A DNA stretch of 34,935 nucleotides, taken from assembly GCA_018384485.1 (NCBI GenBank), contig JAHBAE010000018.1, positions 1 through 34,935 of the forward strand. Reading direction: 5' to 3'. Below are positions 1-34,935 of the stretch, in pieces. A program made the translations under genes and the position numbers. The notes under the pieces were generated by a model. It made no database searches, was not told the origin of the DNA, and saw only the letters and a list, made by a program, of their open reading frames with translations. Position 1 is the stretch's first letter. Every line of letters begins with the position of its first letter. Origin of the DNA: Kiritimatiellia bacterium. GTDB lineage: Bacteria > Verrucomicrobiota > Kiritimatiellia > RFP12 > UBA1067.

Positions 1-3
1 ACG

Positions 4-156
4 CTACGATTCTCCGCCCATTGAAAGATCCTCTCGGTGATATTCTGGGTTCTGCGGCTCTTTCTCCAGTAGCTCCTTGCAGTCACGCTTCAGATGCTCG
101 AAATACTCGGTCAAGTCAATACCGCTGGCGCGGTCTTGACCGACCGAGTACCTCCG
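4..156 (-). pseudogene. C-terminal coding remnant, unrecognised
   Basis: On the minus strand a frame stays open from just after a TGA (157-159) to a TAG at 4-6 and encodes a charged, helical-looking tail (LTEYFEHLKRDCKELLEKE, then a region ending in MGGES). The composition is protein-like, while the plus-strand ORFs drawn over it (21-236, 94-384) are not. A GGAGGT lies near the upstream end, but no ATG, GTG or TTG follows at usable spacing, so it reads as the 3' remnant of a lost gene. It could instead be a small gene with an unusual start. No family was recognised. Confidence 0.35.
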
Positions 157-222
157 TCAATCCGATTCACTCCTCTTCTTTCGAAGGCTTGCGAGCGGGA
201 AGTAGCGGTGATTATCTCATGC

Positions 223-338
223 GAAGTTCGCTTTAGTTCGCGAAGTTTTTATATTACTTTCGTTGCTGGGAGTTTTGGAGTTTTGGAGATTGGGAGATAT
301 ATCCTCACGAGAGTTCGCTTTCGTCCGCGAAGTTTTTG
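223..338. repeat. Two diverged copies of a GTTCGC...CGCGAAG palindromic unit with low-complexity spacer
   Basis: Near 223-251 and near 311-338 the sequence repeats a unit of the form AGTTCGCTTT(A/C)GT(T/C)CGCGAAGTTTTT, which is partly self-complementary (TTCGC/GCGAA). The spacer is low-complexity (GGAGTTTTGGAGTTTTGGAG) and resembles the reverse complement of the AAACTCC array at 4335-4412. A related GCGAAGTTCGCGAAG core occurs inside the MmeI-type gene at about 1875. No credible gene was found between 157 and 640. Confidence 0.55.
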
Positions 339-361
339 CGGCGGAGCCGCGACCACGAAAG

Positions 362-486
362 CTGTTGTGGCGGCAAATCGCTGACGCGATTAGCGACGAG
401 CCAACTCGCTGTTGGGTTTGACGCTTGCCGCGTCACCCAAAGCGCCTCGCCTCATCTAAAGCCTACGGCTTTTGCCGCCACAACAG
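362..486. repeat. Compound nested-palindrome element with 16-bp terminal inverted repeats
   Basis: The ends are a perfect 16-bp inverted repeat: CTGTTGTGGCGGCAAA at 362-377 and its complement at 471-486. Inside are four shorter hairpins: TCGCT/AGCGA (378-382/392-396); CGAG/CTCG (397-400/405-408); TTGGGT-tt-GACGC with GCGTC-ACCCAA (412-424/430-440); and AAAGCC/GGCTTT (458-463/467-472, overlapping the right end). The whole could fold as a multi-branched RNA or a cruciform. It encodes no convincing protein. It may be a non-autonomous palindromic mobile element or a structured RNA; the sequence alone does not decide. Confidence 0.6.
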
Positions 487-487
487 A

Positions 488-640
488 CACTAAACGCCGC
501 CAGGGCAACGGCACTAAAACGCCGCACAAGTGCGGCTACATGAAAAAGTTGCGCCGTTGGGCAAATGCGCAACGGCGCGAGGGTGCGCGAAACAAAAAAA
601 CCACCGTTGGTGCGCTTTTAACGCCGCGACAAGAGTGTCG
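488..640. repeat. Tandem TAAAACGCCGC-led hairpin units
   Basis: Three units share a lead of TAAA(A)CGCCGC or TTTAACGCCGC (about 490, 515 and 617). At least two close as hairpins: GCCGCA-caag-TGCGGC (521-536) and CGACA-agag-TGTCG (627-640). A third, larger hairpin GCGCCGTTG/CAACGGCGC lies between them (551-578). The pattern is like a small array of repetitive extragenic palindromes. The last hairpin abuts the stop codon of the frameshifted gene at 641. Confidence 0.5.
543..578 (-). terminator. Candidate rho-independent terminator downstream of the 641-894 gene
   Basis: On the minus strand GCGCCGTTG pairs with CAACGGCGC (9 bp, 10-nt loop) and is followed by AACTTTTTC. It lies about 60 nt past the stop of the small minus-strand gene. 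A second, weaker candidate (CACC-AAC-GGTG then seven T) lies at about 594-612. Confidence 0.4.
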
Positions 641-894
641 TTATTTCTCGCCTGAAATTACGGCTTTTATATCCTCGACTGATTCATCGTCCATTGCATA
701 ATAACTAATCTGATGGTCCAAGGATTCTGCCGTAAGGCTCTTGTATTTCGTTTCCGGGTAATTAGGGAGAAAGCCTTTTGAAGAGCAAACTCCGCTACTT
801 TGACAACAATGTCATCAACTTCAAATTCCCAGTAACGGTAATTCACTCCCTCAAATTCGATATATCCCGAAATATCTAACTCTGCAATTCGCAT
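641..894 (-). pseudogene. Small hypothetical gene with a frameshift
   Basis: The ORF track lists 667-894 (75 aa), but only its first ~40 residues look like protein (MRIAELDISGYIEF, then an acidic VDD segment). From about 805 downward the -1 frame becomes protein-like (FLPNYPETKYKSL, then YYAMDDESVEDIKAVISGEK) and stops at a TAA at 641-643, while the listed frame turns into a basic, low-quality tail. A single-base indel near 790-815 would join them into one protein of about 83 residues. It starts 44 nt after the stop of the MmeI-type gene and may be co-transcribed with it. The family is not recognised. Alternatives are a sequencing error or, less likely, programmed frameshifting, since no convincing slippery site is seen. 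Confidence 0.5.
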
Positions 895-937
895 AAGACA
901 TTTATTGCATATTGAAGCATTTAATCAACAAAAAAGG

Positions 938-3754
938 TCAGACAATCCTGTCAGCATAGAGCTTAAAGAGATGCGCAACACGCTCAGCGTCCGTACAGGT
1001 GGGTTTCAAGCCGTATGCCTTATCGACAAGCGCATCAAGCGCAGCATGGGCTTTTACAAGATTCGGGGGCATCATGCGCGGATCGTAGAGATCGGCGAGC
1101 GTTGCGCCAGGATGCGCCGCACGAGCATCAAGCACCGCCTGCGCGGCTTGAGTGATATTTTTAACCACGGAAGACACGGAATTGTTTTTTACCTCTGGCC
1201 AAATGAAATTATTGTAGACGATATCCTTGGAATAGCGATAATCGCTTTTCAACCGTCCTGCCACCGCGCGCATCCACGCATTGTGCATACGCGATGTCAA
1301 AATACCGAAATGATAAAGCGTCGCTTCAGGAATGATTTGCAATAGATCGGTAACTTTTGTTTCTGCTGTCAAAAATCCAATGGGTATATATTCTCGCCTT
1401 TCAGAAGAAACACGGGGGATAGCAATATAATCCTTGCCCTCCGGCTGAGTGATTTGGCAGAACAATCCGGGCGTAGCCGCAAACTTTCTCGTGGCCGCCG
1501 CCTTGCTGGAAAGACGCATCTGCCGACATTTTTCAATACGCTCCAATATCTTAGGGCAATTTCTGAGAAGCGTCAAATCCGCATTTACGAGCCAAAGACA
1601 ATAACGCTTCTTCCCGTGCAAAAATTCTTCTGCACCGAGGAGCGGACGAATAAATGGTTTTGCTTGAGGTTCTTGTTCTATAAACCTTTCGTATTCATCA
1701 GCTTCAATAATGAGATTTCCGCCATCACGCGGCATATTGCCGAAATTCATTAAAGGCATGAAACAGAGTGGATCTGGTCTGCTTTCGATAAAAACACTTG
1801 GAGCATCCATCAAATACGGATTGATATTCTCCGCTTCGACCACCTTGTCTCCGTCAAAAATTATTTTTGTCTCACGCGAAGTTCGCGAAGTTTCAGCCCC
1901 ACAACTTTGCGGACTTTCCGAACTTTGCGTGAGCTTATCCCCCTCCGCATGAAACCCGATAATAACGCAATGCACGGCAGCGACACCCTTCGCCGCATTT
2001 TTCCATTTGAATGTACGATAGGCGAAATTTATATCAACATTCAACGAGCGCCACAACGCCCGCACTTGCTGCCCTTGGGTGATAGAGTTCGTGGCAACAA
2101 ATGCGCATCGTGTTGCTGTTCCTTGAATGAAATCAGCTGCTTTCTTAAACCAGGCTGTCACAAAATCAAGTTCGCCGAGCATTTTTTGATTCTTCCCGAA
2201 CACTAATTCCATATCATGTTTTTGTTCGTCAAGAATCCGCATCGCGCCGAGGAACGGAGGATTGCCCATGATATAGGAGAAAGTGGAGAGTGAGGGAGTG
2301 GGTGAGTTAACTCCATCACTCCTAACTCCATCACTCCCAACTAACAAACTCCTCCACTCCAACCTCAACGCATTATCACAGACAATATGCGCAGACGCTT
2401 TGATCGGAATGCGGACAAAGTACTGGCCAAAGCGATCGGCGACTTCCATATTGCAAAGATGATCCATGAGCCACAATGCAACCTTCGCGATTTCGCATGG
2501 AAACGCCTCTATCTCAATTCCGTAAAATTGAGAAACGCTTACTTTACAGAGCTGAGAAATATCGAGAAACTGCCCGCCGTCATCCTTGTACATTTCCTCA
2601 AGAATATCCATTTCAAGACGGCGCAGCTCACGATATGCAATCAAAAGAAAGTTTCCGCAACCGCAGGCAGGATCAAGGAACGTGAGCTTGGCGATCTTCT
2701 CGTGAAATTCGCCGAGGCGCACAGATCGTATTTTACCCTTAAGAGCGCAAATCGCGGCAACCTCGGAACGGAGAGCATTAAGGAACAAGGGTTTAATAAG
2801 TTTAAGGATATTCTCTTCAGACGTATAGTGCGCACCAAGATCATGGCGCGACTTTTCATCCATAACCCCTTGAAACATCGAACCAAAAATGGCGGGGGAA
2901 ATTTTCGACCAATCGAGCGTCGCGCAGTCAAGAAGCGCCTTTCGCATTTCTGACGAAAACGCCGCCATCGGAAGATTCTCGGCAAAGAGTCCACCGTTTA
3001 TGTATGGAAACGCGGCAACTGTTTCATCAAGATTCGAAAGCCGCGTTTGTCTGTTGAGCGTATCGAAAAGAAGCGCGAGCTGAGGAGCAAGATCGCTACC
3101 ATTATCAGATGTTTTCTGACTGATAAACTGAGCGAATTGCGCAGGCTTAAAGATACCGGTATCCTCAGCGAAAAGGCAAAAAAGAAGCCTAACGAGATAT
3201 ACTTCAAGCGGATGACCAAAGTAGCCGGTCTCTTTCATCGCGTCATGAAGATTCGCCATTTTCTCGGCGGCCTTGCGATTGACAGGATCTTGTTCCTGAA
3301 TTTCACTTATTTCTTCGAGACCTACGAGAAAGCCAAAAAGCGTCACATATTTTCTCAAATCTTTAAGCGAGAATTCGCTCAAAGCACAATCTTTTTCAAG
3401 ATTGTAAAACCGAATGCGCTGAAAATCCGAAACGACTATTGCGCGAGGTGTGTGCGAAATATCAGGTAACGAGCGCACATACTCCATAGCCTGATTGAAC
3501 GCAGCATCAAGATCTTTGCCGAGAGATTTCATTTCGACAAGAATCTTACCTTGCCAAAAGCAGTCGACATAACCCTGCGATCCATCTGAAAATTTAACTC
3601 TATGCTCGAATGTCGCGACCTGGACGGCATCAATGTCAAAGACTGCGAAAAATTCCTTTAAGAAGCTCTGCGCCTGCGACTTCTCGTCATGCGCCGTTTT
3701 CCAGCGTTTAGAAAACGCCGCCGCATTTTTACGGATTTCATTCCAAGATTTCAT
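938..3754 (-). CDS. MmeI-type (type IIL) single-chain restriction-modification enzyme
   Basis: This 938-aa protein fits the MmeI layout (about 920 aa). An N-terminal PD-ExK nuclease shows D64 and E74-M-K76 (GYVDCFWQG... ILVEMK). A helical spacer follows, then an adenine-N6 methyltransferase with motif I DPACGCGNF (361-369), GIEIE (412-416) and catalytic NPPF (498-501), then a target-recognition region and a C-terminal domain. In this family one chain cuts and modifies one strand of its site, so no partner gene is needed and none is present. Oddities: residues about 472-491, just before NPPF, are encoded by low-complexity repeat DNA, and residues about 608-628 are encoded by a 63-bp palindrome; both are in frame. 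The start is the ATG at 3754, placed 8 nt after an extended -10 box. Flanking repeats and the lone orientation of this locus suggest an acquired defence gene. Confidence 0.9.
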   Translation of the reverse strand: MKSWNEIRKNAAAFSKRWKTAHDEKSQAQSFLKEFFAVFDIDAVQVATFEHRVKFSDGSQGYVDCFWQGKILVEMKSLGKDLDAAFNQAMEYVRSLPDISHTPRAIVVSDFQRIRFYNLEKDCALSEFSLKDLRKYVTLFGFLVGLEEISEIQEQDPVNRKAAEKMANLHDAMKETGYFGHPLEVYLVRLLFCLFAEDTGIFKPAQFAQFISQKTSDNGSDLAPQLALLFDTLNRQTRLSNLDETVAAFPYINGGLFAENLPMAAFSSEMRKALLDCATLDWSKISPAIFGSMFQGVMDEKSRHDLGAHYTSEENILKLIKPLFLNALRSEVAAICALKGKIRSVRLGEFHEKIAKLTFLDPACGCGNFLLIAYRELRRLEMDILEEMYKDDGGQFLDISQLCKVSVSQFYGIEIEAFPCEIAKVALWLMDHLCNMEVADRFGQYFVRIPIKASAHIVCDNALRLEWRSLLVGSDGVRSDGVNSPTPSLSTFSYIMGNPPFLGAMRILDEQKHDMELVFGKNQKMLGELDFVTAWFKKAADFIQGTATRCAFVATNSITQGQQVRALWRSLNVDINFAYRTFKWKNAAKGVAAVHCVIIGFHAEGDKLTQSSESPQSCGAETSRTSRETKIIFDGDKVVEAENINPYLMDAPSVFIESRPDPLCFMPLMNFGNMPRDGGNLIIEADEYERFIEQEPQAKPFIRPLLGAEEFLHGKKRYCLWLVNADLTLLRNCPKILERIEKCRQMRLSSKAAATRKFAATPGLFCQITQPEGKDYIAIPRVSSERREYIPIGFLTAETKVTDLLQIIPEATLYHFGILTSRMHNAWMRAVAGRLKSDYRYSKDIVYNNFIWPEVKNNSVSSVVKNITQAAQAVLDARAAHPGATLADLYDPRMMPPNLVKAHAALDALVDKAYGLKPTCTDAERVAHLFKLYADRIV
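1871..1933. repeat. In-frame 63-bp palindromic insert within the MmeI-type gene
   Basis: CTCACGCGAAGTTCG (1871-1885) and CGAACTTTGCGTGAG (1919-1933) are 15-bp inverted repeats with one mismatch. The block is 63 bp, exactly 21 codons, and encodes a Ser/Thr/Glu-rich stretch (TQSSESPQSCG...) in the target-recognition part. Its core matches the intergenic palindromes at about 223-251. Confidence 0.65.
2285..2358. repeat. In-frame ACTCC-type low-complexity insert within the MmeI-type gene
   Basis: The plus strand reads as imperfect repeats of CTCCATCACTCC and AACTCC, encoding SDGVRSDGVNSPTPSLS on the minus strand directly before the catalytic GNPPF motif. This resembles the AAACTCC/TAGTTAGT arrays in the nearby intergenic DNA and interrupts otherwise family-like sequence. 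Confidence 0.6.
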
Positions 3755-3762
3755 ATTCGGGA

Positions 3763-3771
3763 ATTATACCA
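3763..3771 (-). promoter_or_regulatory. Extended -10 promoter of the MmeI-type gene
   Basis: The minus strand reads TGGTATAAT, then 8 nt to the ATG at 3754. No good -35 is seen at 17 nt (TTCCGT), but the TGn extension can compensate. The expected transcription start falls about 2 nt before the ATG, so the mRNA would be essentially leaderless. Confidence 0.55.
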
Positions 3772-3846
3772 TTTTATGCCCTGACACGGAACCTCCACCG
3801 ACAATCCATGCCTTGAAGAGCGCATCTGTACAATTCACCGTAAAGT

Positions 3847-3915
3847 CTTTAGATTTTTGGAAACAACCTTTTTGAAACAACTTTTCTTTTGGCGCACGGG
3901 CGAACTCGCCCGTGC
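3847..3915 (-). repeat. Dispersed hairpin/GTTGTTTCC repeat, inverted diverged copy
   Basis: Read on the minus strand this is a 9-bp hairpin (GCACGGGCG-AGTT-CGCCCGTGC, 3894-3915), then AAAAGAAAAGTTGTTTC, then GGTTGTTTCC and ATCTAAAG. The order matches the copies at 3961 and 34810 (hairpin, AAAAAGTTGT, GTTGTTTCC, ATCTAAAC), but with more divergence and in opposite orientation. Confidence 0.55.
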
Positions 3916-3960
3916 CCTCCTTCTCTATTATACTCAAGCAATTATATCAACAACGAAAGA

Positions 3961-4068
3961 GCGCGAGCGTGTTGCTCGCGCACCTCTAAAAAGTTGTCTT
4001 TACCAGTTGTTCAGGTTGTTTCCAATCTAAACATTCAAACATTCAAACATTCGAACATTCAAACATTA
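3961..4068 (+). repeat. Dispersed hairpin/GTTGTTTCC/AAACATTC repeat, copy A
   Basis: An 8-bp perfect hairpin (GCGCGAGC-gtgtt-GCTCGCGC) is followed by ACCTCTAAAAAGTTGTC, TTTACCAGTTGTTCAGG, TTGTTTCCAATC and a tandem AAACATTC array (about 4030-4068). The copy at 34810-34927 differs at only a few positions over the roughly 55-bp middle part, so this is a genome-dispersed element rather than chance similarity. Confidence 0.8.
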
Positions 4069-4431
4069 ACCCGCTCCCCGTTCGCCTTCGTCTGAGCGGA
4101 GGAGTTATGTGAGTGAGGAGCAAGGGCAGGAGTCGCCGTAGGAGTGATAATATGTGAAACCAAAGATACGAATCGCGGTGGCGTGCGTAAGCGTACTTTA
4201 TTGGCGACGTGCGAAAGGCGACGCCCGAGCGACGAGACCGAACATAAGCTCCGCAGCGATGACGTGTTTAGTAGTTAGTACTTAGTAGTTAGTGGATAGT
4301 AGTTAGTGGTTAGTGGATAGCGGTAGAGAGGATAAAACTCCAAACTCCAAACTCTAAACTCTAAACTTTCTAAACCTCCTAAACTTTCTAAACCTCCTAA
4401 ACCTCCTAAACCTTCATTCTAACATTAAAAC
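4069..4431. repeat. Non-coding low-complexity region with TAGTTAGT and AAACTCC arrays
   Basis: No gene is visible here. 4069-4265 holds short GC-rich palindromic pieces (for example CCGCT...AGCGG at its start). 4266-4322 is a degenerate TAGTTAGTGG array. 4335-4412 is a degenerate array of AAACTCC, AAACTCT, AAACTTTCT and AAACCTCCT units. The arrays drift in sequence like expanding simple repeats and have no spacer/repeat regularity of the CRISPR kind. Confidence 0.7.
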
Positions 4432-4475
4432 AATCGGAGGCGGGATTTCTGTTCAACAGAAACACCCGCCTCCGA
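4424..4475 (-). terminator. Strong rho-independent terminator after the GDSL esterase gene
   Basis: TCGGAGGCGGG (4434-4444) pairs perfectly with CCCGCCTCCGA (4465-4475), and the inner TTTCTGT/ACAGAAA adds 7 bp, leaving a 3-nt loop. On the minus strand the stem is followed by TTGTTTTAA. It lies 20 nt past the GDSL gene stop and probably ends the long operon run. Confidence 0.8.
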
Positions 4476-4494
4476 GATCGAGGTTGATTTCACA

Positions 4495-5313
4495 TCAAAG
4501 ACCTAACATCTTTATGACGTAGTCTTCCGTGGAAAGGCCTGATTCCTTTGCCTTTTTAATGAGAATGTCATTCTGATCGACTGAAAGAGGAACGCTAAGA
4601 TGCTTGCCGCCTACGACTTTGCGGAAGGCGGCAAAAAGTTCATCCTTTTTCGATTCCTCCACTCCCATGGCCTTCAAAACGCCCCACGCCATCATGCAAT
4701 CACCGGGGAACGCCATGTGAACTCCGTCTGCCGTAAGTTTAAGACCAAGACTCTTGTCTGTTTTCTTGATTTCAGCGAGGGTTTCATGCATGAGCGCGTT
4801 AAGATCTGCAAGTCTCAAATTGCGCTTTTTCGCTTCTGCACGAAGCCATTCGCAGTACGAAGAAAGAAGCTTGTTTTTTTCTGCTTCCGGATTCTCCGAA
4901 ATCATCGTGGGCGTAAGAACAATTACATTTACACCCGCCGCCGCGCACTTGTCAAAAATCTCACCGACAAGAATTTTATATTTCTCAAGTGGAACTCCGT
5001 TCTTTCCGTGCCAAACGTCGTTTACGCCGCACGAGAAAGTCATCCACTGAGGCTTCTTGTCAAGAACACTACGCTGCAGACGCGCATGCATCTGAACGGA
5101 CCTGTCTCCAGATATGCCGGCAGGAATCTTCTTGGCGTTCACTCCGCAAAGCTCAAGCCCCTTCATAACGAGATTCACATACCCCGCAGGGCGATTACCG
5201 CCTTGGGTGATTGAGTCGCCCATAAAAGCTATTGACTCGCCGCTCTTTACGCAGATTTCCGCGTTAAGCGCACCAACTGCCGCGATTGCGCAGGCAAACA
5301 ATATTTTCTTCAT
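4495..5313 (-). CDS. Exported GDSL/SGNH hydrolase (carbohydrate esterase-like)
   Basis: About 272 aa from the ATG at 5313, chosen over the listed 5337 because GGAAAGGAA stands just upstream and the protein then begins with a clean signal peptide (MKKILFACAIAAVGALNA). SGNH blocks are all present: GDSITQGG (block I nucleophile Ser), the Gly block in GISGDRS, GVNDVW (block III Asn) and DGVHM (block V Asp and His). Such enzymes remove acyl groups from sugars or lipids; the substrate cannot be told from sequence. It is the last gene before the strong terminator, 64 nt after the GH20-like gene. Together with the two sialate O-acetylesterase-like genes it gives three exported SGNH enzymes in the window, pointing to use of acetylated host or plant glycans. 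Confidence 0.85.
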   Translation of the reverse strand: MKKILFACAIAAVGALNAEICVKSGESIAFMGDSITQGGNRPAGYVNLVMKGLELCGVNAKKIPAGISGDRSVQMHARLQRSVLDKKPQWMTFSCGVNDVWHGKNGVPLEKYKILVGEIFDKCAAAGVNVIVLTPTMISENPEAEKNKLLSSYCEWLRAEAKKRNLRLADLNALMHETLAEIKKTDKSLGLKLTADGVHMAFPGDCMMAWGVLKAMGVEESKKDELFAAFRKVVGGKHLSVPLSVDQNDILIKKAKESGLSTEDYVIKMLGL

Positions 5314-5377
5314 TTTTTTATTCCTTTCCACTACCATCCCATAGAGGGATTTCTTGTTTTTAAAATCGCTTTATCTT

Positions 5378-6271
5378 TCAGAACCGCGGCAGGCGGGATA
5401 AAGATTCCACTCTTCCTTCAGGAAGATAACGCATTTTCCAGATGCGGGAATGCTCTTCGCGCAATGCGCGCAAGAGCCTCTCATCGCGCCGATGACAAGA
5501 AGCTTCAAGAAGATCGGCGATGTAGACTATCTCTTTTGCCCAGTCGCTACGCTCCGCCCAACGTTCCGCGGTCATGCGCACGCCGCGCGCAACGGCGCCA
5601 ACATCATCGAGAACCGTTTGCGTCAAGCCGGGATGACGCGAATAGCCTACGTCATTTGCAAGAATGTTGAAGAACTCGGAAGAATCGTCTCTCAACGCTC
5701 CGCCGCAGAGATACAACGTGCCGAGACGAAGAAGAAGCCCGCCAAGAGGAGCGTCGAGTATTCGGTCTATCTCAAGCTCAAGGTCCATCTTAGCGGCCTT
5801 TCTGCCGCCCGCAGCGAAATTTCCGCAAAGAATTATAGCCGGCAAAGACAAAATAAACGGATGCCAGCTGTAACCGTCAGAAAAATCTGTAACAATATAC
5901 CTCAGCGCGTTTCGCGCCCTCCCCAAAGCCTCGGCCGACTCCGCCCTCTCGCGCAAAAGCTCAATTCTTCCTGCAAGAGAGCGAGAAGACTCCGTCGAAA
6001 CGCATACGCTTTTGCCATCGGAAAGAAACTTCTCCCATCCTTCTGGGTCTAGAATTATCATTTCAATCCCCTGCATCGACGCATACATCTCCATCTTTGC
6101 GGGGCTTTCCATCTCAGGCGCCACATCTTCCCATTCAGACGAAAACTTACCTTTATATACAATAAGCTCGTTAAAGCCGCATCCTGAGAGGATATCGACA
6201 ATCTCTCGCATCGAACGCGTCGTAGGGACGCGATCTGTCACATCCAGGAGGTAAGCGCGTCGCTCAAACAT
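5378..6271 (-). CDS. GH20-like TIM-barrel protein with the catalytic middle missing
   Basis: 297 aa, no signal peptide. The N-terminus (RAYLLDVTDRVPTTRSMREI ... GFNELIVY) resembles the first strand and helix of GH20-like hexosaminidase barrels, where the usual pattern is a D-x-S/T-R-x-VPT start followed by a YNxLQLY-type strand. The middle (VTDFSDGYSWHPFILSLPAI) resembles the late-barrel D-x-GDGGHWQP-type strand, and the end (EEHSRIWKMRYLPEGRVESL) resembles the common C-terminal helix. Between the first two blocks only about 90 residues remain, where family members have 250 or more including the catalytic acidic pair. It is therefore probably a non-catalytic or degenerate relative. It overlaps the nucleosidase gene by 34 nt. 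The family call rests on remembered motif patterns and is moderate. Confidence 0.5.
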   Translation of the reverse strand: MFERRAYLLDVTDRVPTTRSMREIVDILSGCGFNELIVYKGKFSSEWEDVAPEMESPAKMEMYASMQGIEMIILDPEGWEKFLSDGKSVCVSTESSRSLAGRIELLRERAESAEALGRARNALRYIVTDFSDGYSWHPFILSLPAIILCGNFAAGGRKAAKMDLELEIDRILDAPLGGLLLRLGTLYLCGGALRDDSSEFFNILANDVGYSRHPGLTQTVLDDVGAVARGVRMTAERWAERSDWAKEIVYIADLLEASCHRRDERLLRALREEHSRIWKMRYLPEGRVESLSRLPRF

Positions 6272-6816
6272 AAAAGAGCCTTTTTGAGATTCTGAGCGTA
6301 ACTGTCAGTTGAGCCTCGCCCTACTATATTCGTGATGCATTTTACCGCTCTAAAAGGAATTTGCGCTTTCTCGCAGACATGCGCTATAGCAGCCCCTTCC
6401 ATATCTCTCACTCCAACTCCGAGAGATTTTAAAAGCGGCAGATTTTCCTCTCCGTTGCCGAATTTGTCGCCTGTGCCGAGAGTTTTCGATTGAAAAATTC
6501 CTCTCGTATTTAAAGAAAAATACGGGGTATCGCGCTCGTCGTGAACTCCCGGCGATGTGCCATTGACTTCTGAAAGATCGAAATCATACTCCACGGCGCG
6601 GGAAATCTCGTAAACGCCGAAAATCTCCACTTCCGATTCAAAGCCGCCCGCAACGCCGACATTGATAATTTCATCAGCCCCGTCCGATATAGCTTTCTGC
6701 GTGGCGGCAGCGGCGTTTACCTTGCCTATCCCAGAAAGATAGATAACATCTCCCTCCCGAAGGTGCGGCCTTACCGCAGCGGCCTCACATTCCATCGCAA
6801 CTACAATGCCTCTCAT
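6238..6816 (-). CDS. Nucleosidase of the MTAN/futalosine hydrolase family (MqnB-like)
   Basis: 192 aa, phosphorylase/nucleosidase fold. It starts with the family hallmark of a strand then MECEAAAV, has an NVGVAGG strand, the ribose-binding VRDMEGAAIAHVC with its Glu, and a C-terminal CITNIVGRGSTDSY. In MTA/SAH nucleosidases the purine-contacting residue at this last position is Asp (ISD); here it is Asn (ITN-x-VG), as in futalosine hydrolase and in phosphorylases that prefer 6-oxopurines. This suggests hypoxanthine rather than adenine release. The gene overlaps the upstream deaminase by 4 nt (ATGA), and a deaminase would supply exactly such a 6-oxo nucleoside. The substrate could be futalosine (menaquinone synthesis), S-inosylhomocysteine or methylthioinosine. 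At 192 aa it is slightly short for the family. Confidence 0.75.
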   Translation of the reverse strand: MRGIVVAMECEAAAVRPHLREGDVIYLSGIGKVNAAAATQKAISDGADEIINVGVAGGFESEVEIFGVYEISRAVEYDFDLSEVNGTSPGVHDERDTPYFSLNTRGIFQSKTLGTGDKFGNGEENLPLLKSLGVGVRDMEGAAIAHVCEKAQIPFRAVKCITNIVGRGSTDSYAQNLKKALLCLSDALTSWM

Positions 6817-8093
6817 GAGAAAAGTCTCCCCACCGCTTCATTAAGGCGCACTTTTGCTGAAATGAATTCTTCACTTCTTTGAAAAGAAGATTCGCCTGAA
6901 CCTTTTTCGTATACGATATTTCCGTCAACAACCGTCATAGCAACATCTTGGGCGCTGCATGAATTGACGAGAAGATTCGGAATATCAACGGCCGGAGCGA
7001 GATGAACTGCATTAAGGTCAATAACGCAAAGGTCGGCAGCTTTGCCCACTTCAAGGGAACCTGTATTTTCAAGCCCGATGGCTTTAGCTCCGTTGAGAGT
7101 CGCCATTTCAATTAAATCCCAAGCTCCAAGAACTGTGGGATCTTGATTGAAGCCTTTATGGATAAGAGAGGCGACATGCATCTCTTCGAACATATCGAGA
7201 TTGTCATTCGAGGCGCAGCCGTCGGTGCCTAAAGCTACGTTAACGCCAATCTCCATAGCGCGAGGAATGCGGGCAAGACCGCTGCCGAGTTTCATGTTGC
7301 TCGTTGGGTTGTGAATCAAAGAGACGCCCTTATCGGCCATGATTCTAAAGTCGTCATCTGTGCACCAGACGCAATGTGCGGCATAACCGCCGTTATCCAA
7401 TAGCCCTGTCGAGGCCAAATAAGCAATAGGAGTTTTCCCGTGGCGTAAAATACATTCCTCGTGTTCTTTACGCGTCTCTGAAACGTGAACATGCAAGGGG
7501 CGATTCAGCTCTTTGTTGGCGGCAGAGAGACGACGGCAGAAATCTTCATCGGTAAGATATTCAGAATGAATCGAAATATCTGAAAGAACATCTCCCTTCA
7601 ATGCATGCTTCGCCTGGCTGTTCCACACTTTGGTAAATTCAACCGAATCTTCAAGACGGCCGGGAACGAACGAAAGCCCGACGCGACAAATGCGCCCTTT
7701 CATCCCCTTTTCAAGAAGGACTTCACCCATCTGAGAAGGGAAATCATACATATCGGCAACAGCGGTAGTCCCGCCAGAGAGCATCTCTAAAACTCCCCAT
7801 TTAGCCCCTGCGCGAACATCCTCCATCGTCATTTTCGCCTCGACGGGGAAGATCGCCTCCTCTAACCAGCGTTGCAAAGGAAGCCCTCCTCCGAGACCGC
7901 GAACGAGAGTCATCGCGGTATGACCGTGGCAATTGACAAACCCTGGCATCACAAGGCGCGGCTTTTCAGGAAAGTCAAAAAATGAAGGCGTCTGAGAAAT
8001 CTCTATCGACGAGATATTCTTCCCTTCGATTTCTATCGAGCCAAACCGCGTTTTGCGCCCGGGCAGAAGCATAAAAACGTTTTCAAACCTCAT
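6813..8093 (-). CDS. Amidohydrolase, MTA/SAH or aminodeoxyfutalosine deaminase
   Basis: 426 aa, COG0402-type metal-dependent deaminase. Visible are the metal-binding NCHGHTAMTL, the family loop PLQRWLEEAIFPVE, HVHVSETRKEHEE, AAHCVW, and the catalytic GTDGCASNDNLDMFEE. In this subfamily 5'-methylthioadenosine and S-adenosylhomocysteine are deaminated to the inosine forms; related enzymes deaminate 6-amino-6-deoxyfutalosine in some menaquinone pathways. Cytosolic. It overlaps the alpha/beta hydrolase gene by 11 nt upstream and the nucleosidase by 4 nt downstream. The paired Asn-type nucleosidase supports a deaminate-then-cleave route. Without knowing whether the organism has MqnA/C/D, the two substrates cannot be separated. 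Confidence 0.85.
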   Translation of the reverse strand: MRFENVFMLLPGRKTRFGSIEIEGKNISSIEISQTPSFFDFPEKPRLVMPGFVNCHGHTAMTLVRGLGGGLPLQRWLEEAIFPVEAKMTMEDVRAGAKWGVLEMLSGGTTAVADMYDFPSQMGEVLLEKGMKGRICRVGLSFVPGRLEDSVEFTKVWNSQAKHALKGDVLSDISIHSEYLTDEDFCRRLSAANKELNRPLHVHVSETRKEHEECILRHGKTPIAYLASTGLLDNGGYAAHCVWCTDDDFRIMADKGVSLIHNPTSNMKLGSGLARIPRAMEIGVNVALGTDGCASNDNLDMFEEMHVASLIHKGFNQDPTVLGAWDLIEMATLNGAKAIGLENTGSLEVGKAADLCVIDLNAVHLAPAVDIPNLLVNSCSAQDVAMTVVDGNIVYEKGSGESSFQRSEEFISAKVRLNEAVGRLFS

Positions 8094-8808
8094 TCGACGC
8101 CCCCTTCTTGAAAAGCATTTGTTTTACCGCCTCTACGGCTCTATCTATCGTCTCGGGCGCGACAACAGGAAGCGTGTGCTCGTTGCCCTGGACCGAATAA
8201 AAAGCTGACGATGGAAAAACCCTTCTTAGAAAATTCGTATTATCGGCGGAAACTATACCGTCGCGCTCGCACGAAACTATAGCAACAGGAAGAGTTCTCG
8301 CTTCTTGAGTTGAAGAAAACCGTTCAAGCTCTTCCCTTAGATCGGTAGTGCGCAGAAAATGAAGCCCGCGCTCAAGATTCTCTTTTGAATACAAAGGCGA
8401 AGGATCGTTGCTGTAAACAAGCTCTGTGCCGTGTTTAAGCGCGGCAAGACGCCGCTCGCTCATGCCACGCCAAAGTAACCTCCCCTTCGTTTCACCTTCC
8501 TCAATCTCGGCACGCTCTTCCATCATTCTTACGGATGCCGAAACAAAAACCGCCCCACAGATTTTTTCACGCTTTGAAAGAAGCATTTTTAGAGCATTTG
8601 CCCCGCCCATCGAAAATCCGACTAAAAGAACACGCGATGAATCATCAATGACTTTCTCGGCAAGCCCGTCAAGCTGCTCAATATACGAAAACGTCCAATC
8701 ACGGCTGAATGATGTGGCGTTCCATATTTCCGCGCCTGCGGCCCAACCGTTGAAAACAAGTGTCTTCAGCGGTTGGTGCGAATGATGATGGACACTAAAG
8801 TCATCCAT
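8083..8808 (-). CDS. Alpha/beta hydrolase (BioH/BioG-like)
   Basis: 241 aa, no signal peptide. An opening strand (LKTLVFNGWAAGAEIW) is followed by the nucleophile elbow GFSMGG (Ser near residue 66), an Asp in the late strand VSCERDGIV and the His in GNEHTLPV, so a full Ser-Asp-His triad is in place. The GWxxG start and small lid recall BioH/BioG-type esterases that release pimeloyl groups, but no biotin genes are near, so only the general class is safe. The N-terminus carries an odd HHHSH cluster. Start and the uxs stop overlap by 1 nt (TAATG), and the stop overlaps the deaminase start, so it lies inside a coupled operon. Confidence 0.7.
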   Translation of the reverse strand: MDDFSVHHHSHQPLKTLVFNGWAAGAEIWNATSFSRDWTFSYIEQLDGLAEKVIDDSSRVLLVGFSMGGANALKMLLSKREKICGAVFVSASVRMMEERAEIEEGETKGRLLWRGMSERRLAALKHGTELVYSNDPSPLYSKENLERGLHFLRTTDLREELERFSSTQEARTLPVAIVSCERDGIVSADNTNFLRRVFPSSAFYSVQGNEHTLPVVAPETIDRAVEAVKQMLFKKGASNEV

Positions 8809-9791
8809 TATTCGTCAGAATCTAAAATGCGCTCACGAAAATAAGCGATAGTCTTTTCAAGCCCTTCAGCAAGAGGTACGCGAGGCTCCCAGCCGAGAAG
8901 CTCCTTCGCAAGAGTGATGTCTGGCTTGCGACGGCGCGGATCATCCGACGGAAGCGGGCGCATCGCGATCTTGGACTTCGATTCCGGAATGAGACGGAGT
9001 ATTTCCTTCGCCAACGTCGCAATCGTGTACTCGCCTGGATTGCCGGTATTCAAGACTGGCACCTCAAGATTTTTTTCGTCGAAAAATTTATCGATCTCGG
9101 CGCGCGGCTTATCCATATAAAGGCGCATTGCGTCAATAAGATCATCTGAATACTGGAACGAACGTGTCTGGGAACCGTCGCCGTATATCGTCAAATCCTC
9201 GTTTCTAAGCGCCTGGACTATGAAATTCGAAATAACTCTGCCGTCATTAGGGTGCATCCTCGGCCCGTATGTATTGAAAATGCGGACTAAACGCACATCT
9301 ACGCCGTAGACTCTGCGATAATCGGAAGCAAGAGTTTCCGCGCATCTTTTTCCTTCGTCGTAGCAGCTTCTTATCCCGACAGTATTTACATTGCCCCTAT
9401 AGGCTTCAACCTGCGGGTGTACCATCGGGTCGCCATAAATTTCGCTCGTTGAGGCGTGAAGGACTTTCGCGCCTGTAGCACGAGCCCTTTCAAGAACATT
9501 ATGCATCCCCATCACGCATGTGAGCGTCGTTTCCACAGGGCTATTCTGATAATGAATGGGGCTTGCCGGGCATGCGAGATTGTAAATCTCGTCGTACTCG
9601 CCGTCAAAGGGGCGGACAATATCGTGCTGAAGGAATGAAAAGCGGGGATTTTCCAAAAGCCGATCGATGTTTTTCATCGAACCGGTGTAGAGATTATCCA
9701 CCGCCGTAACTTCATAGCCGTCGTCAAGAAGCCTTCTTGAAAGATGGCTTCCCAAAAAACCGGCTCCTCCTGTCACAAGAGCTTTTTTCAT
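8808..9791 (-). CDS. uxs: UDP-glucuronate decarboxylase (UDP-xylose synthase)
   Basis: 327 aa, extended SDR. It has the Rossmann [11 protein letters not shown] at the N-terminus, the UXS hallmark [22 protein letters not shown], the catalytic Tyr/Lys in [10 protein letters not shown] (YxxxK), and FNTYGPRM followed by DGRVISNFI. The family oxidises UDP-glucuronate, decarboxylates it and reduces the intermediate to UDP-xylose, a precursor for surface polysaccharide or lipid A sugars. Cytosolic; length is normal. It overlaps the purE stop by 4 nt (ATGA). No UDP-glucose dehydrogenase or xylosyltransferase is near; the only glycosyltransferase in the window is the GT2 at 30865-32082. Confidence 0.9.
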
Positions 9792-10288
9792 TCATGAATC
9801 CTATCGTTCGCTGCAGCGACCTTCTCCTTAAGCTCCGCTTTATGTGCGCGAAACTTCTCACGGAGGGATTGATCAGCCGTGCCGAGAATTTGAACAGCCA
9901 AGAGCGCCGCGTTGACGGGGCCTGCCGAGCCAACGGCAACTGTTGCAACGGGAACGCCGCCGGGCATCTGAACAGTTGCATAAAGAGCGTCAAGCCCGTT
10001 GAGTGCACCGCCCGCGATTGGAATTCCGATAACGGGGAGAACGGTGCATGCGGCAAGAACTCCGCCGAGGTGAGCCGCTCCGCCAGCGGCGGCGATTATG
10101 ACTTTAAGCCCTCTTTCCTCTGCACTCGTTGAATACTCGATTGCGGTTTCCGGGGTGCGGTGCGCCGAAATGACGCGCGTTTCGTAACCAACGCCGAAAG
10201 CCTCAAGCGTCTGGCATGTTTTCTTTACCAAGGGCCAATCGGAATCGGACCCCATTACGATGCCAACCTGTATTTTCTCCTCGTTCAT
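9788..10288 (-). CDS. purE: N5-carboxyaminoimidazole ribonucleotide mutase
   Basis: 166 aa from the ATG at 10288. The listed upstream ATG (10309) is less likely, because AGAGGAGA lies at good distance before 10288 and conserved sequence begins soon after. Class I PurE motifs are present: MGSDSDWP, the catalytic His in [18 protein letters not shown] and the lid [11 protein letters not shown]. It interconverts N5-CAIR and CAIR in purine synthesis. No purK is adjacent; purA lies 15 kb upstream in another unit. It sits between the vWA gene (38 nt) and uxs (4-nt overlap), so it is a purine gene inside a mixed operon. Confidence 0.93.
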
Positions 10289-10326
10289 TTTCCATTCTCC
10301 TCTCTTCATTCTATATTTTAACGAAA

Positions 10327-11961
10327 TTATTTAGCACGGCGAAAATCGCCGACGGCCTTTTCCTGCCTCCAAAGATACGGCAGAGTATCGTCAATCTCAG
10401 CCTTTTCAACTGGCAAGGAAAAGAAGCTTTCATACGCCTGCGCCGCGGAAAGGCCTTTTAAGGAAAAGGCAATTTCCTTCGTTCCTGCAGGAGCGCGGCC
10501 ATATATATAAACTGGACAGCCGCGATAAATGTTCCTTAAAAGCCGCGGATACGCCTCAGCCTCGGTAGCAGATGAGAACACTATGCGCAGGTCGCTCAGG
10601 AGAGGATCGCGGAATCTCTCTGAAAGCGCATCAATCCCTGAGCCTGCTTCAAAGCGAGAGCCTTCGAATATGAAGCTTTCACCGCGGTTGGAACGCGTGA
10701 GAATGTCTATAAGCCTGCGGTTTGAAGATTCTTTCACGCCGTACATATAGACGCTGACAAGCCCATCATTGAGAGAGGCGAACTTTGAAAGAATAGCCTC
10801 GGTGCCACTCACGCCGGCGTTGGCGTCACCGTCTGTCACGACTAACGCCACAAGCGGGCGCTTCGGATCGCGCGGGAGAGTTAGAACTGAGGAGATCGTT
10901 GCAAAAACGTCCGTGCGCCCGTGAGCGGCAAGGGAATCCAGCCAGCGGTCTGCCGCCGTAAATGAAGGCTGATCGCAATTCATCCATCGGCGGAACGCAT
11001 AAGAGTAGCGGTCGCGAAAGGCTACGAGATTGAACCTGTCGCCCGTGTTGGCGGCGGAACGGAGAATGCGCTTGGCGGCACGACGGATCGATTTCATTCT
11101 ATCGCGGCCGATTGAACCGGAAGCGTCAATAAGAATGACGAAATCCTTCGAGACAGTGCGCAATGAATCTAACGGGCTTAAGACAATGTTAAAATATACG
11201 TAATCACCTTCTTTGAGAACTTTCATCGATGCGCTCACGACGGACGACATCTCCTTTGCCCCATCGGCATCAACAAGCGAACGAACGGCTTCCTTTTCTT
11301 TGCTGACGATAGTCTCGTTAAGCTCGTTCATCACCTCTTCGGAAGGCTTAAACTTTTCCTCTTCCGATTCTTCTGCGGGAATTTCTTTTTTCTTTTCAAG
11401 TTTCGTTACTGCCGGCGCCACAACAGCGGAAGAAGAGAAATTGGGTGACTCAAAAACTGGAGCCAAAGGAAGCGAAACTCCTGTTACGGCAGGGGCGAGA
11501 GCCGATTGCGACAACTGAGGCGCAAGAGGAGAAGACTCCATCTTCGGAGTTTCTGAAGGAACTTTAGGCGCCGTATGGGAGAGATCCGGAAGCGGAATAG
11601 ACGTTGACTCGGGAATCTGACGCGAAATCACATCTGGCGGCTCCGGCGGCGGAACATCTATCGCCGGGGCCTTTGCCGCTGGAGAGGAAGTTTCCGCCGA
11701 AGGCAACGAGGCTACAGCCTCCGTTACTTCAGGAGCTTCTTTATCAGCCTTAATATCTTCTATCGCATCCAATTTAACTGGATCGGGCAACCGCTCCGCT
11801 TTCGTAACGCGCATCGGCTCACGCGATTTAGAGCGCATCGAAGAAGGAAGTATCTCTGTCATGATCATCGGCCTTGCCCAGAACATGAGCCCGATATGAA
11901 CAGCGAGAGAAATGACCATCGCCGCAATCAAGGCGTCTCTTGCAAACCCTCCGTTATTCAT
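10327..11961 (-). CDS. Membrane-anchored von Willebrand factor A domain protein
   Basis: 544 aa. One N-terminal transmembrane segment (about residues 9-29, IAAMVISLAVHIGLMFWA) leads into a Pro/Glu/Ser-rich linker (about 45-215), as in TonB-like proteins that span the periplasm. A vWA domain follows with a complete MIDAS: DASGS in VILIDASGSIGRDRM, the Thr in AAHGRTDVF and the Asp in VVTDGDANAG. The C-terminal ~100 residues look like a beta domain. The gene overlaps the upstream TPR gene by 1 nt (TGATG). vWA plus TPR pairs occur in envelope-stress (Bat-like) and protein-assembly systems, but no MoxR ATPase is nearby, so the role is open. Confidence 0.8.
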   Translation of the reverse strand: MNNGGFARDALIAAMVISLAVHIGLMFWARPMIMTEILPSSMRSKSREPMRVTKAERLPDPVKLDAIEDIKADKEAPEVTEAVASLPSAETSSPAAKAPAIDVPPPEPPDVISRQIPESTSIPLPDLSHTAPKVPSETPKMESSPLAPQLSQSALAPAVTGVSLPLAPVFESPNFSSSAVVAPAVTKLEKKKEIPAEESEEEKFKPSEEVMNELNETIVSKEKEAVRSLVDADGAKEMSSVVSASMKVLKEGDYVYFNIVLSPLDSLRTVSKDFVILIDASGSIGRDRMKSIRRAAKRILRSAANTGDRFNLVAFRDRYSYAFRRWMNCDQPSFTAADRWLDSLAAHGRTDVFATISSVLTLPRDPKRPLVALVVTDGDANAGVSGTEAILSKFASLNDGLVSVYMYGVKESSNRRLIDILTRSNRGESFIFEGSRFEAGSGIDALSERFRDPLLSDLRIVFSSATEAEAYPRLLRNIYRGCPVYIYGRAPAGTKEIAFSLKGLSAAQAYESFFSLPVEKAEIDDTLPYLWRQEKAVGDFRRAK

Positions 11962-13886
11962 CAGCGCTCCTCCGAATTCTCTTTGAGAATCTTTTCCGCT
12001 TCCGCGGCAAATTTCGTCTTGTCAAAAAGAGCCGTCACGACCGTAGCATAAGCGCGGGCGCTTTCAACATCATTGCGCATGAGAGATGCGCGCGCCAAAG
12101 TCAAATACGCCTCGGCCCTGGCCTCGCCATTTGCTGCATTAAGCTCGATAGCTTTTTTAAGAGCCTTCTCTGCTTTCTTTGAATCTCCCCCGCGCACTTC
12201 AAGAACTCCAAGGCGCAAAGCGACTTTCGCAAGCGATTCGGTGACGCACGGCTCTTCCATCGCCTTCGTATACGAATAAATGGCAGCGCCGAACGCCCCC
12301 TCGCCATCTTCAATCTCGCCGAGAAGCGCGAAGCCTGCCTGACGCCATTGAGGAGAATCGCTCTTGATAAGAGATTGTGCGCACAACTTAGCGTCCTCCC
12401 CTTCTAAAATCCGCCCAACGGCAAGAGTCTTTGCCGCGCTCATACGCACAAGCGCTCCCTCCCTGATGAGAAGGGAATACTCTTTTTTCGCCTCAAGAGT
12501 GCGCCCGGCGTTAAAATCGGCATCCGCAATCATAAGCCGCGCCTCGCGCGCCTCGTCTAAGGGAAGCGAAGTTTTTACCGCCTCCTTCAAATACTCAATC
12601 CCTTTTTCCGAATGGCCCGAACGCACGGAAGAAACGCCGCGCCAATAAAGAGCAAGCGCCTTTCTTTCATTAGTCAATTTACCTGTTGAAAGAGCCTCGG
12701 CAAGAGAAAGCTCTGCCGCCTGCCATTTCTCGCGCCGCAGAAGCGACATCGCCCTGCGATACGTCGCCTCGGCCGCATCGTGACTGCCGGGGAAGTCGCG
12801 CGAGACGGCTGCATAACTCTCTTCCGCCTCTTGAATTTTTCCAGCCGCCTCGAGCGCCCACGCATAACGCAGCTTATCGGCGGCACCCGAACCGGGAAGC
12901 AGGGCGGCCCTACGGGAAGATTCAAGTATCTTCGCCGTATCTTTCGTCTTGACGGCCTCATCAAATTCAGTGCGGGCAATAAGAAGATTTATCGACTGGA
13001 GATTTGCGCCCTGCGGAAACTTCTCGATATATTCTTTCGCCGCTTTTGATGCGGCGGCTTTTTCACCGAGATTGTCGTTGGCCATCGCCTTCACAAAAAG
13101 GAGCGTCTCATCGTTATCATCTGTACAGAAAGAAAGCGCCTGACTGTAGCGGCCGGCCATCAACTCGCTAAGAGAGGCAAGTCGATTGACTTCAACTATG
13201 CGAGAATCGCCTGGATGCAATTTCATATACCGCTTGAGGAGCGCCACACTCTCCCCGTAACGACCTTCGCGATAGCTGTGGACCGCCGCAAGATAAAGGG
13301 CGTCTTTTGCAAGAGCGGGATCTTTGCCGTAAACGATCTCCATAAGCTCGGCAAGGCCTTTGCGACGGACGGCAGGGTCCTTGTCGGCAATGCAGAATGA
13401 AGCGAACTTGAACGACGCATACGGAGCGTAGCGGCCTTTGGGATCTAACTTACGGCACCTCTCGTAAAGAGCGGCATCTGAAGTTAGGCGGGCAAGATGA
13501 AACATCGCCTCTGCACGCAAGGACGTATCGGCCGCATCGCGGATGAAATCAGAAAGCTCTTCTTTCTTTTGCGCGTCATTGCCAGCGAGCGCCTTCATAA
13601 GACGCACGCGCCCCGCAAGAGAGTGGCTGGCAAAACGCGAAAGAAACTGATCGGCCTGTTTTCTCGTCTCTGCAAGATCCTTAAGGCCTTCGGATGATGC
13701 AACGAGGCGGTAAAGAACATCAGCCTCATCAACTCCCGAAACACCTTTTAAAGCAAGATATTCGCGTTTTGCCGCCGCAAAATCGCCGCGACCGAAGAGA
13801 CGGTCGGCCATGGAAAGCCTATCCGCCGGTGCGACGACTAATGCCGCAAAAAGCAAATGCGATAAACTTGATGCGAAGAGAATCAT
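11961..13886 (-). CDS. Exported TPR-repeat protein
   Basis: 641 aa. An N-terminal signal peptide or anchor (MILFASSLSHLLFAALVVA) precedes about ten to fourteen helical TPR-like repeats through the whole length. Typical spaced residues are visible (for example RLFGRGDFAAAKREYLAL, SHREGRYGESVALLKRY-type units, and KKAEKALKKAIELN near the end). TPR arrays bind proteins; in the envelope they often scaffold assembly. The start is supported by AGAAGG before ATG. Its stop overlaps the vWA start, and it begins 18 nt after the sialate O-acetylesterase-like gene. The tight pairing with vWA suggests a two-protein envelope complex. Confidence 0.8.
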   Translation of the reverse strand: MILFASSLSHLLFAALVVAPADRLSMADRLFGRGDFAAAKREYLALKGVSGVDEADVLYRLVASSEGLKDLAETRKQADQFLSRFASHSLAGRVRLMKALAGNDAQKKEELSDFIRDAADTSLRAEAMFHLARLTSDAALYERCRKLDPKGRYAPYASFKFASFCIADKDPAVRRKGLAELMEIVYGKDPALAKDALYLAAVHSYREGRYGESVALLKRYMKLHPGDSRIVEVNRLASLSELMAGRYSQALSFCTDDNDETLLFVKAMANDNLGEKAAASKAAKEYIEKFPQGANLQSINLLIARTEFDEAVKTKDTAKILESSRRAALLPGSGAADKLRYAWALEAAGKIQEAEESYAAVSRDFPGSHDAAEATYRRAMSLLRREKWQAAELSLAEALSTGKLTNERKALALYWRGVSSVRSGHSEKGIEYLKEAVKTSLPLDEAREARLMIADADFNAGRTLEAKKEYSLLIREGALVRMSAAKTLAVGRILEGEDAKLCAQSLIKSDSPQWRQAGFALLGEIEDGEGAFGAAIYSYTKAMEEPCVTESLAKVALRLGVLEVRGGDSKKAEKALKKAIELNAANGEARAEAYLTLARASLMRNDVESARAYATVVTALFDKTKFAAEAEKILKENSEER

Positions 13887-13904
13887 TGCCTTCTACCCGA
13901 TTAA

Positions 13905-15452
13905 TTATTTTGAAATCAAATCCGCGCTCTTCATCTCGAACGGCCCGAGGGGAAGAGACGCCTGATTGTAAAGGACACCTGATGTGCGATCGCGCCCGAG
14001 ATACCTCACCGCGACAGGCTCCGACACTTCCGCACTTTTGATGTAAAGCTCAGGATGAGGAATCAGGAACATGCTCTTCCAATTCTTTTCACAGCCCTTG
14101 CAGACTGCAATTTCGGCTTTTTTCCATACGCCATCTTTCCCAGCAAGTTCAAAAGGAACATCATACGTAAGATCACGATTGTAAACGTACCAGCTCTTGG
14201 CGTTTTCAAACTCTATTTTTACGACAGAATTTGAAACGGAGAACTTCTTCGCCACAGGCGAATCCGCCTCAGGAACTTCAAACCCGTAATCATTCTTAAG
14301 TGCATGAATCACAAGCCTCTGCGCGACAGTCTCCTTGTCATTCGGGTGGATATCGTCGAAGTTGCCGATATCTGATGTGACAGCCATCGCCGCGTTAGGC
14401 TCTTCGGCGGCAAAGCGCGTCTGCGCCATGCACAGAGACAGCCAATTATGCTTATATGGAGCGAGCTGGCAGAAATAGAGTTTGAGAGACGGATTTTCAA
14501 ACGCCTTTGACCAACCTTTGTAAAGCGCATGCATTTTCGCACAGTAGAGATGGCTTTCGCCATTGTTGTTGCAGCCCTGATACCAGATAAAACCTCTCAT
14601 CGCCATAGGTGTGTAGTCTCGGACCATCGCATTAAACAATGCCGTAGGCTGCTGGAACTGAGCTCCGTAGATTTTTGCACCTTTGCTACCCCTAAACTCC
14701 TTACCGAAAAGCGGCTTGTATTGAGCTGTTTCCTTAATGGACTGATCGCACCCCTCATAACCTTCACGCGGCGTCCACGCGTCAATGTTAGTTCCTCCGA
14801 TGGAGGAATCGATGATGCCGACGGGCACTCCAAGCGCGATATGAAGTTCGCGGGCGTAATACCAGGCGACTGCGGAAAGAAGTTTCCAATGCTCAGACTC
14901 GGGAGGAGCGACAAAGGAAGAAGGCTCAAACTTTTTCCACCCAACCTTCAATTTATTGCGGCCGGGCGTTCCGTAAACGCGAGGAGTTTTGATAAAGCGC
15001 ACGAGCGGCAAACGAGTCATGGAAGTCATCATCGCGCCCTTGCCGTCGCGATAACGGGAATTGCCATCATGCCAGATGGGCGTTTCCATGTTACTTTGAC
15101 CGCTGGCAAACCAGACTTCACCCACAAGGACATCGGAAATGATTTTTTCATCAACCTTTGAAGCAAAAAAGCCATCGCCGCGCTCAACCACCACAAGAGA
15201 GCGCCCTTCTTTGCAAGCTTCCATCGAAGGGAGCGAAACCATCCATTTGCCATCGGCATCGGCAACTGTTTTCACCTTGTTTCCGGAAAAAGAAACTTCA
15301 ATTTTATTTCCAGGTGTTGCCGTCCCCCAAACGGGAACTTTCATCCCGCGCTGCAAAACGGCGCCGTCTGAAAAAGGAGCGCCCAATTCAATCGCTGCAA
15401 AAGCAAGTGATGCGCCTGCCGCAAAAATTGTAGATATGATTTCTTTTTTCAT
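13905..15452 (-). CDS. Exported sialate O-acetylesterase-like SGNH enzyme, paralogue 1
   Basis: 515 aa with a Sec signal peptide (MKKEIISTIFAAGASLAFA). A beta-rich N-terminal domain (VLQRGMKVPVWG, a strong family hallmark) precedes the SGNH catalytic domain: nucleophile in GEVWFASGQSNME, IDSSIGGTNIDAWTP, IWYQGCNNN and the Asp/His block DDIHPNDK. Family members deacetylate sialic acids or acetyl-xylan sugars in the periplasm or outside. Most have WYQGE at the third block; here and in the second paralogue it is WYQGC. It overlaps the ispF stop by 4 nt (ATGA), so it is co-transcribed with housekeeping genes. The substrate is not settled by sequence. Confidence 0.88.
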   Translation of the reverse strand: MKKEIISTIFAAGASLAFAAIELGAPFSDGAVLQRGMKVPVWGTATPGNKIEVSFSGNKVKTVADADGKWMVSLPSMEACKEGRSLVVVERGDGFFASKVDEKIISDVLVGEVWFASGQSNMETPIWHDGNSRYRDGKGAMMTSMTRLPLVRFIKTPRVYGTPGRNKLKVGWKKFEPSSFVAPPESEHWKLLSAVAWYYARELHIALGVPVGIIDSSIGGTNIDAWTPREGYEGCDQSIKETAQYKPLFGKEFRGSKGAKIYGAQFQQPTALFNAMVRDYTPMAMRGFIWYQGCNNNGESHLYCAKMHALYKGWSKAFENPSLKLYFCQLAPYKHNWLSLCMAQTRFAAEEPNAAMAVTSDIGNFDDIHPNDKETVAQRLVIHALKNDYGFEVPEADSPVAKKFSVSNSVVKIEFENAKSWYVYNRDLTYDVPFELAGKDGVWKKAEIAVCKGCEKNWKSMFLIPHPELYIKSAEVSEPVAVRYLGRDRTSGVLYNQASLPLGPFEMKSADLISK

Positions 15453-15949
15453 TTGTTCTTATCCTTGTTGTTTTTAAAAATAAGTGCCGCCGCATGGCAA
15501 ACTACCCCAACAGACGCGCCGACATCATCCATCTTCTCGTTTGTCTTACCCTTGACGGAAACGCGTGAAATATCAACCTTGAGAATCTGCGCAAGAGACT
15601 CGCGGATTTTATCGGCCTGAGGACGAATGCGGATTTTCTCGGCTATGACCGTCGCATCGACATTGCCGACAGTCCACCCCTTCTCTGACAATCTTGAAAC
15701 TACCGAAGAGAGCATCATCGCAGAAGATGCGCCTTTCCACTTTTCATCGGTATCAGGAAAATGCGCGCCTATATCGCCTTCACACGCCGCCCCGAGAAGC
15801 GAATCGATTATCGCATGAATGAGCACATCCGCATCGGAATGGCCGAGAAGCCCGTCTTCCCCGGGAAACTCCACGCCTCCGAGAATGAGCTTTCGCCCCT
15901 TCGCGATGCGATGGGAATCATACCCGAAACCTACCCTGAAATCATCCAT
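15449..15949 (-). CDS. ispF: 2-C-methyl-D-erythritol 2,4-cyclodiphosphate synthase
   Basis: 166 aa from the ATG at 15949; the listed start 15955 is a TTG and not needed. IspF signatures are full: GFGYDSHR, the metal/diphosphate loop GHSDADVLIHAIIDSLLG, GDIGAHFPD, and KGKTNEKMDDVG near the end. It makes the cyclic diphosphate of the MEP isoprenoid pathway in the cytosol. The ATG overlaps the stop of the upstream unknown gene by 8 nt (ATGGATGA), which implies translational coupling. No other MEP gene is in the window. The C-terminus has a short Lys/Asn-rich tail. Confidence 0.95.
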   Translation of the reverse strand: MDDFRVGFGYDSHRIAKGRKLILGGVEFPGEDGLLGHSDADVLIHAIIDSLLGAACEGDIGAHFPDTDEKWKGASSAMMLSSVVSRLSEKGWTVGNVDATVIAEKIRIRPQADKIRESLAQILKVDISRVSVKGKTNEKMDDVGASVGVVCHAAALIFKNNKDKNK

Positions 15950-16847
15950 TGCCAACAGAAAGTGATTCGTGAATCGAAAGACGGAACGGCAACTCTATGC
16001 AGAGCGGCCGTATGAAACGAAAGACACGGGCGGAGGAGACGCGCACACGCCCAGGAACGCGACCTCGCTTTATGAGGAACTCAAGAAAGCGCTGAGGCAT
16101 CGTTTCCCAAAGGTCTTTAAGGCTATGCGAAGAATCTACTGTAACGCGGCAGTCAAGCTCGACTGCGCCGGAGACGGAGTCGGCAACGACGAACCTGTAG
16201 AGAGCTTTAGGCTTTTCCTCATCCGTGGAAACTCCAAGAAGAAGGGAGAAATCCACATTGAGAGCCTCTGCCTGCACGAGAGGAAGATCGCAAGCTTTTT
16301 TTATATCGTCTGTCTTGAACGAAATATGCTCTACATACTGCTGGGGATCAGGAATCTCAAGGGGTTCATCGCGCCAGATGCCTGATTTATCTTCCACACG
16401 GGCAAAGAGAGATTTTTCCGCCGCGAAACGCATCGGAAGCGATGAATCCGACTCGACGCGAAGCATAACGCCGTACGCTTCCCAGAGAATCTTTTCAACT
16501 ATCGGAAAATCCTTATCTTCGATTTCGCGCGGCACGAAACCTGTATCATGGCGGAAAAATTTAATCTCGCCCGAATTGAGAACGACCATCTGGAATTGAG
16601 GAAACTCAACAGGAGCCGAAATTACACCATACGACAAATCTGCCCTAAGGCGCACATAATCATGCAAAGTGCGCCATCCTTCAAGCATAAGAAAACGCAC
16701 TTTCACATCACCATCGCCTTGAAGAATGTTGCAGAAATACGGGAACGCCGTACCGTGCGGTTTTACCGCCCAATTATACGGCGCAAGCGAATTCCACAGT
16801 CCAAGCGCGTCCATTTTCGCGCCTACTTCTATCATTCTTCCACTCAT
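15942..16847 (-). CDS. Uncharacterised protein, first gene of the ispF unit
   Basis: 301 aa, no signal peptide or membrane segment. It has an aromatic-rich N-terminal half (LGLWNSLAPYNWAVKPHGTA ... GWRTLHDYVRL) and a C-terminal half ending in a basic tail. The overall look is of a soluble protein made of two alpha/beta domains, with a faint likeness to DUF7309/DUF6930-type proteins that I cannot confirm. Two starts are possible: ATG 16847, only 7 nt after an extended -10 box and hence leaderless, or ATG 16835 (MIEVGAK), preceded by GGAAG. It is coupled to ispF by an 8-nt overlap, but nothing in it suggests an isoprenoid role. Confidence 0.7.
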   Translation of the reverse strand: MSGRMIEVGAKMDALGLWNSLAPYNWAVKPHGTAFPYFCNILQGDGDVKVRFLMLEGWRTLHDYVRLRADLSYGVISAPVEFPQFQMVVLNSGEIKFFRHDTGFVPREIEDKDFPIVEKILWEAYGVMLRVESDSSLPMRFAAEKSLFARVEDKSGIWRDEPLEIPDPQQYVEHISFKTDDIKKACDLPLVQAEALNVDFSLLLGVSTDEEKPKALYRFVVADSVSGAVELDCRVTVDSSHSLKDLWETMPQRFLEFLIKRGRVPGRVRVSSARVFRFIRPLCIELPFRLSIHESLSVGNG

Positions 16848-16854
16848 TTCCTGT

Positions 16855-16863
16855 ATTATACCA
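16855..16863 (-). promoter_or_regulatory. Extended -10 promoter of the unknown gene/ispF unit
   Basis: The minus strand reads TGGTATAAT, then only 7 nt (ACAGGAA) before ATG 16847. A TTGATA lies upstream with a long 19-nt spacer. The transcription start should fall at or 1 nt before the ATG, giving a leaderless message, or a roughly 13-nt leader if ATG 16835 is used. Confidence 0.6.
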
Positions 16864-16889
16864 AATTTAACCGCTATCTTATCAAAACT

Positions 16890-17828
16890 TTAGCGTCCGA
16901 AAAAAAGCGTCATTGAAACGGTAATAAGAACGGGCATTGTGATAATGGAAAAAAGCGTTGAAACTGCAACAAGAGCCGTGATAAATTCCGGATTCCTTCC
17001 GTAGCGAGCCGAAAACATAGTAACGCTCGCGGCTATCGGTGCTGCTGTGGGAATCATCGCAGCTACAGCCACCTCGTACGAAACACAAGGTAGAAAACAC
17101 AAAAGCGCCATAACGACTGACGGAATGATGAAATGCCTGAGAAAAAGAACTAAATAGGAAGATTTACATCTCAACGCCATCCTAAACTTCGCTCCCGCAA
17201 GATAATACCCGAGAACAACCATCGCAAGAGGCGTGTAGAGGGAGCTTATCATTTTAACCGGCTCAAAGAGAACGGCGGGAAGCTTTATTGAGAACAAGAA
17301 AAACGGAAGCCCCGCAGCCACACCCAAAAGCCCAGGATTGAACAGAATCTTAAAAACGCTCTCGCCCTTAAAACTTCCGCGCATCTCCCACAGTCCGTAC
17401 GTCCAGCAAAGTATATGAAAAACAACGACGTATAACGAGCCGTAAAAAACTCCTCTATCACCAAGGATTGCATATTGAAGAGGAATTCCCATATATCCTG
17501 CGTTCGAAAAGACCGTCGCAAACCGCATCATACGCCGCCTACCCTCATCAGCGTCCCTTACGAAAATACGCGCTAAGACTATAGCTGTGAAATGCGAGAA
17601 AAGCGCAAGGGCGAGCGCAGCGCACATTCCTTTTAGCATCGAAGGATCAAACGGCTGGTGAAATGATTTTATTATCAGACACGGAGTTATTATCACAAGA
17701 ATGAAATCTGCAATCTTCTTGATGGAAGACTCGTCGAACATCTTGTTTCTCCGCGTAAACACACCGACGACCATCATCAGAAAGAGGATGGTCGTCTGCG
17801 TTACCACTATTAGCAGTTTCTCTATCAT
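16890..17828 (-). CDS. AEC-family (auxin efflux carrier-type) transporter
   Basis: 312 aa with about ten hydrophobic segments. Family features include the N-terminal VVGVFTRRNKMFDESSIKKI followed by a Pro-containing helix (ITPCLIIKSF), FSNAGYMGIPL in the middle (the conserved FxNxGxxGxPL pattern) and a second half ending PTAAPIAASVTMFSARYG. These are secondary carriers of organic acids and similar anions in the inner membrane. It follows the DapA-family gene by 7 nt and closes the esterase-SDR-aldolase cassette, so a pathway product or substrate such as a sugar acid or 2-keto acid is a reasonable cargo guess. Direction of transport is unknown. Confidence 0.85.
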   Translation of the reverse strand: MIEKLLIVVTQTTILFLMMVVGVFTRRNKMFDESSIKKIADFILVIITPCLIIKSFHQPFDPSMLKGMCAALALALFSHFTAIVLARIFVRDADEGRRRMMRFATVFSNAGYMGIPLQYAILGDRGVFYGSLYVVVFHILCWTYGLWEMRGSFKGESVFKILFNPGLLGVAAGLPFFLFSIKLPAVLFEPVKMISSLYTPLAMVVLGYYLAGAKFRMALRCKSSYLVLFLRHFIIPSVVMALLCFLPCVSYEVAVAAMIPTAAPIAASVTMFSARYGRNPEFITALVAVSTLFSIITMPVLITVSMTLFFGR

Positions 17829-17835
17829 ATACGAG

Positions 17836-18912
17836 TTATTTGATGCATTTTTTCCCTGAAAACTCCATCATTTGATTGAAAAGAATATCAAGTTCCTTTA
17901 TCTGCAAATCATTGAGCTTCACCGTTTCAAGCTTCCACTTATTACCGGCGCCGAAACTGCCGCCCTCGGTAACCTTAGCATCCACATACTGGCGTGAGAC
18001 CATATTCTTAAACACCCCAGCCTTTTTCAAGAGGTAAAGGGAATAGCCGCGCAAGCCTCCTGGGAAATTATGCTGATCGATCAAAAGGCGGTACATCGCA
18101 TAAGCCTCGGTAAGTTTCAAACCGCGCTCCCCCGCTTCATAGCGACGCCAAAGCTCGGCCAAAACGGGCGCATACGCGCACCTTTCAGTGACAAGCCCTT
18201 CGCTGCCGCAATGTCTGAGCTGCAAAAGCCACTGCCAACCGCCCCATCCAGCGAACACGGTTTTCATGGGAGGCTTCTTCGCATTCTCATCGCGCATGCG
18301 GGTATTCGCCTCCCAACCTGCGGCCTCCTCCTTTACATAACCGAACGCATGCGGATGCTTTTTAGCCAATCTGACGATAACATCAACTGTTGGCGTTGGT
18401 GTTTTCGACGTGCCGTACGTCTGGAATATAACAGGCCTTTTTGAAATGCGCCCAAGCTGATCCCATGCCGTTTCGATATCAGCTTGCGAACGCGCATCAT
18501 CCGGAGGACGCGAAATCATCGCGATTTTCGAGCGAGGATGGCGCTCTGCGACACGTTCTATTTCACCGGCGATTTCAATTAAGTGCGCCGTATTAGTTCC
18601 GTTCGCTCCAAGCGTCATGACAATATCAAGCCCTTCGACAGCTGAAGCGCAAGCTTCAAAACCTTTGAACTTCTCTTCAGTAGTCAAAAGATCAACGGCG
18701 TCATTCGACTGACACCAGATAACACCAGGGCATCCACTGTCGGAAACCCATTTCGCTTCGCGCTTAAGAGCTTCATAATCGACGGAACCATCCTCATGAT
18801 ACGGCGTCGACATTATCGGAAACGGGCCGCGCATCTCACGCGCCGCTGGAACAGCGCATGAAGATCCAAGCGCGACAGACACGCAAGAAAATAAAAGGAG
18901 AAATTGTTTCAT
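17836..18912 (-). CDS. DapA/NanA-family aldolase with a signal peptide
   Basis: 358 aa. The body is a DapA/NAL-type TIM barrel: GPFPIMSTPYHEDGSVDYEAL at the start, a LLTTEEKF helix, a Tyr in VIFQTYGTSKTP and the Schiff-base Lys in FGYVKEEAAG. The usual GTTGE loop reads QSNDA, so substrate recognition differs from dihydrodipicolinate synthase. The N-terminus (MKQFLLLFSCVSVALGSSCAV) is a signal peptide, possibly a lipoprotein-like one, which is unusual for this normally cytosolic family. The family cleaves or forms 2-keto sugar acids through pyruvate. It overlaps the SDR stop by 4 nt. Both neighbours upstream also carry signal peptides, so the export reading is consistent. Confidence 0.82.
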   Translation of the reverse strand: MKQFLLLFSCVSVALGSSCAVPAAREMRGPFPIMSTPYHEDGSVDYEALKREAKWVSDSGCPGVIWCQSNDAVDLLTTEEKFKGFEACASAVEGLDIVMTLGANGTNTAHLIEIAGEIERVAERHPRSKIAMISRPPDDARSQADIETAWDQLGRISKRPVIFQTYGTSKTPTPTVDVIVRLAKKHPHAFGYVKEEAAGWEANTRMRDENAKKPPMKTVFAGWGGWQWLLQLRHCGSEGLVTERCAYAPVLAELWRRYEAGERGLKLTEAYAMYRLLIDQHNFPGGLRGYSLYLLKKAGVFKNMVSRQYVDAKVTEGGSFGAGNKWKLETVKLNDLQIKELDILFNQMMEFSGKKCIK

Positions 18913-19772
18913 TTCTTTTTCTCTGCCTCAAGAAAGCCTGATGTAGAGCTTCGCGGAAGAGCAAGGCGCCCCGCGTCAATGATATGCGTAGTGCCTGTTA
19001 CGGAGCGCCCCTTGGGAGAAGCCATGTAAAGAACGTAATCTACAATCTCCTGCGGCTGAGAAGCAAAGCCGAGAGATGTTGTCATCTTGGCCATGGCAGG
19101 ACGAGTCAAAACCGGCCCTGGCGAGACGCAAAAAGCGCGAACTCCATAAGGCGAGCCGGCCTTTGCCAGCCCCACCACAAAGTTATGCAGCCCTGACTTT
19201 GCAGTTCCGTACATAGAGCCGCAGCCATCCCCCTCAAAGCCTGTAACAGACCCAATGCAGACAATAACGCCGCTCTTAGCCTTCACCATATAAGGCATAC
19301 ACGCGCGGGAGAAATAGACGGCGCCTTTTAAGTTTACGTCAAGCCCCCAATCGATTACTTCGACTGGCTGCTCGTAAAACGGCTTAAAGCTTTTGCAGCA
19401 ACGCGCCTCGTTTCCGCCGGCATAGTTTATAAGAAGGTCTATGCGGCCCGTTTTTTCCATCGCCAAAGCGGCGGAACGTTCCGCATCGGCAAACTTGCGC
19501 ACGTCGGCGACAACTGCGTAGGCCTTGCCTTTGCCGAGAGCATTGATTTCATCGGCGGCCTTTTTAACACCCTTCTCATTTATGTCGCACATGAAAACGT
19601 TGCAACCTTCCTGCGCGAGAGTCTTTGAAGTGCAAAGCCCCATTCCTGAAGCCGCCCCCGTTATAACAGCCGTCTTGCCGGAAAACGTGGCTGCTATCGC
19701 GGATGTTATTTCATCTGCCGATGAGCTAAGCGCTGCAATGCAGAAAACTGAAAAAAGAATCATTCCTTTCAT
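18909..19772 (-). CDS. Short-chain dehydrogenase/reductase with a signal peptide
   Basis: 287 aa. Classical SDR: TGAASGMGL cofactor loop, Asp after the second strand (MCDINEKG, favouring NAD), NYAGG, catalytic Ser in IGSVTGFEG, YGTAK (Tyr and Lys) and SPGPVLTRP. It begins with MKGMILFSVFCIAALSSSADE, a Sec-type signal peptide, preceded by GGAGGT at 7 nt, which fixes the start. Nucleotide-dependent SDRs are nearly always cytosolic, so an exported one would need tightly held cofactor or an uncleaved membrane anchor. Neighbours (esterase 15 nt upstream, aldolase overlapping) suggest oxidation of a released sugar. Which sugar is not determined. Confidence 0.85.
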   Translation of the reverse strand: MKGMILFSVFCIAALSSSADEITSAIAATFSGKTAVITGAASGMGLCTSKTLAQEGCNVFMCDINEKGVKKAADEINALGKGKAYAVVADVRKFADAERSAALAMEKTGRIDLLINYAGGNEARCCKSFKPFYEQPVEVIDWGLDVNLKGAVYFSRACMPYMVKAKSGVIVCIGSVTGFEGDGCGSMYGTAKSGLHNFVVGLAKAGSPYGVRAFCVSPGPVLTRPAMAKMTTSLGFASQPQEIVDYVLYMASPKGRSVTGTTHIIDAGRLALPRSSTSGFLEAEKKK

Positions 19773-19787
19773 TTTTTACCTCCTTTA

Positions 19788-21299
19788 TTATTTAAATTCA
19801 AACGGACCGAGCGGAAGCGTCACTTCATTGAAGAGCGTTCCTGCCGTACGGTTCTTACCCATATAGCGCACCTTTACAGGATTAGGAACCTTCTCGGACG
19901 AAACTATGAGATCCTTACCATCGACTATACCGAAATTGGCGACATTTTCAAGCTTGGCATCGTGCCAGACGCCATCCTTGCCTGCAACTTCAAATGCTGG
20001 AACAATAGAATAGTCATCGGCGTAAACATACCAATTCTCGACATTGTCGAACGAGAGTATAACTTTGGCGCCTTGGATTTTCATCGATTTAAACACTGGC
20101 GACTCCGCCTTGATGGTTGAAACGCCGTAATCATTCTTGAGCGCGTGGAGAGAAAGACGCTTGGCGACCGTACGCTTGTCGTTCGGATGAATGTCATTGA
20201 AGTTGCCTACATCGGCCGTAACCGCGATAGCCGCATTCTCCTCCTCCGCCGCGAATTTATTCTGCGCGGTGACGATGCCCATCCAGTTGGAATGCCAAGG
20301 AGCGAGCTGAACGAAATAAAGCTTCATGTCGCTGTTGCGAAACTCCTTCGCCCAACCGTTGTAAAGAGCGTGCATCTTTGCAGCATACCTTTGGCTTTCG
20401 CTGGAGTTGTGGCAGCCCTGATACCAGATAAAACCGCGGCAAGCCATCGGCGTATACGCGGCAACCATGCCGTTCCAAAGAGCTGCAGGCTGCTGTATCC
20501 AACCGCCGTATATGTGCTTATCAGCATAAATCCCATCTTTCTTCGCCTCGGCAAAAGCCTTTGCATCGAGAAGAGGCAACGCTGCGACATCGTCGAGCTG
20601 ACGAATTCCTTCATATCCGCTTGGAGGCGTCCACGCATCGATATTAGTTCCGCCCCAGGAGGAGTCAATAACGCCTACAGGAATCTCGAGGTAATTGGCA
20701 AGTTCAAGCGCGTAATAATACCCCATCGCGGAAGGGAGAGTTGCGCCCTTCTTCCACATTTCGTACATTTCGGGAGTTGCCGCAATCCAGCGCGCCTTGT
20801 AGTCATGCTTTGGAGTTACGGAAGGAGTACGGGCATTTTTTACGAAACGTACAAAACTTTTCTTCGTTGAAAGAAGCATCATCGCGCCCCAACCGTCACG
20901 ATAGCGCGTTCCTTTGCCCCAAATCGGGCACTCGGTATTAGACTGGCCCGCACACATCCAAACTTCACCAACAAGAACATCCTTCACTACCAAAGTGTCG
21001 GTGACCGTATCGAAGAAGAAGCCTTCTTTCGCCTCGGTTACGCGCATCACGCGGCTCTCTTTCGACGCTTCCATCGAAGGGAGAGTAACTTCCCATTTGC
21101 CCTTCTCGTCGGCTTGAGCCGAAACGCTTGCACCGGCAAATTCCACCGTCACTTTACTTGAAGGTGTTGCCGTGCCCCATACGGGAACATTGCGCTGACG
21201 CTGAAGAATAACTCCATCCGTAAAAGGAGTTCCCATATCGATTTTTGCATAAGCAAAAAGCGTTGTGAGAGCGCAAGCGGTCACTATGAGCTTTTTCAT
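19788..21299 (-). CDS. Exported sialate O-acetylesterase-like SGNH enzyme, paralogue 2
   Basis: 503 aa, plainly homologous end to end with the gene at 13905-15452. Signal peptide MKKLIVTACALTTLFAYA; beta domain hallmark VILQRQRNVPVWG; SGNH blocks AGQSNTECPIWG, IDSSWGGTNIDAWTP, WYQGCHNSSES and NDIHPNDK. As in paralogue 1, the block-III WYQGE of most relatives is WYQGC. The start is supported by AAAGGAATAAACAAAA before ATG. It heads a tight cassette (SDR 15 nt downstream, then aldolase and transporter), which points to deacetylation as the first step in using a periplasmic sugar. The exact glycan is unknown. Confidence 0.88.
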   Translation of the reverse strand: MKKLIVTACALTTLFAYAKIDMGTPFTDGVILQRQRNVPVWGTATPSSKVTVEFAGASVSAQADEKGKWEVTLPSMEASKESRVMRVTEAKEGFFFDTVTDTLVVKDVLVGEVWMCAGQSNTECPIWGKGTRYRDGWGAMMLLSTKKSFVRFVKNARTPSVTPKHDYKARWIAATPEMYEMWKKGATLPSAMGYYYALELANYLEIPVGVIDSSWGGTNIDAWTPPSGYEGIRQLDDVAALPLLDAKAFAEAKKDGIYADKHIYGGWIQQPAALWNGMVAAYTPMACRGFIWYQGCHNSSESQRYAAKMHALYNGWAKEFRNSDMKLYFVQLAPWHSNWMGIVTAQNKFAAEEENAAIAVTADVGNFNDIHPNDKRTVAKRLSLHALKNDYGVSTIKAESPVFKSMKIQGAKVILSFDNVENWYVYADDYSIVPAFEVAGKDGVWHDAKLENVANFGIVDGKDLIVSSEKVPNPVKVRYMGKNRTAGTLFNEVTLPLGPFEFK

Positions 21300-21334
21300 T
21301 TTTGTTTATTCCTTTCTTTTTTTTTAAAACGACT

Positions 21335-22429
21335 TTAGAAACTTGAGGAAATCTTAACCCCAAAGTTCATCGCGTCATACGGGCAATTGCGTGAAAGAGA
21401 AGAGAAAGAAGCAACATCTATCTTCTGAGAGACTCCAGTTTCAAGAATTGTTTTCCCTGTAACGGAAGAGGAAAGAGCGACAGGAAGAAGAGAAAGCGGC
21501 ATCTCATGCCACGCCCTCGCCCACGCCGAAACATCCATGCCTTCCTCTTCAACCATTACCGCATACGTAATGGCCGCAGCGGCCTCAAGAGCGATAATGC
21601 CGTTTGCAGAGCGGGCAAAGCCAACACTTTTCGTTCTTGCCGGATGCGGCGCGTGATCAGTCGCGAACATGAGAGCGCCTTCCTTTACCGCTTTGCGCAA
21701 TTCAGACCTATCTTCGCGACAACCGAGAGGCGGCGCCATTTTGAAATTGGCATCGTCGACTGTAAGTTCGTCGCACGCGAAAAGAAGATGGTGCGGCGTA
21801 GCCTCGGCAGTAACGGGAAGCCCTTCCTTCTGCGCGTCTCTAACAAGCGAGACGCCTTGAGCAGTCGAAATATGCTGTATGTGAAGGCGGCAGCCCGTCT
21901 CGCGGCAGATTGAAAGATCGCGCCGTATTGCGGAAATTTCCGCTTCTGCAGGAATCACCTTAAGCCCAGCCTTGCGCGCAAGAGGACAATCTCTTATCAC
22001 TCCGCCGCCCACGATACGCGGATCAAGCGCGTGCTGCGAGATGACCATACAAAGATCTGCCGAGCGCTTCATCGCCTCTTCCATTACGGCATCATCGGCG
22101 ACATACGAACCATCATCGGTGAAAAACGCAGCCCCGGCAGCGGCAAGCTCCTCAAGGTTTGCAACCTTCGAGCCGAGCCTTCCCTCCGTTATACAGGCAG
22201 AGGTAAAGAGACGAACGGGAGAATGAGCCTCCGCACTCTTTTTCTGCTGATACTCCATTATCTCGCGCGAATCACAGGCGGGAGACGTATTCGGCATTGT
22301 GACAACTGCCGCAAAACCGCCGCGCTCGGCAGCCTTAAGCCCCGAGGCGATAGTTTCAGCTTCTGTCATGCCAGGGTCGCGGAAATGCACATGGACATCC
22401 ACAAACCCGGGAAATTCAAACCTTTGCAT
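21335..22429 (-). CDS. pyrC: Dihydroorotase, short class I form
   Basis: 364 aa amidohydrolase. Motifs: metal ligands in DVHVHFRDPG, VTMPNTSP, FTDDGSYVAD, the HIQHIST segment, ATPHHLLF, KMAPPLGCREDR and the catalytic FATDHAPH. It closes carbamoyl-aspartate to dihydroorotate in pyrimidine synthesis. Compared with usual class I enzymes (about 420-430 aa) it lacks the N-terminal ~50 residues that form the beta-sandwich and begins directly at the metal motif, with a shortened C-terminus too. The start is firm, because fucU ends 1 nt upstream. No pyrB is adjacent. Allantoinase is a less likely alternative. Confidence 0.88.
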   Translation of the reverse strand: MQRFEFPGFVDVHVHFRDPGMTEAETIASGLKAAERGGFAAVVTMPNTSPACDSREIMEYQQKKSAEAHSPVRLFTSACITEGRLGSKVANLEELAAAGAAFFTDDGSYVADDAVMEEAMKRSADLCMVISQHALDPRIVGGGVIRDCPLARKAGLKVIPAEAEISAIRRDLSICRETGCRLHIQHISTAQGVSLVRDAQKEGLPVTAEATPHHLLFACDELTVDDANFKMAPPLGCREDRSELRKAVKEGALMFATDHAPHPARTKSVGFARSANGIIALEAAAAITYAVMVEEEGMDVSAWARAWHEMPLSLLPVALSSSVTGKTILETGVSQKIDVASFSSLSRNCPYDAMNFGVKISSSF

Positions 22430-22430
22430 T

Positions 22431-22850
22431 TTACGCGACGGGCGTAACGCCCTTCTTTATAAACACATTTCCGTATTTTGCCGTCTCGCCCGTCTGGACC
22501 ACGGCAAACGCCCTTTTGGCGCGCGCATAAAGTTCATCGCGAGTTATAAATTCAATCTTGCCTTCGTAACCGAGCGCCTTGCGGAAACGCGCTTCCACCG
22601 TAGGATCAAGCTGATCGCCTTCAACGGGAGCTGTCATAATTACAGGGATCGCATACGAATCAAGCTCAAAAAGCGGCACGATGGCTTTCAAGAGACGGTC
22701 GACTGGGATGCCGTCTGCGCGAATAAGCTCTCTCGCGTTCGTGCGGCCTGGGAAATGCGCATCGGCAAAGAGAATTTCATCGCCATGCCCCATCTCAGCT
22801 AAAGTCTTAAGCAGTTCCGGGGAAATCACCGGGTCAATACCTTTAAGCAT
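22431..22850 (-). CDS. fucU: L-fucose mutarotase (RbsD/FucU family)
   Basis: 139 aa from the ATG at 22850, the normal FucU length. FucU hallmarks are dense: [25 protein letters not shown] with the catalytic His, [20 protein letters not shown], and [14 protein letters not shown] near the end. It interconverts anomers of L-fucose and related sugars. An ideal AAAGGAGGTG stands 7 nt before this ATG. However, the frame continues upstream to another ATG (22961) with a 37-residue Tat-like leader ([18 protein letters not shown]), which the ORF track extends to a TTG at 22967. Either the leader is a remnant, or two forms are made. It lies in one run with pyrC and, about 1.1 kb on, the esterase-SDR-aldolase cassette. 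Confidence 0.92.
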
Positions 22851-22961
22851 TCCTACACCTCCTTTAGTTTTAGTTTGAGCGCCTTCTTTGGCGCTTTCGT
22901 TTATGAAATACGCTCCCGCCGCCCCCGCCGCAACTGCGGAGACAAACACTCTACGCGTCAT
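22851..22961 (-). other. In-frame Tat-like leader upstream of fucU, ending in the fucU Shine-Dalgarno
   Basis: The 37 codons between ATG 22961 and ATG 22850 encode [19 protein letters not shown] and a polar linker ([17 protein letters not shown]). The RRxF pair, hydrophobic core and small residues fit a twin-arginine signal peptide, though no clear AxA cleavage site is visible. The same DNA carries AAAGGAGGTG (22856-22865) as ribosome binding site for the internal start, so the last codons KGGVG are the Shine-Dalgarno itself. Confidence 0.5.
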
Positions 22962-22963
22962 CT

Positions 22964-23401
22964 TCAAGGGGCGAACTCCTCATCGGAAAGACCGGGCGGC
23001 AACTGAAGAGGCTCAATGCCGCGCTCGACAAGCCGCGCATTTACACCCTTCCAGACATTGTATCGAAAAGCCTCTGGCGCACGGAATACGACTTCCTCGG
23101 CGCGTTTGCGGAATGCCATCTTCTCGCTTTCGCTCAATGCGGGGAAATTCTGCTTTTGAACAGAATCTGCACTACCGCGCGCAACAAGCATATACCCCAT
23201 CACCATCACGAGTGAAAGCAAAAGCGCAAATGACGCGGCAACGGCCCACGGCAGCCAGTTGAGAGGATCGTCTCCGATAACGCGATAAGGACGTATGCCA
23301 CGTTTACGAAGAAGCATATAGGCATCGTTGCGGTTTTTCGCGACGATCTCTCCTTCGCAATTGCAGTTGTTCTTGTCTTGATATAAATACTTATACGTCA
23401 T
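22964..23401 (-). CDS. Small membrane protein of unknown function
   Basis: 145 aa. The N-terminal ~45 residues ([17 protein letters not shown], then [19 protein letters not shown]) recall the short beta-alpha segment that precedes GspF/PilC proteins, where a linker helix ends in an LLRRxGxxP motif, but the rest of that family is absent. One transmembrane segment follows (about 50-75, [20 protein letters not shown]), then a soluble tail of ~70 residues ending GLSDEEFAP. It sits between the thioredoxin-fold gene (9 nt) and fucU, whose Tat-like start is 2 nt past its stop. The function is unknown. Confidence 0.6.
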
Positions 23402-23410
23402 CTTGGAAAA

Positions 23411-24142
23411 TCATTCCGAAAAAAGATCAACAAGCTTTACCGTCATCACCTTATCGTTGCGGCCGTAATACCTAAGTTTGCCCGCTTTGTCGATCATATA
23501 AAAGACGGGGCCTGCCGCCACCGATTTAGGCTCATTCGGATGCCCGGCACCTTCACAGCAAGGAATTACGACATCAGCCTTTTTTAGGATATCTTTCACA
23601 CGAGCGTTTTCACCTCCGCGATGCGAAGCGAAAACAACGAGAGGCTTGCCTCTGAAACCTTCAGAAATACGCTGCGCGCTTTTAAGTAGTTCAATACTCT
23701 CAGGAGACGAAGAATTCCAAACGCAAACTATGGCTATCGAGCCCTTTGATTCGCTGAGGCTTATGCGGCGGTTAGAATACCATTTCGCTTCTGCAAGAGT
23801 GGGATTCGCCTTCTCAAGAGGCTTTTTCGAAAACGGCTTTTCGGCACGGGAAATTTTATTTGTTGAGCCTTTCGCTCCTTGAAGAGTCTTTTTTATCTGA
23901 CTCTTTTGAGGAGGAAAAGTTTTTTCCGATTCTTTCGTTTCTTCGCACGATTCAGTGGAAACTTTAGATTTGACGAAAGAATATGCCGATACAACCCTCT
24001 CTCGCGATAGCGAATAAACCTCGCCACACCACGGTTCAATGAATTTACGCGCTTCTGAATTTGGATAAAGCTCAAAAACAAGAGCAACCGCGCCAACTAA
24101 CAGAAGAAGGAAAAGAATAAGGAATGAAAGAAACTTTTTCAT
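23411..24142 (-). CDS. Membrane-anchored thioredoxin-fold protein lacking the CxxC motif
   Basis: About 243 aa from the ATG at 24142 (MKKFLSFLIL), preferred over 24166 because AAAGGGC precedes it and the protein then starts with an N-terminal membrane anchor (about 4-24). A Lys/Ser-rich linker (about 55-125) leads to a TlpA-like domain: ISLSESKGSIAIVCVWNSSSP, where the Trp is followed by SSSPE in place of WCxxC, and a later GPVFYMIDKAGKLRYYG strand pair with the cis-Pro region typical of the fold. With no active-site cysteines it cannot do normal dithiol exchange; it may bind a partner or ligand. It lies between a lipoprotein gene and a small membrane protein gene, an envelope trio. Confidence 0.65.
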   Translation of the reverse strand: MKKFLSFLILFLLLLVGAVALVFELYPNSEARKFIEPWCGEVYSLSRERVVSAYSFVKSKVSTESCEETKESEKTFPPQKSQIKKTLQGAKGSTNKISRAEKPFSKKPLEKANPTLAEAKWYSNRRISLSESKGSIAIVCVWNSSSPESIELLKSAQRISEGFRGKPLVVFASHRGGENARVKDILKKADVVIPCCEGAGHPNEPKSVAAGPVFYMIDKAGKLRYYGRNDKVMTVKLVDLFSE

Positions 24143-24156
24143 GTTTTTGCCCTTTA

Positions 24157-24573
24157 TTATTTCCAAAATGCGGCATCGCCTGTTCGCTTGTAGAGAGAAA
24201 TCGTGAACTCTTTTACTTTAGAACGCTTGCCGTTTTTACATTCCGTACAAAAAAACTTTATAGCGGAAGGCCCGTCAAACCCGCGATGAATACGAATTAA
24301 AACATCGGCTTTGCCCGCCTTAAAAGAGCCTGCTGGCGACGGCACACGATCAACCCTCACTTCAACATCGTTGTCTTCGCATATTGCGCTCCATCTGCAG
24401 TCGGCAGAAGGCTCATCGATTTGAAATGTAAATCTGTCGCCGCTTTTCGTACAAACAAACTGATTTGTCCCAGGCTTTGCGATTATACGGCTATCTATAG
24501 TTCCGCATCCAGAGAAAAGCCCTCCCATAATCATGAAGAGATATGTAAGGCGGCGGATGTGGGCTAAGACCAT
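24157..24573 (-). CDS. Putative lipoprotein with a chagasin-like (I42) domain
   Basis: 138 aa. A lipobox ends the signal (MIMGGLFSGC, Cys near residue 23). The mature part has SGDRFTFQIDEPSADCRW followed by a middle loop and RIHRGFDGPSAIKFFC, an order like the chagasin-type peptidase-inhibitor fold (a GDxFxFxL...GYxW strand, then a late aromatic strand), though loop signatures are altered and extra cysteines occur, so the family call is tentative. It begins 1 nt after the cdsA stop and precedes the thioredoxin-fold gene. No Shine-Dalgarno is evident; translation may be coupled to cdsA. Confidence 0.6.
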   Translation of the reverse strand: MVLAHIRRLTYLFMIMGGLFSGCGTIDSRIIAKPGTNQFVCTKSGDRFTFQIDEPSADCRWSAICEDNDVEVRVDRVPSPAGSFKAGKADVLIRIHRGFDGPSAIKFFCTECKNGKRSKVKEFTISLYKRTGDAAFWK

Positions 24574-24574
24574 A

Positions 24575-25267
24575 TTAAAGGAAAAGAAGCATTACGCCTG
24601 GCGCGATAAGAAGGGAATCAAACATATCGAGAAACCCTCCCATACCATTGGTTATCTTCATCGCGGAGGAATCTTTAACCCCCGCCCACCTCTTAAATTT
24701 TGATTCAACAAGATCCCCCGCCGTGCCAAGGAACGCCGCCGCAATACCGATAAGAACGGATTTCACAGGCGAGAAATTCGTTATTCCTGCGAAGAGAAGC
24801 GAGATTGCACATGAAAAAAGAAGAGAGCCGAAAAAGCCTTCATAACTTTTGTTCGGTGAAATCGATGGGCAAAGCTTGTGATTGCCACCCTTCATAAGTT
24901 TCGCCGAAAGAGTGCCAAGCGCAAAGCCTCCCACATCAGAGAATTTAACCACCGCGATAACGTAAAGAAGCATCAGGTTGCCAAGCTTGAATACGCCGCA
25001 GGTTTCATCGCCGTACGAGGCGGCAATTACTGGAAGAGCGCTCATCCCGCCGAAAATGAGCAATACCGACAGGACGAAAAGAGTGAAGGAATACGCAGTG
25101 AAGCGCGGGGTCTTCTTCCTGATGAGAAGAAGGCTCTCCACGCTTGCCAAAAGAGCGAGAATTGCAACTGCGGGCGCTATGATGGGTGGCGGCGCGAAAA
25201 GCACCGCGCTCGCCACCGCAAGTCCGACGGTCAAACCCGTCAATGTACGCTTGAGCGTCGGATTCAT
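24575..25267 (-). CDS. cdsA: CdsA-family phosphatidate cytidylyltransferase with altered signature
   Basis: 230 aa, about seven membrane segments. The family core is clear: KFSDVGGFALG, SPNKSYEGFFGS and ESKFKRWAGVKDSS. CdsA normally makes CDP-diacylglycerol from phosphatidate and CTP. The usual PGHGGxLDRxD end of the signature reads NGMGGFLDMFD: the His and the Arg are both Met, and two residues are inserted between KDSS and this block, while the metal-binding Asp pair is kept. It is shorter than Escherichia coli CdsA (about 285 aa). Either this lineage tolerates the change or the enzyme uses a different lipid alcohol or nucleotide. It follows purA by 26 nt. Confidence 0.8.
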   Translation of the reverse strand: MNPTLKRTLTGLTVGLAVASAVLFAPPPIIAPAVAILALLASVESLLLIRKKTPRFTAYSFTLFVLSVLLIFGGMSALPVIAASYGDETCGVFKLGNLMLLYVIAVVKFSDVGGFALGTLSAKLMKGGNHKLCPSISPNKSYEGFFGSLLFSCAISLLFAGITNFSPVKSVLIGIAAAFLGTAGDLVESKFKRWAGVKDSSAMKITNGMGGFLDMFDSLLIAPGVMLLFL

Positions 25268-25293
25268 AAGCTTTTTCCCTCGGTAAGTTACTC

Positions 25294-26571
25294 TTACACT
25301 CCGATACGGAGAGTTGTCTCTCGCGCAGGACCGACGGAAAGAACTCCAAGCTTTCCTCCGATCAACTCGAGAATACGGGCGACGTAGCGCTTTGCATTCT
25401 CGGGGAGAGCGTCATAGTCGGTGATATGCGAAGTTTCGCACTGCCAGCCGGGAAGCTCCTCGTAAATGGGCTCGCAATGAGCGAGAACATCGAGATCGGC
25501 AGGGAATGTCTGATAGACAAAACCGTCGTCGCGCTTATAACCCGTGCAGATTTTCACCGTGGGGAACGCATCGAGAACATCAAGCTTCGTCATGGCCCAG
25601 AAATCGACACCGTTTATGCGCTGCGCATAACGGGCGATAACGGCGTCAAACCAGCCGCAACGGCGCGGACGGCCTGTAGTGGCGCCAAATTCACCACCGC
25701 GTGAACGGAGAAGCTCGCCATCGCTATCAAACAGCTCAGTGGGGAAAGGACCTTCGCCGACGCGCGTGGTGTAAAGCTTAAGAACGCCGATAACACGATC
25801 GATCGCTCTCGGGCCGACACCGCTACCGGTGCATGCGCCACCGGCCGTGGGGTTGGAAGAAGTAACAAAGGGATAAGTTCCGAAATCGACGTCGAGCATC
25901 GTTGCCTGAGCGCCCTCAAAGAGGATCTGACGGTTGGCGTCAAGGCTCTCGTGAAGGAACTGCACCGTGTCGGTGACGTACGGAAGAAGCGCGTTCGCCA
26001 TAGGAGTATAGAGGCGAATCATCTCATCAACATCAAGCTCATGGGCACCGAGAGAAACGAGCTTGGCATTCGCTTCCTCTGTACGGATGCGGATTATATC
26101 GGCGAAATTCGGCTTGAGAAGATCACCTGCGCGCATGCCGTAACGGCCTACCTTCGCCGCGTATGCAGGCCCGATGCCGCGGCCGGTGGTGCCGATCTTA
26201 CGGCCAGCCGCCCTTGCTGATTCTTCAGCCGCATCAAGAGCGCGATGCCACTGCATAACCATATGAGCTCTTTCGGAGATATGGAACCTGCCCTTGATAT
26301 CAAAGCCCCAGCTCTGAACTTGTTCAAGCTCTCTAACAAGATCAAACGGGTCCATCACTACACCGTTGCCGATAACACAATGCTTGCCTTCATGAAGCAC
26401 TCCGCTCGGAACGAGGTGGAGAACGTATTTCTTATCTCCAACCACTACCGTATGCCCGGCGTTTGAACCGCCCTGAAAACGGACTACGACATCAGCTTCC
26501 TCTGTGAGGAAATCAATGACCTTGCCTTTACCTTCATCGCCCCATTGGGCACCAACAAGTACTGTATTCAT
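25294..26571 (-). CDS. purA: Adenylosuccinate synthetase
   Basis: 425 aa, full length. The start MNTVLVGAQWGDEGKGK is the conserved GTP/IMP site and rules out later starts. Further motifs: RFQGGSNAGHTV, GTTGRGIGPAY, EGAQATMLDVDFGTYPFVTSSN and GEGPFPTE. It joins IMP and aspartate with GTP hydrolysis as the first step to AMP, in the cytosol. An extended -10 box lies only 9 nt before the ATG and there is no Shine-Dalgarno, so the mRNA is probably leaderless. It leads the unit containing cdsA, the envelope trio, fucU and pyrC. The synthetase and PurE are the only purine-synthesis genes in the window. Confidence 0.96.
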   Translation of the reverse strand: MNTVLVGAQWGDEGKGKVIDFLTEEADVVVRFQGGSNAGHTVVVGDKKYVLHLVPSGVLHEGKHCVIGNGVVMDPFDLVRELEQVQSWGFDIKGRFHISERAHMVMQWHRALDAAEESARAAGRKIGTTGRGIGPAYAAKVGRYGMRAGDLLKPNFADIIRIRTEEANAKLVSLGAHELDVDEMIRLYTPMANALLPYVTDTVQFLHESLDANRQILFEGAQATMLDVDFGTYPFVTSSNPTAGGACTGSGVGPRAIDRVIGVLKLYTTRVGEGPFPTELFDSDGELLRSRGGEFGATTGRPRRCGWFDAVIARYAQRINGVDFWAMTKLDVLDAFPTVKICTGYKRDDGFVYQTFPADLDVLAHCEPIYEELPGWQCETSHITDYDALPENAKRYVARILELIGGKLGVLSVGPARETTLRIGV

Positions 26572-26580
26572 ATTGGTTGT

Positions 26581-26589
26581 ATTATATCA
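26581..26589 (-). promoter_or_regulatory. Extended -10 promoter of purA
   Basis: The minus strand reads TGATATAAT, then 9 nt to the purA ATG at 26571. No convincing -35 hexamer is seen (ACCAAA at 17 nt). The expected start of transcription is 2-3 nt before the ATG. Confidence 0.6.
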
Positions 26590-26614
26590 AATATACTGTT
26601 GTTTTTGGTGAGCA

Positions 26615-28663
26615 TCATTTAAGAAGCCTCAAGGCCCCTGTCGGACAGGCTAAAGTGCACATATTGCACTCGGCGCAACCAGCGATTGCCTCGGAGTTGT
26701 TAAATTCCGGTTTTATAACCGTCGTAAAACCGCGCCCAACAAGGCCTAAAAGACCTTTCTTCGCCTTCTCTTCACAGACACGAACGCAAAGATTGCAGGC
26801 GATGCACTTACGCTGATTGCGCTCAATTGCCACAAGGTGCCGCTCGTTCTCACCGGGATGGAACTCACCCCTGAAGCGAGTGCAATCAGTCTTCAACATC
26901 TTAGCATAACGGATAAGCTTACATTCAGAATAGTCGTGGCAACCGCATTCAAGGCAGCGCTTTGCCTCGAGAATGGCCTGCTCCTCTGTAAAAATAGAGG
27001 CCACAGGGCTGAAATCATGCTTTCTCTCTTCTGCGTCGCGCACGGCAGGTGTCTGGCGAGGCATTTTTTCGTATTGAGAAAAATCAATCCTCGTACTTTC
27101 GCGCGCAGAAACAGTTCCAATGCGCTCGGGAATATCTTTGCCCGAAAAGTAAGCTTCAACCGCATCTACCGCGTCGTTTGCGCCAGCGATGGCCTTAATC
27201 GCTATGCTCGCGCCGCGATTAACTGCATCACCGCACGCAAAAACGGGAGCTGAATTACCATCATCTTCTGCAACGGACGCCCTCATTGAACTGTCGGTGG
27301 CAATTGTTCCGCGAGAAGTAGTCTTAAGAGACTCAAAACCTTCCGAGTCATTCTTCTGGCCGATTGCCATAATAACATATTCAAGAGGAAGCTTTTCCAC
27401 CTGACCTTCAACGGGAACGGGCCTCAAGCGACCTTTCTCGTCTGGCTGGCCAAGTTTCATCACCTGCAATGAAAGCCCCGTTACGCGACCATCTTCAACG
27501 ATAACCTCAGTAGGGTTGCGCAGGAAACAGAACTTGACGCCTTCTTCCTCAGCTTCCTTTATTTCAATTTCCTCTGCAGGCATTTCAGCGCGGGTACGGC
27601 GGTAGACGACATAAACCTCCTCGGCTCCCAATCTTACTGCTGTGCGGCAAGCGTCCATTGCCGTGTTGCCGCCGCCTACAATCGCCACGCGCCCTGCAAG
27701 GCGCTTCTGTTCGCGCAAATAGTCGATCCCTCCAAAAACGCCTTCCGCTTCCTCGCCCGGTATTCCCATTGAAGAGGATTTCCAAGCCCCATTAGCAACA
27801 ATAAGCGCATCGCATTCCTTGCGAAGAGCTGAAAGCGCCGCATCCTTGCCGATTTTGAAATTATTGACAAGCTTTACTCCCATGGAAGAAATAAGAGAAA
27901 TCTCCTCGTCAAGAACGGCTTTGGGAAGACGATACTCGGGAATTCCGTAACGGAGCATTCCGCCCATTTTAGGCATCTGGTCATAAACTGTAACCTCTGA
28001 GCCGCGGCGGCGAAGCTGATATGCCGCAGTAAGGCCGGCGGGGCCACCGCCGATAATGGAAATTTTCTTTCCGGCGCATGATGATTCGGCGATAACGCCT
28101 GCAGGCGCAAAAACTCCCATTTTACGCGCGGTATCTGCGGCAAACGCCTTAAGAAAAGCTATTGAAATGGGAGATTCCACCTTGCCTCGACGGCACGCCG
28201 TTTCGCACGGATGGGGACAGACCCTGCCGATTGACGCGGGAAGAGGGTAAGTATCCATCACAGTTGCCGTAGCATCGGCAAAGCGGCCCTCGGCAATTTC
28301 CTTGACATATTTTTGGCATTGAGTATGCGCGGGACATTCAAGAACGCAAGGCCCGAGGCAGTCTGCATCGTGATCTCCCATCATAAGCTCAAATGCAAGC
28401 TTTCTGGCCTTGAGCGCTCGCTCGCTTTTTGTATTTATGACCATCCCTTCTCTGACGGGCGTTGCGCAGGCTCTCAGAAGCTTCGGGGACCCTTCCGCTT
28501 CCACAACACAAACGCCGCACGCTCCGTAGGGAGACATGCCTTTAAGAAAACAGAGATTCGGAATATCTATACCAGCACTTGAAGCCGCCTCAAGAATGGT
28601 GGCGCCCTCATGAGCTTCAATCTTTACTCCGTCTATCTCAAGCGCAACAATTTTTTCGTTCAT
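26615..28663 (-). CDS. 2Fe-2S/GltD-like flavin oxidoreductase subunit with C-terminal ferredoxin (StnC/NfnB-like)
   Basis: 682 aa. In order: a [2Fe-2S] ferredoxin domain (C38-x10-C49-x2-C52-x13-C66); a GltD-type cysteine-rich helical domain (C102, C106, C110, C116; then C149, C153, C157 in RVCPHPCETAC); an FAD Rossmann loop (IIGGGPAG near 205); a second NAD(P) loop (VAIVGGGNTAMDACR near 340); and a C-terminal pair of [4Fe-4S] motifs (CIACNLCVRVC, CAECNMCTLACP). This architecture is found in NfnB-like subunits of electron-bifurcating transhydrogenases. SD AAGGAG precedes the ATG. It follows the NuoF-like gene by 32 nt. No hydrogenase or formate dehydrogenase catalytic subunit is present, which favours an NAD(H)/NADP(H)/ferredoxin transhydrogenase. 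Confidence 0.85.
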   Translation of the reverse strand: MNEKIVALEIDGVKIEAHEGATILEAASSAGIDIPNLCFLKGMSPYGACGVCVVEAEGSPKLLRACATPVREGMVINTKSERALKARKLAFELMMGDHDADCLGPCVLECPAHTQCQKYVKEIAEGRFADATATVMDTYPLPASIGRVCPHPCETACRRGKVESPISIAFLKAFAADTARKMGVFAPAGVIAESSCAGKKISIIGGGPAGLTAAYQLRRRGSEVTVYDQMPKMGGMLRYGIPEYRLPKAVLDEEISLISSMGVKLVNNFKIGKDAALSALRKECDALIVANGAWKSSSMGIPGEEAEGVFGGIDYLREQKRLAGRVAIVGGGNTAMDACRTAVRLGAEEVYVVYRRTRAEMPAEEIEIKEAEEEGVKFCFLRNPTEVIVEDGRVTGLSLQVMKLGQPDEKGRLRPVPVEGQVEKLPLEYVIMAIGQKNDSEGFESLKTTSRGTIATDSSMRASVAEDDGNSAPVFACGDAVNRGASIAIKAIAGANDAVDAVEAYFSGKDIPERIGTVSARESTRIDFSQYEKMPRQTPAVRDAEERKHDFSPVASIFTEEQAILEAKRCLECGCHDYSECKLIRYAKMLKTDCTRFRGEFHPGENERHLVAIERNQRKCIACNLCVRVCEEKAKKGLLGLVGRGFTTVIKPEFNNSEAIAGCAECNMCTLACPTGALRLLK

Positions 28664-28695
28664 AACACTCCTTGAATTCTGCCTTTACACGCTTC

Positions 28696-30432
28696 TTACT
28701 TACGCACAACCGCCCCAAAGCGGCATGTTTTTTCGCAAACCCCGCATCCGATGCACTTTACTTCGTCGATTACATACGGTTCCTTGGCGGAACCTGAAAT
28801 CGCGCCAGCCGGACATTTACGCGCACAGGCGCTGCAACGCTTGCACTTATCCGGCAGAATCGCAAACTTTCTCAAGCTTACACATTCCCCAGCCGGGCAT
28901 TTCTTCTCCTTTATGTGCGCCTCGTATTCGTCGCGGAAATAGCGAATCGTCGTAAGCACAGGATTGGGAGCCGTCTGCCCAAGGCCGCAAAGCGCGCCAT
29001 CTTTAATTCCGCGGCAAAGCTCTTCCAACATCTCCACATCGCCTTCTTTACCTTTTCCTTCAGTTATGCGCGTGAGAGTTTCATGGAGACGCTTCGTGCC
29101 GATGCGGCAGTGAACGCATTTGCCACAGCTTTCCTTCGCCGTAAATTCGAGGAAGAACTTCGCCATATTAACCATACACGTCGTATCATCCATGACGACC
29201 ATGCCGCCTGAGCCCATAATCGCGCCTGTCGCAGCAAGCTCCCTGTAATCGATACGCGTATCAAGAAGAGACTCAGGAATGCACCCGCCTGAAGGACCGC
29301 CCAGCTGAACGGCTTTAAACTTGGCGCTACCGCGCACACCGCCGCCGATGCCGAAAATAACTTCCCTCAAAGTGAGCCCCATCGGAATTTCAACGAGCCC
29401 GCCGCGGCGTATTTTTCCTGTCAGCGCAAAAACTTTCGTTCCCTTGGAATTTTCCGTGCCGAGAGCGGCGAAAGCCTTCCCTCCGTTAAGAATAATCCAA
29501 GCGACATTGGCAAAAGTTTCAACATTGTTGATATTGGAGGGGCTGTTCTTGTAACCGCGCTCAGCCGGGAACGGAGGCTTGAGGCGCGGCATTCCGCGAT
29601 TGCCTTCAAGCGACTCGATAAGAGAAGTCTCTTCGCCGCAAACGAACGCGCCAGCGCCTGCTTTGATGCGCAACGAGCACGAAAAGCCCGAGCCTAAAAT
29701 ATTTTCTCCAAGAAGCCCTGCCGCCTCAGCATCGCGAATCGCCTTTTGAAGGCGCACGATGGCGAGAGGATATTCAGCGCGCACGTAAACGAAAGCCTCA
29801 GAAGCGCCGATCGCATACGCGGCGATAAGCATACCCTCGATAAGAGAATGAGGATCAGACTCAATAACCGCGCGGTCCATAAACGCGCCGGGATCTCCCT
29901 CGTCAGCATTGCAGATGAGATATTTTTTCTCGCCCTTCGCCGCTCGCGCCGCATTCCATTTAAACCAAGTCGGGAAGCCCGCGCCGCCGCGGCCCGCGAG
30001 AGAAGAAGTTTTCACTTCTGAAATCACGTCTTCAGGCGAAAGTGTGAAAACCTTTTCAAGCGCCTTGTACCCGCCGACGGAGCGGTAACTCTCGAGCGAC
30101 TCAGGATCGATCACCCCGCAATTTCGCAAGGCAATGCGCGTCTGACTCGTGAGAAACGAGGCGTCCTCATCGGAAATGACAAGCTCTTCAACGCTTTTAA
30201 AATCGCCAGTGGAAGATGCAGAGACAATTTTCGGAGCATCCTCAGGAGTTACGCGCACAAGCCTTTTTTTCAGCTCTTTTCCGTCATACAGGTCAACTAT
30301 CGGCTCAAGATAACAAGCTCCAACGCAACCAGTGATTCCGACATCGTCTGAAAGACTGTCGAGAGCCTCTTTCACTCTCTGAGCTCCCGCGGCAATGCCG
30401 CAACTACCCATTCCAACTACTATTTTAAGCAT
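28696..30432 (-). CDS. NuoF/HydB-like NADH-binding flavoprotein subunit
   Basis: 578 aa from the ATG at 30432 (AAAGGAG 8 nt upstream); the listed 30438 is a TTG. An N-terminal thioredoxin-like [2Fe-2S] domain (GSCGIAAGA ... TGCVGACYLEP) shows three obvious Cys where four are usual. The NuoF core follows with FMN loop LAGRGGAGFPT, NADH site NADEGDPGAFMD and [4Fe-4S] SCGKCVHCRIG ... CGLG. Two more [4Fe-4S] motifs close the protein (CKRCSACARKCP, CIGCGVCEKTC). This is the HydB-like arrangement of bifurcating hydrogenases, formate dehydrogenases and Stn/NfnABC-type transhydrogenases, not the shorter complex I NuoF. It sits 2 nt after the NuoE-like stop, so translation is coupled. Confidence 0.9.
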   Translation of the reverse strand: MLKIVVGMGSCGIAAGAQRVKEALDSLSDDVGITGCVGACYLEPIVDLYDGKELKKRLVRVTPEDAPKIVSASSTGDFKSVEELVISDEDASFLTSQTRIALRNCGVIDPESLESYRSVGGYKALEKVFTLSPEDVISEVKTSSLAGRGGAGFPTWFKWNAARAAKGEKKYLICNADEGDPGAFMDRAVIESDPHSLIEGMLIAAYAIGASEAFVYVRAEYPLAIVRLQKAIRDAEAAGLLGENILGSGFSCSLRIKAGAGAFVCGEETSLIESLEGNRGMPRLKPPFPAERGYKNSPSNINNVETFANVAWIILNGGKAFAALGTENSKGTKVFALTGKIRRGGLVEIPMGLTLREVIFGIGGGVRGSAKFKAVQLGGPSGGCIPESLLDTRIDYRELAATGAIMGSGGMVVMDDTTCMVNMAKFFLEFTAKESCGKCVHCRIGTKRLHETLTRITEGKGKEGDVEMLEELCRGIKDGALCGLGQTAPNPVLTTIRYFRDEYEAHIKEKKCPAGECVSLRKFAILPDKCKRCSACARKCPAGAISGSAKEPYVIDEVKCIGCGVCEKTCRFGAVVRK

Positions 30433-30434
30433 TG

Positions 30435-30872
30435 TCAAACTCCTTTCGCGGCTTCATTGCGAATGTTGCGAACGATTTCTTTGGCTTTCTCGGGGGTGAG
30501 CGAGCCGTAAGCTACACCGTTAATCATCATAACGGGAGATAGAGAACAGCAGCCGAGGCAAGCGACAAATTCAATCGTAAAAAGGCCGTCTTCGGAAGTT
30601 TCTCCGTCGCCGATACCAAGCTCCTCCTTGAGAGCAGCGGCGATGGATGAAGCCGAATTGACGTGGCAAGCCGTGCCTTTGCAAAGCAGTATGAGATTCT
30701 TTCCTGGCTTTGAAAGGCGGAACTGAGAATAAAAAGTCGCAACGCCCATCACCTTTGCTGGCGAAACGCCCTTCTCCTCGGCTATGCGGTAGATTTCCTC
30801 TTTCGGTATATAACCGAACTTTTCTTGAGTCTCCTGCAAGAGAGAGACTACGGATGATTCGCTGTTATTCAT
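30435..30872 (-). CDS. NuoE/HydC-like thioredoxin-fold [2Fe-2S] subunit
   Basis: About 145 aa from the ATG at 30872, chosen because GGAGG stands 11 nt before it (the listed 30890 start is also possible). Helical N-terminus (LLQETQEKFGYIPKE, GVSPAKVMGVATFYSQF), then the [2Fe-2S] ligands CKGTACHV and CLGCCSLSP, then MMINGVAYGSLTPEK, all typical of NuoE/HydC. It passes electrons to or from the NuoF-like flavin subunit in a soluble complex. Its ATG overlaps the GT2 stop by 8 nt (ATGAATAA), an odd coupling between a cell-envelope gene and a redox complex. Confidence 0.92.
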   Translation of the reverse strand: MNNSESSVVSLLQETQEKFGYIPKEEIYRIAEEKGVSPAKVMGVATFYSQFRLSKPGKNLILLCKGTACHVNSASSIAAALKEELGIGDGETSEDGLFTIEFVACLGCCSLSPVMMINGVAYGSLTPEKAKEIVRNIRNEAAKGV

Positions 30873-32082
30873 TTTCTGTGTGTCCTCCATGGGGAATAGG
30901 TTTCCATTGCTTTGTGGGAAAAATCAAAACAAAAAGAACTGATGAAGCAAGAACGATAGAAAAAATGGGAAATGTTAGAATCGCCATCAAAGACGGGCGA
31001 CGCTTCTGCGAAGAAAGCGCTACCGCCGCCCATCCCGTAAGCCAACCCATCGCAAGAACAAAGAACACAACGCCAAATGACGTAACCAAGGAGCCTTTGC
31101 TCATTTCATCGGAAAGAAAGCGCACGCAAATTGACACGAAATCAAAGAATAGAATGAACGCCACCGACATTCCCGTCAAAATAGCGAAAAAACTGTCAAA
31201 AAGACGCAGCGACGGCTTTTTGAATAGCGTCTTGAGCCAGAGACAAATATACGCTCTTACTACTTGCCAGCCGCCTGTCGACCACCTGCGCAGCTGCCGC
31301 CACATATACGTAACGGATATGGGTTGCTCATCGGCAAATTCCGCCGTAGGAACGTACGCAACGCGGCGGCCGCGAATATTTGATTGAACGGTAAACTCCA
31401 CATCCTCCACCATAGTGCGAGTCTTCCACCCTTCGTCGCTTAAAGCCTGGAACGTAAAGGCAAAGCCGGTGCCTGTCAATTTTCCGGAAAGGCCGAGATT
31501 CGTGCGAACACGATTTGAAAGCTCGTTCATCATCGCCCAATACACCGTATACCACCCAGAGATCAGCGATGCGCAGGCATTTGAAGATTGGCGCCGCCCC
31601 GTTACAATTATCTCTCCGTCATGAAGAGCATCATTCATCTCGGAAAGCCAGATATCGGAAACGGAATTGTCGGCATCGAAAACTGCGATGGCGTCAAAGG
31701 AGCCGTCGGAAAGAACCTTTTCTATTCCCCACGAAAGGACCTCGCCTTTCCCAGAACTTGGCGTTGTCTTCTCCCAAACTTCCGCCCCAGCCTCTTTTGC
31801 TCTGAGAACAGTCTCGTCAGAGCAGTTATCCGCAAGAACAATAACCTTGAAAAACTCAGCCGGATATTTCGACCTTAAAAGGCTTAAAACAGGAAGACGT
31901 ATGACGCGCTCCTCGTTTCTTGCGCAGATAAGAACTGCGAAGCGATAGTATGCTGACGCCTTAGGATGCGTTTTTGCAGGCTTTATAAGCCCTGCAAGAA
32001 CGATGAATGTCGACCAGAAAAAAACTGCACTTAAAGCGAAGCAAAGATAATCCAGCCATTCGGTGTTGAAAACTTCAGTCAT
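30865..32082 (-). CDS. Membrane glycosyltransferase, family GT2
   Basis: 405 aa. One N-terminal membrane helix (about 12-34), a GT-A domain, then three or four C-terminal helices. GT2 motifs: VLICARNEE at the start of the nucleotide-sugar fold, the DxD-type FDADN, TGTGFAF, the acceptor/base motif EDVEFT, and the QxxRW-type QLRRWSTGGW found in processive synthases. It probably adds or polymerises a sugar at the inner membrane; product unknown. It overlaps lpxL by 8 nt (ATGACTGA) and is followed by the redox trio. With LpxL upstream, a role in lipid-linked or outer-membrane glycan is plausible. Confidence 0.88.
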   Translation of the reverse strand: MTEVFNTEWLDYLCFALSAVFFWSTFIVLAGLIKPAKTHPKASAYYRFAVLICARNEERVIRLPVLSLLRSKYPAEFFKVIVLADNCSDETVLRAKEAGAEVWEKTTPSSGKGEVLSWGIEKVLSDGSFDAIAVFDADNSVSDIWLSEMNDALHDGEIIVTGRRQSSNACASLISGWYTVYWAMMNELSNRVRTNLGLSGKLTGTGFAFTFQALSDEGWKTRTMVEDVEFTVQSNIRGRRVAYVPTAEFADEQPISVTYMWRQLRRWSTGGWQVVRAYICLWLKTLFKKPSLRLFDSFFAILTGMSVAFILFFDFVSICVRFLSDEMSKGSLVTSFGVVFFVLAMGWLTGWAAVALSSQKRRPSLMAILTFPIFSIVLASSVLFVLIFPTKQWKPIPHGGHTENE

Positions 32083-32893
32083 TTCTCCACCTCCTGTGAC
32101 TCCAAAGATATTGTTCGGGGCATTCTCTTATGCATTCACCAAGCCTATCGTTTAGAATTTGCGCAACCTTCAAGACATCATCCTGACGCGAAAAAACTAA
32201 AGGCTCCCGCCCCATCAGCTTATAATTGTACGGCCCGTTTCTGAGGAAAGAACCGACCACGACTGGATACCCCGTGCGCACGGCAAGACGCGCAGCGGAA
32301 GTGACAGTCTTTGCCGGACGACCCAAAAACTGCAAAAGCTCGCCCTTGTTCGCATGCTGATCGACTAAAATCGTAAGCGCAGAAGAATTTTTCTCCCACT
32401 CCCTGATAACCTGAGGAGTAAAGCCTCGGTTCTTGTCGATAATAGTGATTGATCCGCGAAAATGATGATTCTTCATCCAACTTGAAACGAAGCGATTGTT
32501 CATTGTGCGGGCAATGGCAATCATAGGCCGCGCAAAAGAAAGGATGTTCGTTGCAGCCTCCCACACGCCGTGATGTGAACTTACGAGAATAATTGGCGTT
32601 TGCGGAGAATAAAGAAGGACTTTGATGCCTTCTTCACAAAAAGCGGAAAAATCAAGATGCTCCCGCCAATTTTCCTTCGTCACCACGGAAGGAACGAAAA
32701 GAGCCTCCGCAATATGCCCGGCCAGATGGCACCAGGCTTTCTTTGCAATTTTTCGAGCCTCGCTATGGCTTGATGTTATCTTGCACTTAAGGAGATTCTC
32801 AACAGAAATTTTTCTCCTTCGAGGAAAAAAAGGCCAAAGCGCCGTTGCAATGGCGCTCCCAATTGAATACGCATGGCGTTGGAGAAATGTCAT
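32075..32893 (-). CDS. lpxL: LpxL/HtrB-type lipid A acyltransferase
   Basis: 272 aa. An N-terminal helix (about 8-24) leads into the lysophospholipid acyltransferase-like domain: the HxxxxE-type catalytic motif SSHHGVWEA, ARTMNNRF, LVDQHANKGELLQFLG and the C-terminal YLWSHRRWR that ends most LpxL/HtrB proteins. It transfers an acyl chain from acyl-ACP to a lipid A precursor at the inner membrane, so the organism should make LPS. Slightly shorter than the E. coli protein (306 aa). Its Shine-Dalgarno (GGAGG) lies in the 3' arm of the terminator hairpin after the PFK gene, so its expression may depend on that fold. Confidence 0.88.
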   Translation of the reverse strand: MTFLQRHAYSIGSAIATALWPFFPRRRKISVENLLKCKITSSHSEARKIAKKAWCHLAGHIAEALFVPSVVTKENWREHLDFSAFCEEGIKVLLYSPQTPIILVSSHHGVWEAATNILSFARPMIAIARTMNNRFVSSWMKNHHFRGSITIIDKNRGFTPQVIREWEKNSSALTILVDQHANKGELLQFLGRPAKTVTSAARLAVRTGYPVVVGSFLRNGPYNYKLMGREPLVFSRQDDVLKVAQILNDRLGECIRECPEQYLWSHRRWRND

Positions 32894-32898
32894 GTTGC

Positions 32899-32931
32899 AA
32901 AACCCCTCCGCGACTTTTTGCCGAGAAGGGG
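32899..32931 (-). terminator. Hairpin terminator between the PFK gene and lpxL that also holds the lpxL Shine-Dalgarno
   Basis: On the minus strand CCCCTTCTCGGC and GTCGCGGAGGGG form a 12-bp stem with one mismatch and two wobble pairs around an AAAAA loop, followed by TTTTGC. It starts 20 nt after the PFK stop. The 3' arm carries GGAGG/GAGGGG, 9-11 nt before the lpxL ATG at 32893, so the fold would both end most transcripts and mask the lpxL ribosome site in read-through mRNA. Confidence 0.7.
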
Positions 32932-32950
32932 CTTTACGCTTTCGCGCATA

Positions 32951-34192
32951 TTAACCATGAGTGCGTTTTTTGCGCAGCTTGGGCTGACCGATGTCTTCGA
33001 CGAGCTTACGGAACGAACCCTTGCGAACGTTGAAAGGCTTGCCGCCTTTGACACGTTCAAACGCGCAGGCCTGAATCTTCGCCTGATCGTTCTCATCAGG
33101 GCCAACGACGCCGGAAATACCCTCGAGCGCGCAGGCGACAGCCTTGCGGGCGCACTTTTCGATGAGCCTGAGATCTTTCGTGTTAGGCGCGGCCGAACGG
33201 GCGAAATAGCCGGACTTAAAGACCTGCACCTTCTCAGCCTTGAGAAGCTCTCCAAGGCGCTTGCCGACATACTGGCCGACATTAACCTTATCGAGCCTCG
33301 GGTGACCGAACGCATCAACAGGAACTTCCTCGCCGCGGCGGCGCATATCACGGATGATATCTGCAACGCCAGCGCCTTCGGAAACGAACACGTTGACGGC
33401 GTCATACTTCTCCATCACCTTCGCAAGACGAGCAGCCTCAGCCTTGAAGTTGATCTTGCATTCAGGAATATAAACGGCGTGAACATCCTGCCTGCCTCTC
33501 GTCTGATTGAACGCGTCAAGGAACATTCCCTTGCTCTCGAGCGAGGAAAGCATCTTGCGGTAGTACTGAGCCGTCTTGTACGTAAGCCAACCGCAGTTGC
33601 GCCCCATAACTTCGTGAATCGTAAGAGCGCGCGGATTGGCGCTGTTCTCTTTTACTACGTTAAGGAAGAACTTAGCCCCTTCCTCCGCCGCCGTCCAAGC
33701 GCCGAGCGACTGCTTGATCGGGTAAACGTCGTTGTCGATCGTCTTGGGCAGGCCGACCACGATAAGAGGATAATTGTTTTCGGCAAGATACTTAGCAAGG
33801 TCGGCAGCCGTCGTATTCGTATCATCGCCGCCGATTGTATGGATGACATCAACACCGTCTTTCACGAGCTGATCTGCCGCAACCTTGAGAGGATCTTCAC
33901 CCTCTTTTACGAGCCCACGCTTGACGCAATCCTTTACGTTCGTAAGCTTTACGCGGCTGTTGCCGATAGGGCTTCCACCGTGTTTCGTAAGAACGAGCGC
34001 ATTCTTGCGCACTTCATCGGTAACGGGAATCGACTCACCCTTCAAAAGCCCCATATAGCCATTGATATAGCCAATCATCTCAACATGAGGAGCCTTCTTC
34101 GTATACTCGTCGATCAGGAATCCGATTGAGGAACTCAGGCACGGAGCAAGCCCGCCAGCCGTAAGAAACGCTACTTTTTTAATTTCTTTCAT
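32951..34192 (-). CDS. pfp: 6-phosphofructokinase, pyrophosphate-dependent type
   Basis: 413 aa. PFK fold with LTAGGLAPCLSS at the N-terminus, the phosphoryl-donor site TIGGDDTNTTA and catalytic PKTIDNDVYP, then EVMGRNCGW. The second Asp in GGDD, in place of the Gly of ATP enzymes, is the accepted mark of PPi use. It phosphorylates fructose-6-phosphate with PPi, reversibly, which saves ATP in anaerobic glycolysis. SD TAGGAG precedes the ATG. It follows ribH by 28 nt and ends at a hairpin terminator. The 418-aa plus-strand ORF over it is an antisense shadow. Confidence 0.93.
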   Translation of the reverse strand: MKEIKKVAFLTAGGLAPCLSSSIGFLIDEYTKKAPHVEMIGYINGYMGLLKGESIPVTDEVRKNALVLTKHGGSPIGNSRVKLTNVKDCVKRGLVKEGEDPLKVAADQLVKDGVDVIHTIGGDDTNTTAADLAKYLAENNYPLIVVGLPKTIDNDVYPIKQSLGAWTAAEEGAKFFLNVVKENSANPRALTIHEVMGRNCGWLTYKTAQYYRKMLSSLESKGMFLDAFNQTRGRQDVHAVYIPECKINFKAEAARLAKVMEKYDAVNVFVSEGAGVADIIRDMRRRGEEVPVDAFGHPRLDKVNVGQYVGKRLGELLKAEKVQVFKSGYFARSAAPNTKDLRLIEKCARKAVACALEGISGVVGPDENDQAKIQACAFERVKGGKPFNVRKGSFRKLVEDIGQPKLRKKRTHG

Positions 34193-34220
34193 TTTTTCTT
34201 TCTCCTATTTTCTTTTAAAA

Positions 34221-34679
34221 TCAAATCTTCTTGAGAACATCAACCATCTCAACAGCGGCAAACATTGCGGAAAAGCCCTTGTTGCCCTGCTTCGTTCCGC
34301 AACGCTCAACAGCCTGCTCAAGAGTATCGGCCGAGACAACTGCATCAATTACAGGAACGAGTGATGTGAGTGAAATTTCACTGAAAGCGCGCGCTGTAGC
34401 CTCATTGATAAGATCGGCATGAGGAGTGGAGCCGCGAACAACTGCGCCGAGAGCGACAACGGCGTCAAATTTAGAGCAAGCAAGTTTCTTCGCCACGATT
34501 GGAAGCTCGTACGCTCCCGGCACGCGAACGAGAGTAAGATCTTCATCTGCGCCGCCAAGCCTGGTAAAAGCATCTACAGCACCCTTAACCAATTGTTCGG
34601 TAAGAAAGCTGTTAAAACGGCTCACCACAAGGGCGATTTTCATCCCCTTCGCATTTAAGTTTCCATTTACTTCTGTCAT
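34221..34679 (-). CDS. ribH: 6,7-dimethyl-8-ribityllumazine synthase
   Basis: 152 aa, normal length. Motifs: ALVVSRFNSFLTEQL, RVPGAYELP, the substrate loop GAVVRGSTPHADLI with the catalytic His region, and CGTKQGNKG near the end. It condenses the ribityl pyrimidine with dihydroxybutanone phosphate in riboflavin synthesis and usually forms an icosahedral or pentameric shell. The N-terminus could begin at residue 13 (MKIALVV), but the first ATG fits the usual short leader. A good promoter lies about 43 nt upstream. No other riboflavin gene or FMN riboswitch was seen in the 256 bases upstream. Confidence 0.95.
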   Translation of the reverse strand: MTEVNGNLNAKGMKIALVVSRFNSFLTEQLVKGAVDAFTRLGGADEDLTLVRVPGAYELPIVAKKLACSKFDAVVALGAVVRGSTPHADLINEATARAFSEISLTSLVPVIDAVVSADTLEQAVERCGTKQGNKGFSAMFAAVEMVDVLKKI

Positions 34680-34721
34680 ACCGCGTTTTTCTTTCGCTTT
34701 TTTGTTAACTTTTGGCTGTGT

Positions 34722-34750
34722 ATTTTATCAAATTTCGCGTTTCGCGTCAA
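34722..34750 (-). promoter_or_regulatory. ribH: Sigma-70-type promoter of ribH
   Basis: On the minus strand TTGACG and TAAAAT are separated by exactly 17 nt. The start of transcription would fall about 35 nt before the ribH ATG. Unlike the three extended -10 promoters elsewhere in the window, this one has a good -35 and gives a normal leader. Confidence 0.65.
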
Positions 34751-34809
34751 AACGGACAATGTGTTAGCAAAAATTACAAAAAATATACCAAGCATCGGCA
34801 CAGAAAAAC

Positions 34810-34927
34810 CGCGGGCGTGTTAGCCCGCGCACCCCTAAAAAGTTGTCTTTACCAGTTGTCCAAGTTGTTTCCAATCTAAACATTCAAACATTCGAACATT
34901 CCAACATTCTAACATTCTAACATTATC
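34810..34927 (+). repeat. Dispersed hairpin/GTTGTTTCC/AAACATTC repeat, copy B
   Basis: A 7-bp hairpin (CGCGGGC...GCCCGCG) is followed by CACCCCTAAAAAGTTGTC, TTTACCAGTTGTCCAAG, TTGTTTCCAATC and an ACATTC-type array that drifts from AAACATTC to CTAACATT. It matches copy A (3961-4068) almost base for base in the middle part and has the same orientation. The rest of 34680-34935 outside this repeat and the ribH promoter holds nothing recognisable. Confidence 0.8.
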
Positions 34928-34935
34928 CTTCTCCC

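Follow-up and report, generated by a model that had tools for sequence, protein, structure and literature searches.

A predicted exported DapA-fold family with a remodelled active site, and a clade-specific signal peptide on the neighbouring SDR, in a Kiritimatiellia bacterium

A DapA-like protein and a short-chain (SDR) dehydrogenase, encoded side by side in a 34,935-nt stretch of contig JAHBAE010000018.1 from a gut Kiritimatiellia bacterium (the whole stretch is referred to here as the window), both open with predicted export signals. Textbooks treat DapA-fold aldolases and SDRs as cytosolic, and a comparison with relatives indicates that this anomaly of compartment is real and can be partly explained: judged from sequence, export is general in a remodelled DapA-fold family and clade-specific in the SDR, and the function of the pair we infer. 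Our search of the literature, which covered mostly open-access papers, turned up no account of export in DapA-like or SDR enzymes.

The two genes lie in a group of four on the reverse strand (Table 1). Their Pfam names (SASA esterase, classical SDR, DHDPS family and Mem_trans, or AEC), positions and spacing (a 15-nt gap, a 4-nt ATGA overlap and a 7-nt gap) agree with the first-pass annotation. A gap of 35 nt separates the esterase gene from the end of the PyrC gene upstream of it, and a mutarotase gene abuts PyrC, so that the same-strand run exceeds four genes; promoter and terminator scans around the cassette gave results at chance level. The proposal of a fixed four-gene system had to be given up, as the AEC and SASA genes are generic (relatives in 86/115 and 81/115 family genomes, respectively) and the AEC gene lies near no other DapA-like locus. 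The SASA relatives are mostly located elsewhere in those genomes, as are the AEC relatives, which stand beside signal-less Gfo/Idh/MocA-like genes. Neither gene is a conserved partner of DapA-like loci, which rules out a conserved cassette. In the nearest relative (G349), the order FucM-PyrC-SASA is kept up to the contig end, and the esterase may belong to this run. The PyrC between the mutarotase and the esterase is the only dihydroorotase detected in the genome. A fucose route by way of the upstream mutarotase was unsupported, the mutarotase gene being elsewhere in relatives.

Table 1 Features of the locus, with window coordinates and the evidence for each assignment.
Feature	Position	Strand	Evidence
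SASA-family (sialate O-acetylesterase-like) esterase, 503 aa	19788..21299	-	Pfam SASA 53.7 bits; Sec-type signal MKKLIVTACALTTLFAYA by signal heuristic
Classical SDR, 287 aa	18909..19772	-	Pfam adh_short 160 bits; alignment of relatives
SDR Sec-type signal peptide MKGMILFSVFCIAALSSSA, predicted cleavage before DE	19716..19772	-	Shine-Dalgarno, no alternative start, matching signals in L017/L038 and L018/L039
DapA-fold (DapA-like) protein, 358 aa, remodelled exported family	17836..18912	-	Pfam DHDPS, family alignment, AlphaFold2 and Foldseek
DapA-like predicted Sec-type signal MKQFLLLFSCVSVALGSSCA, exact cleavage uncertain	18853..18912	-	Signals at the same place in 82/90 distinct relatives
Codon of Schiff-base lysine K194 (DapA-like)	18331..18333	-	Aligned to DHDPS catalytic Lys; 89/90
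Codon of Gln164 (DapA-like), at DHDPS catalytic Tyr133 position	18421..18423	-	Aligned to Tyr of YNVPGRT in 3flu; Gln 90/90
AEC-family permease (Mem_trans), 312 aa	16890..17828	-	Pfam 111 bits

The esterase, the SDR and the DapA-like protein each look like proteins that open with a Sec-type signal. Signals were called by a simple rule rather than by SignalP, based on the best 10-residue hydropathy near the N-terminus, the net charge before it and small residues at -3/-1, and conservation among relatives served as the main test; the rule accepted any in-frame start, which favours signals. The best 10-residue hydropathy values were 2.03 for the esterase, 2.80 for the SDR and 2.63 for the DapA-like protein, in each case with a positive N-terminus before the hydrophobic segment and small residues at -3/-1 after it. 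The cytosolic window proteins PyrC, PurA, PurE and IspF peaked at 0.63–1.07, and a few other window proteins reached ~1.9–2.0, yet without a signal-like layout. The earlier claim of three signal-bearing enzymes is upheld, by family-wide conservation for the DapA-like protein, by conservation within its own clade for the SDR and by the hydropathy rule for the esterase.

Relatives of the DapA-like protein were found in 11/289 genomes of the phylum and in 80 named loci from Kiritimatiellae, other Verrucomicrobiota, Lentisphaerae, Planctomycetota and Bacteroidales. Of the 90 distinct sequences (91 rows, with the window counted twice), 82 were predicted to carry a signal of the Sec, Tat or lipoprotein type; roughly half of these signals are of the Sec type, some with a lipobox, and half are Tat. 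Among the eight relatives without a call, two are cut by contig ends and six scored none, although two of the six (L117 and L165) have a visible Tat-like segment below the cut-off. When the same lenient rule was applied to the neighbouring SDRs, none gave a signal except those of the window and of G367 (locus L038, identical to L088). The use of three unrelated kinds of signal at one position implies that export itself is conserved, and by this sequence comparison it is a trait of the DapA-like family nearly throughout its range, across several phyla. A mis-called start was rejected for the DapA-like protein in view of the 82/90 relatives with signals; an in-frame methionine, M27, is present at the start of the barrel. 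Homologues that begin downstream of the signal segment, which the first-pass annotation had regarded as evidence against its proposal, are not the pattern in this family; most SDR homologues do begin there, but those of the window's own SDR clade do not.

The DapA-like protein appears from alignment to be a remodelled, uncharacterised family inside the DHDPS/NAL fold family. Its AlphaFold2 model is a TIM barrel (pLDDT 88.7) with DHDPS, sialic acid lyase (NAL) and 2-keto-3-deoxyarabonate (KDA) dehydratase as the closest Foldseek matches, whereas its Pfam DHDPS match is barely above the cut-off (25.5 vs 22.1 bits) and its score of 28 bits is far below the dapA equivalog cut-off of 206 bits. In a profile alignment to solved DHDPS, K194 aligns with the Schiff-base lysine and is kept in 89/90 relatives. 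At the catalytic Tyr-Asn position of the YNxP motif, however, the protein has Gln164-Thr165, with Gln in 90/90. The earlier statement that the aldolase catalytic residues are intact therefore holds for the lysine and fails for the tyrosine; Tyr166 is the neighbouring residue and is variable in the family. The DHDPS Tyr107 motif is replaced, Q68-S69-N/G70-D71 replaces the GTTGE-type substrate loop, and an extra C-terminal segment, LRGY...GVFKN..SR, is conserved. Seven residues are invariant in the 90 relatives: Trp66, Arg135, Gln164, Thr165, Glu196, Arg288 and Arg307. Thus, the protein belongs to the DHDPS/NAL superfamily at the level of the fold, with a TIM barrel and a Schiff-base lysine on strand 6, but lacks the YNxP tyrosine and the GTTGE-type loop of canonical DHDPS/NAL/KDG-type aldolases. 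Because these defining residues fail, its reaction is not readable from its sequence, and lyase activity is not assured with the DHDPS Tyr, the Tyr107 motif and the GTTGE loop gone. It is not the DapA of lysine biosynthesis, as the genome has its own, signal-less DapA (L002:1102-1989) with the canonical Tyr, Asn and GTTGE loop.

The SDR, in turn, is a classical member of its family. TGAASGMG, N147, S175, Y188 and K192 are kept, so that the TGxxxGxG motif and the Asn-Ser-Tyr-Lys tetrad are all present, and they are invariant or nearly so in the alignment of relatives, which bears out the earlier reading of intact catalytic residues. Asp63 after the second strand suggests a preference for NAD. 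A strong Shine-Dalgarno sequence, AAAGGAGGTAAAAAATG, precedes the start codon, and no usable start was found downstream of the signal and ahead of the NAD motif; a mis-called start was rejected on this ground and because two other genomes agree. Among 28 distinct relatives, 25 have no signal and 3 have one, namely the SDRs of the window, of G367 (74–75% identical; its contig matches CADAKF010000073.1, RUG13365) and of G325 contig C43 (66% identical). The three group together in one clade with support 100/96. Its sister, the SDR of locus L020 (72% identical), opens with the Rossmann fold itself. The simplest account of this tree is that the signal was gained once and then kept, and it is thus most simply a clade-specific, recent gain. 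In all three genomes, divergent as they are, the SDR retains its signal and its catalytic residues. A lysine before the hydrophobic run and Asp-Glu after it place the SDR domain outside in prediction, even if the protein remains anchored. Cysteine content and net charge gave no clean split between exported and cytosolic SDRs, and the structure model of the SDR, being mediocre (pLDDT 73.8), was left out of the conclusions. No TatC was detected in this genome, which is 90% complete, so that its absence may be a gap. The idea that Sec is used because the lineage lost Tat is opposed by the presence of TatC in 107/115 genomes of the family, among them the two others whose SDR bears a signal.

The surroundings of the DapA-like genes, based on our own gene calls on short MAG contigs, fall into three arrangements. 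In the first, an exported DapA-like protein is found with a signal-less SDR and an MFS transporter; in Kiritimatiellae these loci also hold GH10, and in Bacteroidales they follow SusC/SusD-like genes (a naming based on size, order and N-terminus alone, not on a domain search). In the second, its partner is a Tat-exported Gfo/Idh/MocA oxidoreductase, and in the third, which comprises the window and G367, a Sec-exported SDR. An MFS gene was present in 23/23 loci with a signal-less SDR, of which 18 or 19 have an SDR of the window type and the rest a different one; in the ~20 loci with an exported Gfo, a homology search found none, and counting the proteins with many helices gives two. As the loci are related, Fisher values for this split serve for description only. 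The arrangement switches in several places in the DapA-like tree, and in many other loci no oxidoreductase partner was detected within 3.8 kb. The DapA-like proteins closest to that of the window are those of L088, with an exported SDR, and L089, with an exported Gfo, which places the exported SDR in the slot of the exported Gfo; no MFS gene was found near the pair in the window or in G367. In G325, the SDR lies at a contig end with its downstream neighbour beyond the contig, and the better (67%) of the two DapA-like genes detected belongs to a different contig, where its neighbour is a Tat-exported Gfo; as a result, the pairing of an exported SDR with a DapA-like protein is seen in two genomes only. 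Glycoside hydrolases of the types GH10, GH27-like, GH28, GH31, GH106, GH123 and GH127 neighbour the relatives.

Several known systems resemble parts of this locus. The members of the DHDPS/NAL superfamily (DapA, NanA, YagE and L-2-keto-3-deoxyarabonate dehydratase) have the TIM barrel and the Schiff-base lysine in common with the window protein, which differs in its predicted export, the change of Tyr to Gln, the replaced GTTGE and Tyr107 motifs and the extra C-terminal segment. Non-phosphorylative L-fucose and sugar-acid routes, which are cytosolic, employ a mutarotase, an SDR dehydrogenase, a lactonase, a dehydratase and a DapA-type aldolase; a mutarotase, an SDR and a DapA-fold protein are likewise close together here, but no lactonase or dehydratase was seen in the window, and the mutarotase is elsewhere in relatives. 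In the polysaccharide utilisation loci of Bacteroidales, SusC- and SusD-like genes immediately precede the DapA-like relatives, which are accompanied by an SDR and an MFS gene, whereas no SusC/SusD pair was detected among the genes near the cassette that were searched with Pfam, and AEC stands in place of MFS. The Tat-exported Gfo/Idh/MocA proteins, the usual oxidoreductase partner in related DapA-like loci, include extracytoplasmic nicotinamide-dependent sugar oxidoreductases such as Zymomonas GFOR, Caulobacter AAOR and B. thetaiotaomicron BT2158 (PMC4628093, PMC11300592). GFOR and AAOR are a precedent for periplasmic sugar oxidation (PMC4628093), and BT2158 is a periplasmic glycoside 3-dehydrogenase (PMC11300592). 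The window oxidoreductase is instead an SDR, of another fold family and with a Sec rather than a Tat signal. According to a title cited in PMC7317946 (see also PMC4628093), GFOR is periplasmic and Tat-exported with its NADP cofactor bound; this form of export is closed to the SDR, since a Sec substrate is exported unfolded.

We propose, at an even level of confidence, that the core of these loci is a pair, an extracytoplasmic DapA-fold enzyme and an oxidoreductase, which would process a glycan-derived sugar outside the cytoplasm. The glycoside hydrolases and esterases of such loci would release a sugar or sugar acid, on whose keto group the DapA-like enzyme would form a Schiff base through Lys194 and then cleave, dehydrate or isomerise it. 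The paired oxidoreductase would act on the same sugar, in the window clade on the same side of the membrane, and the AEC permease of the window could take up the product; that it moves an acid product is a guess. The earlier order, oxidation and then cleavage, is disfavoured: the common arrangement has the DapA-like protein exported and the SDR cytosolic behind an MFS transporter, and the DapA-like step is therefore most simply the first. If the MFS protein imports, the first arrangement would run from the DapA-like step through import to the SDR, and in the second and third both enzymes would act outside. Against this proposal stands the export of unfolded protein by Sec, which means that the SDR must find NAD outside.

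That difficulty would disappear if both enzymes are exported and act in steps that are not consecutive, with the SDR holding NAD tightly in a redox-neutral reaction (an epimerase or a GFOR-like swap) and the DapA-like protein handling another product. Free NAD outside the cell would then no longer be needed. GFOR, periplasmic and exported with NADP (cited in PMC7317946; PMC4628093), offers a precedent for the tightly held cofactor, and the many loci with no oxidoreductase detected within 3.8 kb fit separate steps. Classical SDRs usually exchange NAD, however, and the adjacency of SDR and DapA-like genes in both Kiritimatiellae and Bacteroidales suggests a shared route, leaving this account possible but doubtful. 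We consider it unlikely that only the DapA-like protein is functionally exported, with the SDR signal an uncleaved membrane anchor or one that yields little activity outside, and the relevant SDR chemistry cytosolic. The 25/28 signal-less relatives behind an MFS importer, as well as the unfavourable nature of Sec export for an NAD enzyme, agree with such a view, but the charge pattern puts the domain outside even when anchored, the signal and catalytic residues are kept in three divergent genomes, and the window and G367 pairs have no MFS gene nearby. A non-catalytic DapA-like family of extracytoplasmic sugar-binding or sensing proteins would account for the replacement of DHDPS Tyr133, the Tyr107 motif and the GTTGE loop; it is improbable given Lys194 in 89/90 relatives and the active-site-like invariant set R135, Q164, T165, E196, R288 and R307. 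Although the calls come from a simple rule allowing any in-frame start and M27 lies at the DapA-like barrel start, it is very improbable that the signal-like starts are annotation artefacts on proteins that are all cytosolic, as three unrelated signal types occupy the same place in 82/90 DapA-like relatives, the same lenient rule finds none on signal-less neighbouring SDRs and the SDR has no other start.

Returning to the paired reading, the loci may tentatively be taken to represent a Schiff-base chemistry of sugars that is widespread, takes place outside the cytoplasm and has not been described before. Its agents would be a class of exported DapA-fold enzymes whose active site is new and, as their partner in one clade, an NAD-dependent SDR that left the cytosol by gaining a Sec signal and would thus obtain and recycle NAD outside. 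The family-wide signal of the DapA-like proteins and the clade-specific gain in the SDR make a testable case of sugar carbon-skeleton and redox chemistry outside the cytoplasm, in bacteria from the gut and the environment that belong to several phyla. Should the exported SDR prove active, the question of how a Sec-exported NAD enzyme gets its cofactor becomes a sharp one. The DapA-like family, with its kept lysine and new set of invariant residues, is a defined target for enzymology.

A DHquinase_I-fold protein is a further small TIM-barrel partner for the SDR family of the window: at L040, a locus of a relative, its gene is followed directly by that of an SDR which has no signal and shares 72% of its residues with the SDR of the window, and then by an MFS gene. 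At L037, another locus of a relative, DapA-like, SDR and MFS genes lie near the gene for a protein that matches the middle domain of hydrazine synthase alpha. Within the window, a second SASA esterase shares 52% identity with that of the cassette, and a run of redox genes resembles a soluble NADH-linked complex.

Features in the window and at loci of relatives
Feature	Location	Strand	Match or signal
Second SASA esterase	window 13905-15452	-	own Sec-type signal (predicted)
L-fucose mutarotase	window 22431-22961	-	NF011949, 197 bits
NuoE-like, NuoF-like, Fer2/pyridine-nucleotide-disulphide oxidoreductase genes	window 26615-30890	-	
Signal-less SDR, next to a DHquinase_I-fold protein and an MFS gene	L040:545-2133	+	
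943-aa protein	L037:10854-13685	-	Pfam HZS_alpha, 100.7 bits

No TatC was detected in the window's assembly (G000) or in its near relative G349, although it was found in 107 of the 115 family genomes; because both genomes are incomplete, this absence may reflect an assembly gap. The L-fucose mutarotase of G000 nevertheless bears a putative Tat-type signal (19 residues). The mutarotase gene is present in 72 of the 115 genomes, and among 30 relatives retrieved, many exhibited Tat-like N-termini, while in others a cytosolic Met is the start. Export of the mutarotase, if true, would be unusual.
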